DNA from: Rubrivivax sp.
GTDB taxonomy: Bacteria > Pseudomonadota > Gammaproteobacteria > Burkholderiales > Burkholderiaceae_C
Direction: 5' to 3'
DNA length: 64,000 bases
NCBI GenBank assembly: GCA_004210455.1
Contig: SEFA01000040.1
Location: forward strand, 1 to 64,000
This document shows, piece by piece, positions 1 through 64,000 of the stretch. A program made the translations under genes and the position numbers. Below the pieces are notes generated by a model. That model was not told the origin of the DNA and ran no database searches. It worked only from the letters and a program-made list of their open reading frames with translations. Numbering within the stretch: position 1 is the first letter of the stretch; the number at the start of each line of letters is the position of its first letter.

Positions 1-170
1 GGTTCGGGCGGCGGAGGCGGCGGTGCCGGCGTGACGCAGGCCGCGAGCGCGACGCTCAGCAGCAGGGCGGTGCCGACGGCGAGGGTGGAATGCCCACGAC
101 TCCGCGCCGCTTGCGCGGTCGGGGTCAGGGAGATCGGAGCGTCGGAACGGAAGGAGGTCGACATCGGCAT
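1..170 (-). CDS. Partial lipoprotein, N-terminal 56 residues only
   Basis: The reading frame runs off the left edge. The visible N-terminus has a polar stretch, a hydrophobic segment and a lipobox (L-A-A-C, Cys at about residue 45), followed at once by a proline run (VTPAPPPPPPE). This is the signature of a signal peptidase II-processed lipoprotein with a flexible tether. It is divergent from the T6SS FHA gene, so a T6SS-associated or OmpA-like envelope lipoprotein is possible, but the mature domain is outside the window. The start is uncertain: ATGs at 170 and 164 and a GTG at 173 are all in frame, and none has a convincing ribosome binding site. Confidence 0.55.
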   Translation of the reverse strand, partial: MPMSTSFRSDAPISLTPTAQAARSRGHSTLAVGTALLLSVALAACVTPAPPPPPPE

Positions 171-312
171 CACGTCGGAATTGTCGGAATTCGAGCGGGG
201 TGCAGTATGAAACAGCGACAAGCCCCTCTCAGGTGACTTTCGTTCATTGAAGCGAGACCATTGTCACGCAAACATCCCATGCCAGTCTCCCGAGGTCCCA
301 AAGGCAAGCCAC

Positions 313-2214
313 ATGACCCTCACCCTGCGCGCGGTGTCGCTCAACGACCTGCCCCTGACGCAGCCCATCACCGCGCGCTTCGACGCCACCGGGGGAACCA
401 TCGGTCGCGCCGACAACAACACCATGGCGCTGCCGGACCCGGAGCGCCACATCTCCCGCCAGCAGGCGGAGATCGCCGCCGAAGCCGGCGGGTATGTGAT
501 CCGCAACGTCGGCAGCGCCAATCCGATCACCGTCGCCGGCCAGCCGGTGGGCCAGGGCCAGTCCGTGCCGCTGCGCCATCTGGACCAGGTGCGCATCGGC
601 GGTTATCTGCTGGAGGTCCAGCAGGAGGAGGGCGCCGACAACGGCGCCACCGTCATCCGCCGCGCGCCGGACCTGAACCGGCCCAACACGCTCGGGCCCA
701 CGCCGGCGCCGACGCCGGCCGCGCTGTCCAGTTCCAACCCCTTCGCCGACCTGTTCGGCGGCAGCGCGGCGCCCGTCGATGTCTTCGGCCCGGCGCCGGC
801 GCCCGCCCCACCGGTATCGGCCTTCGCCGCGTCGCCGGTCCAGGCGCCGCCGCCCGCGCCCGTCGCGCCGATGATGCTGCCGGACGACTTCGACCCGTTC
901 GCGCCGCCGCCGCCCCGCGCCGCGCCGGCCTCCGCGCCCGGCTATCCGGCGGCGCATGCATCCGCTCATGCATCCGGTCATGCGTCAGGCTCCGCCGCGG
1001 CCAGCGCCGGCGGCATCCCCTCGTCCTTCGATCCCTTCGGAGGGCTGGACCTGGCCCCGCCGCCAGCGCCGGCGCAGCCGCCGGCCCGCAACGACAACCT
1101 CGGTTTCGGCGGCGCCTTCGCCGACCTGGTGCCGGGCGACAACAACCGCTCGCTGGACGATCTCTTCGGCCTGCAGCCGGCCGGCACCGATCCGCTCGCG
1201 GGCTTCATGGCCGGCGCGAACAAGCCCGGCGACAGCCTGCGCGATGCGGTGGGATCGGATCCGCTGGCGCTGTTCGGCGCCGCGGCGCCGGCCACGAACA
1301 CCGAGCCGCAGACCCCCGCGCTGCCGGATCACACGCCCGCGCTGCATTCGGCCTTCCGGCCGCCGGAGGTCCGCACGCCGGTGCCGCCCGCGCCGCCGCC
1401 GATGGCCGCCGTGGCACCCGCCATTGCGCCGCCGGCGCAGGTCCTGCCACCCGTGACGGCGGCGGTGGCCGCGCCAGTGATGCCGCCGCCGGCCCAGGTG
1501 CCGCCGTCTTACGCGCCGCCACCCCCGTCAACGATGGCCGCTGCGCCGGTTGCGCCGGGCTCGACCGCCGACACCGCCGCGCTCTGGCAGGCTTTCTGCG
1601 AAGGCGCCGGCATCCGCATGGCCGCGCCGCCGCAAGGTCTCAATCCGGACCTGATGCGCGTCATCGGCTCGCTGCTCAACGCCTCGGTGGACGGCACGCT
1701 GCGCATGATGGCCGTGCGTGCCGCGACGAAACACGAATTGCGCGCGCAGGTGACCGTGATCCGCTCGCGCGAGAACAACCCGTTGAAGTTCTCGCCCGAC
1801 GTGCAGTCCGCGCTCGAGCAGCTGCTCCAGCCGCCGGTGCGCGGTTTCCTGCCCGGTCCCGCGGCGATGCAGGACGCGATGCGTGACCTGGTCGGCCACA
1901 CCATCGGCACGATGGCGGGCACCCGCGCCGCGCTGGAGGGCGTGCTGACGCGCTTCCAGCCCAAGGCGCTGGAGGCGAAACTCACCAGCCGCTCGGTGCT
2001 GGACAGCGTGCTGGCGATGAACCGCAAGGCCAAGCTCTGGGAGCTTTACCTGCAACACTTCGAGTCCATCCGGGACGAGGCGCAGGAGGACTTCCACACG
2101 CTGTTCGGCAAGGCGTTCCTGGAGGCTTACGAAGATCAACTCGAGCGTCTGAGCCAGCATGGGCAGGGCGCCGCGCCGTCACCACAACAACAAGCACAGC
2201 AGAGCGGGGCCTGA
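313..2214 (+). CDS. tagH: T6SS-associated FHA domain protein TagH
   Basis: This is a forkhead-associated protein of T6SS loci, which in characterised systems is the phosphothreonine-binding target of the PpkA/PppA switch controlling assembly. The N-terminal FHA domain (about residues 20-95) shows IGRADNNTMALPDPERHISR, with the conserved G-R and S-R of phosphopeptide binders. A very long Pro/Ala-rich linker (about residues 115-420) separates it from a helical C-terminal domain (about 430-620) of the type found at the end of T6SS FHA proteins. The start at 313 places the FHA domain near the N-terminus; an upstream in-frame ATG at 247 would add 22 unusual residues. PppA follows 33 bp downstream on the same strand. 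Confidence 0.85.
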   Translation: MTLTLRAVSLNDLPLTQPITARFDATGGTIGRADNNTMALPDPERHISRQQAEIAAEAGGYVIRNVGSANPITVAGQPVGQGQSVPLRHLDQVRIGGYLLEVQQEEGADNGATVIRRAPDLNRPNTLGPTPAPTPAALSSSNPFADLFGGSAAPVDVFGPAPAPAPPVSAFAASPVQAPPPAPVAPMMLPDDFDPFAPPPPRAAPASAPGYPAAHASAHASGHASGSAAASAGGIPSSFDPFGGLDLAPPPAPAQPPARNDNLGFGGAFADLVPGDNNRSLDDLFGLQPAGTDPLAGFMAGANKPGDSLRDAVGSDPLALFGAAAPATNTEPQTPALPDHTPALHSAFRPPEVRTPVPPAPPPMAAVAPAIAPPAQVLPPVTAAVAAPVMPPPAQVPPSYAPPPPSTMAAAPVAPGSTADTAALWQAFCEGAGIRMAAPPQGLNPDLMRVIGSLLNASVDGTLRMMAVRAATKHELRAQVTVIRSRENNPLKFSPDVQSALEQLLQPPVRGFLPGPAAMQDAMRDLVGHTIGTMAGTRAALEGVLTRFQPKALEAKLTSRSVLDSVLAMNRKAKLWELYLQHFESIRDEAQEDFHTLFGKAFLEAYEDQLERLSQHGQGAAPSPQQQAQQSGA

Positions 2215-2247
2215 GCCCCGCCGTTTGTCCTACACGTCGTTCACACC

Positions 2248-3114
2248 ATGCTCAAGATCAGGGTTGCCGCCTGCAGCGAACAAGGCGCGCGCAACAACAA
2301 CGAAGACGCCATCGTGGCGCACGAAAACGGCCCCGGCTGGTACGCCGTGCTGGCCGACGGCGCGGGCGGCCACCGCAACGGGGCCGAGGCCGCGCGCCGG
2401 GCCGTGCACCGCATGCAGACCAGCCTGGGCGACGCGACGCTGCCGTGGCGTCCCGAGCTGCTGACCGGCGCGGTGCTGGCCGCGCACGACGACGTGCGTC
2501 GCGGCGTCGAGGGCACGGGCCGCGACCGCATGCACACGACGCTGGTGGCGCTGTGCGTCGACGCGCAGCGCAACTTCGCGCTGTGGACGCACGTGGGCGA
2601 CTCGCGGCTGTACCGCATCCGCGGGGGCGACATCGACACGATCACGCAGGACGACAGCGTCGTGCAGATGCTGATCGAGGCCGGGCTGCTGACGCCCGAG
2701 CAGGCGGAGGACCATCCGCACAAGAACCACCTCGTGGCCGCGCTGGGCATCGAGGACGACCTGCATCCGCACACCACCCCGCCGCAGCCGCTGCAGGACG
2801 GCGACGTCTTCCTGCTGTGCAGCGACGGCTGGTGGGGCAGCGCGGGCGACACGCTGATCCACGACACGCTGCGCGCGGCGGCCTCGCCGGACGACTGGCT
2901 GGCGGCGATGCGCGCGGTGATCGAGGAACGGGGCCTGCCCGATCAGGACAACTTCAGCGCGATCGCGCTGTGGGTGGGCGAGCCCATGCTCGCGAAGGTG
3001 GCGCAGACGCCGGCCGACGAGGCCGGCAGCGCGGCGCAGGAGTCGTCGATCGACTCCGGACCGGTGCCGCTGGAAGAGGAAGAGGACGAGTCGACGCGGC
3101 GCATGCCGCTCTGA
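2248..3114 (+). CDS. pppA: PP2C-family serine/threonine phosphatase PppA of the T6SS
   Basis: Metal-dependent protein phosphatase that reverses Ser/Thr phosphorylation of T6SS components, classically the FHA protein. Characteristic PP2C motifs appear in order: ARNNNEDA near residue 15, LADGAGGHRNG near 35, HVGDSRLYRIRGG near 115, LLCSDGWWG near 188 and QDNFSAIALWVG near 232, so the metal-binding aspartates are all present. The last 35 or so residues are acidic and probably disordered. At 288 aa it is slightly longer than a minimal PP2C domain. It directly follows tagH. No partner kinase (PpkA) is in the window, so it probably lies elsewhere in the locus. Confidence 0.9.
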   Translation: MLKIRVAACSEQGARNNNEDAIVAHENGPGWYAVLADGAGGHRNGAEAARRAVHRMQTSLGDATLPWRPELLTGAVLAAHDDVRRGVEGTGRDRMHTTLVALCVDAQRNFALWTHVGDSRLYRIRGGDIDTITQDDSVVQMLIEAGLLTPEQAEDHPHKNHLVAALGIEDDLHPHTTPPQPLQDGDVFLLCSDGWWGSAGDTLIHDTLRAAASPDDWLAAMRAVIEERGLPDQDNFSAIALWVGEPMLAKVAQTPADEAGSAAQESSIDSGPVPLEEEEDESTRRMPL

Positions 3115-3133
3115 GGCTCCGAGCTTCCGGTGT

Positions 3134-4609
3134 TCAGTGCCGCACGGCCGGCCACCGCGCCGGCGACGCCACGAACGCGCTCAACTGCTGCGCGGTCTTC
3201 GACAGGGCCGCGGCCGTCTCCAGGTTGCGCTGCGCGACCTGTTCCGCATCCGTGGTCGCGCGTCCGACATCGTTCAGCGCGACTTCCAGTTGACGCCCTG
3301 CGGTCGACTGCTGATGCGTCGCCATCCGGATCTCCTTGCTCGCGATGTCCGACGCGGCCACGCGTTCGGAGATCAGCGAGAACATCGCCTCCGCCTCCGA
3401 GAACAGCGACGAATTCGCGGCCACCGCCTTCACGCCCGCTTCGGTCGACATGATGGTGGCGTTGGAGACGTTGCGGATCGAATCGAGCTGGCGACGGATG
3501 TCCACCGCGTCGGCGCGCACCTTCTCCGCCAGGCGGCGGATCTCGTCGGCGACCACGCGGAAGCGCTCGCCGGCGTCGCCCGCGCCGTAGGCCTCGATCG
3601 TGGCGTTGATCGCCAGGATGTTGGTGCGCTCGGCCAGTTCCTCGATGGCGCCGAGCACGGTGACGGCCCCCTGGACCTCCTTGCCCAGCGTCGTCATCTG
3701 CGTGACCACCTTGTCGATCTGCTGGCTCAGCCCCACGGTGGCCTCCCGCGCGCGGGCCATGGCCTGGCTGCCGGCATGCGCGGCGCGCGTGCTGGCCGAG
3801 GCCATCTCCTCGACCTCGTTGGAGCGCTGCGCGATCTGGTTGGCGGCGGCCTGCACCTCGTGCATCGTGGCGGTGAGCTCGATGGCGGCGGAGGAAGTCT
3901 GCTTTGTCGCGCCGGCCTGCTTCAGCGAGGACGCTTCCAACTCGCGCGCACGGGCGGCCACGTCCACGGCGGAGGCGCCTACCATCTGCATGAGCAGCCG
4001 TTGCAGCACCAAGCCGGTGACGACGACGATCATCAGCCCGAGCGCCGTGCCGCCCAGGCCGATGCCCTTGACCAGGCGCGTGGTCTGACCCATCTCGGCC
4101 GACCGCGCCACGAGGTGCTCGACCTCATCGTTCTCCATCAGGCTGAAGCGCGAGCGCAGCCGCTCCATGCGCTGGCGGACCTGGCTGACCTTGGGCGAGC
4201 GGGTGACCTCTTCCAGCGTCATCGTCTCGCGGTCGGCGATGCGCTCGCGGAACAGGGCGAGCAACGCCGAGATGTCCTTCTCCGTGTTGTCCAGGTCGGC
4301 GGTGCGGGCTCGCCATGCCGGCGTCACGCGCATCTCTGCCATCTCCGAGGAGATCTCGGCGACGGAGCGGTCGAGCGCCGTCAGATAGGCCGCGTCCTTG
4401 GTCAGCATGAAGCCGCGCTGCGCCGCCTCGGCCTCGGCGACGTCGTTCAGAAGCTCCGCCAGGATGCGCAGACCCTGGTGGCTCCGCGTCACGCCGTCGG
4501 CGGCCGATTCCATCAGGTAGGCGCTGCGCATCGCGACGGCGCCGACCCCGCACAGCACCAGCGCGGCCAGGAGGAAACCCAGCCCGAGTCCGCGTCCGAA
4601 AGTCTTCAT
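3134..4609 (-). CDS. Methyl-accepting chemotaxis-like receptor with CHASE3-type sensor
   Basis: Membrane receptor with TM1 at about residues 8-29, a periplasmic helical region resembling CHASE3 (contains [18 protein letters not shown]), TM2 near 185-205 and a cytoplasmic signalling domain. The normally very conserved hairpin tip is diverged: it reads [20 protein letters not shown] and then RFRVVADEI, instead of the usual [21 protein letters not shown]. No HAMP domain is obvious after TM2. Convergent with pppA (20 bp apart) and upstream of nothing chemotactic, it sits inside the T6SS cluster. The start was set at the ATG at 4609, which precedes [11 protein letters not shown]; ATGs at 4633 and 4615 are alternatives. 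Confidence 0.85.
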
Positions 4610-4691
4610 GTGCATGTTCTCCCTGGAACGCAATGTCGCACAGGACCACGCCCAGGGGGATGCTTTCGTCGCGCCTTGGCGCGATGAAGGA

Positions 4692-5402
4692 TCAGCCCGT
4701 CTGCTTCGTCAGCAACGCGGCGAAGGCTTCCACGTACGGCAGCCCCGGCCCCCAGCGCATGTGGACCTGCTCGCCGGGCTCGGGATTGGGCGACCAGACC
4801 GTGCAGCCGGCCAGGCGCTCCAGCAGTTCGCCCGCGGCCAGCATGGGGACCGCCGCCGTGAGCAGGCTTGCCGACGCGGTGTAGCTGACCCACTGCACCG
4901 CGTTCTCCGGCGCGGGCAGGGTGGCCGCGTGGCTGGCCGGCCAGGGCGGGGCCGCCGCCAGCGCGGCCTCCAACGCGTCCACCGTCGCCGTGTCGTCCAG
5001 CGTGCGCATCGCCGCGTTGGCCAGCACCGTGTACCAGCGGTCGAGGTGGTCCAGCCCGGCGCGGTCCACCGGCGGCTGCGCGCGCGGCTGCGCGATCACC
5101 AGCGGGAAGTAGCGCCCGACGTTGTCGCAGCTGGCCATCAGCACGCCGAACCACCACTTCATGTCGACGACGCCCGGCGCCCACGCGAAGCGCAGCACCG
5201 GCGCGGTCAGGTAGGTGTCCAGCCAGCGCGGACCGAGCGTCTTCGGCAGGTCCTGCATCATCCCGGACAGCCACGCGTCGGCGTGCTGCACGCAGTGCTG
5301 CGGCAGGCGCCGCTGGGCGAAGTCGCCCAGCGCGGCGACCTTGCCGTACCAGCCGGGCACGGCATCGCCGGCGGCGTTCAAGGCTTCGGGCAGCGCGCTC
5401 AT
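4692..5402 (-). CDS. tagF: T6SS-associated protein TagF (ImpM family)
   Basis: TagF is a post-translational repressor of T6SS assembly in several bacteria. The N-terminus reads [19 protein letters not shown], the usual TagF opening, followed by [18 protein letters not shown] and the [19 protein letters not shown] segment typical of the family. The length of 236 aa fits stand-alone TagF proteins. It is the last gene of the minus-strand run tssJ-K-L-M-tagF, with only 22 bp between it and the tssM stop. Together with tagH and pppA this indicates an FHA/threonine-phosphorylation style control circuit around the machine. Confidence 0.9.
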
Positions 5403-5424
5403 GGTCGGATTCTCCTGATGCGGT

Positions 5425-8400
5425 TCACAGCCCGCCCGGGCAGCGGAACTCGTTGAGCTCCGGCAGCCGGAACGGATTGCGCACGCTACTGGCGGTGACT
5501 TCGAAGACCGCCTTGCGGCCTTCGATCTCGAAGGTGGCCTTGAAGCGTTCGGGCGCGGCGGTCTTCTCGATCTTGACGCGGTCGAAGAGCCGGAACAGCG
5601 CCCACGGCCCGTCGTTGACCAGGCCGGAGGAGCCGCTCGCGCTCACCGGGCTCAACTGCACGCGCACCTGCGAGCTGCCGCGCGGTCCCGGCCACTGCAC
5701 CGAGGTCGGGATCTGCGGGCCGTGGCTGTAGCGCACGATCTGGCCGTCCACGTCCAGGATGAACTGCTGGATCGTGGTGTCCATCTCGATGGGCTTGAAG
5801 TCCAGCCGCAGCGACGGCGTGGCGCTGCCGGGGAAGAAGGTCTCCTTGATCGCCTGCGCGCGCTGGAACTGCGGCAGCGTGCCGCTGTCGCCGCCGAGCG
5901 GCGTGCCTTCGACCGCACGGAACTTCCACGGCCGCGTGGTCGTGTCGACGTAGGGCGCGAGCTTCTGCTGGAAGATCTGGTCGATCTTGCCGCCCGGGCC
6001 GAACAGCATGGCGAAGTCCGCCTGCGTCGCGTCGCGCGAGGAGTTGCGGTCCAGCGGATAACGCCCGGCCACGGCCTGGTTGCAGAACTCGCCGACCTGC
6101 GAGCGCACTTCCATGCCGAGGTTCTGGCGCATCGCGCCCTGCGACACGCGGGCGCTGCTGCTGCCCAGGTCGTCGAGCATGGTGCGCAGCGGCTCGGGGC
6201 TCATCGCGGCGGCGGCCTTCAGGCGCGTGGGCACCGGCGAGGGCGGCGGCGCGCTGCCGCCCTTGAGCGCGGAATCGGCGGCCGTCAGCATGATGTTGGC
6301 CTCGGCGATCAGGCCGACGGTGTCGTCCAGCGGCGACTTGCCGCCGCCGGCCGGGGCCGTGACCATGCTGCGCAGGCCGACGAAGCGGTCATCGACGATG
6401 TTCTCGATGCGCGGCGCGTTCGGGTCGGCGGGGTTCTGCTGACCGGGGCGCCCGGAGAACATGCCCGCCACCTTTTCGCGGGTCTGCTGGACCAGATCCG
6501 CGGCGCGGCGCTCGGCGTTCTCGATCGCGTTGCCGGGCTGCGCGAGCGTGGTCTCGCGGGAAGCCGCCCGCAGGAACGGACCCAGCGGGCTGTCCGGCGC
6601 GGACAGCATGCGCGAGCGCTCCACCGACTGCGGCACCGTGGCCATCGGCAGCAGCTTCACGCTGTTGAGGAAGGACTCCCACGAGGCCGCGTAGTCGTTC
6701 AGGTAGAGCCGGCGGACGTCGTCGACCAGCGGTGCGTTGGCGCGCACGAGCTCCTGCGGATTCCTGGGCGCGGCGGCGACGCCGAGCACCCAGGGCTCCT
6801 CTGCGGCCAGCTCGTCCGCCACCTGGCCCACGCGCGGCTGGAAGCCGCGCAGGTAGGCGTCGCGGGTGAAGAAGCCCGGCACGCCCTGCGTCAGCGGCGC
6901 GCCGTTGGTCCGCGTGAACAGCAGCGGCGCGTTGTGGCCGCCGGCGCGCGCGACGGTGAAGTCGGGGTATTCGGTGCCCAGGCCTTGCGCGCGCAGCCGG
7001 TTGTAGATGCGCTGCGGCAGCGGTTGCGTCGCGAGCTGCGTGCGCACCGCCGTCAGCAGCGAGGCGTCCTCCGGCAGCGGCGACGCGATGCCGCCCTGCG
7101 ACAGCAGCGCGTCCAGGTGGGCGCCCAGCGCCGCGCGCTGGTCCGGTGTCAGCTCGCGGCGGGTGGTCTCCCAGTCGCCTTCGATGTGCTGCTTGAGCGC
7201 CGGCGCGTCGAAGTGCTGCGGGTCGTGCAGCATCACGTAGGCCTTGAGCGCCTCATACAGCGTGACCGGCGTGGCCGCGCCCTGGCGCAGTTGCTCCTCG
7301 ATGCGCAGCACCAGCCGCGGCAGCACCGCGTCGCCGAGCATGCGCTGGTAGGCGGCGCGGGCCGCGCTGTCCAGCTTCCTGCCCTGGAAGAGGCCCATGC
7401 GCATGGACCAGGGGACGTTCTCGTCCACTGCCGCCAGCGCACGTGTGGCCTGCAGCGCGGGCAGGATGGGCAGCAGATCGGCGCTGGCGCGGTTGGGCGT
7501 GGCCTGCAGCAGCTCGCGCACCTGGTCCGCGCGCGCCGAGGTCTCTTCCAGGTACTTCTTGTTGTTGAAGTAGCTGACGGTCCAGGCCGTGAGCAGGCCG
7601 ATGCCGGCGATCGCGACGACCGCGTAGCCGCCCAGCGCCAGCGCGTTGCGGCGGCGCTCATAGCCGCGGTGCGTGCCGCCCAGGCCGGCTTCGGCGAAGA
7701 CGACCTCGTTGAGCAGGCGGTTCAGGAAGTAGCTGCGGCCGCTGGCCTGGTTGGGCGCCTGCACCGCGTTCTCGATCTGGTAGCTGCGCGCGACCGAGCC
7801 GAGCACGCGGTCGATGGGCGTGCCTTCCTGCGTGCCGCTGACGAAGTAGACGCCGCGCAGCAGCGGCTGGGCTTCGTAGGGGGAAGGGGCGAAGACGCCC
7901 TCGGCGAATTCGGCCAGCAGCGCGCGCAGGCTCGCGAACTGCGCCGGGAAACCGTAGATGCGGGCGCGGCGCTGCGGATCGCGCTCGGCCTGGAGGCGAT
8001 CGATCAGGCCGTTCTGCAGGCGCTGTTCCAGGGCGTCGAACTCCGCGCCGTAGCCCGCCAGCGGCGAAGTGCTGTTGCGCGGGAAGGTGAAGCCCCAGGG
8101 CGCCGCGCGCTGGTCCTTGTCGACCGTGGCGAAGTAGTCCATGAAGCCCGACAGCAGGTCGGCCTTGGTGACCAGCAGGTAGACCGGGAAGCGGATGTCC
8201 AGGTCCTTCTGCAGTTCCTGCACGCGGGCGCGCACGGTGGCGGCATGCTGGGCCCGCTCCGAGGGACTGCGCGCCAGCAGGTCGGTCACCGAGACCGTCA
8301 CCAGCGCGCCGTTGATCGGCTGGCGCGGGCGCGAGCGGCGCAGCATCTGCAGGAAGCCGCTCCAGGTCGCCTTGTCGTTGGTGGGATCGCTGTCCTGCGT

Positions 8401-9003
8401 GGTGAAGCGGCCGGCGGTGTCGATGAGCACGGCGCGGTCGGTGAACCACCAGTCGCAATGGCGCGTGCCGCCGACGCCGCGGATGGCGTGGTCGCCCATC
8501 TGGTCGGCCAGCGGGAAGTTCACGCCGCTGTGACGCAGCGCCGTGGTCTTGCCCGAACCCGGCGCGCCGATGATCAGGTACCAGGGCAGCTCGTAGAGAT
8601 AACGTCCGCCGAAGCGCGAGCGCAGCTTCGCGCCGAAACCGGCCGAGCCCTCCGCGCCGAAGCGCGAGCGCTGCAGCATCTGCAGCGCCTGGCGGAAGCG
8701 TTCGCGCACGGCCAGCATGTCGGCGGTCTCGCGCTCGGGCGCGTCCGCGGCGGGCGACTGCAGCAGCTGGTTGACGACCTGGCTGTTGCCGCGCCTGGCG
8801 CGCCAGCGGCTCCAGGCGATGCACGCGGCCACGATCAGGACCAGCACGCCGATCGTGATCCAGCGCGACCGCTCGGTATCGAGCGGGCGGGCCTCGCCGA
8901 CGGCCACCAGCGGGCCGACGATCCAGATCAGCAGCGCGACCGCCAGCACCAGCACCGCCAGGAGCACCCAGCGGTTGAAAATCCATCCCAGGACGCGTTT
9001 CAT
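5425..9003 (-). CDS. tssM: T6SS inner-membrane component TssM (IcmF)
   Basis: Large membrane-complex subunit spanning from cytoplasm to periplasm and contacting TssL and TssJ. Two N-terminal transmembrane helices lie at about residues 12-34 and 48-64, a Walker A motif GAPGSGKT at 146-153 begins the cytoplasmic NTPase domain (DTAGRF follows at about 198), and a third helix (VVAIAGIGLLTAWTVSYF) lies near 455-475. The rest is the periplasmic IcmF-related and C-terminal beta domains. At 1192 aa it is of normal length and has no internal stops. Its start overlaps the tssL stop by ATGA (9000-9003), consistent with translational coupling. Confidence 0.97.
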   Translation of the reverse strand: MKRVLGWIFNRWVLLAVLVLAVALLIWIVGPLVAVGEARPLDTERSRWITIGVLVLIVAACIAWSRWRARRGNSQVVNQLLQSPAADAPERETADMLAVRERFRQALQMLQRSRFGAEGSAGFGAKLRSRFGGRYLYELPWYLIIGAPGSGKTTALRHSGVNFPLADQMGDHAIRGVGGTRHCDWWFTDRAVLIDTAGRFTTQDSDPTNDKATWSGFLQMLRRSRPRQPINGALVTVSVTDLLARSPSERAQHAATVRARVQELQKDLDIRFPVYLLVTKADLLSGFMDYFATVDKDQRAAPWGFTFPRNSTSPLAGYGAEFDALEQRLQNGLIDRLQAERDPQRRARIYGFPAQFASLRALLAEFAEGVFAPSPYEAQPLLRGVYFVSGTQEGTPIDRVLGSVARSYQIENAVQAPNQASGRSYFLNRLLNEVVFAEAGLGGTHRGYERRRNALALGGYAVVAIAGIGLLTAWTVSYFNNKKYLEETSARADQVRELLQATPNRASADLLPILPALQATRALAAVDENVPWSMRMGLFQGRKLDSAARAAYQRMLGDAVLPRLVLRIEEQLRQGAATPVTLYEALKAYVMLHDPQHFDAPALKQHIEGDWETTRRELTPDQRAALGAHLDALLSQGGIASPLPEDASLLTAVRTQLATQPLPQRIYNRLRAQGLGTEYPDFTVARAGGHNAPLLFTRTNGAPLTQGVPGFFTRDAYLRGFQPRVGQVADELAAEEPWVLGVAAAPRNPQELVRANAPLVDDVRRLYLNDYAASWESFLNSVKLLPMATVPQSVERSRMLSAPDSPLGPFLRAASRETTLAQPGNAIENAERRAADLVQQTREKVAGMFSGRPGQQNPADPNAPRIENIVDDRFVGLRSMVTAPAGGGKSPLDDTVGLIAEANIMLTAADSALKGGSAPPPSPVPTRLKAAAAMSPEPLRTMLDDLGSSSARVSQGAMRQNLGMEVRSQVGEFCNQAVAGRYPLDRNSSRDATQADFAMLFGPGGKIDQIFQQKLAPYVDTTTRPWKFRAVEGTPLGGDSGTLPQFQRAQAIKETFFPGSATPSLRLDFKPIEMDTTIQQFILDVDGQIVRYSHGPQIPTSVQWPGPRGSSQVRVQLSPVSASGSSGLVNDGPWALFRLFDRVKIEKTAAPERFKATFEIEGRKAVFEVTASSVRNPFRLPELNEFRCPGGL

Positions 9004-10322
9004 CGGGAAGCTCCGCGCGCCGGCGCTTCAGGCGCGCGGCCGTTGACCATCAGACTGACTTCGACGCGCCGGTTCAGCGCGCGGTTGGCCGGGGTGTCGT
9101 TGGGGACGACCGGCTCCGCCTCGGCGCGGCCCTCGGCGCGGATGCGCTCGGGCGCGACGCGGCGCGCGATCAGCAGCTCGCGCACGGTGTTCGCGCGCTC
9201 TTCGGACAGGTGCCAGTTGGACGGGAACCGCGCCGTGCGGATCGGCGTGTTGTCGCTGTGACCGGTCACCAGCACGGTGCCCTGGACCTGGGTGAGCGCA
9301 TCGGCGATCCGGCCCATGAGCGCCTCGCGCTCCGGCACGATGGTCGCGCTGGCCGGCGCGAACAGGCCGTCGCCGCGGATGATCACGACGCTGCGGTCGA
9401 CCTCGTCGCGCACCGTGACCAGGTTGGCCTTGATGTCCGACTGCAGGAACTGCGCGAGCCGCGGCTTGGCCGGCGGCGGCGGGGGCGCGACCACCGGCGG
9501 CGACAGGCGCAGGCCCTGGATCTGGCCGAAGACCGGATCGGAGCGCTCCGCCAGCGACAGCGTCAGCGTCAGGTACACGCCGACCAGCAGCAGCGCCGTC
9601 AGCGCCGCGGTCGCGGCCAGCGGCAGCCAGCCGATGTGGCGGCGCTGGGTGATGGCCTCGACCTGCCAGTGCTGCGCGAGCGCGGCGGGATAGTCGCCGC
9701 GCTGCTGCTTGAGGATCTGGGCGAGCCGGTCGCGCACGGCTTCCAGCTGCGCGGGACCGTTGTCGATGACGCGGTAGCGGCCGGCGAAGCCCAGCGTCAG
9801 CGCGGCGTAGATCAGTTCGAGCAGGTCGCGGTTGGCCTCGGGCTTCTCGGCCAGGCGGGCCATCAGCTGGAAGACCTTCTCGCCGCCCCAGGTCTCGTTG
9901 TGGAACATCGACAGCAGGCTGTGCCGCGCCCAGACGCCGGAGCCGCCCCAGGGGGTGTCGGCGCAGGCCTCGTCGATCATGGTGCAGAGCACGTAGCGCG
10001 TGGCCATGACGCGCTCGGGCGGGATGCCGGCGGCGGCCGCGCGGGCCGCGAAGTCGCGGATGCCCTGCGCCAGGTTGTTGCGCAGCGTCGCCACGTCGTC
10101 GACGCGGCGCGTCGCGCGCAACTGCGTCACCAGCAGCAGCAGCGGGTTGGCCAGCGTGAGCAGCGGGTTCAGCCCGGCGGCCGGCGGGGCGGCGTCGGGC
10201 TGCACCGAGTCGGGCGAGGGCGGCGTGCCGCGCGGCGCCTGAGCGCCGCCCGGTCGGGGCTTGATGAAGGTGCGCTGATCGTCGAAGCCTGCGAACGGAT
10301 CGTTGAGCGCGGAGGGGTCCAT
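9000..10322 (-). CDS. tssL: T6SS inner-membrane component TssL with C-terminal OmpA-like domain
   Basis: The N-terminal half is a DotU-type cytoplasmic domain (NPLLTLANPLLLLVTQLR and YVLCTMIDEACADTPWGG are diagnostic). It is followed by one transmembrane helix (LAATAALTALLLVGVYLTL, about residue 240) and a periplasmic OmpA/MotB peptidoglycan-binding domain containing VLVTGHSDNTPIRTARFPSN and NRALNRRVEVSLMV. This is the 'evolved' TssL architecture, so no separate TagL anchor is needed. It lies between tssK (74 bp upstream) and tssM (4-bp overlap). At 440 aa, the length fits the two-domain class. Confidence 0.96.
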   Translation of the reverse strand: MDPSALNDPFAGFDDQRTFIKPRPGGAQAPRGTPPSPDSVQPDAAPPAAGLNPLLTLANPLLLLVTQLRATRRVDDVATLRNNLAQGIRDFAARAAAAGIPPERVMATRYVLCTMIDEACADTPWGGSGVWARHSLLSMFHNETWGGEKVFQLMARLAEKPEANRDLLELIYAALTLGFAGRYRVIDNGPAQLEAVRDRLAQILKQQRGDYPAALAQHWQVEAITQRRHIGWLPLAATAALTALLLVGVYLTLTLSLAERSDPVFGQIQGLRLSPPVVAPPPPPAKPRLAQFLQSDIKANLVTVRDEVDRSVVIIRGDGLFAPASATIVPEREALMGRIADALTQVQGTVLVTGHSDNTPIRTARFPSNWHLSEERANTVRELLIARRVAPERIRAEGRAEAEPVVPNDTPANRALNRRVEVSLMVNGRAPEAPARGASR

Positions 10323-10396
10323 GCCGGCTCCCGGAGGTTACTGGTGTCTTGAATCGGTGGAAGGGGGCGGGGGCCCGGCGTCGCCGCGGACGGCGA

Positions 10397-11731
10397 TCAC
10401 TGACGGATGGCCCAGAGCTCCAGTTCCAGTCCGGGGAAATCGCCGGCCACGTGCAGCGCGAGGCTGCCGCTGCGTTCGAGCTGCTTCCAGAGGTCGCCGC
10501 CGCGGTCCAGCTCGAAATAATGGAAGCCTGCGTGGAACGGCAGCTGGCGCGGCGCCACCGGCAGCGCGCGCAGGCTGATGCCCGGCAGCTGCAGGTTGAC
10601 GAGGTCGCGGATGCGGTCCACCGGCCCCAGCTTGGATTGCGCGGGGAAACGCTGGCGCAGCTGTTCGGCGGCCACCTGCGCGTTGACCGCGATGACGAAG
10701 CTCGCGCTGCGCAGCAGGTCGGCGTCGGGGACGATGGCGGTGCGCACGCCGTGGGTGCGCTCGGTCAGGTCGATCTGCAGCGCGTTGCGCTCCAGCACGA
10801 CGCTGAGCATGCGGCGCAGGTCCTCGAGCAGCGGGGCGAAACTGCCGCGCAGGTCGTCGTGGCGGTACAGCGGGTATTCGGAGGCCAGCCGGGTGTCGCT
10901 GACGAAGGTGGCCATGTCGCCGGCCAGCTGCAGGCAGTCGCGGTGCAGCGTCTCCGGGTGTACGTGCGGGGAGGCCGCATGCTGGCGGAACAATGGATCG
11001 GCGCGGTTGAGCGCCTGCAGCATCAGGAAGTCGGCCAGTTCGGACACGCCGTTCCCGAGCTGTCCCATGCGCGAGGACAGCAGTTGCGCACGCTGGCGCA
11101 CGAGTCCGTGCAGCAGCGAGGCCATCGCGGACAGGTGGCCGCTGGCGTCGATGCGGGTCTGCGGCGGGATGTAGCTGCGGTCCAGCACCAGCTGCTGGTC
11201 GGCGCGGCGCTCGGCGATGCGGGCCACGCCGAGCGCGGCGTAGGCGTCGTTGAGCTCGCGGGCGGGCAGCAGGCGCAGCGTCAGCGCGCCCGTCTGGACG
11301 GGCTCGGGTTCGTCGCCGGCGCTGGTCTGGTCGCGCAGGTCCTGGTCGACGACGTGGTAGCGGTGCAGTTCGCCGGCATCGTGGCCGTTGAAGGCGACCT
11401 GGTCCGTGCCCGGACGCGCGATGGGCGCGGCCAGGACGACCATGTCGCCCTTCAGGTCCGCCGGCACTTCCAGCGGCGCCATCGCGGCGTCGGCCTGCGG
11501 GATCTGGAACGGGGTGCCGTCGGGCAGGATGCCGCTGGCGCGCACGATGCCCAGCCGGCCGACGCTCAGCAGCGCCTCGTCGAGCACGAGTTCGGTGAAC
11601 CCCCAGCCGTGCGGCGCCAGCGCGCGGGCGCGGCTGTCCACCAGGTGCTCGAGGTAACGGGTCTCCTGCTGGAAATGGTGCGGCAGCAGGAACATGCCCT
11701 GCGACCAGATGACCTTGCTGTGCCAGCTCAC
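10397..11731 (-). CDS. tssK: T6SS baseplate subunit TssK
   Basis: TssK trimers connect the baseplate to the TssL/TssM membrane complex. The start is a GTG at 11731 whose bases overlap the tssJ stop (GTGA), giving the family N-terminus SWHSKVIWSQGMFLLPHHFQ and 444 aa, the usual length. A longer frame extending to 11902 would add residues unlike any TssK and is read in the wrong frame of tssJ. The C-terminal region (FHYFELDRGGDLWKQLERSG, then LALHVAGDFPGLELELWAIR) is also typical of the family. It belongs to the same transcription unit as tssL and tssM. Confidence 0.95.
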   Translation of the reverse strand: MSWHSKVIWSQGMFLLPHHFQQETRYLEHLVDSRARALAPHGWGFTELVLDEALLSVGRLGIVRASGILPDGTPFQIPQADAAMAPLEVPADLKGDMVVLAAPIARPGTDQVAFNGHDAGELHRYHVVDQDLRDQTSAGDEPEPVQTGALTLRLLPARELNDAYAALGVARIAERRADQQLVLDRSYIPPQTRIDASGHLSAMASLLHGLVRQRAQLLSSRMGQLGNGVSELADFLMLQALNRADPLFRQHAASPHVHPETLHRDCLQLAGDMATFVSDTRLASEYPLYRHDDLRGSFAPLLEDLRRMLSVVLERNALQIDLTERTHGVRTAIVPDADLLRSASFVIAVNAQVAAEQLRQRFPAQSKLGPVDRIRDLVNLQLPGISLRALPVAPRQLPFHAGFHYFELDRGGDLWKQLERSGSLALHVAGDFPGLELELWAIRQ

Positions 11732-12279
11732 GGCAGCCTGACCGTCGCGCTGACCGCCAACTCGTCGGCCTGGATCAGGATCTCCTGCTTCCGGCCGACG
11801 ACCACCGGCACCACCGCGCGCCAGCGCGCACGTTCCAGGTCGCGGTAGGCGGCGAAGACGGCGACGAAACGCGTCTCGGACGACAGGATCTTCTTCGACC
11901 ACGGGCGCGCTTCGCCGGGCTGCAGCGTCATCTCCTCGCGCGAGACGAGTTCGGTGCCCAGCTCGGCCTGGTCCTTCTGGTACAGGCTGACGAAGTCGGC
12001 GGCGTTGAAACCGACGTCCGACTTCAGCTCATACACCCGCACCAGCAGCGGGGAAGGGCGCTTGGTGACGCTCGGGTTCACCTGGGCGGACGCCTGGATG
12101 CTGCCCTTGGTCACCTCGGTCGGCTTGTCCGCACTGGAGAACGGGTTGATCTTGTCGAGGGAGGTGCAGCCCCCCAGGGCGCCCAGGGCGAGCAGCGCCC
12201 CCCAGGCCAGCGGGGCCGCAACGGCGGTCCTGCGAGTGAGGGAAGGGGTGTTTTGGTGTCCCGAACGCGGCGTGAGCAT
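11728..12279 (-). CDS. tssJ: T6SS outer-membrane lipoprotein TssJ
   Basis: TssJ anchors the membrane complex to the outer membrane and binds the periplasmic end of TssM. The 183-aa product has a signal sequence ending in the lipobox LGALGGC (Cys at about residue 38), then the TssJ beta-sandwich, with PSPLLVRVYELKSDVGFNAA, DFVSLYQKD and a late RWRAVVPVVVGRKQEILIQA stretch. It is the first gene of the minus-strand T6SS operon. The 92 bp between it and the next gene probably hold the operon promoter, though no clear promoter consensus was recognised. Confidence 0.93.
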   Translation of the reverse strand: MLTPRSGHQNTPSLTRRTAVAAPLAWGALLALGALGGCTSLDKINPFSSADKPTEVTKGSIQASAQVNPSVTKRPSPLLVRVYELKSDVGFNAADFVSLYQKDQAELGTELVSREEMTLQPGEARPWSKKILSSETRFVAVFAAYRDLERARWRAVVPVVVGRKQEILIQADELAVSATVRLP

Positions 12280-12371
12280 CTTGGCTGTCCTTCTTGACCG
12301 GAAGAAAGGATAGCCAGCGGGGGAGGCTCAAGGTGGTGACTTAGGTAATCGTCCTCCCCCCGGAAGCGCCG

Positions 12372-13940
12372 TCAGGCGGCGACGCCGACGCGGAACTGGC
12401 TGACCAGCTTCGCCAGTTGCTGGGCCTGGCCGTTGAGGCTCTCCGCGGCGGCGGCGCTTTCCTCGACCAGGGCCGCGTTCTGCTGGGTGACCTGGTCCAG
12501 GTGGGTGACGGCGTCGCCGACCTGTGCGATACCGCCGTTCTGCTCCTGCGTGGCGGCGGAGATCTCGCGGATCAGGGTGTCGACCTGGCCGACCTGGGCG
12601 ACCACCCGCTGCATCACCTCGCCGGCGTTCTGCGCCTGGCGGGCGCCGGTGTCCACGCGCTGGGTGCTGGCCTGGATCAGGTCCTTGATCTCCTTGGCCG
12701 CGGCGGCGGACCGTTGCGCCAGCGCCCGCACCTCGGAGGCGACGACGGCGAAGCCGCGTCCCTGCTCGCCGGCCCGGGCCGCCTCGACGGCGGCGTTCAG
12801 GGCCAGGATGTTGGTCTGGAAGGCGATGCCGTCGATCGTGCCGATGATGTCGCCGATGCGGCGCGAGGCGTCGCTGATGCCCTGCATGGTCTCGACCAGG
12901 GCGCTCACGGCCTGGCCGCCTTCGCCGGCGGCGCCTGACGCGTCGGCCGCCATGCGGCTGGCCTGGCCCGCGGACTGCGCGTTCTGGGCCACCGAGCTGG
13001 TCAGCTCTTCCATCGACGCGGCGGTCTGCTGCAGGCTGCTGGCCTGGGTTTCGGTGCGCGAGCTCAGGTCGGCGTTGCCCTGGGCGATCTCCTTGGAGCC
13101 GTTGGCGATGCTCTCGCTGCTGTCGCGCACCTGGCCGACCAGGCCGCCGAGCTGGTCGACCATGCGACCCATGGCGCGCAGGAGGTCGGCGGGTTCGTCA
13201 CGACCCTCCGCGCGGATCTGCACCGTGAGGTCGCCGGCGGCGACATCTTCGGTGGCCCGGACGGCCTGGGCGATCGGCGTGGTGATGGAGCGCGTGACCT
13301 GCAGCGCCAGCGCGATGCCGATGGCCAGCGCGACGGCCACGACGGCGAGCGTCACGCGCAGGCCGTTGGCGTAGGAGGTGGCGGCCTCCTTGGCGGCCTG
13401 GTCGCCGCCGTCGCGGTTGTAGCCGACATCCGCGGCGACTGCCTTGGACAAGGCCACGAAGAGGCTGGAGGAGGCGCCGCCCGCCAGTCTTCGGGCGGTT
13501 TCGTGCTGCGCCTCCCCGCCGGCGATGGCCCGCTGGAGCTCGGCGTCGGCGGCCAGGTACGCCTTCCAGGCGTCGCGGATCTGGCCGTAGAGCGCCCGTT
13601 CCTTGTCGCCGGTGATGGTGGGTTCGTAGGCGCCCGCGGCCTTGTCGAAAGCCTGGACCGCGGCGTCGTGCTGCTGGAGCAGACCGGCCCGGGCGGCGTC
13701 GTCGTTTTCCAGCGCGCCGCGCAGGGACTGGCGGCGCGTTTCGTTGGCGGCGTCCTGCATGGCGGCCAGCTTGGCCACGCTGGGGAGCCAGTTGGTATTG
13801 AGGTCCTGGACGTTGTCGTTGATGCGCGCCATCTGCTGGATGCCGAATGCCGCGATGAAGCACAGCAGCGCCAGCACGGCGGCGAAGGCCAGCGCCAGGC
13901 GCTTGCCGATGCGGAAGTTGCGGAGGAGGGACATGGTCAT
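12372..13940 (-). CDS. Methyl-accepting chemotaxis protein, Tar/Tsr-like
   Basis: This is a classical transmembrane chemoreceptor of 522 aa. TM1 is at about residues 12-32, then comes a periplasmic four-helix-bundle ligand domain, TM2 near 190-210, a HAMP domain ([20 protein letters not shown]) and a signalling domain with the fully canonical hairpin tip [20 protein letters not shown]. It ends QFRVGVAA without the NWETF-type CheR/CheB tether. It lies just beyond the T6SS operon on the same strand but with its own upstream region. Unlike the receptor at 3134-4609, its tip is conserved, so it should couple to the normal CheA/CheW array. Confidence 0.95.
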
Positions 13941-14181
13941 GACTGGAGGGGAGGCCGGGTGTTACGGGAGGTGTCTTCAGCGTGCCCCGATGAGCCTTCA
14001 GAAACCTGTCCGTCAATGACTTATGAAGGCAGGGTGAGCATTCCGTCCATCTGTCCGTCCGCCCTCCGCGCAGTCGTTCACGATCGCTGGTGATCGCTCA
14101 AAGAACACCTCCGCACTTGCCCGGGTATGACAACGTTGTCAGCGTGTTCTATGCTTCGTCCCCATAAGAGGAGACCAGTCG

Positions 14182-15558
14182 ATGAGTGCAGATCTTTCCC
14201 AGGTCGCTGGCGGCGGCGAACGTCCGCGCGCGGGCGATGCGCCGGTCGGGGCGTCGCCGGTCCATGCCCGGCATCCGATGACCTGGGTGCCGTCGGTGTA
14301 CCTGGCGATGGGCCTGCCCAACGTGCTGGTGGGGCTGGTGGCGGCCATCCTGTACAAGAACCTGGGCGTGTCGAACGAGGACATCGCCCTCTACACCTCG
14401 CAGATGTACCTGCCGTGGGTGCTCAAGCCCCTGTGGTCGCCGCTGCTGGAGCCGTACCGGACCAAGCGGTGGTGGGTGATCGCGATGCAGTTCCTGATGA
14501 TGGCGTCGATCGGCGCCGTCGCGTTCTGCCTGCCGCTGGACGGTTTCTTCCGGGCGTCGCTGGCGTTCTTCTGGATCACCGGCTTTGCGTCGGCGACGCA
14601 GGACATCGTGGCCGACGGCGTGTTCATGACGACGATGACCCCGCGCGAGCAGGCGCGCTACGCCGGCGTGCAGGGCATGTGCTGGAACCTGGGCGCGGTG
14701 GTGGCGTCGGGGCTGCTGGTGTCGCTGACCGGCTGGCTGCACGGCTCGCTGGGCTGGAGCTGGGTGCAGTGCTGGATGGCGGTGATGCTGGGCGCGGCGG
14801 CCATGATGGGCGGTTTCGGGCTGTGGCACCTGCGTGTGCTGCCGACCGGCGCGCCCTCGGCGGTGCAGGGTCAGGACTTGTCCAGCGCAATGGTGTCGCT
14901 GAAGGAATCCTGGATCACGCTGTTCCAGAAGCCGTCGATCTGGATGATGCTGGCGGTGGTGTTCTTCTACCGCTTCGGCGAGGGCTTCATCGAGAAGTTC
15001 GGGCCGCTGTTCCTGCTCGATCCGCGCGCGGCCGGCGGGCTCGGGCTGGACAACGCGGCGCTGGGCCACATCTACGGCAGCGCCGGCACGATCGCGTTCA
15101 TCGCGGGCGCGTTCCTGGGCGGCTTCATCGCCGCGAAGATGACACTGCGGCGCTCGTTCCTGCTGCTGGCGATCGCGCTCAACCTGCCGCACCTGACTTA
15201 CTACTACCTCAGCCACGCGCTGCCGACGGACCTGTGGTGGATCGGCGCCGTGGTCGCGATCGAGAAGTTCGGCTTCGGCATGGGCTCCGTCGGGCACATG
15301 CTGTACATGATGCAGCAGATCGCGCCGGGGCCCTTCAAGATGACCCACTACGCGATGGCCACCGGCGTCATGGCGCTGACCAAGTGGGCCACCGGCAGCG
15401 TCAGCGGCTGGCTGTACGCAGGCGTGGGCCAGCACTACGCCAGTTTCTTCGGCTGGGTGCTGGTGTTCTCTCTCCCGCCGATCCTGCTGGCGTGGCTGGC
15501 GCCGTTCCCGGTGGCGGCGGACCAGGACGAGCCGGGTGCTCCGGCGGGCGGGCATTGA
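14182..15558 (+). CDS. MFS-type permease of the AmpG/PAT group
   Basis: Polytopic inner-membrane protein of 458 aa with about twelve hydrophobic segments. The opening after a 30-residue hydrophilic N-terminus (VPSVYLAMGLPNVLVGLVAA) and the loop SQMYLPWVLKPLWSPLLEPY are typical of the peptide/acetyl-CoA/drug transporter branch of the major facilitator superfamily, which includes AmpG muropeptide permeases and RhtX-like siderophore importers. The substrate cannot be decided from sequence. A good Shine-Dalgarno (AAGAGGAGA, about 14170) precedes the ATG. It is a monocistronic plus-strand gene convergent with the MBL hydrolase, 22 bp away. Confidence 0.85.
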   Translation: MSADLSQVAGGGERPRAGDAPVGASPVHARHPMTWVPSVYLAMGLPNVLVGLVAAILYKNLGVSNEDIALYTSQMYLPWVLKPLWSPLLEPYRTKRWWVIAMQFLMMASIGAVAFCLPLDGFFRASLAFFWITGFASATQDIVADGVFMTTMTPREQARYAGVQGMCWNLGAVVASGLLVSLTGWLHGSLGWSWVQCWMAVMLGAAAMMGGFGLWHLRVLPTGAPSAVQGQDLSSAMVSLKESWITLFQKPSIWMMLAVVFFYRFGEGFIEKFGPLFLLDPRAAGGLGLDNAALGHIYGSAGTIAFIAGAFLGGFIAAKMTLRRSFLLLAIALNLPHLTYYYLSHALPTDLWWIGAVVAIEKFGFGMGSVGHMLYMMQQIAPGPFKMTHYAMATGVMALTKWATGSVSGWLYAGVGQHYASFFGWVLVFSLPPILLAWLAPFPVAADQDEPGAPAGGH

Positions 15559-15580
15559 TCCCAGGCCCGTCGCGGCCGGC

Positions 15581-16489
15581 TCACTGGCGACTCAGCGTGT
15601 TCAGCGGAATCTTCAGGTAGCTGACGCCGTTGTCCTCTGCGGGCGGCAACTGCCCGGCGCGGATGTTGATCTGGAGCGAGGGCAGGATCAGCGCGGGCAC
15701 CTCCAGGCGCGCGTCGCGGCCGGTGCGCAGCGCGACGAATGCGGACTCGCTCACGCCGTCGTGGACATGGATGTTGTGCGCGCGCTGATCGGCGACCGTC
15801 GTCTCCCAGGCCGGCGCGCGGCCTTCGGGCGGGTAGTCGTGGCACACGAAGAGCCGCGTCGCGGGCGGCAGCGCCAGCAGGCGGCGGATCGACCGGTACA
15901 AGGTCGCCGCGTCGCCGCCGGGGAAGTCGGCGCGCGCGGTGCCGACGTCGGGCATGAACATCGTGTCGCCCACGAACACGGCATCAGGCGCTCCCTCTGC
16001 GCGGCCGTCCCTGACGTGATAGGCCACGCAGGCCGGCGTGTGTCCAGGCACCAGCACCGCCTGCGCCTGGATGCCACCGATCAAGAAGGTCTCGCCATCG
16101 CGGAACAGGTGGTCGAACTGACGACCGTCGGGCAGGAAATCGCGCTCCAGGTTGTAGAGGTCGCGGAACACCGCCTGCACCTCGCGGATGTGCTCGCCGA
16201 TGGCGATCCGGCCTCCGACGTGCGATTGCAGGTAACGCGCCGCGGACAGGTGATCGGCGTGGGCGTGGGTCTCGAGGATCCACTGCACGGTCAGCCTGGC
16301 CTCGGCGAGGTGCGCGAGCAGACGGTCCGCCTGGATCGTCGAGGTGCGACCGGACTTGAGGTCGAAGTCGAGCACCGGGTCGATGATCGCGGCCTGACGC
16401 GTCGCGGGATCGGCCAGGACGTAGCTGACGGTGCCGGTGCGGTCGTCGTGGAAGGCGGCGATCGTGAAGGCGGGGGAGTCGGGGCTCAT
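15581..16489 (-). CDS. MBL-fold metallohydrolase, glyoxalase II / persulfide dioxygenase-like
   Basis: The 302-aa product has the metallo-beta-lactamase signature ETHAHADHLSAARYLQ (metal ligands H-x-H-x-D-H), a later PGHTPACVAYHV histidine, VGDTMFMPDVGTARADFPGG and a final CHDYPP. The arrangement with an early IIDPVLDFDLKSGRTST segment resembles the ETHE1/Blh branch that acts on glutathione persulfide or related thiol substrates. The start at 16489 removes 26 low-quality residues of the longest frame and gives MSPDSPAFTIAAFHDD, the usual opening. It lies 82 bp downstream of ohr on the same strand, so thiol/oxidative detoxification is a sensible but unproven role. Confidence 0.85.
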   Translation of the reverse strand: MSPDSPAFTIAAFHDDRTGTVSYVLADPATRQAAIIDPVLDFDLKSGRTSTIQADRLLAHLAEARLTVQWILETHAHADHLSAARYLQSHVGGRIAIGEHIREVQAVFRDLYNLERDFLPDGRQFDHLFRDGETFLIGGIQAQAVLVPGHTPACVAYHVRDGRAEGAPDAVFVGDTMFMPDVGTARADFPGGDAATLYRSIRRLLALPPATRLFVCHDYPPEGRAPAWETTVADQRAHNIHVHDGVSESAFVALRTGRDARLEVPALILPSLQINIRAGQLPPAEDNGVSYLKIPLNTLSRQ

Positions 16490-16571
16490 GGCCTGGGCGC
16501 GCGGCGGCGGGGTGATGGTGAAACTCACTATACCCAGCGCTCGCCGGCGCCGCCCGGCGCGCGGCACCGGC

Positions 16572-16997
16572 TCAGACCAACTCCAGGCCGACGTTGATGT
16601 TGCCGCGCGTCATCTTCGAATAGGGGCAGGTCTCGTGGGCGCGCTTGATCAGCTCGTAGGCGGTGTCGCGGGGCAGGCCGGGGAGACTGACCCGCAACTG
16701 GGCGCTCAGGAAGTAGCCGTCGGCGCCCTGGTTGAGGTCGACCGACGCGTCGACGGCCGCGTCGGCGGGCAGGCGCACGCCGATCGCGTGGGCGGCCAGG
16801 CCCATCGCGCCGATGAAGCAGGCCGACCAGCCGACCGCGAACAGCTGCTCCGGATTCGTGCCGGGGCGGGCGGTGCCGGGCGATCCGAGCTCGACGTCGA
16901 GACGCTGGTCGTCGGACAGGCCGCGGCCGTCGCGTCCCCCCGTGGTGCGGGTGCGGGCGGTGTAGAGCACTTGAACGTGGTCGGTGATGGTGGACAT
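16572..16997 (-). CDS. ohr: Organic hydroperoxide resistance protein Ohr (OsmC family)
   Basis: Thiol-dependent peroxidase reducing organic hydroperoxides in the cytoplasm. At 141 aa it has the usual Ohr size, and both redox cysteines are present: one in AVGWSACFIGAM (Cys about 60) and one in HETCPYSKMTRGN (Cys about 124). The opening VLYTARTRTTGGRDGRGLS is typical of the family. Ribosome binding site GGAGCCCGCC precedes the ATG. No MarR-type OhrR repressor is adjacent, which is unusual for the family, so regulation must come from elsewhere or be different. Confidence 0.95.
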   Translation of the reverse strand: MSTITDHVQVLYTARTRTTGGRDGRGLSDDQRLDVELGSPGTARPGTNPEQLFAVGWSACFIGAMGLAAHAIGVRLPADAAVDASVDLNQGADGYFLSAQLRVSLPGLPRDTAYELIKRAHETCPYSKMTRGNINVGLELV

Positions 16998-17363
16998 GGC
17001 GGGCTCCAGTGGGGCAGCGTCACTTGCTGCATGACCCGCATTTCATCGGTCCGATGTATCGACGGTGTGTGACGGTCCCGTTGAATTGACGCGGCGCGTG
17101 TCGCGGCGGGCGGTGGACACACTGGCATACACAGCGCCTGGACCTTGCTGCGGCCGGTGACGTCGCAGCTGCCATGGCTGTGACGATGCCGGCGTGGCCC
17201 GTGACGGTCCGTGACGACGACGTTGCGGCTGCGTAAAACCCGGGGCGACAGGCGCCGCGACGGCACATCTGACGCCGTTTTGCCGGGTTTCTTAAGCACG
17301 ACCTAATCCGGCGGGCGCACCTTACGTCCAGGGCCACACGATGGTTGACCCAAGGAGATGCAG
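16998..17363. other. 366-bp intergenic region, no gene seen
   Basis: This is the divergent region between ohr (minus) and the small secreted protein gene (plus). It should contain both promoters. No convincing reading frame, RNA gene or strong hairpin was found. Repeated GTGACG motifs occur around 17190-17225 but do not form a clear operator. The plus-strand ribosome binding site AAGGAG is at 17352-17357. Confidence 0.6.
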
Positions 17364-17696
17364 ATGAGCAAGTCCACCCCGATCCTCGCCATGGTCGCCG
17401 CGTTCGCGGCGGCGTCGGCCCAGGCCTCCACCGATCCCGACGACATGGCGCGCAAGTCGGAGCGACGCGCGATGGTCCAGCAGCAGTTGCGCGCCGTGCA
17501 GGTCGAGCTCTACTGCGACCACCAGGACAACGCGATGCACCTGCTGCGCGACGCACGTCGCCAGCTGATGGCGCAGCGCGATCCGGAGACCACCCGCGAT
17601 CTGCGCCAGCTCGAGAAGGTCAGCTGGCTGGTCCGCCACGGCGACACCGTCGAGGCGATCGCCACGATAGACGCGACGCGCGGGCTGTCCGCCTGA
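17364..17696 (+). CDS. Small secreted protein of unknown function
   Basis: This 110-aa protein has a clear Sec signal peptide (STPILAMVAAFAAASAQA, cleavage after about residue 20) and a mature part of about 90 residues that is helical and charged, with a single Cys (ELYCDHQDNAMHLLRDARRQ). No family was recognised. The ATG at 17364 was chosen because AAGGAG (17352-17357) directly abuts the earlier in-frame ATG at 17358 and is 6 nt from this one. It is convergent with the Mpo1-like gene, 7 bp apart. Confidence 0.7.
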   Translation: MSKSTPILAMVAAFAAASAQASTDPDDMARKSERRAMVQQQLRAVQVELYCDHQDNAMHLLRDARRQLMAQRDPETTRDLRQLEKVSWLVRHGDTVEAIATIDATRGLSA

Positions 17697-17703
17697 GGCA
17701 CGC

Positions 17704-18072
17704 TCAGAACGGGATCTTCCCCGTCCAGAGGTCCTTGTACATGACCCAGTCGCCCATGAAGCTGTAAAGCGGGCGCTTGAACGACGCGGGCCGGTTCTTC
17801 TCGAAGCCGAAGTGTCCGATCCACGCGAACGCGTAGCCGCATAGCAGGCCGACGAGCACGAAGCTCCAGGTCTGCGTCGCCAGCGCCCAGGCCAGGCACA
17901 GCAGTCCCAGCGTCGAGCCGACGAAGTGCAGCCGGCGGCAGGTCCGGTCGCGGTGTTCGCCGAGGTAGAAGGGATAGAACTCGGCGAAGCTGCGTATCGA
18001 GCCGATGGCCTTGACTCGGTCGGCGCCCGGATCCGACTCCGGAGGGGCGTGGGGCAGGGGGCTGGTGCTCAT
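17704..18072 (-). CDS. Mpo1-like membrane protein (DUF962)
   Basis: This 122-aa integral membrane protein contains FYLGEHRDRTCRRLHFVGST near residues 34-53, hydrophobic helices, and FEKNRPASFKRPLYSFMGDW near 90-110. This is the conserved core of the DUF962 family, to which the yeast 2-hydroxy fatty acid dioxygenase Mpo1 belongs. Histidines in HRDRTCRRLHF and the IGHFGFEKN segment are the likely Fe(II) ligands. Bacterial members are mostly unstudied, so lipid alpha-oxidation is only a family-based suggestion. It lies 63 bp downstream of the alpha/beta hydrolase gene on the same strand. Confidence 0.8.
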   Translation of the reverse strand: MSTSPLPHAPPESDPGADRVKAIGSIRSFAEFYPFYLGEHRDRTCRRLHFVGSTLGLLCLAWALATQTWSFVLVGLLCGYAFAWIGHFGFEKNRPASFKRPLYSFMGDWVMYKDLWTGKIPF

Positions 18073-18135
18073 GAGGGTCTCCTGGCGCGGCCCTGTCGGG
18101 CCGTCTGCTTGGCTGGATCCGCCGCCGCGCGGCGC

Positions 18136-18975
18136 TCAGCCGAGCGCCGTCTTCAGTGCATTCAACATCCCCTCCGGGGCCTCGGTCATCAGTGAATGCC
18201 CGGCCGGCAAGGTCTGCACGCGCGCGCCCAGCATCGCGGCGAGCGGCTGGGCCGCCTTGGGCGGCGTCATCGCGTCCTTGGCACCGAGGATCATCTCCGT
18301 CCGGAGGCCGGCCGCGGTCACCTTCGCGACAGCATCCGGCGCGCCCTGGTAGCGATCGCAGACCAGGAAGTCGTGTTCGAACAGGTTGCCGTGCTCGCCG
18401 TAGCCGTCCTGCATGCGCTCCATCAGCGCCAGGTTGGCGCCGTGCATCCACGCGCCCGGACCGGGATAGGAGGGCTTGCCGGCCGTCGTCGAATGCGAGA
18501 ACGCATTGACCATCGCCATCGCCGCCCGCGGCCGTTCGCGCGAGGTGCCCAGCAGCGCGTCCGACACCTTCATCGGCCACGCGGTGCCGACCATCACGAG
18601 CCGCGACACCCGCGCCGGACGCCGCGCCGCGGCTTCGAGCGCGATCAGCGATCCCATCGAATGGCCCACCAGCGCGACCTTGCCGTTCGCGCCGTCCCCG
18701 TCCAGGCCGACGGCGTCGAGCAGGGCGTTGAGCCAGTCGCCGAGCGTTTGCACGTCGCCCAGCGCAGGGCCTTCGCTGCGACCGTGGCCCGGCAGGTCGA
18801 CTGCCAGCACGGCGTGCCCGTGATGGGCGAAGTGGCGAGCCAGCAGCGTCCACACGCTGTGGTCGTGCAGCGCGCCGTGGATGAACACGACGCAGGGCAG
18901 GGACGCGTCGAAGCGCTTGCCGCCGGTGTAGGCGTAGACCGGACGCCCTTGGACCTTGAGCGGGTTCGCACTCAT
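18136..18975 (-). CDS. Alpha/beta hydrolase
   Basis: The 279-aa product has the fold's landmarks: oxyanion segment VVFIHGALHDHSVW (about residue 30), VDLPGHGRS, nucleophile elbow GHSMGS (Ser about residue 106), acid in LGAKDAMTPP and the catalytic His in LPAGHSLMTEAPEG. Its start codon overlaps the metY stop (ATGA, 18972-18975), so the two are translated together. This pairing suggests a role with metY in homoserine-ester or sulfur metabolism. MetX-type acyltransferases share the fold, but this short protein lacks the MetX lid and looks like a general hydrolase. Confidence 0.85.
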   Translation of the reverse strand: MSANPLKVQGRPVYAYTGGKRFDASLPCVVFIHGALHDHSVWTLLARHFAHHGHAVLAVDLPGHGRSEGPALGDVQTLGDWLNALLDAVGLDGDGANGKVALVGHSMGSLIALEAAARRPARVSRLVMVGTAWPMKVSDALLGTSRERPRAAMAMVNAFSHSTTAGKPSYPGPGAWMHGANLALMERMQDGYGEHGNLFEHDFLVCDRYQGAPDAVAKVTAAGLRTEMILGAKDAMTPPKAAQPLAAMLGARVQTLPAGHSLMTEAPEGMLNALKTALG

Positions 18976-20285
18976 TTCGCGGCCACCTTCAATGCGGACT
19001 TCAGATCGGCGATCAGGTCGTCCGGGTCCTCGAGGCCGATCGACAGACGGATCGTGCCCGCACGGATGCCGGAGGCCGCCAGCGCCGCGTCGTCCATCCG
19101 GAAGTGCGTCGTCGACGCCGGATGGATCACCAGCGAGCGCGCGTCACCCACGTTCGCCAGATGTGAGAACAGCCGCAGCGACTCGATGAAACGACGGCCC
19201 GGCTCGCGCCCGCCCTTGAGGTCGAAGCTGAACACCGCGCCGCTGCCCTTGGGCAGGAGCTTCTGCGCCAGCGCGTGGTCGCGGTGCGAGGGCAGCCCCG
19301 GGTAGTTCACGCGCTCGACGATGTCCTGGCTCTCCAGGAACTCCGCGATCTTCTGCGCGTTGCCGACTTGGCGCTGCATCCGCAGCGGCAGGGTCTCGAT
19401 GCCCTGCAGGATCAGCCACGCGGTGTGCGGACTCATGCAGGCGCCGAAGTCGCGCAGGCCCTCGCGCCGCGCGCGCAGCAGGAAGGCGCCGACGGTGCTC
19501 TCCTCGGCGAACACCATGCCGTGGAAGCCGTCGTAGGGCTCGCAGAGTTCGGAGAAGCGCCGCTGCCCGCCGCTGGCCGCATGCGCGCGGTCCCAGTCGA
19601 AGCGGCCGCCGTCGACCAGAAGTCCGCCGACGACGGTCCCGTGTCCGCAGAGGAACTTCGTGGCGGAGTGGTAGACGAGGTCCGCGCCCAGCGCGATGGG
19701 CTGCTGCAGATAGGGCGTCGCGAAGGTCGCGTCGACCAGCAGCGGCCGGTGCGCCTCATGCGCGATCTGCGCGATGGCCGGGATGTCGAGCACGTCCAGC
19801 CCGGGGTTGCCGAGGCTTTCGCCCAGCAGCAGCTTGGTGTTCGGCCGGATCGCCGCGCGCCACGCGTCCAGGTCGCCGGGGCGGACGAAGGTCGTCGCGA
19901 TGCCGAAGCGCCTGAGCGTGTAGTGCAGCAGGTTGTGCGAGCCGCCGTACAGCGCGCTCGAGGCCACGATGTGGTCGCCCGCCGCGGCGATGGTCGCGAT
20001 CGCCAGGTGCAGCGCCGCCTGTCCGCTGGCGGTCGCCAGGCCGCCGATGCCGCTGTCCAGCGCGGCGATGCGCTCCTCGAGCACGGCGGTCGTGGGATTC
20101 GACAGCCGGGAATACACGTGCCCGCTGCGTTCCATGTTGAACAGGCCCGCGGCCTGCTCGGCGCTCTCGAACACGAACGAGGTCGTCAGATGCAGCGGCA
20201 CCGCGCGGGCGCCGGTGGTGGGATCGGGCGCGGCTCCGGCGTGTAGCGCCAAGGTATCAAAGCCCGGGTCGGATGGACCTGACAT
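18972..20285 (-). CDS. metY: O-acetylhomoserine sulfhydrylase / aminocarboxypropyltransferase (MetY)
   Basis: PLP-dependent Cys/Met metabolism enzyme that makes homocysteine from O-acylhomoserine and sulfide. At 437 aa it matches MetY rather than the shorter MetB/MetC types. Features include the N-terminal FDTLALHAGAAPDPTTGARA, the cofactor region YSRLSNPTTAVLEERIAALD, ASSALYGGSHNLL, and the PLP lysine in VYHSATKFLCGHGTVVGG. A strong ribosome binding site (AGGAGACACCC) precedes the ATG. O-succinylhomoserine sulfhydrylase (MetZ) is the main alternative. The gene is coupled to the downstream hydrolase. Confidence 0.9.
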   Translation of the reverse strand: MSGPSDPGFDTLALHAGAAPDPTTGARAVPLHLTTSFVFESAEQAAGLFNMERSGHVYSRLSNPTTAVLEERIAALDSGIGGLATASGQAALHLAIATIAAAGDHIVASSALYGGSHNLLHYTLRRFGIATTFVRPGDLDAWRAAIRPNTKLLLGESLGNPGLDVLDIPAIAQIAHEAHRPLLVDATFATPYLQQPIALGADLVYHSATKFLCGHGTVVGGLLVDGGRFDWDRAHAASGGQRRFSELCEPYDGFHGMVFAEESTVGAFLLRARREGLRDFGACMSPHTAWLILQGIETLPLRMQRQVGNAQKIAEFLESQDIVERVNYPGLPSHRDHALAQKLLPKGSGAVFSFDLKGGREPGRRFIESLRLFSHLANVGDARSLVIHPASTTHFRMDDAALAASGIRAGTIRLSIGLEDPDDLIADLKSALKVAAK

Positions 20286-20374
20286 GGGTGTCTCCTGCTT
20301 GTTATGGTGGCCAGTCGTGTCTGGCGCCGGGCATTGTGTGCTATGTTGGCAAGTAACTTTTTCTCACTGCGGCC

Positions 20375-20827
20375 ATGAAAGTCTCCGACATCCTGCGCGT
20401 CAAGGGCAGCACGCTCTTCACCGTCTCCCCCGACACCCCGCTGGCCCAGGCCGCCGAGACCATGGCCGAGCGCGACATCGGGTCGCTGGTGGTGATGGAG
20501 TTCGGCGACCTGGTGGGCATGCTGACCTTCCGCGAGGTCATCCAGGCGGTCGTCGGCAACGGCGGCAGCGTCGGGACGCGGCTGGTGCGCAGCGTCATGG
20601 ACGACGCGCCGCTGACCTGCACGCCGGAGACCGAGATCGACGAGGTCCGCCGCATGATGCTGGGCCGCCATGCGCGCTACATGCCGGTGCTCAACGGCCG
20701 GCAGCTGATGGGCGTGATCTCGTTCTACGACGTGGCCAAGACGGTGGTCGACGCGCAGGACTTCGAGAACCGCATGCTCAAGGCCTACATCCGCGACTGG
20801 CCGGCCGAGGACGGCGCCGCCGCCTGA
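20375..20827 (+). CDS. CBS-domain protein (tandem CBS pair)
   Basis: The 150-aa product consists almost wholly of two CBS motifs (about residues 5-60 and 72-128), which form a Bateman module that usually binds adenine nucleotides. Recognisable pieces are VSPDTPLAQAAETMAERDIG, LVVMEFGDLVGMLTFREVI and ARYMPVLNGRQLMGVISFYD. No attached catalytic domain is present, so it is a stand-alone nucleotide sensor of unknown partner. It is divergent from metY and followed by a bidirectional terminator. Confidence 0.88.
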   Translation: MKVSDILRVKGSTLFTVSPDTPLAQAAETMAERDIGSLVVMEFGDLVGMLTFREVIQAVVGNGGSVGTRLVRSVMDDAPLTCTPETEIDEVRRMMLGRHARYMPVLNGRQLMGVISFYDVAKTVVDAQDFENRMLKAYIRDWPAEDGAAA

Positions 20828-20860
20828 CGCGCGTGACGGTCGCCTGACCGACACCCCATG

Positions 20861-20890
20861 AAAAACGCCCCGATCTACCGGGGCGTTCTT
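20861..20890. terminator. Bidirectional intrinsic terminator
   Basis: Perfect 9-bp stem AACGCCCCG / CGGGGCGTT (20864-20872 and 20879-20887) with a 6-nt loop. AAAA precedes it on the plus strand, so the minus-strand transcript ends in a T-run. It lies between the convergent CBS and PRC-barrel genes and serves both, better for the minus strand. Confidence 0.85.
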
Positions 20891-20936
20891 CATTGCAGGA
20901 TCGAGGGTCCTTGCCCGCCGGCAAGGCGCGGGGCGC

Positions 20937-21278
20937 TTACATCCAGGCCACGCCGTAGTAGTCGTAAACCTTGCGGCCGTACTCGTCGGAGTACTCGGGA
21001 CGGTCGGTCTGGGCGTAGCGCGGGGCCTTTTCGAGCTGGTCCTCGCGCAGCGGCACGACATAGCCGTCCAGGCTGGTGTCGTACTTCAGCATGTTCCAGG
21101 GGATCGGATAGCGGTCGGTACCGATGCCCATGAAACCGCCGAACTCCAGGGCCGCGTAGCGGACCAGGCCCGAGCGCTTGTCGATGACGAGGTTGTCGAT
21201 CGAGCCGAGCTTGTCGCCGTTGCCGTTGTAGACCTTGGTGCCTTCGACGCGGTCGGAAGCGATGGTGGTGCTTGCCAT
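20937..21278 (-). CDS. PRC-barrel domain protein
   Basis: This 113-aa PRC-barrel protein has the core VEGTKVYNGNGDKLGSIDNL (about residues 11-30), then VIDKRSGLVRYAALEFGGFM and WNMLKYDTSLDGYVVPLRED. Soluble stand-alone PRC-barrel proteins of this kind are common in Burkholderiales and are often stress-associated, but the molecular role is unknown. The start at 21278 is set by AGGAGACCC just upstream and by the family N-terminus; the frame open to 21419 is not supported. It is divergent from the yihY-type gene. Confidence 0.85.
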   Translation of the reverse strand: MASTTIASDRVEGTKVYNGNGDKLGSIDNLVIDKRSGLVRYAALEFGGFMGIGTDRYPIPWNMLKYDTSLDGYVVPLREDQLEKAPRYAQTDRPEYSDEYGRKVYDYYGVAWM

Positions 21279-21471
21279 GAGGGTCTCCTGGTGGGTTGGG
21301 ATAGGGGGTTCAAGGCAAACGCCGTGCCGCCGCCCGGACCGTCCCTGCGCTCTTCCCGATGCCATCGGGCGCTTGTCCCGCACATCCGCGTCGCGCGGGA
21401 ATTTCCCTTGCCTCGACAAAGGATCCCGTCATCGTCGACTTTCCGATCGCCGCCGCCCGCGGCCGCCCTGC

Positions 21472-22386
21472 ATGCCCAAGCTGCCTCACGCCGTCCAGGA
21501 AGCCATCGACATCGTCAGCGAGGCCGCGCAGGGCTGGAGTGACGACAACGCGCCCAGCATGGGCGCGGCGCTGGCCTACTACACGCTGTTCTCGATCGCC
21601 CCGCTGCTGCTGATCGTCATCAGCGTGGCGGGCCTGGTCTTCGGCGAGCAGGCCGCGCGCGGCGAGGTCATGGAACAGCTCTCCGGCCTGCTGGGCGCCG
21701 ACGGCGCGATGGCCGTCGAAGACCTGCTCAAGCGCGTGAACCGGCCGGAGGAGGGCGGCTGGGCCGCAGCCATCGGTACCGTCGTGCTGCTGGTGGGCGC
21801 CACCTCGGTGTTCGCCGAACTGCAGAACTCGCTCAACCGGATCTGGAAGGCGCCGATGCCGCGCAGCGGACCGGTGTGGCAGGGCCTGGTGACGTTGCTG
21901 CGCAAGCGCCTGCTGTCGCTGGGGTTGATCCTCGGGCTGGGTTTCCTGTCGATGATCTCGATGGTGGCCAGCGCCGCGCTCGCCGCGATCAGCAAATGGT
22001 GGACGCCGTGGCTGGGCACGGAGTTCGTCCTGCTCGCCCAGATCCTCAACGGCACGCTGGCCTACGCGCTCATCACCGTGATGTTCGCCGTCATCTACAA
22101 GTGGGTGCCCGACGTGCCGGTGCGCTGGCGCGACGTCTGGGTCGGCGCGCTGATCACCTCGGCCCTGTTCAGCCTGGGCAAGTCGCTGATCGGGCTGTAC
22201 ATCGGTCGCAGCGGCGTGAGCTCGGCGTACGGCGCGGCGGCCTCGCTGGTGGTCATGATGCTGTGGGTCTACTACTCGACCCAGGTGTTCCTGATGGGGG
22301 CCGAACTGAGCTGGGCCTTCGCCAAGCGTCACAGCCTGCGGGAGCAGGCCGCCGAGATCGCCGCACGCGCGCTGCGACAGGGCTGA
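21472..22386 (+). CDS. YihY/virulence factor BrkB family membrane protein
   Basis: The 304-aa product has about six transmembrane helices and the family landmarks DDNAPSMGAALAYYTLFSIA, FAELQNSLNRIWKAP, YKWVPDVPVRWRDVWVGALI and the C-terminal GAAASLVVMMLWVYYSTQVF. The family was once mis-assigned as RNase BN and its function remains unsettled. The ATG at 21472 gives the usual N-terminus; longer upstream frames overlap the divergent promoter region. A weak hairpin, ACCCGG / CCGGGT at 22466-22495, may end the transcript. Confidence 0.88.
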   Translation: MPKLPHAVQEAIDIVSEAAQGWSDDNAPSMGAALAYYTLFSIAPLLLIVISVAGLVFGEQAARGEVMEQLSGLLGADGAMAVEDLLKRVNRPEEGGWAAAIGTVVLLVGATSVFAELQNSLNRIWKAPMPRSGPVWQGLVTLLRKRLLSLGLILGLGFLSMISMVASAALAAISKWWTPWLGTEFVLLAQILNGTLAYALITVMFAVIYKWVPDVPVRWRDVWVGALITSALFSLGKSLIGLYIGRSGVSSAYGAAASLVVMMLWVYYSTQVFLMGAELSWAFAKRHSLREQAAEIAARALRQG

Positions 22387-22551
22387 TGTGCGCAAGGGCC
22401 GATGAACAGGGCGATCTCCGACGTTCGCTGATCGACGCCATGCGGCATGGGGCTTGCCTGTTGATACCCGGATCCGGAAGTCCGGACCACCGGGTTTGTA
22501 CAACCGGCCTCGGGCCCGCCCAGGGTCCGCTTCGGCCTGAAAGGAAGCATC

Positions 22552-23592
22552 ATGAGCCAGTATGGACAACGAGGCAGACAAGATCAGCGCCAGGACAACG
22601 CATGGGATCAGGGCGACCGTGACCGGTCGCATGACAGGGCCCAGACGGGCCGCCCGACGTACGACCGCTCGCGTGACGATCAGCAGTCGGCCTATCCGGG
22701 ATCGAACCGTCAAGGGTCGAGCTACCAGGCCGATCGCGACGAACTGCGCGGCGGCGGTTACGGCGGCTATGGCAGTGGGGCTGAAGGCGGCGGCCATGGC
22801 GGAGGGTATGGCGGCGGGTATGGCGGCGGGTACGGCGCCGGACGCGACGACTACCGCCAGGATTACCGCAGCCACGGCGACATGCAGAGCCAGGGCGGTT
22901 ACCGCGGCGGCTATCAAGGCGAAGGGTGGGGCGGCGACCGCGAGCGCTCGATGAGCGGCAACTACGGCGGCTCCGGCAACTACGGCAGTTCAGGCAACTA
23001 CGGCAGTTCAGGCAACTACGGCAGTTCAGGCAACTACGGCAGTTCAGGCAACTACGGCGGCTACAGCGGCTCCGGCAATGAGGGCAGCAGCTACGGTCCG
23101 TCCGGTGGCTACGGCCAGGGCAGCACGGGCGGTTACCGCGATCAGGCACCTCGTCATGAGGGATGGCGCGAAGACTCGGGCCGCCGCGGCGACTACGGCC
23201 AGCACGCGCAGCCGCAGACGCAGACGCACCACGACCCGGACTACCAGCAATGGCGCGCGGAGCAGGTCAGGAACCTCGACAACGACTATCACAGCTGGCG
23301 CCAGGACCGGTACCAGAAGTTCTCCGAGGACTTCAACAAGTGGCGCTCGGACCGGTCGTCGCAACAGTCGACGCAACAGCATTCGCCGTCGACGCAACAG
23401 CATTCGCCGCAGTCTTCGCAGCCGGGGGCGCAAGGCAGTTCCGTCAGTCCGGGGCTGTCCACATCCTCCGGCGCCGTCGGTGCCTCCGGCCTGCCTGGCT
23501 CGTCGTCCGACACAGGCGCTGGCCTGCCCGGTTCCAGCGCCTCGACGGGTGCGGGCGGCTTGAGCGGATCATCGTCCTCCAGGACGAAGTGA
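22552..23592 (+). CDS. Gly/Ser/Tyr/Asn-rich low-complexity repeat protein
   Basis: This 346-aa protein has no signal peptide. Residues 1-65 are Gln/Asp/Arg-rich, and residues 65-200 are Gly/Tyr/Ser-rich, including six tandem 6-residue units (GNYGSS type). A conserved-looking helical block follows near 225-262 (DYQQWRAEQVRNLDNDYHSW, then RQDRYQKFSEDFNKWRSDR), and the tail is Ser/Gln/Pro-rich. The composition resembles prion-like, condensate-forming domains. The DYxxWR block occurs in other Burkholderiales low-complexity proteins as far as I recall. A good Shine-Dalgarno (AAAGGAAG) precedes the ATG. The function is unknown. Confidence 0.75.
   Translation: MSQYGQRGRQDQRQDNAWDQGDRDRSHDRAQTGRPTYDRSRDDQQSAYPGSNRQGSSYQADRDELRGGGYGGYGSGAEGGGHGGGYGGGYGGGYGAGRDDYRQDYRSHGDMQSQGGYRGGYQGEGWGGDRERSMSGNYGGSGNYGSSGNYGSSGNYGSSGNYGSSGNYGGYSGSGNEGSSYGPSGGYGQGSTGGYRDQAPRHEGWREDSGRRGDYGQHAQPQTQTHHDPDYQQWRAEQVRNLDNDYHSWRQDRYQKFSEDFNKWRSDRSSQQSTQQHSPSTQQHSPQSSQPGAQGSSVSPGLSTSSGAVGASGLPGSSSDTGAGLPGSSASTGAGGLSGSSSSRTK
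22957..23064 (+). repeat. Six tandem 18-bp coding repeats (GNYGSS)
   Basis: Units start at 22957, 22975, 22993, 23011, 23029 and 23047, each beginning GGCAACTACGGC. The four central copies are identical or nearly so, which suggests recent slippage expansion within the gene. In-frame unit length (18 bp) means copy changes alter protein length without frameshift. Confidence 0.95.
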
Positions 23593-23712
23593 CGCCGTCG
23601 GCCCGGGCGCAGGCCGCCTGGGCCGACCGGTCCGGAAGAAAGCGCCCGATCACCCGGAAACCCGCGCCTGCGCTGGTTCTCCGTCCGGCATGCCGCTTGC
23701 CGGAAGGAGGGA

Positions 23713-24783
23713 ATGATCGCGACGTCCCTTGAGCAGCGTGCTCCCGCGCCCAGCCTCTCGGAGGCAGTCGCGGGGGACCTGCCCGCGCACGGCGCGACGT
23801 CGCCGAGAGAAACGCTCACGCAGGCCGAGGAGCGCCACCGCCGCTGGTGCAATGTGCGTCGCGTGCTGCTGATCCGGCTGGACGGTGTCGCGGGTGTGCT
23901 GTCCTCGACCGCCTCCTTCGCCGCGGTGCACGAGACCATGCCGTGGACGCAGCTGACGCTCCTGGCGGCGCCGGAGGCGCTGGTGCTGCGGCCGCATCTC
24001 CAGGCGGTCGACGACCTCATCACATTCAACGCGCCGTGGACGGCCAGCGGCGCCGCCGCGCTGGACGCCGAGCCGCCCACCATGCGCGGCGACGCCGAGA
24101 TGCACCTCGTGCGCAAGCTGCGCCGCAGCCACTTCGATGCGGCGGTGCTGTTCTCGCCGGCCGACCAGAGCGCGCTGCCGGCCGCCTTGCTCTGTCGGAT
24201 GGCGGGCATCCCGCTGACGCTGGCCCACGTGCGCGCACCGGCGCACGGGCTGCTCAGCGATGAACTGCGGATCGCCGACGACCGGGCCGATGCCGGGCAT
24301 GACGACACGCGCCGCCAATTGGCCCTCGTGGCGCACGTCGGCATGCACACCGCCGACGAGCGGCCCCGTCTGCGGCTTCTGCCCAAGGACAGCCACCAGA
24401 TGCGGAACGTCTTGCAGCAAGCGGGCTTGGGCTTCGGTCAGCGCTACGTGCTGGTCTGTCCGGGCGGCGGGGCTCGCCCGTGCACGCCCGCGGCCTTCGC
24501 CGCGGCGGCCGACGTGCTGCTCGATGCCTGGTCCGACGACACGGCGGTGGTGCTGTGCGCCGTCCCCGGCGAGGAGGCTGCGCTCGCGGAACTCCGCGCG
24601 GCCATGCCGGCGAGGGGCCAGGTCTTGCCGCCGGTGGCTTCGATCGGCGAACTCGCGGCGCTGGCCGCCGGCGCCCGGGTGGTCGTGGCCGCCGACGACT
24701 TGCCGCTGACCATCGCCGCCGCCGCCCGCGTGCCGGGAGTGCTGCCGGGTGACGCGCTGCGCCGCGACGTCCACATCGCCTGA
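23713..24783 (+). CDS. Glycosyltransferase family 9 (heptosyltransferase-like), short C-terminus
   Basis: The N-terminal half matches GT9 LPS heptosyltransferases (VRRVLLIRLDGVAGVLSSTA, about residues 48-67, then TQLTLLAAPEALVLRPHL), and a second Rossmann half begins near 240 (YVLVCPGGGARPCTPAAFAA). The usual donor-site motif near the C-terminus (canonical xDTGxxHLAAA) is degraded to ADDLPLTIAAAARVPGVLPG and the protein stops about 15 residues later, whereas typical GT9 enzymes continue for some tens of residues. Activity may therefore be lost or altered. The strong ribosome binding site GGAAGGAGGG fixes the start. Confidence 0.75.
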   Translation: MIATSLEQRAPAPSLSEAVAGDLPAHGATSPRETLTQAEERHRRWCNVRRVLLIRLDGVAGVLSSTASFAAVHETMPWTQLTLLAAPEALVLRPHLQAVDDLITFNAPWTASGAAALDAEPPTMRGDAEMHLVRKLRRSHFDAAVLFSPADQSALPAALLCRMAGIPLTLAHVRAPAHGLLSDELRIADDRADAGHDDTRRQLALVAHVGMHTADERPRLRLLPKDSHQMRNVLQQAGLGFGQRYVLVCPGGGARPCTPAAFAAAADVLLDAWSDDTAVVLCAVPGEEAALAELRAAMPARGQVLPPVASIGELAALAAGARVVVAADDLPLTIAAAARVPGVLPGDALRRDVHIA

Positions 24784-24866
24784 ACCCATTCGTGTCCTCG
24801 GCGGACTCCCAGGACTCGGCCCGCCTTGCGACGGGCGCGCGATGTCCTGGAAGAGAAAGGAACCCG

Positions 24867-25649
24867 ATGACCTATCCGTACGCTCGTGGGGCGGCGATAC
24901 CCCTGACCTGGAACAATCCTCTTTCCACGGAGGCGGCGAGTCGATCGACCGACGTCGAGGACGAGGAATACGACGCGATGCAACGCGGCGCGAGCGAGCA
25001 CGGCGACCCTCGTGCGTCGGGGCGCCACGGCGGCGCGGTCGGCGCCAACGCGGAGCGCCTGTACCGGGAAGCCCGTGACGCGCGCTTGCTGGACCAGTTC
25101 AGGAATTCCTTCGACGAACCGGCCGCGATGCCGCGGCGCGTCGGCGCTCAATTCATTTCGTCGGCGCCTCCTCCCGCGCAGGCAGGGGGATTCGCCTGGC
25201 AGGCGCAACAGTCGCCGCAGTGGTTTCCGCAGTGGTCTCCGCAGTGGAGTCCGCAGTGGAGTCCGCAGTGGAGTCCGCAGTGGAGTCCGCAGTGGTCTGC
25301 GCCCGCGTCCGCCTTGTCGCTGGGTGGGTCCCAATGCTTCCCGCCGACCTCCCCGCAGTCCTTCCCCGTCTACGGCGCGTCGGCGTTCCTGCCCTTCAAT
25401 CCCTATGGTGTCCAACCCCCCGTCCACGCCATGCTCAACGCGTCGTTCTCGCCCTTGGGCGGGGCAGCGAACCCTCTGGTGAGCGGTGGCGTGGGGTTGG
25501 CGCTGGGGCTGGGTCTGAACGGACTGGCATCGGGGGTCGGGGCGTTCCTCGGCAGCGCCCTGGGCGGCCTGGGCGGGTTCGGCGGCTTTGGCCAAGGCTT
25601 CGGTCGCGGCTGGTGCGACGTTTCGCCCGCGTATTGCGGCTGGTGGTGA
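24867..25649 (+). CDS. Uncharacterised protein with WSPQ repeats and glycine-rich C-terminus
   Basis: The 260-aa product has no signal peptide. Residues 1-105 are polar and probably disordered (EDEEYDAMQRGASEHGD). They are followed by Pro/Gln/Trp repeats (PQWSPQWSPQWSPQW, about 115-142), a Pro/Phe/Tyr-rich stretch, and a hydrophobic Gly/Leu-rich end (GLALGLGLNGLASGVGAFLG) closing CDVSPAYCGWW. The C-terminal Gly-rich amphipathic run could insert into membranes. No family was recognised. The ATG at 24867 follows GAAAGGA at suitable spacing; an upstream in-frame ATG at 24792 lacks one. It may be co-transcribed with the GT9 gene 83 bp upstream. Confidence 0.65.
   Translation: MTYPYARGAAIPLTWNNPLSTEAASRSTDVEDEEYDAMQRGASEHGDPRASGRHGGAVGANAERLYREARDARLLDQFRNSFDEPAAMPRRVGAQFISSAPPPAQAGGFAWQAQQSPQWFPQWSPQWSPQWSPQWSPQWSPQWSAPASALSLGGSQCFPPTSPQSFPVYGASAFLPFNPYGVQPPVHAMLNASFSPLGGAANPLVSGGVGLALGLGLNGLASGVGAFLGSALGGLGGFGGFGQGFGRGWCDVSPAYCGWW
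25221..25292 (+). repeat. Six tandem 12-bp coding repeats (Trp-Ser-Pro-Gln)
   Basis: Units of TGGnnnCCGCAG start at 25221 and repeat every 12 bp through 25292, the last four being identical (TGGAGTCCGCAG). A partial seventh unit, TGGTCTGCG, follows. The array is in frame, so unit gain or loss would preserve the reading frame. Confidence 0.95.
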
Positions 25650-25853
25650 GGCCCCGCCAAGCGGCGCCCTCCTGTTGAAGAACCGGCGCGGCGCCAGTCC
25701 GCGCTGTCCCCGGAACCTGCACAAAATCGTCACTGAACGTTTGCGCGGGCACGTTGCTTGCCCCCTGTCGCGAGCCGCGCGTGGACGCTCGGCGACCGCG
25801 CGGTCCAGACGGATGTCCGGCCGCGCACCCGTTCCCATCACAGGAGGTTTTTC

Positions 25854-26201
25854 ATGCACCTGCACAAGCTCGCCTGGGCGATCCCGCTGATGCTGGCCGC
25901 GACCGCGGCCCACGCGGAAAGCTCCGGCAGTTTCCTGGAGGGTGCCAGGCTCGCGGCGCTGGTCCGACCGGAGGCCGCGGCCCCGGCCAACGGCCAGCCC
26001 CACCATGTTCCCGCCAGCGTGCGGCCCGTCCCGCAGGGCCAGGCGCCGGCGCCGACGTCCTCTGCATCGCCGAGCCCGTCCTCCGTCATCGACACCGACT
26101 CCGAGCCCGCCGGAGCGTCGTTCGAGATCCGCAACTTCTTCACCCTGGTCGTCGCCCTGGCCCTGGTGGGATGGGTCCAACGCCGCCGCCGGGATGCCTG
26201 A
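25854..26201 (+). CDS. Small exported protein with C-terminal sorting-signal-like tail
   Basis: This 115-aa protein has a clear signal peptide (LAWAIPLMLAATAAHA, cleavage near residue 21), a Pro/Ser/Ala-rich disordered middle, and a C-terminus consisting of a short polar motif (SFEIRN), a hydrophobic helix (FFTLVVALALVGWV) and a basic end (QRRRRDA). This tripartite end resembles CTERM-type sorting signals handled by exosortase or rhombosortase systems, but the PEP or Gly-Gly recognition motif is absent. A simple single-pass membrane anchor is the alternative. CAGGAGG at 25841-25847 fixes the start. A strong terminator follows. Confidence 0.7.
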   Translation: MHLHKLAWAIPLMLAATAAHAESSGSFLEGARLAALVRPEAAAPANGQPHHVPASVRPVPQGQAPAPTSSASPSPSSVIDTDSEPAGASFEIRNFFTLVVALALVGWVQRRRRDA

Positions 26202-26240
26202 GCCCGACGCCCCCTCCGGCGGTCCCGCGGACCGCAGGCC

Positions 26241-26280
26241 GACACCGGCATGGTCCACGGACCGCTGCCGGTGTCCTTTT
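26241..26280 (+). terminator. Rho-independent terminator
   Basis: Perfect 10-bp stem GACACCGGCA / TGCCGGTGTC (26241-26250 and 26266-26275), with further pairing inside the loop (GGTCC/GGACC) and CTTTT right after. It lies 40 bp past the small exported protein gene and insulates the regulator gene downstream. Confidence 0.88.
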
Positions 26281-26408
26281 GTGGGGCGTGTTGTTCGTAT
26301 GCCGTCAATATGCGGACGCAGGTCGACCGGCGTCGACCGGAATTTTTTTCAAATCGAGCTGTCAAGGGGGTCGCAAACTGGCCGCTTGCTGCAAGAATGA
26401 GTTAGACG

Positions 26409-26443
26409 AGGTTGGTTGACCTAGTTCACGAAACGACCAACCT
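26409..26443 (+). promoter_or_regulatory. Inverted repeat in the leader of the sigma-54 activator gene
   Basis: AGGTTGGT (26409-26416) and ACCAACCT (26436-26443) form a perfect 8-bp inverted repeat about 33 bp before the GTG start. It could be an autoregulatory operator for the encoded regulator (NtrC-type proteins bind such dyads) or an mRNA hairpin. There is no direct evidence for either. Confidence 0.35.
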
Positions 26444-26475
26444 GAAGAAGTGACCCCACAACGAAGGATGTACCG

Positions 26476-27960
<1,485 letters not shown>

Positions 27961-28117
27961 AAGAGACCGCCCAACCGCAGAGACCGCCCCACCTCGCTCG
28001 GCCAGGCGCGGGCACTCCACGAGGCAGGGGGCATCGCGTCCGCGAACCCCCAGCCTCATTCCGGCCCCACCAGCATCGGCTGACTCCGCGTTCGCGCCAG
28101 TGCGGCGTTGAGACTCC

Positions 28118-28137
28118 CTTTCCCGCTTGCGGGAGAG
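28118..28137. repeat. REP-like palindrome
   Basis: TCCCGC-TT-GCGGGA (28121-28134), with partly matching flanks, lies in the intergenic space before the topoisomerase IB gene. The same CTCTCCCGC/GCGGGAGAG theme recurs at 37572-37651 and relates to the larger inverted repeat at 43046-43153, so it appears to be a dispersed palindromic element. Confidence 0.6.
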
Positions 28138-28197
28138 CAGGGGGAAGGGCGGCGGCCTTGGCATGCGGCCTGCCTTGTGAAAGGCAGGAGGGCTCGT

Positions 28198-29373
28198 ATG
28201 CCATTGCGTTGGGTGTCTGATTGCGAACCCGGACTGCGCCGGAAGCGCGCGGCCAAGGGCTTCCGGTATGTCGACGGCGATGGACGTCCGGTGCGGGACG
28301 CCTCGACGCTGCAGCGCATCCGCGCACTGGCCATCCCCCCCGCCTACGAAGACGTCTGGATCTGCGCCCGCGACGACGGCCACATCCAGGCCACCGCGCG
28401 CGACGCGCGCGGCCGCAAGCAGTACCGCTATCACGCGGACTGGATGGCGCTGCGCGGCGAGAACAAGTTCGGGCTGCTGATGGACTTCGGGCAACGCCTG
28501 CCCCCGCTGCGTCGCCAGGTGCAGCGCCGCCTGCGTCCGGACGGCGGCGATCACGCCCTCGACCGCGAACGCGTGATCGCGGCGCTGGTGCGCCTGCTCG
28601 ACCGCACCTGGATGCGCATCGGCCACCGGGAGTACGCGCGCAGCAACGGCTCCTACGGCCTCAGCACGCTGCTGTGCCGCCATGTGAAGGTCCAGGGCGA
28701 CGCCTTGCTGCTGAGCTTCCCCGGCAAGAGCGGGGTGCGCCATCAACTGGCGGTGCGCGACGACCGCGTCGCGGCGCTGGTGCGCCGCTGCCGCGATCTC
28801 CCCGGGCAGGAGCTCTTCGGCTACGAGGACGAGGCGGGCGACCCGCACCGGATCGACGCTTCCGACGTCAACGACTGGCTGGCCACGGCCGGCGGGCCGA
28901 CCTGCAGCGCCAAGGTGTTCCGCACCTGGCACGCGAGCGTGCTGGCGCTGGACCTGCTGGCGGACCATGCGCGCGCGGGAACGGCGCCGGTCGACGCGTT
29001 GAAGCAGACGGTGAAGGACGTCGCCGCGCGACTGGGCAATACCGTGGCGGTCTGCCGCAAGTCCTACATCCATCCGGCGGTGCTCGAATGGGGGCAGTCC
29101 GACCGTCTGGCATCGCTGCCGTCGCAGCGCTGGATGGCGGCGCCGCCTGCCGTCACGGGCCTGAGCGCCGCGGAGCGGCGTCTGATGGGCCTGTTGCGGA
29201 CGCAGCCGCGCGTGGAGATCGCTACGCCTGCGCCTGCGCCGGTGCCAGCGAAGCGATCGTCGCCGGCAGCCGCGACGGGTCGCCGGGCACGTCGTCCATC
29301 GGCGTCGACATCGGGGCCGATCCCGACGCCGCCTCGCGCAGCAGGTGGTCGGCGAGCGACGGCCAGTCGCTGA
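28198..29373 (+). CDS. DNA topoisomerase IB, bacterial/poxvirus type
   Basis: Relaxes supercoils through a transient 3'-phosphotyrosyl link. The 391-aa product shows the core segments KGFRYVDGDGRPVRDASTLQ, ALAIPPAYEDVWICARDDGH, QATARDARGRKQYRYHADW and, near the end of the catalytic domain, CRKSYIHPAVLEW with the candidate active-site Tyr. ATG 28198 follows GGCAGGAGGG and gives a sensible N-terminus; the frame open from 28108 reads through a palindromic repeat. The last 70 or so residues are low-complexity (Pro/Ala/Arg/Ser) and overlap the convergent phosphatase gene by 152 bp. Confidence 0.92.
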   Translation: MPLRWVSDCEPGLRRKRAAKGFRYVDGDGRPVRDASTLQRIRALAIPPAYEDVWICARDDGHIQATARDARGRKQYRYHADWMALRGENKFGLLMDFGQRLPPLRRQVQRRLRPDGGDHALDRERVIAALVRLLDRTWMRIGHREYARSNGSYGLSTLLCRHVKVQGDALLLSFPGKSGVRHQLAVRDDRVAALVRRCRDLPGQELFGYEDEAGDPHRIDASDVNDWLATAGGPTCSAKVFRTWHASVLALDLLADHARAGTAPVDALKQTVKDVAARLGNTVAVCRKSYIHPAVLEWGQSDRLASLPSQRWMAAPPAVTGLSAAERRLMGLLRTQPRVEIATPAPAPVPAKRSSPAAATGRRARRPSASTSGPIPTPPRAAGGRRATASR

Positions 29374-29974
29374 AGACGCCGGCCGGCTCGCGCAGCGGCG
29401 AACGGCGCCAGACCGTCTCGCCGCCGGTGTCGAGCAGCAGTCCGGTCGCGCCGGCGCGATGGCCGGCCTCGACGTCGTCGAGCAGGTCGCCGACCATCCA
29501 CGAGCGGGCCAGATCGAGGCCGTGCGCGCGCGCCGCGCGCGTCAGCATGCCGGGCGCCGGCTTGCGGCACAGGCAGGCCGGGCGGCCCTGGACATCGGGG
29601 GCGTGCGGGCAGACGGCGACGTCGGCCAGTACCACGCCGAACTCGTCCTTCAGCCGCCGCAGCAGCGCGCCCTGAAGCCGCGCGAACTGGACGCGGGTGA
29701 AGGCGCCGCGCGCGATGCCGCTTTCGTTGGTGACCAGCACCAGCGTCAGGCCTGCGGCGCTCAGGCGCGCGAGGGCTTCGCCGGCGCCCGGCATCAGCCG
29801 CAGACGGGACGGATCGTGGATGGTCGCGTCGTCGGGCACGACCAGCGTGCCGTCCTTGTCGAGGAAGACCGCCGGACGCAGCGAGGTCCGCGAGGAGCCG
29901 GGCGGGCGCTCACGCGAAAAATCGAGGTCGTGGAGGGAGAGGGTGGTGAGGGGGGCGTCGAGCCAGGCAGTCAC
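29222..29974 (-). CDS. HAD-IIIA phosphatase, GmhB-like
   Basis: The 250-aa HAD hydrolase has motif I AVFLDKDGTLVVPDD (nucleophile Asp), motif II VLVTNESGIARGAF, the CPHAPD...CLCRKPAPGML zinc-loop region with Cys residues typical of D,D-heptose 1,7-bisphosphate 7-phosphatase, and motif IV MVGDLLDDVEAG. It probably serves ADP-heptose synthesis or a related sugar-phosphate step. It is longer than classical GmhB (about 180-190 aa), with about 32 extra N-terminal and 40 C-terminal residues, the latter in the convergent overlap with topoisomerase IB. The GTG start at 29974 has GGAGA upstream. Confidence 0.8.
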   Translation of the reverse strand: MTAWLDAPLTTLSLHDLDFSRERPPGSSRTSLRPAVFLDKDGTLVVPDDATIHDPSRLRLMPGAGEALARLSAAGLTLVLVTNESGIARGAFTRVQFARLQGALLRRLKDEFGVVLADVAVCPHAPDVQGRPACLCRKPAPGMLTRAARAHGLDLARSWMVGDLLDDVEAGHRAGATGLLLDTGGETVWRRSPLREPAGVFSDWPSLADHLLREAASGSAPMSTPMDDVPGDPSRLPATIASLAPAQAQA

Positions 29975-29995
29975 GGGATCGTCTCCGCGAAGCGC

Positions 29996-30625
29996 TCAGC
30001 GCACCCAACCGTAGTCGGTCTGGCGCGGCGCCAGCGACTGTTTGTGCCGCGCCATGAGGCCCGGCTCGCGTCGCGCGCCATCGCCCGCCGGATCGATCAT
30101 GACGCCGGTCTGCAAGGCGGCCGGCTGGGTGTCGCCCTGGACCTGTCCGTGTCCTTGCATTTGCCCTTGCCCTTGCACCTGTCCGTGGCCGTGCGCGGCG
30201 TGGACGCCCCGCTGGTCGCCTTGGCCGACGCCCGCGTCCGTAGGGCGCGTGCCGCGTGGTGGAGGCAGCAGCTCGGCCAGCCGCGCCAAGGTCTTGCGCA
30301 CATCCAGCGGCTTGGCCCACAGCTCCATGAAACCGCAACCCAGCGCGTCGAAATCGGAATCGGCGGTGACCGCGATCGCGGGCACCTGCGCCCAGCCGCG
30401 CCGCATGCGCAGCAGCTTCAGCAGATCGGAACCGTGGCAGTCGGGCAGGTGGAGGTCGACCAGCAGCAGCGAGGGCTGCAGCTGCGCGCTGAGCCGCCAG
30501 GCGGGCATGCCGGCCTCGGCAACGTGCAGCCGCAGGTCCCGGCGCTGTTCGAACATCGCCTCCATCACGATGACGTTGAGCGGGCTGTCTTCGACGTACA
30601 GCACCGACGTGAGACCGTCGTTCAT
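29996..30625 (-). CDS. Response regulator with receiver domain and low-complexity tail
   Basis: The 209-aa product has a receiver domain at about residues 5-120 (LYVEDSPLNVIVMEAM, phosphoacceptor D57 in LLLVDLHLPDCHG, Lys in LWAKPLDV). It has no output domain; the remaining 85 residues are disordered and include a Gly/Gln repeat (QVQGQGQMQGHGQVQG). Stand-alone receivers usually act by protein-protein contact. ATG 30625 follows GGAGCGAACG. It lies 22 bp upstream of the GmhB-like gene on the same strand, so co-transcription is likely. Confidence 0.85.
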   Translation of the reverse strand: MNDGLTSVLYVEDSPLNVIVMEAMFEQRRDLRLHVAEAGMPAWRLSAQLQPSLLLVDLHLPDCHGSDLLKLLRMRRGWAQVPAIAVTADSDFDALGCGFMELWAKPLDVRKTLARLAELLPPPRGTRPTDAGVGQGDQRGVHAAHGHGQVQGQGQMQGHGQVQGDTQPAALQTGVMIDPAGDGARREPGLMARHKQSLAPRQTDYGWVR

Positions 30626-30781
30626 CGTTCGCTCCTTCCCTGTTCGTATCCAGTTGGTCGCGAGATATGGCAATCGTCGTGCCCGAAGTCCTCCCCAACC
30701 CTGGGGATTCCCCCGCGGGTCGCGGCGGCTTCAACACAGTCGGCACCGGGTCATTCGGCCTGTCCGGTGTAACCGGTGGAT

Positions 30782-30826
30782 GGCCCGCGCGTCAATCTCG
30801 GTGACATCTTGGCGGGCCTTCTTTTT
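30782..30826 (+). terminator. Terminator-like hairpin with no upstream plus-strand gene
   Basis: GGCCCGC (30782-30788) pairs with GCGGGCC (30812-30818), followed by TTCTTTTT. The stem is short for a 23-nt loop. It is in plus-strand orientation, yet the nearest upstream genes are on the minus strand. It may be an attenuator for the gene at 30920 or the end of a small transcript. Confidence 0.45.
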
Positions 30827-30919
30827 CCGACGCTTCGCGTGCGGGAAAGACGGCGTACGCGATGGGTACGAGGCTTGCCTTGCCGGGGAAGACTCCCCCG
30901 TCACTTCCAGGAGCATTCC

Positions 30920-31441
30920 ATGGCCACAAGCATCCGTCCGGGCGCGCCCGACAGTCCCGAGGACAACGACCGCGAAGACGACAGCCGTCCCACCAGCTTC
31001 GGCGTGCACAAGCCGGTGGATCACCTGGTGATCAGCTTTCCCGGCGCGCCGGACGCCGGACAGGCGCGTGCGGCGCTGAGCGCGCACGGCATCGCCGACG
31101 CCGACCTGCACGCGATCGGCGACCGCGAGATGGTCGAACTGGTCGAACGCGATCTGAAGCGCGCGAGTCCGCTGGCCGCGATCGGGCAGGAGATCAACCT
31201 GCTGCGCAGCCACGGCGAATTGGCGGAACGCGGGTACCACTTCCTCGTCGTGAAGGCGAAGAACGACGAGCAGGCGCGCGAGATCGCCGAGATCGCGCGC
31301 CGCAACCGCGCCGAGCGCGCGCAGTACTACGGCCACTTCATCATCGAGGAGATGCTGGAGCCCGAAGGCGGCCGGCCGCAGGTGGCGGAATCGCCTCACC
31401 GCGGACTCGACGCGCATCCGAAGCCGCCGCTGCCGCGCTGA
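30920..31441 (+). CDS. Conserved-looking hypothetical protein
   Basis: This soluble 173-aa protein has a polar N-terminus (SIRPGAPDSPEDNDREDDSR), a folded middle (HLVISFPGAPDAGQARAALS, VELVERDLKRASPLAAIGQE, GYHFLVVKAKNDEQAREIAE) and a polar C-terminal tail. The middle has the alternating strand/helix look of a small alpha/beta domain, and the HFLVVKAKNDEQA segment recalls stress proteins encoded with YqjD/YqjE families. No family was assigned. CAGGAG upstream supports ATG 30920; an upstream extension to 30776 reads through the hairpin region and is rejected. Confidence 0.75.
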   Translation: MATSIRPGAPDSPEDNDREDDSRPTSFGVHKPVDHLVISFPGAPDAGQARAALSAHGIADADLHAIGDREMVELVERDLKRASPLAAIGQEINLLRSHGELAERGYHFLVVKAKNDEQAREIAEIARRNRAERAQYYGHFIIEEMLEPEGGRPQVAESPHRGLDAHPKPPLPR

Positions 31442-31529
31442 GCGCCGCCCGGGCGGCACGCCGCTTGCCATCCCCTCTCCACCGATCCATGCACTTGCTG
31501 CCACTGCGCACGACGAAAGGAACCATCCC

Positions 31530-31895
31530 ATGAGCACCACGCCCAACAACGAGAAGAGCGACAAGGCCGTGCCGTTCACGACCGCCGACGATGCTGCGAA
31601 GCTGGTAAACGGCACGACGCCGTCGAGCACCGCGGCCGCCGACCTGGTGAACCGCGCCGCCGACAAGGCGCACGCCACCATCGACCGCCTGGCCACCGCA
31701 GCCGCGCCCAAGGCGCAGCAATTGCAGAAGAGCCTGGAGGACACGAACGAACTGATCCACGACCGCGCCGAGCGGCTGCGTCTGACCGGCAACGAGTGGT
31801 GCGACACGATGCGTGCGAACGTGCGTGAACATCCGCTGATGGCGGTCGGCACCGCGCTGGCGGTCGGCCTGCTGATCGCGCGCCTGACGCGCTGA
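31530..31895 (+). CDS. YqjD/ElaB-like membrane-anchored protein (DUF883)
   Basis: This 121-aa protein has a long amphipathic helical region (ADLVNRAADKAHATIDRLAT to DRAERLRLTGNEW) and a single C-terminal transmembrane helix (HPLMAVGTALAVGLLIARL) with a basic end. This is the layout of YqjD/ElaB proteins, which anchor ribosomes to the inner membrane in stationary phase in E. coli. GAAAGGAA precedes the ATG. With the next two genes it forms a run matching the yqjD-yqjE(-yqjK) operon seen widely in proteobacteria. Confidence 0.85.
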   Translation: MSTTPNNEKSDKAVPFTTADDAAKLVNGTTPSSTAAADLVNRAADKAHATIDRLATAAAPKAQQLQKSLEDTNELIHDRAERLRLTGNEWCDTMRANVREHPLMAVGTALAVGLLIARLTR

Positions 31896-31908
31896 CCGCG
31901 GCGCGCCC

Positions 31909-32475
31909 ATGAGCGACCTGCCGCACGCTTCGCCGTCGTTTCCGCCTCCGTTCCCGCCTCCGCCGCCACCTCGGCAACCGCCGTCTTCCGGGCCCGCACC
32001 CGGAGGAGCGACCGGTGCCACGGCGGGAACGGCGACCGGTCCTTCGCCCTCGGGCGAGGGCCCGCCCGTCGGCGCCACCTGGCTCGGCGACGTGCAGGGC
32101 ATGGCCCGCGCGGCGCGCGGCATGCTCTCCGGGCGCCTGCTCCTGCTGGCGCTGGAGTTGCAGCGCGCCAGACACGGGCTGGTCAGCCTCGTCATCCTGG
32201 GCGTGGTCGCGGCGATCGCCGGGGCCACCGCGTGGCTGGCGTTGTGGGCCTTGCTGGTCGCGATCGCGGTCCATGTCGGCCTCACCTGGCCCTGGGCCTT
32301 CGCCGGCGTGCTGGTGATCAACCTGCTGCTGCTGGTCTGGGTCGCGGCCGCGATGAAGGCGCTGACGCCCATGCTGGCGCTGCCCGCCTCCCGCCGCCAG
32401 TTCCACTGGCTGTTCAACGATCCGATGGATCCCGAAGCACCGAGTCCCGATGGCCGCACCGCAAGACCGTCCTGA
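31909..32475 (+). CDS. YqjE/phage-holin-like membrane protein
   Basis: The 188-aa product has a very Pro-rich N-terminus (about 55 residues), then an amphipathic helix and two adjacent transmembrane hairpins (LVSLVILGVVAAIAGATAWL and VHVGLTWPWAFAGVLVINLL). This matches the YqjE / holin-superfamily III proteins that follow yqjD-type genes. Spacing to the DUF883 gene is 13 bp and its 3' end overlaps the next gene by 26 bp, so it is the middle gene of a three-gene operon. Confidence 0.8.
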   Translation: MSDLPHASPSFPPPFPPPPPPRQPPSSGPAPGGATGATAGTATGPSPSGEGPPVGATWLGDVQGMARAARGMLSGRLLLLALELQRARHGLVSLVILGVVAAIAGATAWLALWALLVAIAVHVGLTWPWAFAGVLVINLLLLVWVAAAMKALTPMLALPASRRQFHWLFNDPMDPEAPSPDGRTARPS

Positions 32476-33058
32476 TCCCCGACGCATCCCCGACGTCCCC
32501 GACCCCGGCGGCGCGGCCGAGTCGATCGAGGCGCTGACGCTGCGCATCGAGATGGCCGAGCTGCGCGTCGTGCGGCGAGACCTGGAGTTCCAGTTGCATT
32601 GGGATGCGCTGCAGCAACGCAGCAAGGCCGTGATGACGCCAGGCCGCTGGCTGCTGCCGGCGCTGGGCACCGGCGCGAGCTGGCTGTTCTGGCGCCTGCT
32701 GCGCGGCAAGCGGCATCGCCGCGCGCGGGATCATCATCACGGACAGCCGCGTGGACGTTCGTCGATGGCGGGGCTGCAGGCCCTTTTCCGAAGCTTGACC
32801 GGGGCCGATCACGACAGCGGTCCCGCGAGCGCTGCGCGTCCCGCCGCGCATGGCGACCATCGCGATCCGGGATCGGAGCGGCCCGGACGTCCCGAACTGG
32901 GGACGCTGCAGTTGCTGACGGTGCTGTGGGGCCTGATGCCGACGACGATCCGTGGCCGCATCGGACCGGAGATCACGCAGCTGGTGCTGGGCGTGGTCGC
33001 CGGGTTCATGCAGGGACGCAAGAAGCAGAGTGAAGAAGCCAGGGAACACGAGCGCTGA
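32450..33058 (+). CDS. Hypothetical protein, third gene of the yqjD/yqjE-type operon
   Basis: The 202-aa product begins with a helical segment (ESIEALTLRIEMAELRVVRR) leading to a hydrophobic stretch (PALGTGASWLFWRLLRG), then a basic/His-rich linker and a C-terminal helix region (ITQLVLGVVAGFMQGRKKQS). The position after yqjE suggests a YqjK-like accessory protein, but similarity is not clear and it is longer than YqjK. The start overlaps the yqjE-type gene by 26 bp. It is followed by a terminator at 33079. Confidence 0.65.
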   Translation: MAAPQDRPDPRRIPDVPDPGGAAESIEALTLRIEMAELRVVRRDLEFQLHWDALQQRSKAVMTPGRWLLPALGTGASWLFWRLLRGKRHRRARDHHHGQPRGRSSMAGLQALFRSLTGADHDSGPASAARPAAHGDHRDPGSERPGRPELGTLQLLTVLWGLMPTTIRGRIGPEITQLVLGVVAGFMQGRKKQSEEAREHER

Positions 33059-33078
33059 GCGCTACGTGATCCACGAAA

Positions 33079-33103
33079 AAACGCGCCCGAGGGCGCGTTT
33101 GTC
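33079..33103. terminator. Bidirectional intrinsic terminator
   Basis: AAACGCGCCC / GGGCGCGTTT (33079-33088 and 33091-33100) forms a 10-bp stem with a 2-nt loop. Five to six A residues on the left give a T-run to the minus-strand transcript. It separates the convergent operon at 31530-33058 and the gene at 33119. Confidence 0.85.
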
Positions 33104-33118
33104 GTTGCAGGGGAGGCT

Positions 33119-33577
33119 TTACGCCTTCTCTGCGTTTCTCGCCTGATCGCGCAGCAGCTTGATCTGGTCGTGGTTGCGCAGGGTGCCGGCCAGCTGGCGC
33201 TGGACGACTTCCAGCACGCCTGCGGGCAGGTCCTTCTGCGCCGCCTTGCGGTAACGCGCGACGGCCACGTCCTCGCCGCGCTCGCATTCCTCGAGCATGG
33301 CCTTGTCGCTGTAGCCGGTCAGCGTGCCCTTGACCGCGACCCAGCCGCGATGCAGCGATCCGGCGGCGGTGCCGTCGTCCTCGGGCGTGCCGCCGTGCTG
33401 GCGCACCAGCTGCTGCAGTTCCGAGGCCGCCTGGCGGCATTCCGCGGCGCGCTGCGCGAAGACTTCGCGCAGGCTCGCGCCCTTGACGTGTTCGGCGCAG
33501 CTCAGGAAGCCGTACTCGCCGTCCTTGCAGGTTTCAATGAGCGTGTTCAGCTCGTCGATGACGTCCTTGTTGTCCAT
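33119..33577 (-). CDS. PA2169-family four-helix-bundle protein (DUF2383)
   Basis: This 152-aa all-helical protein has DVIDELNTLIETCKDGEYGF at the N-terminus, HRGWVAVKGTLTGYSDKAML and ECERGEDVAVARYRKAAQKD, which are diagnostic of the DUF2383/PA2169 family of ferritin-like-fold proteins. The function is unknown; members are often stress-induced. The start at 33577 is set by GGAAAGGACTGCC; a 12-residue extension to 33613 lacks support. Another stress-type gene in this part of the window. Confidence 0.88.
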   Translation of the reverse strand: MDNKDVIDELNTLIETCKDGEYGFLSCAEHVKGASLREVFAQRAAECRQAASELQQLVRQHGGTPEDDGTAAGSLHRGWVAVKGTLTGYSDKAMLEECERGEDVAVARYRKAAQKDLPAGVLEVVQRQLAGTLRNHDQIKLLRDQARNAEKA

Positions 33578-33624
33578 GGCAGTCCTTTCCGATCGGGGGA
33601 GTGGTAATGCCATGAATCAGCAAG

Positions 33625-36081
33625 TCACGTACCCGTCGGCAGTCCCATCGCGCGCCGCAGCGCCTCCAGGATCTGCGGCGGCGACGCTGGCTTGCGCAGC
33701 ACGGTGAAGGTGGACTCCGCCGTCAACGCCTCGCTGAAACCGCTGATGAGCACGATGGGCAGGCCCGGGCGCCGCGCGCGCAGCTCGCGGGCCAGCGCCT
33801 GGCCGTCCATCGAACCCGGCATCACGACGTCGGAGAGGACGATGTCCACTGCCGCGCCGCTGCCGAACAGCTGCAGCGCCTCATCCGCATCCTTGGCGCT
33901 GAGCACCTCGCAGGAGAAGCTCCGCAGCAGCCCCACGGTGACGCGGTTGAGTTCCTCGTTGTCCTCGACCAGCAGCACGCGCACGCCGGCCAGGCCGTTG
34001 ACGAGGCCGTCGTCGCGGGTGCGCACGGTCCCGTCGACGCGCGCGCCGTCGGGCACGAGGCGCGCGCTCGTCTGCGCCGGCAGGAGCAGGGTCACGGTCG
34101 TGCCGGCGCCGAGCTGGCTGGCGATGCGCGCCGTGCCGCCGGCCTGCACGCAGAAGCCCAGCACCTGGCTGAGGCCCAGGCCCGTGCCCTTGCCCACGGT
34201 CTTGGTGGTGAAGAAGGGCTCGAAGACGCGCGCCAGCAGGTCGTCGGGAATGCCCGGACCGCGGTCCGTGACGCTGATCGCGACGTACTCGCCGGGCGCC
34301 AGGTCCTGCACGTCGCCGGGCGAGGCGCGGCCGGCGTCGATCGTGATCTCGCCCATGCCGTTGGTGGCGTCGCGCGCGTTCAGCGAGATGTTGATCAGGG
34401 CGAGCTCCAGCTCCGACGGGTCCACGCGCACGCTCGGCAGGTCCGGCGCCATGGTCATCACCAGCTGCATGCGCTTGCCCAGCACGGTGACGAGCAGTTC
34501 CTTCATCTCGGCGAGCGTGGAGCGCAGGTCCACCACCTGCGGGTGGACCGGCTGCCGGCCCGCGACCCGCAGGAGGTGCTGGGTCAGGCGGCTGCCGACG
34601 TCGACCGAACGCATGATCGCGCCCAGCGGCATGGCCAGCGATTCGGCGTGCGGGCTGCGCTGGATCAGGTGGGCGCTGTTGCTGATCACGCCCAGCAGGT
34701 TGTTGAAGTCGTGCGCGACGCCGCCGGTGAGCCGGCCCAGCGCCGCCGTGCGCTGCGAACGCGAGCTGAGCTGCTCGGCCTCGCGCGTGCGGTCGATCGC
34801 CTCGTTGACGCGTTCCTCAAGTTCGTAGCGGCCTTGGTGGATCGCGGCGCTCGCATCTTCGAGCGCCAGCGCGACCTCGTCGCACTCGACCATGCCGGTC
34901 TTGCGCGCGCGCACCGGCTCACCGGCGCGCAGCTCGTTGGCGATCTCGTTGAGCGCGTGGATCGGGCCGGAGATGCGCCGGCTGATCCACAGCGCGCCGA
35001 ACATGCCGAACAGCACCAGCAGCAGCGCGCCGAGGGCGATCGGCTGCAGCGCGGCGCGCGCGCCGAAGCCGCCCGGCCCGCTGTCGCGCGGCACCGCGGT
35101 GATGACCGTCCAGCCTTGCGGCGACTTGCTGAAGTAGCCCGTCACCGGCTTGCCGTCGAGGTTGACGGATTCGAACTGCGCCTCGTCGCGCGTGGCCATC
35201 AGGCGCTTGAGGTCGTCGGTGCTGGGACGGCCGGCGTAGCTGATGCCGCCCGGGTGGCGGGCGACGACGTTGCCGTGGCCGTCGACGATGGAGGCGGTCC
35301 AGTCCGGCGGCAGGCGCTGTCCGTCGATGATCTGCTGCAGTTCCTGAGGCAGCACGGTGATGCTCATGTTCAGCCAGACATGGCCGCCGCGCTCGATGGG
35401 CTGGATGATCTGCGCGCGCAACTGGCCGGTGGCCGGGTCGGGGGCGAGATCGCCCACCGCCGCCTGTTCGACCAGCGGGACGCCCTCGCGGACCGGCACC
35501 GGCCGCGACGCGGCGGTGGTGCTGGGCAGGCCAGGCGGCGGCGTGGCCGCGGCGGCGGTGCCGGCGGCCGCGACCAGGGACGGGACGGACGGTGCCGTCG
35601 CCGAGGCGCCTGCCGTTCCGGCCGTGCCGCCGGTTCCGGCAATCTCCGTCGCCATCGCGGCCGTGGCGGTCGTTGCGGGGGCGGCCGCCACCGGCGGGAT
35701 GGCTGCCGTCTCCGGCAGCCGCCCCGGCGCCAGCCGGGTGCTGAAGAGCGTCCGGTCGGGCGCGTTCAATTCCACCCAGCCCGACAGGCCCTGCATGGCG
35801 CGACGCGACTGCAGCTCCAGCATCGCGAGGTCGTCCGGCGGGATCTGCGGCGACGCGTCCAGGATCTGCGACAACGACAGCACCCGCGCGATGCCGGCGC
35901 GGCGGGCCAGCTCCTTGTCGACCACCATGGACAGCGCGCGCGTGCTGTCGCGCATGTGGCGCACGGTGGCCTCCTGCTCGTCGCTCCAGGTCTGCCAGCT
36001 GACCCACAGCGCCGCGATGATGCCCGGCAGCATCACGGACAGGACGAGCACGAGCAGGCGGGAACGGATCGGCAGGGGCAT
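33625..36081 (-). CDS. Hybrid sensor histidine kinase (periplasmic sensor, HAMP, HisKA, HATPase, receiver)
   Basis: The 818-aa product has TM1 at about residues 8-27, a periplasmic Cache-like domain, TM2 near 330-350 followed by HAMP (ISRRISGPIHALNEIANELR), HisKA with H-box GGVAHDFNNLLGVI, a HATPase with GTGLGLSQVLG, and a C-terminal receiver with acceptor Asp in DIVLSDVVMPG. The periplasmic domain carries a low-complexity Ala/Thr/Gly/Pro insertion at about 131-193. ATG 36081 directly precedes the TM1 sequence; the frame open to 36294 adds 71 unlikely residues. No dedicated response regulator is adjacent. Confidence 0.92.
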   Translation of the reverse strand: MPLPIRSRLLVLVLSVMLPGIIAALWVSWQTWSDEQEATVRHMRDSTRALSMVVDKELARRAGIARVLSLSQILDASPQIPPDDLAMLELQSRRAMQGLSGWVELNAPDRTLFSTRLAPGRLPETAAIPPVAAAPATTATAAMATEIAGTGGTAGTAGASATAPSVPSLVAAAGTAAAATPPPGLPSTTAASRPVPVREGVPLVEQAAVGDLAPDPATGQLRAQIIQPIERGGHVWLNMSITVLPQELQQIIDGQRLPPDWTASIVDGHGNVVARHPGGISYAGRPSTDDLKRLMATRDEAQFESVNLDGKPVTGYFSKSPQGWTVITAVPRDSGPGGFGARAALQPIALGALLLVLFGMFGALWISRRISGPIHALNEIANELRAGEPVRARKTGMVECDEVALALEDASAAIHQGRYELEERVNEAIDRTREAEQLSSRSQRTAALGRLTGGVAHDFNNLLGVISNSAHLIQRSPHAESLAMPLGAIMRSVDVGSRLTQHLLRVAGRQPVHPQVVDLRSTLAEMKELLVTVLGKRMQLVMTMAPDLPSVRVDPSELELALINISLNARDATNGMGEITIDAGRASPGDVQDLAPGEYVAISVTDRGPGIPDDLLARVFEPFFTTKTVGKGTGLGLSQVLGFCVQAGGTARIASQLGAGTTVTLLLPAQTSARLVPDGARVDGTVRTRDDGLVNGLAGVRVLLVEDNEELNRVTVGLLRSFSCEVLSAKDADEALQLFGSGAAVDIVLSDVVMPGSMDGQALARELRARRPGLPIVLISGFSEALTAESTFTVLRKPASPPQILEALRRAMGLPTGT

Positions 36082-36193
36082 GGGCGGGGCGTCGGAGGAA
36101 GGACCGGCGGAGGACAGCGCCGGGAAACGGGGGAACCACCGCGGCCAGAGGCCGGCGGCGCGGACGCGGAGGCCGGAGCGTCGCGGCGGCAGA

Positions 36194-37447
36194 TTATGGG
36201 CGGTGCTGTTCAAGGGCGTTCGGACGGGGCACCACGGGGGCAACGGCGTCGGCGGAGGGCTGGGGAACGTGGGGAGGAAGCGGCACGGCGACACCCACGG
36301 CGACGGGCACGGCGACGGGCACGGCGACGGGCGCGTACGGGGGGCGAGGCGGGGGCGGCTTCAGCAGTGTGCTCAACGGCGTGCAGGGGCGGTCGCTGCC
36401 GCGCAGATAGACGGCGACCGGCCGCATGCGGCGGTTGCGCTGGCTGATGCTGCGCAGGCAGATCAGCAGCGGCACGGCCAGCACCGCGCCGGCCACGCCC
36501 CAGAGCCAGCCCCAGAACATCACCGAGAGCAGCACCGACAGCGGGTTCATCGACAGGCGCTTGCCGACCACCAGCGGGGTCACGAAATTGGATTCGATCG
36601 CGTGGATGCAGAGGTAGGACAGCACCGGCGCGGCCAGCGTAGCGACGCCGGAGTCGCCGAGCGAGGCCGCGAGCGACGCGACCAGCAGCAGCCCGCACAT
36701 GATCAGCGGTCCGAGGTAGGGAATGAAGTTGAAGATCGCCGCCAGCGCGCCCCAGAAGCCGGGATTGGGCAGGTCCACGAACCACATCGCGCCCGCCACG
36801 ATCAGGCCCACGCCGAAGTTGATGACGCTGACCGAGGCGACGTAGCGCGAGATGTCGCGTTGCGCGGCGCGCAGGCCGCCGAGCACCACCGCCCGCAGTC
36901 GCGGGCGATGCGGCAGCAGTTCGATGCAGCGCGACAACACCCAGTGCTCGGAGGCGAGCAGGAAGTACAGCAGGATCGTGGTCGCGGCGGTGGACACCAT
37001 GAACTTCAGCCCGACGCCCACCGCCTGGGCGGTCAGGGCGACGCTTTCGCTGGCGATACGTTCCCGCACGGGATCCGGCGGCGGCGTGGGCGCCGAGCGA
37101 CTCGAACTCCGACGTTCGCCCGGCGGGCCGAAGCCAGGAATCGCCGCGCGCCATTTGTCCACCTGGTTCAGCGCCTGCGACACTGCCGTCGGCGCCCGCT
37201 GCCACCATTGCGCCACCGGCTCGGCCAGCAGGGCCACGCTCAGTACTGTGCAGCCCACCAGCGTCGTCACCAGCATCGCCGCGCTCAGCGACTCCGGCAT
37301 GCCGTGGTGCCGCATCGTGCGCACCGCCGGCGCCAGCACGAACGTCAGGATCAGCGCCACCAGCACCGGCAGGACGATCGCGCTCGCCTCCTTCAGCAGG
37401 AAGACCAGGGCGATCAATAGCAGGCCTCGCGTCGCCCAGCGGCGCAT
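36194..37447 (-). CDS. AI-2E/PerM-family permease
   Basis: The 417-aa polytopic membrane protein contains GLLLIALVFLLKEASAIVLP at the start and the family's conserved GFWGALAAIFNFIPYLGPLI and NFVTPLVVGKRLSMNPLSVL segments near residues 235-310. The family exports varied small molecules; the AI-2 label is historical. The C-terminal 60 residues are Pro/Val-rich, encoded partly by a short tandem repeat (GGCACGGCGACG units around 36300-36330). The start is not certain: ATG 37447 was chosen over an upstream TTG at 37477, and neither has a clear ribosome binding site. Confidence 0.87.
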   Translation of the reverse strand: MRRWATRGLLLIALVFLLKEASAIVLPVLVALILTFVLAPAVRTMRHHGMPESLSAAMLVTTLVGCTVLSVALLAEPVAQWWQRAPTAVSQALNQVDKWRAAIPGFGPPGERRSSSRSAPTPPPDPVRERIASESVALTAQAVGVGLKFMVSTAATTILLYFLLASEHWVLSRCIELLPHRPRLRAVVLGGLRAAQRDISRYVASVSVINFGVGLIVAGAMWFVDLPNPGFWGALAAIFNFIPYLGPLIMCGLLLVASLAASLGDSGVATLAAPVLSYLCIHAIESNFVTPLVVGKRLSMNPLSVLLSVMFWGWLWGVAGAVLAVPLLICLRSISQRNRRMRPVAVYLRGSDRPCTPLSTLLKPPPPRPPYAPVAVPVAVPVAVGVAVPLPPHVPQPSADAVAPVVPRPNALEQHRP

Positions 37448-37571
37448 CGTGGTCGGGGGCAGGGCGGAGGGACGCAAGATGGTAAGGATGACGGGGGAAG
37501 GGAACTGGCAGTCGCTTCAAGCAAGCCTCGGGCCAGGAGGGAGCGGTACCACCGCCGCTGACCCTCTTGCT

Positions 37572-37651
37572 CCCTCTCCCGCAGTGCGGGAGAGGGGCCA
37601 ATCGGCACGACGCCTCTTATTCCCGCTCCTGCTTGCGGGGGAGTAGCGGGA
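37572..37651. repeat. Pair of REP-like palindromes
   Basis: The first is a perfect dyad CCCTCTCCCGCA-G-TGCGGGAGAGGG (37572-37596). The second, 25 bp on, has TCCCGCT (37621-37627) pairing with AGCGGGA (37645-37651) around a CTTGCGGGGGAG core. Both share the CTCCCGC/GCGGGAG theme with 28118-28137 and are typical of dispersed intergenic palindromes in Burkholderiales. Confidence 0.75.
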
Positions 37652-37960
37652 GGGTCGGCGGCGGTGGAAGGATGGAAGCCCAGGCGCGCGTTTCCCGATT
37701 GAGCGGAAGGTGGCGACAAGCGTCGGGACGTGAGGGGACCGGCGTTCGGTAAACGGTGCCGAAAGCCTTGCGCGGAATCTGAGGGAAGGCGAGGTCCACG
37801 GACGTTGGGCGAACCGGCGCGGGGGCATCGAGAGGCGTTGAGGGGATCCGCTGGTCGATGCACCCGATTCCCGGCAGGCCCCGTGCCTACTGCGTTTGCG
37901 GCGTCTGGGCAGGCACGCCGAATGGCGCGCGCTCCGCCATATGAAACTTTTCCGGCGAGG

Positions 37961-37975
37961 TGGCATGGTCCTTGC
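37961..37975 (+). promoter_or_regulatory. Putative sigma-54 (-24/-12) promoter upstream of rpoN
   Basis: TGGCATGGTCCTTGC has the invariant GG and GC exactly 10 bp apart and matches the TGGCAC-N5-TTGC consensus at all but one core base. It lies about 125 bp before the rpoN start, on the coding strand, suggesting autoregulated sigma-54 expression. Confidence 0.6.
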
Positions 37976-38098
37976 GCTGATGGCTCCAACAGGCCGGTTC
38001 GCCGGCACTGCCTACAACCTGTTCCCGTCCTCGTCGGCGGGGACCCTCCGGAACCGGTTGCAGGCAGCCTCACTCTCTACCGGACAGGAGTCTCACAA

Positions 38099-39511
38099 GT
38101 GGGAGCAATGGAACTCAGGCACGAGCACAGACAGACCCAGACGCTGTCGCCTCGCCTCCAGCACGCCGTGCGTCTGCTGCAGATGTCCTCGCTGGACTTC
38201 TCCACCATGGTCACGGACATGCTGGGGCGAAATCCCTTCCTCGAAGTCACCGAATCCTCGGACGATTCGTCACCGCTGGAAGCGGAGATGCAGGTCGCGC
38301 CGTCGCCGGTGATGTCCGACGCGCCGGAACCCTTCCCGGACGACCGCGAGATCTGGCGCGCGGAGAGCTCCGGCTCGATGCGACGCGCGGAAGACGGCGA
38401 GCTCAGCGCGCTGGAGATGACCGCCGCGCAGACCAGCCTGCGCGAGCATCTGCGCAGCCAGCTCAACGTGTTGCGGCTGTCGCCGCGCGATCTGGTGCTG
38501 GCAACCATCGTGGCCGAGTCGGTGGACGACGACGGCTATCTGCGCAGCTCGCTCGAAGAGCTGGCGGCGGTCGCGCAGATGCAGCCGCCGGTGGGCCTCG
38601 ACGAAATGCAGATCGCGCTCAAGCGCGTGCAGGCGCTGGATCCGCTGGGCGTGGGCGCGCGCAACGTGGCCGAATGCCTGCTGCTGCAGTTGCCCAAGCT
38701 GGAGGACGCGCGCAGCCGCAATCTGGCCGAACGCATCATCTCGCAGCATTTGAACCTGCTCGCCTCCCGCGACATCCCGTCGCTGGCGCAGTTGCTGGAC
38801 GTGAGCGTGGCGGAAGCCGAGTCGATCTGCCTGAAGCTGCGTCGCTTCGATCCGCGGCCGGGCTGGCGCTACGAGACGACGCAGGCCGCGTACATCGTGC
38901 CGGACGTGCTGACGACCAAGGTCCGCGGCCAGTGGCGCGTGCAGCTGAATCCGGCCGTGATCCCGAAGGTGCGGATGAACCAGGTGTACGCCGAGCTGTT
39001 CCAGCGCCATCGCCAGCAAGGTCATGCGGAAATGGCCAATCACCTGCAGGAGGCCCGCTGGACGATGCGCAACATCGAGCAGCGCTTCTCGACCATCCTC
39101 GACGTGGCCAACGCGATCGTGAAGCGGCAGCGCCACTTCCTCGAGTTCGGTGCGATGGCGATGAAGCCGCTGGGGCTCAAGGAGATCGCCGACGAGGTGG
39201 GCATCCACGAGTCGACGGTCTCGCGCGTGACCAACAATAAGTACCTCGCGACGCCGAGCGGCGTCTATGAGCTGAAGTATTTCTTCTCGCGCGCGATCGT
39301 GAGCAGCAACGGCAGCGCCTGCTCGGGCACCGCGATCCGCGGGCTGATCAAGGACATCATCGAGGCCGAGCGCGCGGAGAATCCGTTCTCCGACGCCGAG
39401 ATCACGCGCCAGCTCGCCCGCCAGGGCCTGGTGGTCGCGCGCCGCACGGTGACCAAGTACCGCCAGATGCTGCGCATCGATGCGGTCGAACGGCGGCGCC
39501 AGCACAGCTGA
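38099..39511 (+). CDS. rpoN: RNA polymerase sigma-54 factor RpoN
   Basis: The 470-aa product carries the N-terminal activator-interacting region (TQTLSPRLQHAVRLLQMSSL), the core-binding domain, an HTH (IADEVGIHESTVSRVTNNKY) and the C-terminal RpoN box ARRTVTKYRQML. The start is taken as GTG 38099 because AGGAG sits 8 nt upstream; ATG 38108 has no properly spaced site. Frames extending to 37730 cross the promoter region. Neighbours are not the usual lptB/hpf/ptsN/hprK set, so this is probably a second rpoN copy. A terminator follows at 39545. Confidence 0.93.
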   Translation: MGAMELRHEHRQTQTLSPRLQHAVRLLQMSSLDFSTMVTDMLGRNPFLEVTESSDDSSPLEAEMQVAPSPVMSDAPEPFPDDREIWRAESSGSMRRAEDGELSALEMTAAQTSLREHLRSQLNVLRLSPRDLVLATIVAESVDDDGYLRSSLEELAAVAQMQPPVGLDEMQIALKRVQALDPLGVGARNVAECLLLQLPKLEDARSRNLAERIISQHLNLLASRDIPSLAQLLDVSVAEAESICLKLRRFDPRPGWRYETTQAAYIVPDVLTTKVRGQWRVQLNPAVIPKVRMNQVYAELFQRHRQQGHAEMANHLQEARWTMRNIEQRFSTILDVANAIVKRQRHFLEFGAMAMKPLGLKEIADEVGIHESTVSRVTNNKYLATPSGVYELKYFFSRAIVSSNGSACSGTAIRGLIKDIIEAERAENPFSDAEITRQLARQGLVVARRTVTKYRQMLRIDAVERRRQHS

Positions 39512-39544
39512 CGAACAGATTCCCGAGGCGTGATGGAGACAAGG

Positions 39545-39570
39545 ACGGAGCCCCAAGAGGCTCCGTTTTC
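39545..39570 (+). terminator. Rho-independent terminator after rpoN
   Basis: ACGGAGCC (39545-39552) pairs with GGCTCCGT (39559-39566) across a 6-nt loop, followed by TTTTC. It lies 34 bp past the rpoN stop. Confidence 0.9.
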
Positions 39571-39627
39571 ACTGGGAGCCCGACATGGGAACCGTGGGCC
39601 GAGGGCGACGACTCAGGCGCTCCTTCC

Positions 39628-40368
39628 ATGACCTGTCACCCCATGTACGCCTTGCCCCGCTTGAGCCCTCCCGCCGACTACAAATCGATCGCCTGGCCGC
39701 AGGACTCGGCCGTCGATGCGCGGATATCGGACTGCCTTGATTTCTCCAATGGCGAGGAGGCGCAGCGCGACGTCCCCATCGCCGATGCCTTGGCGGTAAC
39801 ACGCCGGGCTGCCGAAGTCTGCAAGCGCTCCGGCGATATGCAGGCCTCGCTGCAGCTGTCAGACTGGCGTCGTCAGGTCGAAGACCTGGAGCGGGACCTG
39901 CGCCACGAGGTGAGGGCGTGGGCGGGCTCTCAAGCGGAAGACTTGCGCTGGCGCGTGCTCCGTTTCGAGCGGCGCAACGACGTGCCGTGGCGCGACCTGT
40001 GCCGAGCGATCGACAGGTACTTCGACTGGAAGAGCGATGCGACCCGTTGCCACGCCGACCATGTCAACACCGGCGATGATGCGCATTGGGAGGCCGCTCT
40101 GGGAGTCCAACGGCTGGCGGGGGAGATGCTGGAGCAGCTTTATCCGCTGCTCCGGCAGGTGCGCGCGCAGACAGCGCCGCCCTGCGGGCCGCCCTCCGCC
40201 TGGGAGGAGGCCGCGCCAGGCGCGTCGACACGGTCCGATTCGCCTCTCACGCCGAGTGCGCCGCCGATGTCGACATCCTGGTTCGACGAGCATCGGATCG
40301 CCTACCCGCCGGAAGTCATCGGCGGCCGGAAGACGCCTTCGCCGGTCCGGACGGTGACGCGTCCTTGA
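39628..40368 (+). CDS. Orphan hypothetical protein, helical with disordered C-terminal tail
   Basis: This 246-aa soluble protein has no signal peptide. Residues 35-185 are mainly helical and rich in charged and Trp residues (SLQLSDWRRQVEDLERDLRH, VPWRDLCRAIDRYFDWKSD). The last 60 residues are Pro/Ser-rich. No family was recognised. The base composition is less GC-biased at third positions than in its neighbours, a hint of acquisition. ATGs at 39628 and 39643 are both possible. The 3' end overlaps the convergent gene at 40316 by 53 bp. The composition and N-terminus are compatible with a secreted effector but prove nothing. Confidence 0.6.
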   Translation: MTCHPMYALPRLSPPADYKSIAWPQDSAVDARISDCLDFSNGEEAQRDVPIADALAVTRRAAEVCKRSGDMQASLQLSDWRRQVEDLERDLRHEVRAWAGSQAEDLRWRVLRFERRNDVPWRDLCRAIDRYFDWKSDATRCHADHVNTGDDAHWEAALGVQRLAGEMLEQLYPLLRQVRAQTAPPCGPPSAWEEAAPGASTRSDSPLTPSAPPMSTSWFDEHRIAYPPEVIGGRKTPSPVRTVTRP

Positions 40369-40681
40369 CCAGGCGGTCGCGCCTTTCGGCATCGAGTCCC
40401 GGCGTCGATCGCAGGTCGGTGTCCACCTGACCCTGCTTCAGGTCCTCATGGGCCTGGCCGATGACGGCGCGCTGATCCTCGCCCGCCGCGCCGGATCCCA
40501 TGCCGCCGGTCGACTCGCCGCCGGTGCTCTGATCGCGTTCATGCGGCAGCTGCGCGTCGTCGTTGTGCGTCGGCGCGGCGTCGGGCTCGACCGAACCGGG
40601 CGCCACGGGCGACTTGTCGAGCATGCGGCGCGACGGCGCCGGCCCGCTGTCTGAACTGCTTCTGGTCTTGGTGTCCGCCAT
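40316..40681 (-). CDS. Hydrophilic disordered hypothetical protein
   Basis: This 121-aa protein is made almost entirely of Ser, Asp, Gly, Pro, Arg and Gln, with no hydrophobic core. It contains short blocks such as AVIGQAHEDLKQGQVDTDLR and STPGLDAERRDRLVKDA that look like molecular-recognition segments. Similar small hydrophilic proteins are frequent in Burkholderiales. ATG 40681 is preceded by GAGGAGCCGTC, a good ribosome binding site, which is the main evidence that it is real. It overlaps the end of the convergent gene at 39628-40368. Confidence 0.6.
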   Translation of the reverse strand: MADTKTRSSSDSGPAPSRRMLDKSPVAPGSVEPDAAPTHNDDAQLPHERDQSTGGESTGGMGSGAAGEDQRAVIGQAHEDLKQGQVDTDLRSTPGLDAERRDRLVKDASPSGPAKASSGRR

Positions 40682-40817
40682 GACGGCTCCTCGTTGACGA
40701 TGTCGTCCGGAATCGGCAAGCGGCCGGCCCGGTGCTCCGACGGCGACGCACTGGACGGATCGCGGTGCCACTCAAGACCTTCGATCATTGGAAGGCGTCA
40801 CCGCGCCTGTCGATACC

Positions 40818-41840
40818 ATGTTTCCGATCACACCGTCGAGTTGCGCTCTGGATCAGCTGTTTGAAGCGCAGGAGTTCCATCCGAACAAGCGTCAGGAACC
40901 ACCGTCGCACGCCGCGCTGAGAGCTTGTCTGGCAGGCGACCTCCCGGCAGGCGGCCTTGCGCCGCTCGCCGGAGAACAGCCCGGGTTCAAGGCGTCCCGT
41001 CCGCAGTCGATCCGGGATCTGCATGACGTCCTCGCCTGCTTTGAGCAGCGTCGCCAGCACAGGGAGGGACTGGGGGAGTTGTTGTGCTTCTGTGTGTCGG
41101 AGTTGGCTCACCAGCTCCGGAGAGATCCGACTGCGGATGCCGCCAACGCGACGAGCTTGCTGCCCGCGGCCCGCCGCTTGTCGCAATGTCTGGAGGCGCA
41201 CGAGGCATGGCCGGACATCCGCCGCCTTTATGAACAAAAGATGAGTCGATCGTGCGATGCGCTGCTCGTGCCGCGCTGGCAACGTCTGAACGCGCTGTGG
41301 GAGGACGTGCGTCACGCGGCGGAAGGTTCCGGAATCGATCCCAGGGCCCTGGGCGTCCTGAAGCTGGAACACGTCAACGACTTGCACAGGCGCATCGACT
41401 CGTTGGTCGGTAGCACCATCGACATGCTCGCGACTGGAAGCGTCTTCTCCACGCTGGCGAGTCCGGGAGCGCTAGCCGATCGCGATCTGCACAAGGTGCT
41501 GTCGACGTACGAGGACATCGCTGCGGAGGCCCTGCGTCGCGCCGAGGTGAGGGGCAGCCCCGGCGCCGCGGTCGCGGTCCGGCGCCGCATCGCCGCGTAT
41601 GACGGCAAGCGACCGGAGCTGCTGCTCCTGGACGAGAAGATGTCCGAGATGCGGAACGCATTGCTGGGGGCGCGCACGGTACCTGCGCGCACGGATGGCC
41701 CTAGGCCGCAGCGTCCGGTGCCGATGGTTGCGCTCCCGCGGCCCTCGTCGAGTTCCTCGCTCTCTTCCTCCGACAATGAGGGCGCATCGGCACGGCCCGT
41801 GCCGGTGGAGGGATTCACCGAGCTCTTCGAGCGCGGCTGA
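40818..41840 (+). CDS. Orphan hypothetical protein, helical with Ser-rich tail
   Basis: This 340-aa soluble protein is mostly helical (RLSQCLEAHEAWPDIRRLYE, LKLEHVNDLHRRIDSLVGST, LSTYEDIAAEALRRAEVRG). Its Pro/Ser-rich C-terminal stretch is at about 290-330 (PRPSSSSSLSSSDNEGASAR). It has no signal peptide, transmembrane helix or recognised family. Relative to neighbours it uses more TTG/GAT/CGT-type codons, as does the gene at 39628. The two share a layout (helical body plus disordered tail) and flank the same short gene, suggesting one acquired block. The start at ATG 40818 is uncertain; a TTG at 40788 is also in frame. Confidence 0.6.
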   Translation: MFPITPSSCALDQLFEAQEFHPNKRQEPPSHAALRACLAGDLPAGGLAPLAGEQPGFKASRPQSIRDLHDVLACFEQRRQHREGLGELLCFCVSELAHQLRRDPTADAANATSLLPAARRLSQCLEAHEAWPDIRRLYEQKMSRSCDALLVPRWQRLNALWEDVRHAAEGSGIDPRALGVLKLEHVNDLHRRIDSLVGSTIDMLATGSVFSTLASPGALADRDLHKVLSTYEDIAAEALRRAEVRGSPGAAVAVRRRIAAYDGKRPELLLLDEKMSEMRNALLGARTVPARTDGPRPQRPVPMVALPRPSSSSSLSSSDNEGASARPVPVEGFTELFERG

Positions 41841-41906
41841 CGACGCTTGCATCGCGGGCGGCAGCGGGAAGACCTGCGGCGGAACGGCGCTTGCCCGCCC
41901 GGCGGC

Positions 41907-43028
41907 ATGCAAGCCTGGAAATCCCGTTTCACCCTCCTCGATACCGACCTCATGCTCTGGGGCCAGTTGTTGCTCGGCGCGCTGGTGATCGTCGCCGGCG
42001 CGCTGCTGCTGCACGCCGTCCTGCGACCGATCGCGCAGCGCCTGGCGCGGTTCTCGCCGCTGCTGACCTCGGTCGTGCAGCGCATCGACAACCCGGTCCG
42101 ATGGGCGCTTCCGCTCATCGGCCTGCTGATCGCCGCACAGGGCGTGCCCGACACGATGCCCGGCATCAACGGCGTGCAGCATCTGCTGGGCGTGCTGTGC
42201 ATCATGGCGATCGCGGCAGTGGCCGCCGGCGCGATCACCGGCGTCGCCAACGGCGTGGCGCTGCTCAATCCCGCGGACGTGGAGGACAACCTCGCCGCCC
42301 GCCGCATCCAGACGCAGACCAAGGTGCTGGCGCGCGTGGCCAAGGGGGCGGTCATGCTGACCGCACTGGCCTTCATCCTGATGACCTTCCCGCGGGCGAA
42401 GCAGGTCGGCGCCAGCCTGCTGGCTTCCGCGGGCATCGCCGGGCTGGTCTTCGGCCTGGCCGCGAAGTCCGTCTTCGGCAACCTGCTGGCCGGCCTCCAG
42501 ATCGCGATGGCACAGCCGATCCGCCTCGACGACGTGCTCATCATCCAGGGCGAATGGGGCCGGGTGGAGGAGATCACCTCGACCTACGTCGTGCTCAAGA
42601 TCTGGGACGAGCGCCGGCTGGTCATCCCGCTGCAGTGGTTCATCGAGAACCCGTTCCAGAACTGGACGCGCACCAGCTCAAGCATCCTGGGGACGGTGAT
42701 GCTCTGGGTCGACTTCACGCTGCCCGTCAACGAACTGCGCGAGAAGGCCACGACGATGTGCAAGGGCTCCGCGCACTGGGACGGCCGCGTCTGCGGCGTC
42801 CAGGTGGTCGAGACGACCGAGCGCACGATGCAGATCCGTGTGCTCGTCAGCGCGAAAGATTCGGGCAAGGCCTTCGACCTGCGCTGCGAACTGCGCGAGG
42901 GCTTGATCGCCTGGCTGCAGAAAACACACCCGCAGTCGTTGCCGCGGGTGAGGGCCCTGATCGAGGACATCCCCGCACCCGCAGCCCCCGTGCTCAAACC
43001 ATCGCTGCCGCCGTCACCGGCGCCCTGA
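41907..43028 (+). CDS. MscS-family mechanosensitive channel
   Basis: The 373-aa membrane protein has three to four N-terminal helices, the pore-lining helix ASLLASAGIAGLVFGLAAKS, and the beta-domain motif PIRLDDVLIIQGEWGRVEEI, followed by IWDERRLVIPLQWFIENPFQ, the hallmark of MscS-like channels. Such channels release solutes on hypo-osmotic shock. The start is uncertain: ATG 41907 and ATG 41952 are both in frame. It is convergent with otsB/otsA, which make the osmolyte trehalose, a sensible functional grouping. Confidence 0.9.
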   Translation: MQAWKSRFTLLDTDLMLWGQLLLGALVIVAGALLLHAVLRPIAQRLARFSPLLTSVVQRIDNPVRWALPLIGLLIAAQGVPDTMPGINGVQHLLGVLCIMAIAAVAAGAITGVANGVALLNPADVEDNLAARRIQTQTKVLARVAKGAVMLTALAFILMTFPRAKQVGASLLASAGIAGLVFGLAAKSVFGNLLAGLQIAMAQPIRLDDVLIIQGEWGRVEEITSTYVVLKIWDERRLVIPLQWFIENPFQNWTRTSSSILGTVMLWVDFTLPVNELREKATTMCKGSAHWDGRVCGVQVVETTERTMQIRVLVSAKDSGKAFDLRCELREGLIAWLQKTHPQSLPRVRALIEDIPAPAAPVLKPSLPPSPAP

Positions 43029-43045
43029 TTGCATCGCGCGAGCAA

Positions 43046-43153
43046 GGAGAGGGGCGACCGGGTCCCCTTTTCTCCATCTCCCTCCTTTGCTTGCCTCCCG
43101 GCAAGCAAATTCCCTCCTTAAGTTCCGAAAAGGGGACCCGGTCGCCCCTCTCC
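43046..43153. repeat. Large perfect inverted repeat (27-bp arms) with nested hairpin
   Basis: Arms at 43046-43072 and 43127-43153 are exact reverse complements (outer sequence GGAGAGGGGCGACCGGG...). The 54-nt interior holds a second perfect dyad TTTGCTTGCC-TCCC-GGCAAGCAAA (43086-43109). It lies between the convergent mscS-like and otsB genes, with the right arm inside the last codons of otsB. It could act as a terminator for both or be an inserted palindromic element related to the REP-like repeats. Confidence 0.9.
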
Positions 43154-43918
43154 CGGATCACCGAGGTGCTCGAGCATCAGTCGGAGCACGTCGTCGATCT
43201 CCGCCTGCTCGTTGAGGTAGTACCTTGCATGGCTGTGATCAAGTCTCGGACCGACACGCACGGTGACCCAATCTGCCGCGGCACGCTCGAAGGCCGGCTC
43301 ATCGTTGGTGTCGTCGCCGACGTAGAAGCCCGCATCGGCGCCGTAACGCGCGGTGAGCCGCGTCATCGCATCGCCCTTGTCGGGCGCGCCGTCGACAAGC
43401 ACGTTGACCACGCGCTTGCCCGGCTCGGTGAGGACCCCTGGCGGGAGTTCCGCGATGAGCGCGGCAATCGCCTCCCGCGCCGCCACCGGATTGGGCGCCA
43501 TGCGGTAATGGATCGCGATCGAGGCGCCCTTGTCCTCGATCGTGGCGCCGGCCCGGTTCAGGTCGGGCTCCATGCGCAGCATCCTGTCCCGGAACGCCCC
43601 CAGCGTGGTGACGACGCGCGTGTCAGGCCCGTCGAACTCATCCTCCGCGCCGTGGTTGCCGACGATGTGCGTGGGCTTGAATCCGAGCCGGTGCCGCACG
43701 TCCAGCACCTGCCGCCCGCTGACCACCGCGATCGGCAGCCGCGCCGCCAGCCGCTCGAGCAGCTTCGCGGTGGGCTCGGGCAGCCGGGCCTCGTCCGGAT
43801 GCATGACGATGGGCGCCAACGTGCCGTCGAAGTCGAAGCCCAGCAAGGGGCGGCGTGTCATGAGGCGGGCGATCGCGGCGCGGCCCTCCGCGTCGAGCAG
43901 GTATCGCGTCGGCATCAT
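43118..43918 (-). CDS. otsB: Trehalose-6-phosphate phosphatase OtsB
   Basis: The 266-aa HAD-family phosphatase removes phosphate from trehalose-6-P. Motif I is PLLGFDFDGTLAPIV, motif II RLPIAVVSGRQ, and motif IV FYVGDDTNDEPAFE. IVGNHGAEDEFDGPD corresponds to the usual GxHG cap segment. The start at 43918 overlaps the otsA stop (ATGA), so the two are coupled; the frame open to 43993 is not needed. The final 12 codons (GEGRPGPLFGT) are encoded by the right arm of a large palindrome, so the native C-terminus may have been replaced. Confidence 0.93.
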   Translation of the reverse strand: MMPTRYLLDAEGRAAIARLMTRRPLLGFDFDGTLAPIVMHPDEARLPEPTAKLLERLAARLPIAVVSGRQVLDVRHRLGFKPTHIVGNHGAEDEFDGPDTRVVTTLGAFRDRMLRMEPDLNRAGATIEDKGASIAIHYRMAPNPVAAREAIAALIAELPPGVLTEPGKRVVNVLVDGAPDKGDAMTRLTARYGADAGFYVGDDTNDEPAFERAAADWVTVRVGPRLDHSHARYYLNEQAEIDDVLRLMLEHLGDPGEGRPGPLFGT

Positions 43919-46203
43919 GGCGTCATCGTCTCCTCTCCGGCTTCCCGCGAACGCCGCTGCACGCGCCGCGTGATGCGCTCGCGCAGCCGCCATTGACCGG
44001 CGTCGGTGAGCATGCGGCCGGCCCAGCGGTAGACGTTGAATTCCCGCACCGTCATGCGCAGGCTGGCCATGCGCTCGCGCTGTTCCTGCGTCGGCATGAG
44101 CGCCGCACGGTGCAGGGCGTCGGTGGTTTCTTCGACGTGGTACGGGTTGATGACCAGCGCCTCCTGCAGCTCGCGTGCCGCCCCGGCGAAGCGGCTCAGG
44201 ATCAGCACGCCCTGTTCGTCGTCGCGCGCGGCGATGAACTCCTTGGAGACCAGGTTCATGCCGTCATGCAGGCTGGTCACCACGCACATGTGCGCGGCAC
44301 GGTAGAGCGACATCAGCGCCGCATGGTCGTGGTGCTCGGCCAGCAGCACGACCGGCTTGTAGCCGGCCTCGCCGAAGCGCAGGTTGATGCGCTCGGTGAC
44401 GCGGTGGATACGGTCCTGGAACTCGCGGTATTCCTCCAGCGCGTTGCGCGTCGGCGCCGCCACCTGCACGAGCACGAAGCGCCCCTGCCATTGGGGATGC
44501 TTCTCCAGCAGCCGCTCGACCGCGTGCAGCCGCTCCAGGATGCCCTTGGTGTAGTCGAAGCGGTCCACGCCGACCGCCATCACGGTGTCGGGCGCGAGCT
44601 GGAGGCGCTCGAACACGGCGGCGCGCGCGTCGGCGGGGGACGCCCAGCCGGCGCGTTCCTCGTCGGTCGGCCAGGCGATCGAGATCGGATAACTCTGGAC
44701 CAGCGTCGGTTCGTCCTGGTAGCTGATGGTGGAGTGCTCGTGCTCGATCCGCGCTTCCAGGTAGCGGTCCACCGTCTCGGTGAAGTTCTTGCAATGGAAG
44801 CGGGTGTGGAAGCCCAGGATCGTGCTGCCCAGCATGCCCTGCAGCAGCTCGCGTCGCCACGGGCAGATGCCGAAGGACTCGGGGTTGGGCCAGGGGATGT
44901 GCCAGAAGGTGATGATGGTCGCCTTGGGCAGCTTGGCGCGGACCATCGCGGGCAGCAGCGCGAAGTGGTAGTCCTGCACCAGCACGACCGGATCGTCGCC
45001 GCGGGCCTCGGCCACGACCGCATCGGCGAAGCGCTGGTTCACGGCCTTGTACTGCGCCCAGTCCGATTCGCGGAAGACGGGCCGGACGTGCGCCACGTGG
45101 CACAGCGGCCACAGGCCTTCGTTGGCGAAGCCCTGGTAGTAGCCGCGTTCTTCCTCTTCGCTGAGCCAGACGCGGCGCAGCAGGTAGTCCTGCGTGTCCG
45201 GCGGCACCGCGACGCGGTCGTGCGCGTCGACGACGTCCCGGTCGGCGCTGCCGCTGCCGTGCGCGATCCAGGTGCCGGAGCAGGCGCGCATCACCGGCTC
45301 GACCGCGGTGACCAGGCCGCTGGCGGGCCGGCTGACCGTGATGCCGTCGGGGCCGCGCTGGTGGATGTAGGGCTCGCGGTTGGAGACCACGATCACCTGG
45401 TCGCCGCGCAGCTGCGTGCGCAGCAGGCCGCGCAGGCGTTCGGGGTCCCAGGGCGTCAGCGGGCCGTGCTCGCGGTAGAGGTTGTCCTCGAGTTCGCGGA
45501 TGTGCTGGCGGATCTCGACCTCCAGCGGCTGCAGCTCGGGCGGCGCCGTTTCGGGTCCGCCACGGAAGCCGCCCGTGTTGAGCAGCGGCCGGACCAGCCC
45601 CTCGCCGCGCAGGATGGCGCGCATGCCGGAGACCCAGCCGCGCCAGCTCAACTGCGCCACGATCATCGTGATGCCGGCGATCGCCAGACCCAGCACGGTG
45701 ATGAAGATGATCATGTAGCGCCGCGTGTCCAGGCTGCGCCGGTCGGGCAGGCTGAGGTCATGCAGCAGCACCAGGCGTTCAGCGTCGGGCTGCGCCGGAT
45801 TGACCGGGAACACGCCGATGTGGACGGCGCCGCTGGTCAGCTCCAGACGGGGATCCTTCAGCGCGGCGCTGGCTTCTGCCTCCTTGCAGCTGAGCGAGCC
45901 CGGGAAGCCCTTGGTGCTCATGACCTGCGTGCCGTCGGGCGCGCACAGCGCGATGCCGACGAGGCGCTCGTCGAGCACGCCGCGCTCCAGCAGGTTGCGC
46001 AGGCGTTCGCGCTGGGCGCTGGGGTCGATGTCGCTGATGGCGACGGACAGGGTCTTGGCGACCATGGCGCCGCGCAGGCTCAGGTCGCGCGAGAACCAGC
46101 GCAGCGTCATGCGGTCCAGCAGCGGCAGCGCCAGCAGCGCCGCGACGGTCAGGGTGATCAGCAGCGGGACCAGGAAGCGGATCTGGAGGTGGAGCGACTT
46201 CAT
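43915..46203 (-). CDS. otsA: Membrane-anchored trehalose-6-phosphate synthase OtsA with periplasmic N-terminal domain
   Basis: Residues 1-185 form TM1 (FLVPLLITLTVAALLALPLL), a periplasmic region of about 130 residues (LVGIALCAPDGTQVMSTKGF) and TM2 (MIIFITVLGLAIAGITMIVA). After a linker, GT20 starts near 270 (VIVVSNREPYIH) with HIPWPNPESFGICPW, GVDRFDYTKGILERL and HDGMNLVSKEF, the donor/acceptor residues of OtsA. It transfers glucose from UDP-glucose to glucose-6-P in the cytoplasm. Total length is 762 aa versus about 470 for E. coli OtsA. The start at 46203 overlaps the upstream gene's stop; a longer frame to 46488 lies in that gene. Confidence 0.93.
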   Translation of the reverse strand: MKSLHLQIRFLVPLLITLTVAALLALPLLDRMTLRWFSRDLSLRGAMVAKTLSVAISDIDPSAQRERLRNLLERGVLDERLVGIALCAPDGTQVMSTKGFPGSLSCKEAEASAALKDPRLELTSGAVHIGVFPVNPAQPDAERLVLLHDLSLPDRRSLDTRRYMIIFITVLGLAIAGITMIVAQLSWRGWVSGMRAILRGEGLVRPLLNTGGFRGGPETAPPELQPLEVEIRQHIRELEDNLYREHGPLTPWDPERLRGLLRTQLRGDQVIVVSNREPYIHQRGPDGITVSRPASGLVTAVEPVMRACSGTWIAHGSGSADRDVVDAHDRVAVPPDTQDYLLRRVWLSEEEERGYYQGFANEGLWPLCHVAHVRPVFRESDWAQYKAVNQRFADAVVAEARGDDPVVLVQDYHFALLPAMVRAKLPKATIITFWHIPWPNPESFGICPWRRELLQGMLGSTILGFHTRFHCKNFTETVDRYLEARIEHEHSTISYQDEPTLVQSYPISIAWPTDEERAGWASPADARAAVFERLQLAPDTVMAVGVDRFDYTKGILERLHAVERLLEKHPQWQGRFVLVQVAAPTRNALEEYREFQDRIHRVTERINLRFGEAGYKPVVLLAEHHDHAALMSLYRAAHMCVVTSLHDGMNLVSKEFIAARDDEQGVLILSRFAGAARELQEALVINPYHVEETTDALHRAALMPTQEQRERMASLRMTVREFNVYRWAGRMLTDAGQWRLRERITRRVQRRSREAGEETMTP

Positions 46204-46688
46204 GCCGGGTCCCCCGCGCGACGCGGCGCAGGGTGCTTCATCGCATGCATGCCGCCGAGCGCCAGCCCGGCCGCGAACGCGCCGTAGACGAGCAGCAGGC
46301 TGGCGACCGATGGCGGCCGCGTGCCCGAGGCCGTGGCACGTTTGTCGGCGCCGGGCGTCAGCACGCTGGGGGTGACGACGCGGTCGACGCCCACGGCGAC
46401 CGCCGTCAGCAGCAGCGCGTCGGTGACGGCGTTGCCGCGCGTGGGCCGGCGGCGCATCGCGCGCAGCCGGTCGTAAAGGGCGCCCCACACCATGCCGGTG
46501 GCGGCGTGCAGCGCGATGTCAGCGGCAGAGGTCTTCAGCGGCGGACGGCCGACGCGGTACTCGGAACGACCGACCAGATGGGCATGGTCGGACCGGCTGC
46601 CGCGCAACAGCGCCAGTCCTGAGAACAGGCTGGCCAACACGCCGTCGGCGCATGCCCGGCGCAGCGCCGGGAGCAGCAGTGCATTCAA
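46200..46688 (-). CDS. Uncharacterised membrane protein of the otsAB operon
   Basis: This 162-aa protein has about three hydrophobic segments (CADGVLASLFSGLALL, VTDALLLTAVAVGVDRVVTP, LLLVYGAFAAGLALGGM) and the motif SAADIALHAATGMVWGALYD, resembling small membrane proteins of unknown function in Burkholderiales. The start is a TTG at 46688 with AGGAG six bases upstream; earlier in-frame codons have no ribosome binding site. The stop overlaps the otsA start (ATGA), so the order is membrane protein-otsA-otsB. Confidence 0.7.
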   Translation of the reverse strand: MNALLLPALRRACADGVLASLFSGLALLRGSRSDHAHLVGRSEYRVGRPPLKTSAADIALHAATGMVWGALYDRLRAMRRRPTRGNAVTDALLLTAVAVGVDRVVTPSVLTPGADKRATASGTRPPSVASLLLVYGAFAAGLALGGMHAMKHPAPRRAGDPA

Positions 46689-46838
46689 AGGCGACTCCTG
46701 TGACAGAGGGAAACAAGCCCCTGACGATGGCAATCGCCGTGCCGCCCAGGACCGGTGCGCGTCGGCATGCGCCCGCCCGGCCCGGCTGTGGCCGGCGTGT
46801 CGCCCCGACGGGCCTCCGTCCGGGCGTCGTGCGGGATC

Positions 46839-47051
46839 TCAGTTCACGGCCGTGGGCGGCGGCATGTAGGGCGGTTCGCGCACGGGCACCGGGTTTTCGC
46901 CCGGAATGGGCGGATCGATGATGCCGGGCGGATCGTCGCCGGGCTCGGGCGTCGGGCCGTGCGGCGGCGGCGGAACGAAGGGAACCTCGTTCGGATGCGG
47001 CGGACTCGGCGGGATCGAATGGGCCTCGAAGGGCAGGGGCAGTTGGTGCAT
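46839..47051 (-). CDS. Small proline-rich protein
   Basis: This 70-aa protein is about one third proline, with blocks PPSPPHPNEVPFVPPPPHGP and DDPPGIIDPPIPGENPVPVR. There is no signal peptide, so it is likely a cytosolic disordered peptide. Proteins of this composition occur next to stress genes in Burkholderiales. AAGGAACGCC before ATG 47051 supports translation; a longer frame to 47276 runs through a divergent promoter region and is rejected. Confidence 0.6.
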   Translation of the reverse strand: MHQLPLPFEAHSIPPSPPHPNEVPFVPPPPHGPTPEPGDDPPGIIDPPIPGENPVPVREPPYMPPPTAVN

Positions 47052-47211
47052 GGCGTTCCTTGTCGTCGCGCGACGCCTTGCAAGCGGCGCGCCTGATGCC
47101 ATCCGGACGTTCTGTCGGCAAGCGCTGCCGAAGCGGGCGCCGCGACCGGCGCGGGGGCGGCACCGCGTTTGCCGGAACACGTTGGACACAGAAGCCCCAG
47201 GAGCCCGCCTC

Positions 47212-47469
47212 ATGAGCCTCATGAACGACCCGGCATTCGAGACGTCCCGCCGCGCGGTGCGGGCGGCCTCGCCCAAGCCCGATCAGCCGCGGCGCTCGAC
47301 AGAGGATCGCCCGGCCGAGCCGCCCGCGCCCGGCCCCGACCAGGCGCCGCACGAGCATCCCGACGATCCGGGCGTGCATCCGGACGGTCCGAAGCGTTAC
47401 CACGACGACCACGCCGCGCCGGCACGCCAGCAGAGGGACCGCCGCGTGGAGCAAGGAGAACCCGCATGA
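47212..47469 (+). CDS. Small hydrophilic hypothetical protein
   Basis: This 85-aa disordered protein is rich in Pro, Asp, His and Arg (DQAPHEHPDDPGVHPDGPKR). CCAGGAG precedes ATG 47212. Its stop overlaps the hemerythrin start (ATGA, 47466-47469), showing a two-gene operon. The Asp/His-rich central part could bind metal, in keeping with the neighbouring iron protein, but this is a guess. Confidence 0.65.
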   Translation: MSLMNDPAFETSRRAVRAASPKPDQPRRSTEDRPAEPPAPGPDQAPHEHPDDPGVHPDGPKRYHDDHAAPARQQRDRRVEQGEPA

Positions 47470-48029
47470 GGTCGCATGTCCTGCCGCAGGCCGACTTCCG
47501 CGCGGACCTGATGGCGCGCGACGAGGTCGTGGCGCTGCTGGTCGACGACCATCAGCGCGCGCAGCACGCCTTCCACCAGTTCGACCGGCTCTGGGCGCTG
47601 GGGGATCACGAATCCTGCGAGGCACTGGTGCGCCGCACCTGCGCGCTGCTGACGGTGCATGCGACGCTGGAGGAGGAGCTGTTCTATCCGGCGGTGCGCA
47701 GGTGCCCGGAGATCGGCGCCGTCGAGCGTCGCCTGATCAACGAGGCCGAGATCGAGCATCTCGTGGTGCGCATCCTGATGTCGCAGCTGCGCCGCATGCG
47801 CGCGGACGACACGCAGTTCGCGCCGCTGGTGGGTGTGCTCGGCCGCTACGTCACCCACCATGCGCAGGACGTGGAGCAGGGCATCCTGCCGCGCCTCACG
47901 CATGCGTCTTCGGTCGATTGGCGCGCGCTGTCGGGGGCGCTGCGCCGGCGTCGCGACGAGCTCGACCGCCAATGGCGCGACGAACTCAGCCTGGAGAGCC
48001 GGGAGTACGAGCGTCAGCAGGACGCGTGA
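47466..48029 (+). CDS. Hemerythrin-domain protein
   Basis: The 187-aa four-helix-bundle protein has di-iron ligands in the expected order: DDHQRAQHAFHQFD (helix 1 His), LTVHATLEEELFYPAVR (His and Glu), EAEIEHLVVRIL (His) and YVTHHAQDVEQGILP (His, Asp/Glu). Bacterial hemerythrin-like proteins bind oxygen, nitric oxide or act in oxidative stress. ATG 47466 is coupled to the preceding gene, and AAGGAG is upstream. Its last 44 bp overlap the convergent hipA gene. Confidence 0.9.
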   Translation: MRSHVLPQADFRADLMARDEVVALLVDDHQRAQHAFHQFDRLWALGDHESCEALVRRTCALLTVHATLEEELFYPAVRRCPEIGAVERRLINEAEIEHLVVRILMSQLRRMRADDTQFAPLVGVLGRYVTHHAQDVEQGILPRLTHASSVDWRALSGALRRRRDELDRQWRDELSLESREYERQQDA

Positions 48030-49437
48030 GCCTGGCGGCCGCGCGTTCGGCGCGACGCGCCAACGATGCGACCAGCGGATGGGCCGTGAACTGCGCGAGC
48101 AGACGCTCCTTCTGCTGCGCCGTCAAGGTGGAGGCCTCGATCATCGACGGCCAGGTGGCGAAAGCCGCCTTCACGCAGCGCGTGATCGCCGTTTCCGCCG
48201 GCTTGACGGGAATCCGCAGGCGATCACAGAAGACCTGCAGCAGTGCAGGCGACATCGACTGCCGCAAGAGAGGCGCGCCACTGCCGTCCGATGTGGCGGC
48301 GCGCCGCGGCAGCAGAGGCGGCGGCAGGATGTGGAGCGCATGGCCGCGCAGGCGGTGGAACACGGCATAGGCCACCAGGTCGTAGGCGGGCGAGAGCGTC
48401 GGGGTGATGCCATCGAGGTAGCGCACGCCGATGTTCTTCAGGTGCATGTCGGCATTGCCGATCAACTCGTTGACGACGATGCGTCGCAGCAGTTCGTGCA
48501 CGGCCGGCTCGCCCATGGACGCCTCGGTCATCAGCACCGCCGCGAGATCGAGGTAGCTGATGCGCTCGCCGTCCGGCCCGCGGCCGTACTTGTCCTCCGG
48601 CGCGCAACCGAGGATCTGCGCGAAGTCTTCGACATGGATGCGTCCCGCCGGCGATCGGTCGAAGCGCGTCACGGCCAGGAAATTGGTTTCCGCCGTGGCG
48701 TCGCCGAGGTCGTAGCCGTGCTGCAGTCCCAGCCGTTCCAGCGGCTCCAGCGCGGCCTCGCAGGTGTCCACGCCGGCGGCGCGCGCCAGGCGCAGGCTGA
48801 GCTCCTCGACTTCGGGCAGCAGCGGTTGGCCCACCACCGGCAGCTTCGCGATGATGTGGGTGTCGTGATCCTTGGTCCGCCCGACATAGCGTTCGCCGTC
48901 CCGGATGACGCCGAGCTTGGGCTGCACGCCCGACAGCGAGACGCCTTCGTCGAGCGGATCCGCCGTGACGGACATCTCCAGCGCGTCCTGTCCTTGCGTG
49001 ACGTAGCGGGCGAGTTCCTCGCGGGTCAGCTCGATCGGGAGTGCATGGACGTTGCCGGGCAGGTCCTTGCCGCAGGCCGCAAGCATCTCGAAGTGGTCGT
49101 TGGGCGCGCAGTCGCGGAGTTCCGCGACGTGATGGCGGAACACGCCCTCCGGCAGCAGGTTCTGGAAGAAGCTCGGCAGCAGCCAGCCCGCCGCCGGCGA
49201 GTGACGCCCGTTGAAGCTGACCGAGCGGATGTTGCGCCACAGCGCGGCCTGCGCTTCGGGCGTGGCCGCCCGCATGGACAGTGACAGCGTGGGCGTCGGC
49301 GTCCCCGGACCGGCACGCGTCATGAGGTCCTCGTCGGCGACGAAGCGGTTGATCACCGAGTCGCCGTTCAGGACGTACTGGAACAGCACGCCTATGCGCA
49401 TCGTGCCCAGGTGGATCGCCAGGACCTTCACGTTCAT
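47986..49437 (-). CDS. hipA: HipA-family serine/threonine kinase toxin
   Basis: The 483-aa HipA-like kinase has an N-terminal sub-domain at about residues 1-125 (WLLPSFFQNLLPEGVFRHHV), activation-loop-type SLSGVQPKLGV near 165, the ATP-binding Lys in THIIAKLPV, and the catalytic loop GNADMHLKNIGV followed by LSPAYDLVA (Mg-binding Asp). In known systems it phosphorylates glutamyl-tRNA synthetase or other targets and is held by HipB. The start overlaps the hipB stop (ATGA, 49434-49437). It is convergent with and overlaps the hemerythrin gene. Confidence 0.93.
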   Translation of the reverse strand: MNVKVLAIHLGTMRIGVLFQYVLNGDSVINRFVADEDLMTRAGPGTPTPTLSLSMRAATPEAQAALWRNIRSVSFNGRHSPAAGWLLPSFFQNLLPEGVFRHHVAELRDCAPNDHFEMLAACGKDLPGNVHALPIELTREELARYVTQGQDALEMSVTADPLDEGVSLSGVQPKLGVIRDGERYVGRTKDHDTHIIAKLPVVGQPLLPEVEELSLRLARAAGVDTCEAALEPLERLGLQHGYDLGDATAETNFLAVTRFDRSPAGRIHVEDFAQILGCAPEDKYGRGPDGERISYLDLAAVLMTEASMGEPAVHELLRRIVVNELIGNADMHLKNIGVRYLDGITPTLSPAYDLVAYAVFHRLRGHALHILPPPLLPRRAATSDGSGAPLLRQSMSPALLQVFCDRLRIPVKPAETAITRCVKAAFATWPSMIEASTLTAQQKERLLAQFTAHPLVASLARRAERAAARLTRPADARTPGSPG

Positions 49438-49784
49438 GGGCGCCGCCTTGCCCTTGCGGCCGGCATGGTGCCGGCACCGGGGGCCGCGTCACGCTGCGCG
49501 TGCAGCGCTTCCAGGGCCTCGGTCACCACCGACCGCACGGGCGGTCCCAGGACGTCTCCGGCGGCGACGGCCCGGGCGGCGCCCTTGGGCACCAGCACCA
49601 GTTCGAGTCCCAACTGATGGGCGACCGCCATCAAGGTCGAGACGCGGAAGTCTTCCTGTCCGCTGAGCACATGGGTGAGCGTGCGGGAGGAAATACCTGC
49701 CGTGTCGGCCAGACGGGCCTGCGTCACCCCGTTTCGTCGGGCCGTGTCGCGCAGGGTGTCCGCAATCTCAGGAAGGGTCAGCAT
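49434..49784 (-). CDS. hipB: HipB-family antitoxin, Cro/C1-type helix-turn-helix
   Basis: The 116-aa DNA-binding protein has the HTH at about residues 10-65 (VTQARLADTAGISSRTLTHV, then LSGQEDFRVSTLMAVAHQLG) and a basic, Ala-rich C-terminal tail. It should repress its own operon and neutralise HipA. The upstream 100 bp hold repeated 14-bp operator-like sites, the nearest directly before the start codon. It is the first gene of the module. Confidence 0.92.
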   Translation of the reverse strand: MLTLPEIADTLRDTARRNGVTQARLADTAGISSRTLTHVLSGQEDFRVSTLMAVAHQLGLELVLVPKGAARAVAAGDVLGPPVRSVVTEALEALHAQRDAAPGAGTMPAARARRRP

Positions 49785-49890
49785 GGCAATAAAGTTCCAA
49801 TTCGTCCCGAAAAGGTACTTTATTGCTGAATGCCGGTCAAGCAGATTAGAAATAAAGTGCCATAAATACAGAATATGGAACTATGTTGCC
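49785..49890. promoter_or_regulatory. Operator cluster for hipBA (four related 14-bp sites)
   Basis: GGCAATAAAGTTCC at 49785-49798 and its inverse GGTACTTTATTGCT at 49814-49827 share a perfect 10-bp inverted repeat. Related sites are GAAATAAAGTGCC at 49849-49861 and the inverse GGAACTATGTTGCC at 49877-49890. Consensus is GGCAAyawAGTdCC. The region is markedly AT-rich against its surroundings and covers the start-proximal promoter and ribosome binding site of hipB, fitting autorepression. Confidence 0.75.
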
Positions 49891-49893
49891 ATA

Positions 49894-50490
49894 TCAGCGC
49901 AACGGCCCCGCAGGGGACATGACGCGAGGCAGCAGCCATCGCTCTCGGATCGTCTCCACCTGACGGGCACGTGCGCGCCGCTTGCGCACAGCCGGACTGC
50001 AGCAGGAAAAGCGGGCCGCCAGCCTCGCCAGCACACGCCCCACCGGATGGGTCTGCGGGATGCGCTTGTTCGCGAACCAGACCACGCGCAATTCGTCCAT
50101 CCAGGCGGTCACCTGTGCCACCTCCCGTTGCTGCAAGGGCGTCAGGCCACCCTTGTTCGCGTCGAGGAACTGCCATGCGCCGTCCATGAACGAGGTCGTC
50201 CGATCGCCGCAGGCGGGGCGGTCGGCGTGACGCCATTGCCGATGCCGGCGCTTCACTTCTGAAAGCGTCACCGGGGGCGGCATGGGAACCGGCGACCGGG
50301 AGCGGCACCCTGCGCGGAGGCTGGGAAACGTTTCCCGTAGCCGGTCCTTCAATCGGGAAAGGAAGTGCTGCTGCCGTTGCTGCTGCTCGCCGTGACGAGG
50401 CGTCGCGACGGACTCAGGCGTCTCCGCGGAACCGTGGCCATCGGCTGGGCGATGGCACCGGGGCGTTGTGACAAGGAAGGGGTTCGACAT
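49894..50490 (-). CDS. Orphan hypothetical protein with disordered N-terminus
   Basis: The first 85 or so residues of this 198-aa protein are Ser/Pro/Gln/His-rich (TPESVATPRHGEQQQRQQH). The rest is basic and helical (LTPLQQREVAQVTAWMDELR, then VVWFANKRIPQTHPVGRVLA), ending in an Arg-rich segment. No family was recognised, and there is no hydrophobic signal peptide. The disordered N-terminus and basic body fit a secreted effector or nucleic-acid-binding protein. The frame at 49820-50308 on the same strand is a shadow. It sits directly beyond the hipBA operators, on the same strand as hipB. Confidence 0.55.
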   Translation of the reverse strand: MSNPFLVTTPRCHRPADGHGSAETPESVATPRHGEQQQRQQHFLSRLKDRLRETFPSLRAGCRSRSPVPMPPPVTLSEVKRRHRQWRHADRPACGDRTTSFMDGAWQFLDANKGGLTPLQQREVAQVTAWMDELRVVWFANKRIPQTHPVGRVLARLAARFSCCSPAVRKRRARARQVETIRERWLLPRVMSPAGPLR

Positions 50491-50581
50491 GGTGAGGATC
50501 CGCAGGCGCCTGTCGCCGACCCGGTCGGGCCGTCGCGATGACGCATCGGACTCTGTCGATCCCCGTCCCTGGTAGTTCGTG

Positions 50582-51973
50582 TCAGCGCGACGCCGGGGGG
50601 CTGGCCGCGCCGGCGGCCGCCGGGAAGGCGGCCTGCGGTCCCGCGGCGCCGGTGGCGGTGACGCGCCAGATGACGTTGCCGACGTCGTCAGCCACCAGCA
50701 GCGCGCCCTGGCGGTCGAGCGCGACGCCGACCGGACGTCCCATCGCCTGGCCCTGCGCGTCGAGGAAGCCGGTCACCACATCGACCGGCAGACCGCTGGG
50801 CTTGGCGCCGACGAAAGGCACGAACACCACCTTGTAGCCCGCGGGCACCTTGCGATTCCACGAACCGTGCTGGCCGATGAACATGCCGTGGGCGAATTCC
50901 TGCGTCAGCTGGTTGCCGTCAGAGGAAGCCAATCCGAGCGAGGCGGTGTGCGCGCCCACGGCGAAGTCCGGCACCAGCGCCTTCTCCACGAGCTCGGGCC
51001 GCTGCGGCTTGACGCGCTCGTCGACGTGCTTGCCGTACCAGCTGTAGGGCCAGCCGTAGAAGCCGCCGTCCTGGACCGAGGTGATGTAGTCGGGCACCAG
51101 GTCGTCGCCGAGTTCGTCGCGCTCGTTGACCGCGACCCAGAGCGCCTTGCTCGTGGGCTCCCAGGCCAGGCCGACCGGATTGCGCAGGCCCGACGCGAAC
51201 ACGCGCGTCGAACCGCTCTGCAGGTCGATCTCCAGGATCGCGGCGCGACGCTGTTCGTTCTCGATGCCGTTCTCTGCCACGTTGCTGTTGGAGCCGATGC
51301 CGGCGTAGAGCTTGGTGCCTTCCGCATTCGCGATCAGGCTCTTGGTCCAATGGTGGTTGATGGTGCCGCCGGGCAGGTCCGCGACCTTCGTCGGCTTGCC
51401 GGCCAGCCGGGTCTGCCCGGTCGCGTAGGGGAAGCGCACGATCGCGTCGGTGTTGGCGACGTAGAAGCTGTTGCCGACCAGCGCCATGCCGAACGGCGAG
51501 TTCAGGCCCTCCGCGAACGCGAAACGCTGGTCCGCGACGCCGTCGCCGTTGGTGTCCCGCAGCAGGGTGATGCGGTTGGCGCTCTTGGGCGTGGCGCCGG
51601 CCTTCTTCTGGAACTGCTTGGTGATCCAGGCCTTGGGGCCCTTGCCGTCGTCCGGGCGCACCGGGGCGTTGGTCTCGGCGATCAGCACGTCGCCGTTGGG
51701 CAGCACGTAGAGCCAGCGCGGATGGTCGAGCTTGTCGGCGAAACGCGCGACCGCCAGACCGGCTGCGGCCTGCGGCTTGGCGCCGGAGGGCCAACCGACC
51801 GCCTTGGCGACGTTGATCGTCGGCACCAGCGCCTTCTGCGGCTCGGGCAGCGCGGGGTTGGGACCGTAGCCGGGCGGGGTCGCGGGTTGCGCCTCGAGCG
51901 CGAGCACCGCGGCAGCGGCGCAGGAGAAGGCAGCGCCGACGATGAAGCGGCGGACCAGGGACGACTTGTTCAT
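50582..51973 (-). CDS. PQQ-dependent sugar (sorbosone-type) dehydrogenase, exported
   Basis: The 463-aa product begins with a signal peptide (FIVGAAFSCAAAAVLALEAQ) followed by a six-bladed propeller typical of soluble PQQ glucose/sorbosone dehydrogenases. Visible blade motifs are HPRWLYVLPNGDVLIAETN, LRDTNGDGVADQRFAFAEGL, SPFGMALVGNSFYVANTDA, FASGLRNPVGLAWEP and FIGQHGSWNR. It should oxidise an aldose in the periplasm. The start at 51973 is set by GGAGAACCCGA and the signal peptide. It is monocistronic, with no PQQ biosynthesis genes nearby. Confidence 0.9.
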   Translation of the reverse strand: MNKSSLVRRFIVGAAFSCAAAAVLALEAQPATPPGYGPNPALPEPQKALVPTINVAKAVGWPSGAKPQAAAGLAVARFADKLDHPRWLYVLPNGDVLIAETNAPVRPDDGKGPKAWITKQFQKKAGATPKSANRITLLRDTNGDGVADQRFAFAEGLNSPFGMALVGNSFYVANTDAIVRFPYATGQTRLAGKPTKVADLPGGTINHHWTKSLIANAEGTKLYAGIGSNSNVAENGIENEQRRAAILEIDLQSGSTRVFASGLRNPVGLAWEPTSKALWVAVNERDELGDDLVPDYITSVQDGGFYGWPYSWYGKHVDERVKPQRPELVEKALVPDFAVGAHTASLGLASSDGNQLTQEFAHGMFIGQHGSWNRKVPAGYKVVFVPFVGAKPSGLPVDVVTGFLDAQGQAMGRPVGVALDRQGALLVADDVGNVIWRVTATGAAGPQAAFPAAAGAASPPASR

Positions 51974-52089
51974 TCGGGTTCTCCATCCAGAGGCCGCCCC
52001 GGCAAGGGCGGCAGCAGCGATGCACCGAGCAAGCGGAGTGCCCGCCCCGGGAGGCCGTCCGGAACGCGAGGGTGCGCCACGCCGATGTG

Positions 52090-53550
52090 CTACCGGATCT
52101 TTCCTGGTTGCCACTGGCGCCATAGCCTCGACGCGACGCGTCTGACGCGTTCCGCGAATTTCCGCGCCTTGGAGGGGTTCGCCGGCGGATCGATCCCGCG
52201 TCGCGGCGCCTCCGCCAGCCGGCGTTCGCGTTCCATCCCCCTCAATGCCTCGGAGGCCTCCGCAAGGACCGCTTCGAACGGCGTCGAGGCGTCGCTGGCC
52301 GCCACTGCCCGCTGGAGCGCCCGCAGCGGGGCCATCCGCTCGATCCCGAGGACGTCAAGAACCGACGCGTCGCCCAGAGGCGTTTCCCGGCGCTCTCCCG
52401 CTCTGCCCAGGCAACCTGAGGTGGCCAGGTCGACCTGGGTGTGCACGAAGGCCTTGTCCATCGCAAGCAGGTCGAGCCGGAGGAGGACGGACCGGAGGTC
52501 CGCTTCCAGCGGCCGGCCGGCCAGTTCGCTCGGGGACTTGCCGTCCGGGGTCATGAACAGTCCGGATGCCGACAGGACGTTCTCCGATCTCTCGCAGATC
52601 TCGCTCAGCCCACGGGCGGAGAGGGCGGTGTGCTGAGAGACGAAACGGCCGTTGGCGTCGACCCCGAAGTCGCTCCAGACGGGCCTCACGTGTCCGAGCA
52701 TCCACTGACCGACGACCGCTCGCTGGAGCGTGGCGACGTCCGGAAGCTTCCTACCTGGAGATGGCGATCCGTCGATCGCATCGACGATCACCACGCGCGG
52801 CTCGTCGGCGCACAGCGGATCACCGACGGTGGCCCGGGGAAGGCAGAAGTCGATACCGGCCTGTCTGCGCAGGTCGGCGTGCATCGCCGCGCCCATGGCC
52901 ACCCTGAGGGCCGCTTTCGTCGCCTCCCTCACGGCGCCCGACCCTGTCGGCGCGGGAGGGATCGCCAGGAGCCGGAAGACCGGAAGACCGTCGTCGGCGT
53001 CGACGACAAGCTGCGTCGTGCTGTCGGACAAGCGATGCTTCGGCAACGCCCCGCGCCATTGACGCACCTGGGCGGCGCGCTTCGTCGGCGACTCTTCCGC
53101 CTGCGCCCGGCAAGCGAGTGCGGTGCGCAGCGCCTTCGGGTGATGCACGGGTTCCCGGGTCGCCGCGTGGTTCCGTGGCAATTGGGCGATCCCTTGCAGG
53201 CAAAGGACGGCCAAGTTGAGCTTGGCCTGTCCTTTTTCCTGGCTCTCATAACCGCCGCGCTCCTTTCGTTTGATGTATCCCAGGAGGCGGTCGCGCAGGG
53301 CCTGAGCTTCGCCGTCGTCGAAGAGGCCCTCGACCTGCGCACGCCTGATCAGCCGGTCGTAGTCGGCCTTCACGGCCGAGAAGCTGTCCGCATGCGCCCG
53401 GTGCAAGCGGTGCAAGCTGTGCGGTGCGCGCGCCATCAGGCGCCGGAAGAACCCCCCCTGCCTGGCGTCGGCGGGCGACGGCATCTTCCGCGCATCGACA
53501 GGACCGGTGTTCCTGTCGCGAATGCCCGCTGCGCTCACTGACAATGTCAT
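52090..53550 (-). CDS. Effector-like protein with degenerate PI3/4-kinase-like core
   Basis: This 486-aa protein has a polar N-terminus without signal peptide. Residues 180-310 follow the layout of phosphatidylinositol 3/4-kinase-like or actin-fragmin-kinase folds: PTGSGAVREA at 201-210 (ATP-loop position), then a helix, a hinge strand (EPRVVIVDAIDGSP, 250-263) and QWMLGHVRPVWSDFGVDANG at 282-301. The expected catalytic GNxDRHxxN and the metal Asp are not conserved (GHVRPVWSD, and QHTALS for IDxxLS). GAGGAG 8 nt before ATG 53550 fixes the start. The homology is inferred from pattern only. It is divergent from the broken TonB receptor gene. Confidence 0.6.
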   Translation of the reverse strand: MTLSVSAAGIRDRNTGPVDARKMPSPADARQGGFFRRLMARAPHSLHRLHRAHADSFSAVKADYDRLIRRAQVEGLFDDGEAQALRDRLLGYIKRKERGGYESQEKGQAKLNLAVLCLQGIAQLPRNHAATREPVHHPKALRTALACRAQAEESPTKRAAQVRQWRGALPKHRLSDSTTQLVVDADDGLPVFRLLAIPPAPTGSGAVREATKAALRVAMGAAMHADLRRQAGIDFCLPRATVGDPLCADEPRVVIVDAIDGSPSPGRKLPDVATLQRAVVGQWMLGHVRPVWSDFGVDANGRFVSQHTALSARGLSEICERSENVLSASGLFMTPDGKSPSELAGRPLEADLRSVLLRLDLLAMDKAFVHTQVDLATSGCLGRAGERRETPLGDASVLDVLGIERMAPLRALQRAVAASDASTPFEAVLAEASEALRGMERERRLAEAPRRGIDPPANPSKARKFAERVRRVASRLWRQWQPGKIR

Positions 53551-53746
53551 GCGAATGACTCCTCGTGGTTGGCTTGCCATGTCGGCGTGAACGATCCCAA
53601 GCGACGCCAAGCGACGCGCTTCCGCTGTTCTGTCATCGTGCGCGCGGCCTGGTTCCGTGGTCGATGCGCGGCGGGCAAGACCTGGCGCCCCGTTTGCTCA
53701 GGGGGCGCGGTTCCAATGCCGATACACCGGCACTTCCGGGAGGACG

Positions 53747-55912
53747 ATGAAGACGATTCGATACACCGCCTGCGCGGGCGCAGTCCTGGCGATGCTCGGC
53801 GGCCAGGCCCTCGCCCAGCAGGCACCGACGCCGGAGGCGAAGGCGCTGCCCACCGTGGTCGTGTCCGGCAGCGTGGCCGAGCGCCGGCTCGACGAGGCGC
53901 CGTATGCGGCCTCCGTCATCGATGCGGACACGCTGCGCTCGGCGGGGCCGATGATCAATCTCTCGGAGGCGCTGGCCCGCGTGCCCGGCCTCACCGCCAA
54001 CAACCGTCAGAACTACGCGCAGGACCTGCAGCTGTCGTCGCGCGGCTTCGGCGCGCGGGCGCCGTTCGGCGTGCGCGGCTTGCGGCTCTACACGGACGGC
54101 ATCCCGGCGACGATGCCGGACGGGCAGGGGCAGGTCACGCACTTCGACCTGGCGTCCGCCGCGCGCGTGGAGGTGCTGCGCGGACCGTTCTCGGCGCTTT
54201 ACGGCAACAGCTCGGGTGGCGTGATCGCGCTGGTCAGCGCACCCGTGCGCGAGCGCTTCGCCGCGCTGGATGTCGACGCCGGCAGCGCCGGACTGCGCCA
54301 GGCCCGCTTCACCGCCGGCACACCCTTCGGCGACGGATGGGAAGCGCAGGGCGGCGTCTCGCGCATGGAGACCGACGGATTCCGCCCGCACAGCGCCGCG
54401 CGACGCACGCTGGCCAACGGCCGCCTCGCGTGGAGCGGCGCGCGCGACCAGGTGCTGCTGCTGGCGAGCGACATCGATCAGCGCGCGCAGGACCCGCTCG
54501 GACTGACCGCCGCGCAGTTCGCCGCCGATCCGGATCAGACCGCGTCCCAGGCCGGGCAGTTCAACACCCGCAAGAACGCAAGCCAGACGCAGCTGGGCGC
54601 GCGGTGGCGGCACCAGTTCGACGAGGCCGGCGCCCTCTCCGAAGCCGTGCTGGCCGCTTACGCCGGCCAGCGCTCGGTGACGCAGTGGCAGTCCATCGCC
54701 GTCGGCGCGCAGACGCCGCCGGGCAGCGGCGGCGGGGTGGTGGACTTCAGCCGGGATTACGACGGCGTCGACGCGCGCCTGATGTGGCGGCTGGGGTCGG
54801 CGACGCTGGTCACCGGCGTGAATCTCGAACGCCAGCGGGACGACCGCCAGGGCTACGAGAACTTCGTCGGCACCGGGACGTCGCAGCAATTGGGCGTGAC
54901 GGGCGCGCTGCGTCGCGATGAGCAGAACCGGGCCGTGACGCGCGAGGCTTACGCGCAGGGGGAACTCCCGCTGACGACGAAGCTCACGGCGAGCGCGGGC
55001 GTGCGCGCGGGACGGGTCTCGCTCTCCGCCCGCGACCGCTTCCTGGGCAACGGCGACGACTCCGGGTCGCTGCGTTATGACTACGCCAATCCGGCGGTGG
55101 GGCTGGGATGGAAGCTCACGCCGTCCTTGCTGCTGCACGCCGCGCTGGGGCGGGGATTCGAATCGCCGACGCTCAACGAGCTGGCTTACCGCGCGGACGG
55201 GCAGGGCGGTTTCAACACCGCGTTGCGGCCGCAGAAGAGCGTGCAGCAGGAGGTCGGCGCGAAATGGCGCGCGGGGACGGTCGAGCTCGACGCCACCGCC
55301 TTTCACGTCACGACGCGCGACGAGATCGGCGTGCTGACCAACAGCGGCGGCCGCTCGAGTTTCCAGAACGTCGGCCGCACGCGGCGCAGCGGCGTGGAGC
55401 TGTCCGGTGCCTGGGATGTCGCTTCGCGCTGGCGCGCGCAGATGGCGCTCGGGACGCTGAAGGCGCGCTACCGGGACGGTTTCCTGACCTGCACCGGCAC
55501 GCCGTGTCCGGCCGCGAACGTGCCGGTGCAGGTCAGGAAACCGTCCCGGTAGCGCGCCTTCAGCGTCCCGAGCGCCATCTGCGCGCGCCAGCGCGAAGCG
55601 ACATCGCCGTTCGAGGTCGCGCGTGACGGCGAACTGGCGCTCGAATGGCGCGGCGTCAAGCGCGCCGCGGTCAACGACGTGAACAGCGAATGGGCCGGCG
55701 GCTACGGCGTGCTCAACCTGCGCGCGCGCCGCGGCTGGACGGTCGGGGCGATGCGGGCGGAGCTGATTGCGCGCGTCGACAACGCCGCCGATCGCCGCTA
55801 CGTCGGCAGCGTCATCGTCGACGACGGCAACGGCCGGTTCTACGAGCCGGCGCCGGGGCGATCGTTCTGGCTGGGCGTGTCGCTGCGCGCGGCGTCGTCA
55901 CGGGAACCATGA
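53747..55912 (+). pseudogene. TonB-dependent receptor, interrupted by an inverted duplication
   Basis: An outer-membrane receptor frame starts at ATG 53747 (GGGAGGACG upstream) with signal peptide YTACAGAVLAMLGGQALAQ, plug domain (VPGLTANNRQNYAQDLQLSS, RGFGARAPFGVRGLRLYTDG) and beta-barrel strands. A TAG at 55550-55552 (codon 602) ends it early. The same frame then continues without further stops to 55912 and encodes the normal barrel end (ADRRYVGSVIVDDGNGRFYE, then PAPGRSFWLGVSLR). The stop lies inside the right arm of an 87-bp perfect inverted repeat. Loss of the last strands should abolish function unless the feature is an assembly error. Confidence 0.85.
55415..55605. repeat. Perfect 87-bp inverted repeat with 17-nt spacer inside the receptor gene
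   Basis: The left arm 55415-55501 and right arm 55519-55605 are exact reverse complements over all 87 bases. The left arm reads as normal receptor sequence (barrel strands ending LTCTG), so the right arm is the copied one. The arm-spacer junction holds CACCGGCACG/CGTGCCGGTG, which could have seeded strand switching. Confidence 0.97.
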
Positions 55913-56620
55913 CCAGGGCCGGCGTGTCGTCTGCGGCGGTTGGAAGGCGGCGATGGACGGCTTGTACCGGTCATCGGTGTCGGAGATCAGGAGCAGAAGA
56001 ACCTCCCGGCGCCGCTCGCCCACCAGCCTCGGCTGGCGTTCCGCCCTGCGCGGTCCATCGACCACCCTCGGGCCGTCCGTCCGGAACAGCGCTTCCGTCA
56101 ACGACGCCCGCAGACGGGCGGCCGCCAGGTCGCGCCGCCGACCCTCCTTCATCGTCCGCAGGGCGACGGCATCGCGGAGCAGCGGTGCCAGTACCTTGTC
56201 CCGCGGCTTGAACGGGCTGAATGGGGACGCCTGACGGAGCATGTCGGACAGTTCCCAGCCGTCGATGCGCGCCCGGCTCACCGGTGTCGAGGCGGCAGGG
56301 GCGCGCGCCGGGCCGGTCGAGAGGGGGACGAGCTTGCCGGCGAGCCATTCGCGCCCGCTCGCTTCGGGCCGCCCGGACTTGCGGGTGCGGAAGGCGGTTC
56401 GATTCACATCGTGACGATTGAAGGGGTGGTCCGGGCAGCCAGACACCGGGCAGACGGAACCTTGCCTGGCCAGATCATCGGTCACGCGTTTGTTCAGCTG
56501 CTCCAGGAACTGTCGAGGTCGATCGTCGCTCTGAGAGCCTCCAATGGCTCCGTTCGGAGCCGGTTCTGTTGGGCCTATCGAATTCAGAGGGGACATGCTG
56601 GCGAGCCTGGAAGTGCTCAT
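55898..56620 (-). CDS. Orphan hypothetical protein with possible Cys/His metal site
   Basis: This 240-aa soluble protein has a disordered N-terminus of about 35 residues (SPLNSIGPTEPAPNGAIGGS) and a Cys/His cluster, CPVSGCPDHPFNRH at residues 57-70, that could bind zinc. A basic helical region follows (DAVALRTMKEGRRRDLAAAR), then REVLLLLISDTDDRYKP near the end. No family was recognised. It has the same general build as the genes at 49894 and 52090 and lies on the same strand. GGAGG ten bases upstream supports ATG 56620. It overlaps the end of the receptor remnant by 15 bp. Confidence 0.55.
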   Translation of the reverse strand: MSTSRLASMSPLNSIGPTEPAPNGAIGGSQSDDRPRQFLEQLNKRVTDDLARQGSVCPVSGCPDHPFNRHDVNRTAFRTRKSGRPEASGREWLAGKLVPLSTGPARAPAASTPVSRARIDGWELSDMLRQASPFSPFKPRDKVLAPLLRDAVALRTMKEGRRRDLAAARLRASLTEALFRTDGPRVVDGPRRAERQPRLVGERRREVLLLLISDTDDRYKPSIAAFQPPQTTRRPWSWFP

Positions 56621-56642
56621 GGTTGGAGGGCCTCCGGAAGGA

Positions 56643-57122
56643 TCAGCGGGCCGGACGGTCATGCAGCTGCCGCGCGATCGCCGCCAGCGCGGCGTCCAGC
56701 CCCGATCGCAGGCCGAGTTCCACGAAGCCGTTGGTGTCCATCAGTTCCACCAGTTCGTCGCTGGCGAAGCGCCGACGGCCGTCGTCCACATGGTCGCCGA
56801 CGCGGCGCAGCGCGTCGTCGCGCACGGCGCGATCCGGGGCTCTCTCCACGGCGTCGAGCAGTTCGATCAGCGGTCCGTCGAAGCCGTCCAGCAGGACTTC
56901 CAGATCCGCGATCGCGTCGTCGAGCGCGATCGTCAGGCGCGCGCGATCCGGATGCTGCTCGCAGCGCCCGACGACGGCGCGACGCAGGTCGTCCACCGCC
57001 AGTCGCAATCGGCGCCGCGTCTGGAGCCAGGCCTGACGCGGCGGGGGCAGGGAGTCGCCGGCGCGCGGCCTGGCGGGAAGCGCGTCGGGAGCGGCGACGC
57101 GTGGGGCGTGCGGAGATGTCAT
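56643..57122 (-). CDS. Helical hypothetical protein downstream of the stressosome operon
   Basis: This 159-aa protein has a short Pro/Arg-rich N-terminus, then predicted helices (QAWLQTRRRLRLAVDDLRRA, IALDDAIADLEVLLDGFDGP, GLRSGLDAALAAIARQLHD). No family was recognised. It lies 67 bp after the hybrid kinase gene on the same strand, so it may be the last member of that operon. The start (ATG 57122, weak GGGG upstream) is uncertain; the longer frame begins at 57173. Confidence 0.55.
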   Translation of the reverse strand: MTSPHAPRVAAPDALPARPRAGDSLPPPRQAWLQTRRRLRLAVDDLRRAVVGRCEQHPDRARLTIALDDAIADLEVLLDGFDGPLIELLDAVERAPDRAVRDDALRRVGDHVDDGRRRFASDELVELMDTNGFVELGLRSGLDAALAAIARQLHDRPAR

Positions 57123-57189
57123 CCCCGTATGTCGCCTGGCAACGCGCGCGGGTTCGTGCCCGGCTGCGTTCAAGGAGCGACCCGCGGGA

Positions 57190-59250
57190 TCAACTCGCGG
57201 CGAGCTGCTCCACCAGCCGCATCAGCAGCTGAGGCTTGAGCGGCTTGGGCAGGTGCGCGTCGAAGCCCGCCTGCAACGCCTGCTGCCGGTCCACGTCGCG
57301 CGAGAAGGCGGTCAACGCGATCGCCGGCAGACGCTCGCCGGGGACCTCCAGCGCGCGGATGTCGCGGATCAGCTCGTAGCCGTCGCGGCCCGGCAAGCCG
57401 ATGTCGCTGACCAGCAGGTCGAACGCGCCGTCGGCCAGCGCCCGCAGCGCGTCGTCGGCGCCGTGGACCACGGCCGCGCGGATGCCGCGATCCTCAAGGA
57501 TGAGCTTGAGCATCGCGGCGGCGTCCACGTCGTCCTCGACGACCAGCACGCGCAGTCCCGTCAGCGGGATTGCGGGCGGGTCGCCGGCGCCTGGCCCCGC
57601 GACCCCGGGCGTCCCGGACCCGCCGGTGGCCTCCGACGCGCCGGACGCGCCGGACGTGCCGGAAGGGCTCAAGGCGCCGTAGGCGGTCAGGCCTCCGGAC
57701 GCCGTGTCCGCGTCCAGCACCGACGGCGCCGCGTCTTCGCCGGGCAGCCAGAAGCGGATGGCCGCGCCGCGGCCGCGGCCCTCGCTGTGCACATCGACCC
57801 AGCCGCCGTGCGCCTCGACCAGACTCTTGACGATCGCCAGGCCCAGACCGAGTCCGCCGTGCTGCCGGCTGCTCGCCGCGTCGCTCTGCGTGAAGCGGTC
57901 GAAGACGTGCGGCAGGAACTCGGGTGCGATGCCCTGGCCCTGGTCGCGGACCTCGACCACTACGCCCGCGTCCTGCGCATGCATCGCCAGCGTGATCGCG
58001 CTGCCGCGCGGCGAGAACTTCGCCGCGTTGCCCATCAGGTTCCAGACCACCTGCTGCAGCCGCCCGCTGTCGGCCAGCAGGACGGTGGACTCGTCGAGCA
58101 GGTCCAGCTCGATCCGGTGGCCGCTCTCGTCGAGCGTGTGCTGGATCGCCGCCACCGCCGTGCGCAGCACCTCGCCCGCCTCGACGCGCTCGCGCGTCAG
58201 CGGCAGCTTGCCCACGTTCAGGCGGGACATGTCGAGGATGTCCGTGATCATCCGCGCCTGGATCGACACGTTGCGATCGATCGCGGCGAGTCCCTTGACC
58301 AGCAGCTCCGGCGGGCTGTGGCGCTGCAGCACGTGCGTCCAGCCCATGATCGCGTTGAGCGGCGTGCGCAATTCGTGCGAGAGCACCGCGATCAGGTCGT
58401 CCTTCATCCGGGACAGCGCCTCGGCCTCGCCGCGCGCGCTGCGCTCGCGGTCCAGCAGTTCCTGGCGCTGCCGGGCGAGGCGCCGCTGCTGCGAGATGTC
58501 CGCGGCCATCGCCATGCACACCCCGGGCTCGATCGGCGCGGAAGCGGTCCATTCGACCGGCACCTGCGCCCCGTCGTGGGATCGCAGCGGGAACTCGGCA
58601 TGCAGCCCGTCGCTGCCCAGCGCCGTCACGAAGGCCAGCGCGGCGGCCCGGTCGGCATCGCCGACGAAGTCCGTCAGGGGCCGGCCGATGAGGGCTTCGC
58701 CCTCGTCGGGCTGCAGGCCGAGCAGTGCGAGCATCGCCGGATTGGCGTCCAGAACGGTGCCGTCGCCCGCCTTGAGCAGGCAGATGCCGCCGGGCGCCTG
58801 CGCATAGACGGCGCGGAACTTGGCCTCGCTGCGCCGCATCGCGTCCTCGGCGGTGCGCGTGCGCACCAGCGCCTGGATCGTCGAGACCAGCACGGCCGGT
58901 TCCACCGGATGCGTCAGGTAGGCGTCCGCGCCGGCGTCCAGGCCGCGCACCTTGTCCTCGTCGGTGAGGTAGGCGGCGGTCAGGTGGATCACCGGCAGCC
59001 GGAAGGTGCTGACCTGCGCGCGCAGACGCTGGCAGAGTTCGAAGCCGTCGATGTCGGGCAGATGGATGTCGAGCACGACCGCCGACAGGCCCTGGTCCGC
59101 GATCCGGAGCGCCTCCGCACCGGTGGCGGCCTCCACCGTCGGGAACCCCGCCGCGTGGAGCTGGCGCACCGTCGTGTAACGGCCGATCGGATCGTCGTTG
59201 ACCACCAGCACGCAGTGCTGCGAACGATCGATGAAGCGCGCCTCGCTCAT
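57190..59250 (-). CDS. Hybrid histidine kinase: REC-PAS-HisKA-HATPase-REC
   Basis: The 686-aa cytoplasmic protein has an N-terminal receiver (CVLVVNDDPIGRYTTV, acceptor in AVVLDIHLPDIDG), a PAS domain (about residues 155-270), HisKA with AVLSHELRTPLNAIMGWTHV, a HATPase with GGLGLGLAIVKSLVEAHGG, a Gly/Ser/Pro linker and a second receiver (RVLVVEDDVDAAAML, acceptor in LLVSDIGLPGRDG). The start at 59250 overlaps the preceding kinase stop (ATGA). As the final signalling gene of the rsb operon it probably reads out stressosome activation. No DNA-binding output is present. Confidence 0.92.
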   Translation of the reverse strand: MSEARFIDRSQHCVLVVNDDPIGRYTTVRQLHAAGFPTVEAATGAEALRIADQGLSAVVLDIHLPDIDGFELCQRLRAQVSTFRLPVIHLTAAYLTDEDKVRGLDAGADAYLTHPVEPAVLVSTIQALVRTRTAEDAMRRSEAKFRAVYAQAPGGICLLKAGDGTVLDANPAMLALLGLQPDEGEALIGRPLTDFVGDADRAAALAFVTALGSDGLHAEFPLRSHDGAQVPVEWTASAPIEPGVCMAMAADISQQRRLARQRQELLDRERSARGEAEALSRMKDDLIAVLSHELRTPLNAIMGWTHVLQRHSPPELLVKGLAAIDRNVSIQARMITDILDMSRLNVGKLPLTRERVEAGEVLRTAVAAIQHTLDESGHRIELDLLDESTVLLADSGRLQQVVWNLMGNAAKFSPRGSAITLAMHAQDAGVVVEVRDQGQGIAPEFLPHVFDRFTQSDAASSRQHGGLGLGLAIVKSLVEAHGGWVDVHSEGRGRGAAIRFWLPGEDAAPSVLDADTASGGLTAYGALSPSGTSGASGASEATGGSGTPGVAGPGAGDPPAIPLTGLRVLVVEDDVDAAAMLKLILEDRGIRAAVVHGADDALRALADGAFDLLVSDIGLPGRDGYELIRDIRALEVPGERLPAIALTAFSRDVDRQQALQAGFDAHLPKPLKPQLLMRLVEQLAAS

Positions 59251-60161
59251 GCGTCGGGCACCTCCGCGGCGGCGCCCGGCAGCCGCAGCGGCAGCGTCAC
59301 CGAGAACACCGAGCCCACGCCCGGCTCGCTGCGCAGGCCGACGCGGCCGCCCAGCAGCTCCGCCAGCCGCTTGCTCAGCGACAGGCCCAGGCCGGTGCCG
59401 CGCAGCCGCTTCTGGATCGGCGAGCCGATCTGGATGAAGTCCTGGAAGATCGCGTCGTGGAACTCCGGCGCGATGCCGATGCCGGTGTCGGCCACGGAGA
59501 AGGTGATCTCGTCCTCGCCCGGAACGCCCGACGCGGCCGGCGCGGTCACGGCGCTGACGCGCACCTCGCCCTGCGCGGTGAACTTCAGCGCGTTGGAGAT
59601 GTAGTTGCGCAGGATCTGCGACAGCTTGGCGTCGTCGGTGAAGAGCTGGGCGATGCCCTGCGGCTCCTCGAAGATCAGTTGGACGTCCGGATTGACCAGC
59701 ACCGGCTTGAACATGCCGCGCAGCGCGGCGAAGAGGTCGACCAGCTCGAACCAGCCCGGCGACACGTCGATGCGGCCCGCTTCGACCTTGGCCAGGTCCA
59801 GCAGGTCGTTGACCATGTCGGCAAATTCTTCCGACGTGGTGCGGATGAAATTGATCTGCTTTTCCTGTTCGTCGGTCAGCGGGCCGTCCACCCGGTCCAG
59901 CAGCAGCCGCGTCAGGCTGCGGATCGACGAGATGGGGGTGCGGAATTCGTGGCTCATGTAGGCCAGGAAGCGACTCTTGAGCTCGGTGGCCTGCCGCAGC
60001 TGCTGCGCCTGCGTGTCGAGCTCCGCGTAGAGGGCGAGCACGCCGCGATTGGTCTCGTCGAGTTCCGCCTGCAGCGCCTCGACCTGCGCCTGCGAGCTGG
60101 TCAGCGCGTCGCGCAGGGCGACGGTGTCGTCGATGGGCATCGTGTCCTTCCTGAGCGTCAT
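59247..60161 (-). CDS. Cytoplasmic sensor histidine kinase of the stressosome operon
   Basis: The 304-aa product has an N-terminal coiled coil (SSQAQVEALQAELDETNRGV), HisKA with H-box FLAYMSHEFRTPISSIRSLT and a HATPase domain (LRNYISNALKFTAQG, FSVADTGIGIAPEF, RGTGLGLSLSKRLAELLGG). There is no membrane segment or sensor domain, so its input is probably another protein, by position the RsbT/phosphatase branch. The start at 60161 overlaps the phosphatase stop (ATGA); ATG 60140 with AGGAAGGA upstream is an alternative. It is coupled to the hybrid kinase downstream. Confidence 0.9.
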   Translation of the reverse strand: MTLRKDTMPIDDTVALRDALTSSQAQVEALQAELDETNRGVLALYAELDTQAQQLRQATELKSRFLAYMSHEFRTPISSIRSLTRLLLDRVDGPLTDEQEKQINFIRTTSEEFADMVNDLLDLAKVEAGRIDVSPGWFELVDLFAALRGMFKPVLVNPDVQLIFEEPQGIAQLFTDDAKLSQILRNYISNALKFTAQGEVRVSAVTAPAASGVPGEDEITFSVADTGIGIAPEFHDAIFQDFIQIGSPIQKRLRGTGLGLSLSKRLAELLGGRVGLRSEPGVGSVFSVTLPLRLPGAAAEVPDA

Positions 60162-61228
60162 GCGCGATCCTGGCGGCGGACCACCACCACGGTCGCATCG
60201 TCCCTGCCGCGCAGGTGGTCGCGGAGGATCCAGCCGGCGATCACCGCCGGATCGGCTTGCAGCAGACCCGGCGTCTCCTCCAGCGTCCAGCGGGAAACGA
60301 TGCCGTCGGAGAACAGCACCAGGATCGCATGCGGCGCCCAATCGTAGACGACATCCTGCAGCCGGCGGATCTGGACGCCCAAGGTGCCGTGCTGGGACAG
60401 CAGCGTGCGGTCCGACACGCCGGAGATCAGGCGGCCCGAAATGTTGCCGGCGCCGGCGAACAGCAGCGGTCCCCCCGGCACCAGCGACAGCGCCGCCGAC
60501 GCCGCGCCGCGCGTGCTGCGCAGCGCATCGTGGGAGCGTTCCAGGAAGGCGGCGGGCGAGGCGAGGTGGCCGGGCTCGGCACGCGCGAGCAGCGTCATGA
60601 GCTTGTCCGATGCCTCGGCCGCGTCGACGCCGTGGCCCAGGCCATCGGCCACGGCGAGCGACCAGCGCTCGCGACCCTGGTCGGGATCGCGCCGCAGCGC
60701 CCAGGCGTCGCCGCTGACGGTCTCGCCCGGCGCGGCCAGCGACAGGCCCGCGATGTCGAAGGCGATGCCGGCGCCAGCGTGCACCGCCGCGAGGCCGTCG
60801 GACGTGCCGGCGCGGCTCCCCTGGGCGCGCGGTCCGAAGCGCGCGGCCAGCACCGTTCCGCGTTGCGGCGCGGAGAAACCGCCGAAGCGGGCGGCCATGC
60901 GCCGGATCGCGCCGAGGCCGGTCCCGGCCGTGCCGCCGGTGCTGTAGCCGTCCTGCAGACAGCGCGACAGGTCCATGCCGTTGCCCTGGTCGAGCGACAG
61001 CACCTCCACGCCCCGGCCGTCCGTCTCGTCCACGCCGATCAGCAGCGCGGCCTGGCGACCGGGACCGACGTGGCGGAACAGGTTGGTGCCCAGTTCGGTC
61101 ACCGCCAGCGCGAGCCGGCCGGCGGATTCTTCGTCGAAGGCGAGCTCGGTCGCGAGCGCCTGGGCGGCACGGCGGGCTTCCCCCACCTGACTCGCGTCGT
61201 CGATGGGGAAGCGTCGATAGGCGCGCAC
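60158..61228 (-). CDS. RsbT/RsbW-like ATPase fused to PP2C (SpoIIE-type) phosphatase
   Basis: This 356-aa fusion has an anti-sigma-like HATPase at about residues 5-135 (LALAVTELGTNLFRHVGPGR as the N-box, LSLDQGNGMDLSRC, GTAGTGLGAIRRMAARFGG). The PP2C domain at about 160-355 has WSLAVADGLGHGVDAAEASD and RDDATVVVV. It occupies the RsbX position of Gram-negative rsbRSTX operons, where the phosphatase resets phosphorylated RsbR/RsbS. The GTG start at 61228 lies 2 nt after the rsbT stop with GGAAG suitably placed; the frame open to 61759 is a shadow of rsbT. Confidence 0.88.
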   Translation of the reverse strand: MRAYRRFPIDDASQVGEARRAAQALATELAFDEESAGRLALAVTELGTNLFRHVGPGRQAALLIGVDETDGRGVEVLSLDQGNGMDLSRCLQDGYSTGGTAGTGLGAIRRMAARFGGFSAPQRGTVLAARFGPRAQGSRAGTSDGLAAVHAGAGIAFDIAGLSLAAPGETVSGDAWALRRDPDQGRERWSLAVADGLGHGVDAAEASDKLMTLLARAEPGHLASPAAFLERSHDALRSTRGAASAALSLVPGGPLLFAGAGNISGRLISGVSDRTLLSQHGTLGVQIRRLQDVVYDWAPHAILVLFSDGIVSRWTLEETPGLLQADPAVIAGWILRDHLRGRDDATVVVVRRQDRA

Positions 61229-61230
61229 GA

Positions 61231-61641
61231 CTACTTCCAGCGCGTGATGGTCACGCGCGTTCCGCGTCCGGGCGCGGAATCGAGTTCGAAATCGTTCACC
61301 AGCCGCTTGCTGCCCGACAGGCCCATGCCCATCCCGCTGCCCGAGGTCCATCCATCCTTCATCGCCAGCTCCAGATCCGGAATTCCGGGTCCCTGGTCGA
61401 CGAAGGCAAGCCGCAATCCCGTGCGCACGCCTGAGTGGACGATGGCCCATTCCATCGCGCCGCCGCCGCCGTAGACCAGCGTGTTGCGCGACAGCTCGCT
61501 GGCCGCGGTGATCATCTTGGTCTGATCGACCAGAGAGAATTTCAGCTCCTGCGTGAGCTTGCGCACCAGCTGGCGCGACAGGACGATGTCGGGCTCGCTG
61601 CCGATGGGCAGCGAGCCCGACGTGGCGGCGGACGCCGTCAC
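61231..61641 (-). CDS. rsbT: Stressosome switch kinase RsbT
   Basis: This 136-aa GHKL-type serine/threonine kinase shows the N-box ITAASELSRNTLVYGGGGAM, the G-box AFVDQGPGIPD and SGSGMGMGLSGSKRLVNDFE, all close to the RsbT consensus. In Bacillus, RsbT phosphorylates RsbR and RsbS on stress and is then released to activate a downstream partner. No RsbU is found here, so the released RsbT may act on the fused phosphatase or the kinases encoded next. The start overlaps the rsbS stop (ATGA, 61638-61641). Confidence 0.93.
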   Translation of the reverse strand: MTASAATSGSLPIGSEPDIVLSRQLVRKLTQELKFSLVDQTKMITAASELSRNTLVYGGGGAMEWAIVHSGVRTGLRLAFVDQGPGIPDLELAMKDGWTSGSGMGMGLSGSKRLVNDFELDSAPGRGTRVTITRWK

Positions 61642-62075
61642 CGTCCCCGCCCCTGGCCGGTGGCGTCGTCGCCGTCGGCTTCGGAGGACCCGTCGGCGAG
61701 GTCGGCGTCGTCGTCGGCGCCGTCGGCCTGCAGCAGCAACGCCATGCCGCGTTCGACATTGAGCGCGGTGCGCACGCCGTGCAGCGTCAGTCCGAGTTCC
61801 ACCAGCGTGATCGCGACCGCGGGCTGCATGCCCACGACCACGGAATTCGCGCCCAGCACCTTGGCGATGCTGGAGATGCCGGCCAGCATGCGGCCGATGA
61901 AGGAGTCGACGATCTCCAGCGCGGAGATGTCGATGAGCACGCCCGTGGCGCCGGTGTCCTGGATCCTGTTGGCGAGGTCGTCCTGCAGCGCCAGCGCGGT
62001 CTGATCCTGCAGGTCGACCTGGATGGTCACCAGCAGCGTCCTGCCCATGCGCAGGATCGGGATGCGCGTCGTCAT
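61638..62075 (-). CDS. rsbS: Stressosome scaffold STAS protein RsbS
   Basis: This STAS-domain protein has the RsbS phosphorylation-site region GVLIDISALEIVDSFIGRML and GANSVVVGMQPAVAITLVEL. It is 145 aa, with an acidic C-terminal tail of about 25 residues (ADLADGSSEADGDD) that is longer than in Bacillus RsbS (about 120 aa). It forms the stressosome core with RsbR and sequesters RsbT. The start at 62075 overlaps the rsbR stop by ATGA, so the stoichiometric partners are translationally coupled. Confidence 0.94.
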   Translation of the reverse strand: MTTRIPILRMGRTLLVTIQVDLQDQTALALQDDLANRIQDTGATGVLIDISALEIVDSFIGRMLAGISSIAKVLGANSVVVGMQPAVAITLVELGLTLHGVRTALNVERGMALLLQADGADDDADLADGSSEADGDDATGQGRGR

Positions 62076-62959
62076 GCCGCGCCCAGGCTGCCGGCGCCGC
62101 CGGTCGGGCCGGCGGTGCGGCCCTTGCTGACGACGAAGCCGGTGCGCTTGAGCGCCAGCGACAGCGCGTCCGCCAGCGTCGCCTTGGTGGTGATGCCTTC
62201 CAGGTCGATGCCCAGGTGCACGATGGTCTGGGCGATCTGCGGCCGGATGCCGCTGATGATCGCGTCCGCGCCCATCAGCCGGATGGCGGTGACGGTCTTG
62301 AGCAGGTGCTGCGCGACCAGCGTGTCGACGGTGGGCACGCCGGTGATGTCGATGATGGCCAGCGCGGAACCGGTCTCGACGATGCGCTGCAGCAGCGCCT
62401 CCATGACCAGTTGGGTGCGGCCGCTGTCCAGCGTGCCGATCATCGGCACCGCGAGCACGCCCTCCCACAGCTTCACGACCGGGGTCGACAGCTCCAGCAG
62501 CTCCTGCTGCTGGCGGCCGATGATCTCCTCGCGGCTGCGCTGGTAGGTCGTGACGGTGTACTGCGCCATGCTGTCCAGCAGCGAGGACACCGCCCAGGTC
62601 GCGTCGGCCAGGCCCTCGGCGTCGCCCGCGAACTTGCGCTGCACGCCGGAGAAGAGGGGCCTTTTCAGCGCCAGCACGAAGCGGCTGGTGTCGGCGGCGG
62701 TGGATCCCTGCGCGGCCCGCGAGGCCGACAGCTGGGCGAGCGTCGCACGCACGTCGGACCAGGCTGCGTCGTCGAGATTTTCCGTGCCGTCGGCGCGCAG
62801 GCCGGCGAGGAGGGCGGTCAGCAGTTCGCCGGTTTCCCGGCTTTCGCTGGCCAGGCCGCGCCCGCCTCCCGAGGCGGCCAATTCGGACCGCCATTCGGCC
62901 AGGACCTGGTCGCGATGGACGGACAGGAGTTCTTCGACGGCGGCGCTGTTCTGTTTCAT
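62072..62959 (-). CDS. rsbR: Stressosome sensor RsbR
   Basis: This 295-aa protein has an N-terminal helical sensor (globin-like RsbR_N; DTSRFVLALKRPLFSGVQRK) at about residues 1-160 and a C-terminal STAS domain at about 175-290 with IIDITGVPTVDTLVAQHLLK, matching the RsbT-phosphorylated threonine region. The ligand of the N-terminal domain is unknown here. ATG 62959 has GAGAGGACCCG upstream; extension to 63136 is not supported. It is the first gene of the operon; the 227-bp divergent region to the next gene presumably holds its promoter. Confidence 0.93.
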   Translation of the reverse strand: MKQNSAAVEELLSVHRDQVLAEWRSELAASGGGRGLASESRETGELLTALLAGLRADGTENLDDAAWSDVRATLAQLSASRAAQGSTAADTSRFVLALKRPLFSGVQRKFAGDAEGLADATWAVSSLLDSMAQYTVTTYQRSREEIIGRQQQELLELSTPVVKLWEGVLAVPMIGTLDSGRTQLVMEALLQRIVETGSALAIIDITGVPTVDTLVAQHLLKTVTAIRLMGADAIISGIRPQIAQTIVHLGIDLEGITTKATLADALSLALKRTGFVVSKGRTAGPTGGAGSLGAA

Positions 62960-63186
62960 CGGGTCCTCTCGGGGCGCTGGACCGCGCCAGGGATGCTGGA
63001 AATAGGGGATCGGAGGGGCGGCAGCCACCTCACGGCGGCGCGATCGTACTCTCGGCGACATTCGCCCAAAGGCATCTTTGGGCGAGGATTGGGGGAGGGT
63101 ATCTACCAGGGTGGCTCGGGCACGCCGGTTGCCCAATGGCGCTGTCGGAGATTCAAGACCAAGATGATCATGATTGGGAGAACGAT

Positions 63187-64000
63187 GTGGCGGATCAGAT
63201 GAGCGTGCTGGTGGTGGATGACAAGCCGCAGAACCTGCTCGCGATGAGGGCCTTGCTGGCCGACTCGGGCCTGGAGGTGTTGACGGCCGATTCCGGACCT
63301 GCCGCCCTGGAACTGCTGCTCACGCACGACGTGATGCTGGCCCTGCTCGACATCCAGATGCCGGGCATGGACGGCTTCACCCTCGCCGAACTCATGCGGG
63401 GCACGGAGCGTACCCGGCATGTCCCCATCATCTTCCTGACCGCCGGCTCGCAGGAAGCGCAGCGCAGCTTCAAGGGCTATGAGGCCGGCGCCGTGGACTT
63501 CATCTACAAGCCCGTCGACGCCCACGTGCTGCGCAGCAAGGTGGCGGTCTTCGCCGACCTGCACCGCCAGCGGCTGCTGCTGGCCGAGCGCATCGTCGAG
63601 CAGGAGCGGCTGGCGCGCGTCAACGCGCTGATGCTGAGCGCGCTGAGCCACGACATCCGCAGTCCGCTGTCGGTCATGATGCTCAATGCGGAACTGCTGA
63701 TCCGCCAGACCGAGTCGCCGTCGCTGCAGAAGGCCGGCCAGCGGGTCAAGGCCGCGGCGACGCTGCTGGGCCGGCAGGTGGACCACCTGGGCAGCCTGGC
63801 GCGCCGGCCCTGCGAGCTGCTGCAGGTGCACCCGGTGCGCGGCGATCTCGCCACGCTGACCGCGCAGCGCCTGGACGTCGAGAGCAACCAGGCCGTCATG
63901 TGGGCACCGCCGGAATTCGACCGGGTGGGCGACACCAGCGGCGACTTCGATCCCGAGCTGATGGCGCAGGCGCTCGATCAGCTGCTGATGCAGGCCGCCA
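63187..64000 (+). CDS. Response regulator/histidine kinase, partial at right edge
   Basis: The frame is open through the end of the window (271 codons visible). A receiver domain comes first (SVLVVDDKPQNLLAMRALLA, acceptor in LALLDIQMPGMDGFT, IFLTAGSQEAQRSFKGYEAG). It is followed by a linker helix and a HisKA-type domain with SALSHDIRSPLSVMMLNAEL, so it is a receiver-kinase fusion whose ATPase domain lies beyond the edge. GTG 63187 has GGGAG six bases upstream; ATGs at 63136 and 63199 are in frame too. Its divergence from rsbR suggests a role in the same stress pathway. Confidence 0.85.
   Translation, partial: MADQMSVLVVDDKPQNLLAMRALLADSGLEVLTADSGPAALELLLTHDVMLALLDIQMPGMDGFTLAELMRGTERTRHVPIIFLTAGSQEAQRSFKGYEAGAVDFIYKPVDAHVLRSKVAVFADLHRQRLLLAERIVEQERLARVNALMLSALSHDIRSPLSVMMLNAELLIRQTESPSLQKAGQRVKAAATLLGRQVDHLGSLARRPCELLQVHPVRGDLATLTAQRLDVESNQAVMWAPPEFDRVGDTSGDFDPELMAQALDQLLMQAA

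Follow-up and report, generated by a model that had tools for sequence, protein, structure and literature searches.

Template-switch mutations have mostly been inferred from short changes or from reporter genes. In Escherichia coli, quasipalindrome reporters show the same kind of mechanism as the one considered below (PMC7202029), and in apes, where such events have been described with a four-point model, the order 3-2-1-4 is reported among the two majority patterns (PMC7954356); similar template-switch events are described as making RNA stems (PMC8794818). Interrupted palindromes have also been studied in E. coli, where one of 246 bp with a 24-bp spacer is reported to be cut by SbcCD, yet to be tolerated by recombination-proficient cells (PMC4245961), and where one of 85 bp is described as not being an SbcCD target (PMC3315005). 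In the same species, PqqU is described as a TonB-dependent importer of PQQ and a phage receptor (PMC12124388, PMC12172434).

Our study concerns a stretch of 64,000 nucleotides (hereafter, the window) from a Roseateles-like bacterium, in which a long perfect palindrome lies inside the gene of a TonB-dependent receptor. This palindrome is best read as a long and recent example of an already known class of DNA-copying errors. It offers a natural case in a bacterial gene where the source, the fold point, the return point and the site of the displaced sequence can all be read.

The palindrome and its rarity

The features of the locus are as follows, with identities to the 15 relatives that form the rows of our alignment and, where named, to the relatives L007 and L006.

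53747..55552, + strand: truncated TonB-dependent receptor, PqqU/YncD-related, 601 aa (Pfam Plug and TonB_dep_Rec barrel)
55415..55501, + strand: left arm, native receptor DNA from which the copy was taken; identity of 92.0% (L007) and 89.7% (L006), as in the flanking gene
55492..55501, + strand: left half of the dyad, pre-existing; 10/10 complementary in 5 of the 15 rows
55502..55518, + strand: native spacer of 17 nt; 58.8-88.2% identical to the 15 rows
55519..55528, + strand: right half of the dyad, native (100% to L007 and L006); probable point at which the growing strand left its template
55529..55605, + strand: novel segment of 77 nt, exact reverse complement of 55415-55491; 34-45% identical to the 15 rows, versus 64-90% downstream
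55550..55552, + strand: TAG in the reading frame of the receptor, from the copied segment
55606..55912, + strand: native remnant of the barrel end past the stop, original frame open; 89.7% to L007 and 84.4% to L006

The arms of the inverted repeat (55415-55501 and 55519-55605, + strand) are 87 nt each and 100% complementary, with a 17-nt spacer and a total span of 191 bp. From base composition, approximately 10^-39 inverted repeats like this pair would be expected per 64 kb. The computed DNA fold of the region reaches -145.4 kcal/mol, while shuffled sequences average -57.1 (z of -26), and none of the 200 shuffles folded as well. The second-longest perfect inverted repeat in the window, among those with arms at most 300 nt apart, has arms of 27 nt, and elsewhere in the same genome no perfect arms longer than 23 nt were found within the same distance (16 stretches, 301,000 bases). 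The 109 homologous loci that we searched (719,986 bases, some species being present twice) contain no perfect inverted repeat longer than 21 nt with a spacer of at most 60 nt, and the palindrome is absent from all 14 congeners in which the gene has a close copy. We also scanned the window for further template switches, with 37,840 and 36,743 of its 64,000 bases aligned to the two closest relatives. Seven perfect inverted repeats of at least 14 nt were found; three lie in unaligned stretches, and among the four that could be compared with both relatives, only the 87-nt palindrome departs strongly from both.

In a genome-wide search, both arms match their own site alone at useful length. This, together with the fact that one arm is native gene sequence, makes the insertion of a mobile palindromic repeat of the REP or MITE type extremely improbable, even if one small family of inverted repeats does exist in this genome, at 43046-43153 of the window and in seven further places; we rejected this candidate on those two grounds. 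As an observation in its own right, the element at 43046-43153 has perfect inverted arms of 27 nt around a 54-nt spacer, and a 121-base stretch around it matches the seven other places, on other contigs, at 77-93% identity; this suggests a small palindromic element dispersed in the genome.

Comparison with relatives and fate of the receptor

The 15 relatives aligned are the closest among 55 loci compared by BLAST. Two loci that also gave long matches, L038 and L039, were omitted, L038 being an apparent duplicate of L014. The rows apparently represent 12 species, with three pairs of rows of identical values that look like one species in two collections; of the 14 congeners that possess a close copy of the gene, these species make up 12, and one further congener (G007) lacks such a copy.

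In all 15 rows, 62 native nt are found where the window has the 77 nt of 55529-55605, which lengthens the gene by 15 nt. Every one of these 77 positions agrees with the reverse complement of 55415-55491, while the next best site in the window reaches 41 of 77. The alignment shows native sequence in the left arm and spacer, in the initial 10 nt of the right arm and throughout the part downstream of 55605, and from 55606 to 55912 no codon is lost to gaps against L007 or L006. Judged by these rows, the right arm is a replacement of native sequence by a backward copy of its neighbor, not a simple insertion. An earlier note on this DNA, made from its letters, had described an inverted duplication and had proposed that homologues be aligned to see what the right arm replaced: the palindrome is there, but not as a copy simply added, and the alignment identifies the displaced part as 62 nt of native receptor DNA. 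Its description of the arms as perfect, 87 bp long and 17 nt apart agrees with our measurements, and the relatives confirm two further statements that it made, that the TAG at 55550-55552 truncates the receptor and that the frame is the same before and after the palindrome. Being divisible by three, the gain of 15 nt leaves the frame unchanged across the palindrome, and past the TAG the original receptor frame stays open until the next in-frame stop at 55910.

The receptor product thus has 594 native residues, followed by 7 from the right arm and the TAG at 55550. The lost part is the barrel end, corresponding to residues 586-700 or so of E. coli PqqU, and nine positions that are invariant across 25 aligned relatives fall in the replaced or lost part. 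An outer-membrane barrel without its last strands is generally not expected to be properly inserted. The truncated barrel presumably does not work.

A very stable hairpin and a frame maintained on both sides are what a functional reversible switch or a regulatory hairpin, serving for on-off control of the receptor, might be expected to present. We consider this explanation very improbable and rejected it: the 62 nt of conserved barrel sequence are gone, so neither excision nor inversion would restore the receptor. In addition, the arms match their own site alone at useful length, and none of the 109 homologous loci has the palindrome. The suggestion of the earlier note that the hairpin might be able to revert is therefore unsupported, the hairpin holding no information from which the 62 absent native nt could be rebuilt.

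The best NCBIfam match of the window receptor is PqqU, at 499.3 bits, and the intact relative L007 reaches 593.8 bits against the same model; both values are below the curated cut-off of 1200 bits, and we consequently label the receptor as PqqU-related only. The best matches of intact L007 are the E. coli YncD/PqqU structures, with E values of about 1e-140 (6v81: 1.2e-140), far above the others of the 31 matches. The likeness to E. coli PqqU extends over nearly the whole length of L007 (54-727 of 735 aa) and, in the window copy, up to the truncation only. Of the 12 residues described as PQQ contacts (PMC12124388), seven were compared in L007, and six of them (Q84, Q121, K274, R304, R365 and R536) are identical. 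The differences are Y99, which is Phe in L007, the scores below the NCBIfam cut-off and the truncation of the window copy. By homology, then, the window receptor is a relative of PqqU, the PQQ importer, and by analogy the loss of a PqqU-type phage receptor could be favored by selection.

Two observations concern PQQ itself. First, a search for PqqE, of PQQ synthesis, gave no match over the cut-off in this genome, in 11 of 12 relatives or in any of 14 control genomes; that the model is able to pass its cut-off is seen in one relative (G038). Such an absence would fit reliance on imported PQQ. Second, a protein with a glucose/sorbosone dehydrogenase domain is encoded near the receptor (window 50582-52123, - strand); a single frame that belongs to no known family separates the two. 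This type of domain is often PQQ-dependent.

Origin of the palindrome

We consider it likely that one recent template switch, made in the cell within a PqqU-like receptor gene, gave rise to the palindrome. With the gene copied from left to right, the growing 3' end, once past the right half of the dyad (55528), would leave its template and fold back onto the left half of the dyad across a 17-nt loop. Its own strand (or the other strand, with the same result) would then be copied back to 55415, adding 77 nt, and the growing strand would rejoin the original template 62 nt ahead of the exit point. The order along the gene would be 3-2-1-4 in four-point notation, and such an event would leave the 87-nt arms of the palindrome, 15 additional nt and the early TAG. 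The footprint, the copying direction, the disappearance of 62 nt, the earlier dyad and the stop can be read from the sequences; the cellular origin, the single event and the fold-back of the + strand are the parts of this explanation that we infer.

The features by which four-point template switches are recognized are found here: the novel segment is the reverse complement of a nearby one, the source and both flanks are collinear with the relatives, and the relatives lack the change. The collinearity of source and flanks gives the change a direction. The feature that marks quasipalindrome-associated mutations, a pre-existing dyad at the fold, is likewise present. The 10-nt dyad CACCGGCACG/CGTGCCGGTG sits at the inner ends of the arms; it is perfect (10/10) in 5 of the 15 rows, apparently four species (the closest relative L007, L036/L009, L013 and L015), and partly complementary (5-9 of 10) in the remaining 10. 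Because it is perfect in those five rows, the dyad very likely predates the event, and it could prime the fold-back. Both the natural dyad at the inner junction and the template switch that would use it had been proposed in the earlier note, and the comparison with relatives supports the two proposals. Against a template switch, the copied segment of 77 nt greatly exceeds in length the quasipalindrome of the E. coli reporter, which has 18 bp (PMC7202029). The direction of the fork with respect to dnaA, worked out by hand, places the gene with the fork in two genomes (G015 and G012) and seemingly against it in a third (G008), the gene being far from dnaA in all three; the window has a slight positive GC skew (+0.012 to +0.032).

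The return junction (55605|55606) has no microhomology, judged by eye from the alignment with relatives, and the return step is consequently read from the footprint alone. A return without microhomology would fit end joining, and the same kind of footprint would be left if a double-strand break, and not a switch at the fork, had been repaired by priming from a fold-back and 62 nt had been lost before the ends were rejoined. Fold-back inverted duplications are described as the major class of rearrangement in yeast without Mre11 nuclease activity (PMC10622511), and our searches of this genome detected neither the SbcD (Mre11) nor the SbcC family. We regard break repair as distinctly unlikely, given that it needs more steps.

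The same junction bears on whether the palindrome might be an artefact of amplification, library preparation or assembly, an option also named in the earlier note, with a polymerase folding back in vitro and the resulting chimera ending up in the contig. Whole-genome amplification is reported to yield artificial palindromes when the polymerase reverses onto the strand that it has just made (PMC6218980), chimeras in amplified DNA are said to be seeded by inverted repeats (PMC4060946), and the genome is a draft of 189 contigs. A plain fold-back read, however, has one junction and runs on backwards, whereas this sequence has a second junction, at which the collinear gene resumes 62 nt further on, and, as an argument from the sequence, no word is shared at this return join. 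Moreover, the site lies 55 kb into a contig of 75,145 bases, and the 301,000 bases sampled from the same genome hold no other long perfect palindrome. An artefact therefore seems unlikely to us, while deserving serious weight.

With regard to the age of the event, the divergence between the arms is zero, with a 95% bound of 3.4% on the summed divergence; against the two closest relatives, the window diverges by 10-12% upstream and by 10-16% downstream. Since the arms are identical and the palindrome is absent from the 109 homologous loci, the event is recent and specific to this lineage, unless the arms have been kept identical by later copying. A recent mutational event was one of the three options offered in the earlier note, together with the remark that the same palindrome in related strains would speak against it; the identity of the arms and the lack of the palindrome in every one of those loci are on the side of this option. 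Past the stop, the changes specific to the window are five synonymous and four non-synonymous over 98 codons, compared with three and two in L007 and ten and two in L006. The window changes are slightly richer in non-synonymous ones, perhaps as a sign of relaxed constraint, and too few to date the event.

SbcCD, persistence and known systems

In the genome that carries the palindrome, no SbcD or SbcC protein scored over the curated cut-offs of four models (TIGR00619, PF12320, TIGR00618 and PF13558). For SbcD, TIGR00619 gave no match over the cut-off in 17 genomes (8 of 14 controls did), and PF12320 (SbcD_C) gave none in 36 genomes, including the 16 of the genus (6 of 14 controls); the lack of SbcD_C thus reaches beyond the genus and is not special to it. 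For SbcC, TIGR00618 gave no match in 17 genomes, with a weak control, as just 1 of 14 control genomes was over the cut-off, and PF13558 (SbcC Walker B) was over it in 5 of 36 genomes, among them the congener G002 (1 of the 16 of the genus), and in 12 of 14 controls. A genome of the same order (G040) has an SbcC match over the cut-off, a partial SbcD match of 62.1 bits, below the cut-off, and no PF12320 match, from which it follows that the SbcC and SbcD models can miss divergent forms. Our literature search found no statement on the absence of SbcCD in Betaproteobacteria, including in the available text of PMC1193525.

The weak SbcD and SbcC matches in the palindrome-bearing genome are a metallophosphoesterase, a metallophosphoesterase with a TIR domain and a SMC/RecN-type ATPase. 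We also note a locus of the same genome (L159, G000:C67) whose frame 308-4033 (- strand) combines calcineurin-like phosphoesterase and TIR domains and might be a defence gene.

The non-detection of SbcC and SbcD fits an easier persistence of the palindrome, without showing it. A general excess of long palindromes was not seen in the 301-kb sample, which counts against the reading that the lack of SbcCD lets palindromes survive; such an excess is favored neither by this result nor by the tolerance described in E. coli. It is accordingly doubtful that, in Roseateles without detected SbcCD, long fold-back template switches survive into assembled genomes. If this were true, the genus would be a natural laboratory for a class of mutations that SbcCD helps to erase elsewhere, and the loss of PqqU-type phage receptors would be one outcome that selection could favor. 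The palindrome raises in this way a testable link between missing SbcCD and the tolerance of long palindromes.

Among the known systems, the engineered interrupted palindromes of E. coli resemble this one in their long arms, their short spacer and the hairpin formed on single-stranded DNA, as reported for two constructs (PMC4245961, PMC3315005), whereas this palindrome is natural, spans 191 bp and lies in a genome where SbcC and SbcD were not detected. The coding palindromes reported in nematomorph mitochondria are also long perfect inverted repeats within protein genes (PMC6649704). There, in contrast, each arm encodes conserved protein, and four genomes are reported to contain 110 repeats (PMC6649704), while in the window the second arm brings a stop and the palindrome is the only one of its kind seen here. 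The short-range switches of great apes share with the window the footprint of two switches, the 3-2-1-4 order and one new perfect inverted repeat (PMC7954356); the four-point sets described come from primate genomes and RNA genes, and the present case from a bacterial protein gene that is truncated by it. Finally, in the E. coli QP5 and QP6 lacZ reporters, as in the window, the dyad of a hairpin lets one arm be copied onto the other into a more perfect palindrome (PMC7202029); the reporters have an 18-bp quasipalindrome with a change of 4 bp, whereas in the window the copy measures 77 nt and 62 nt have been displaced.
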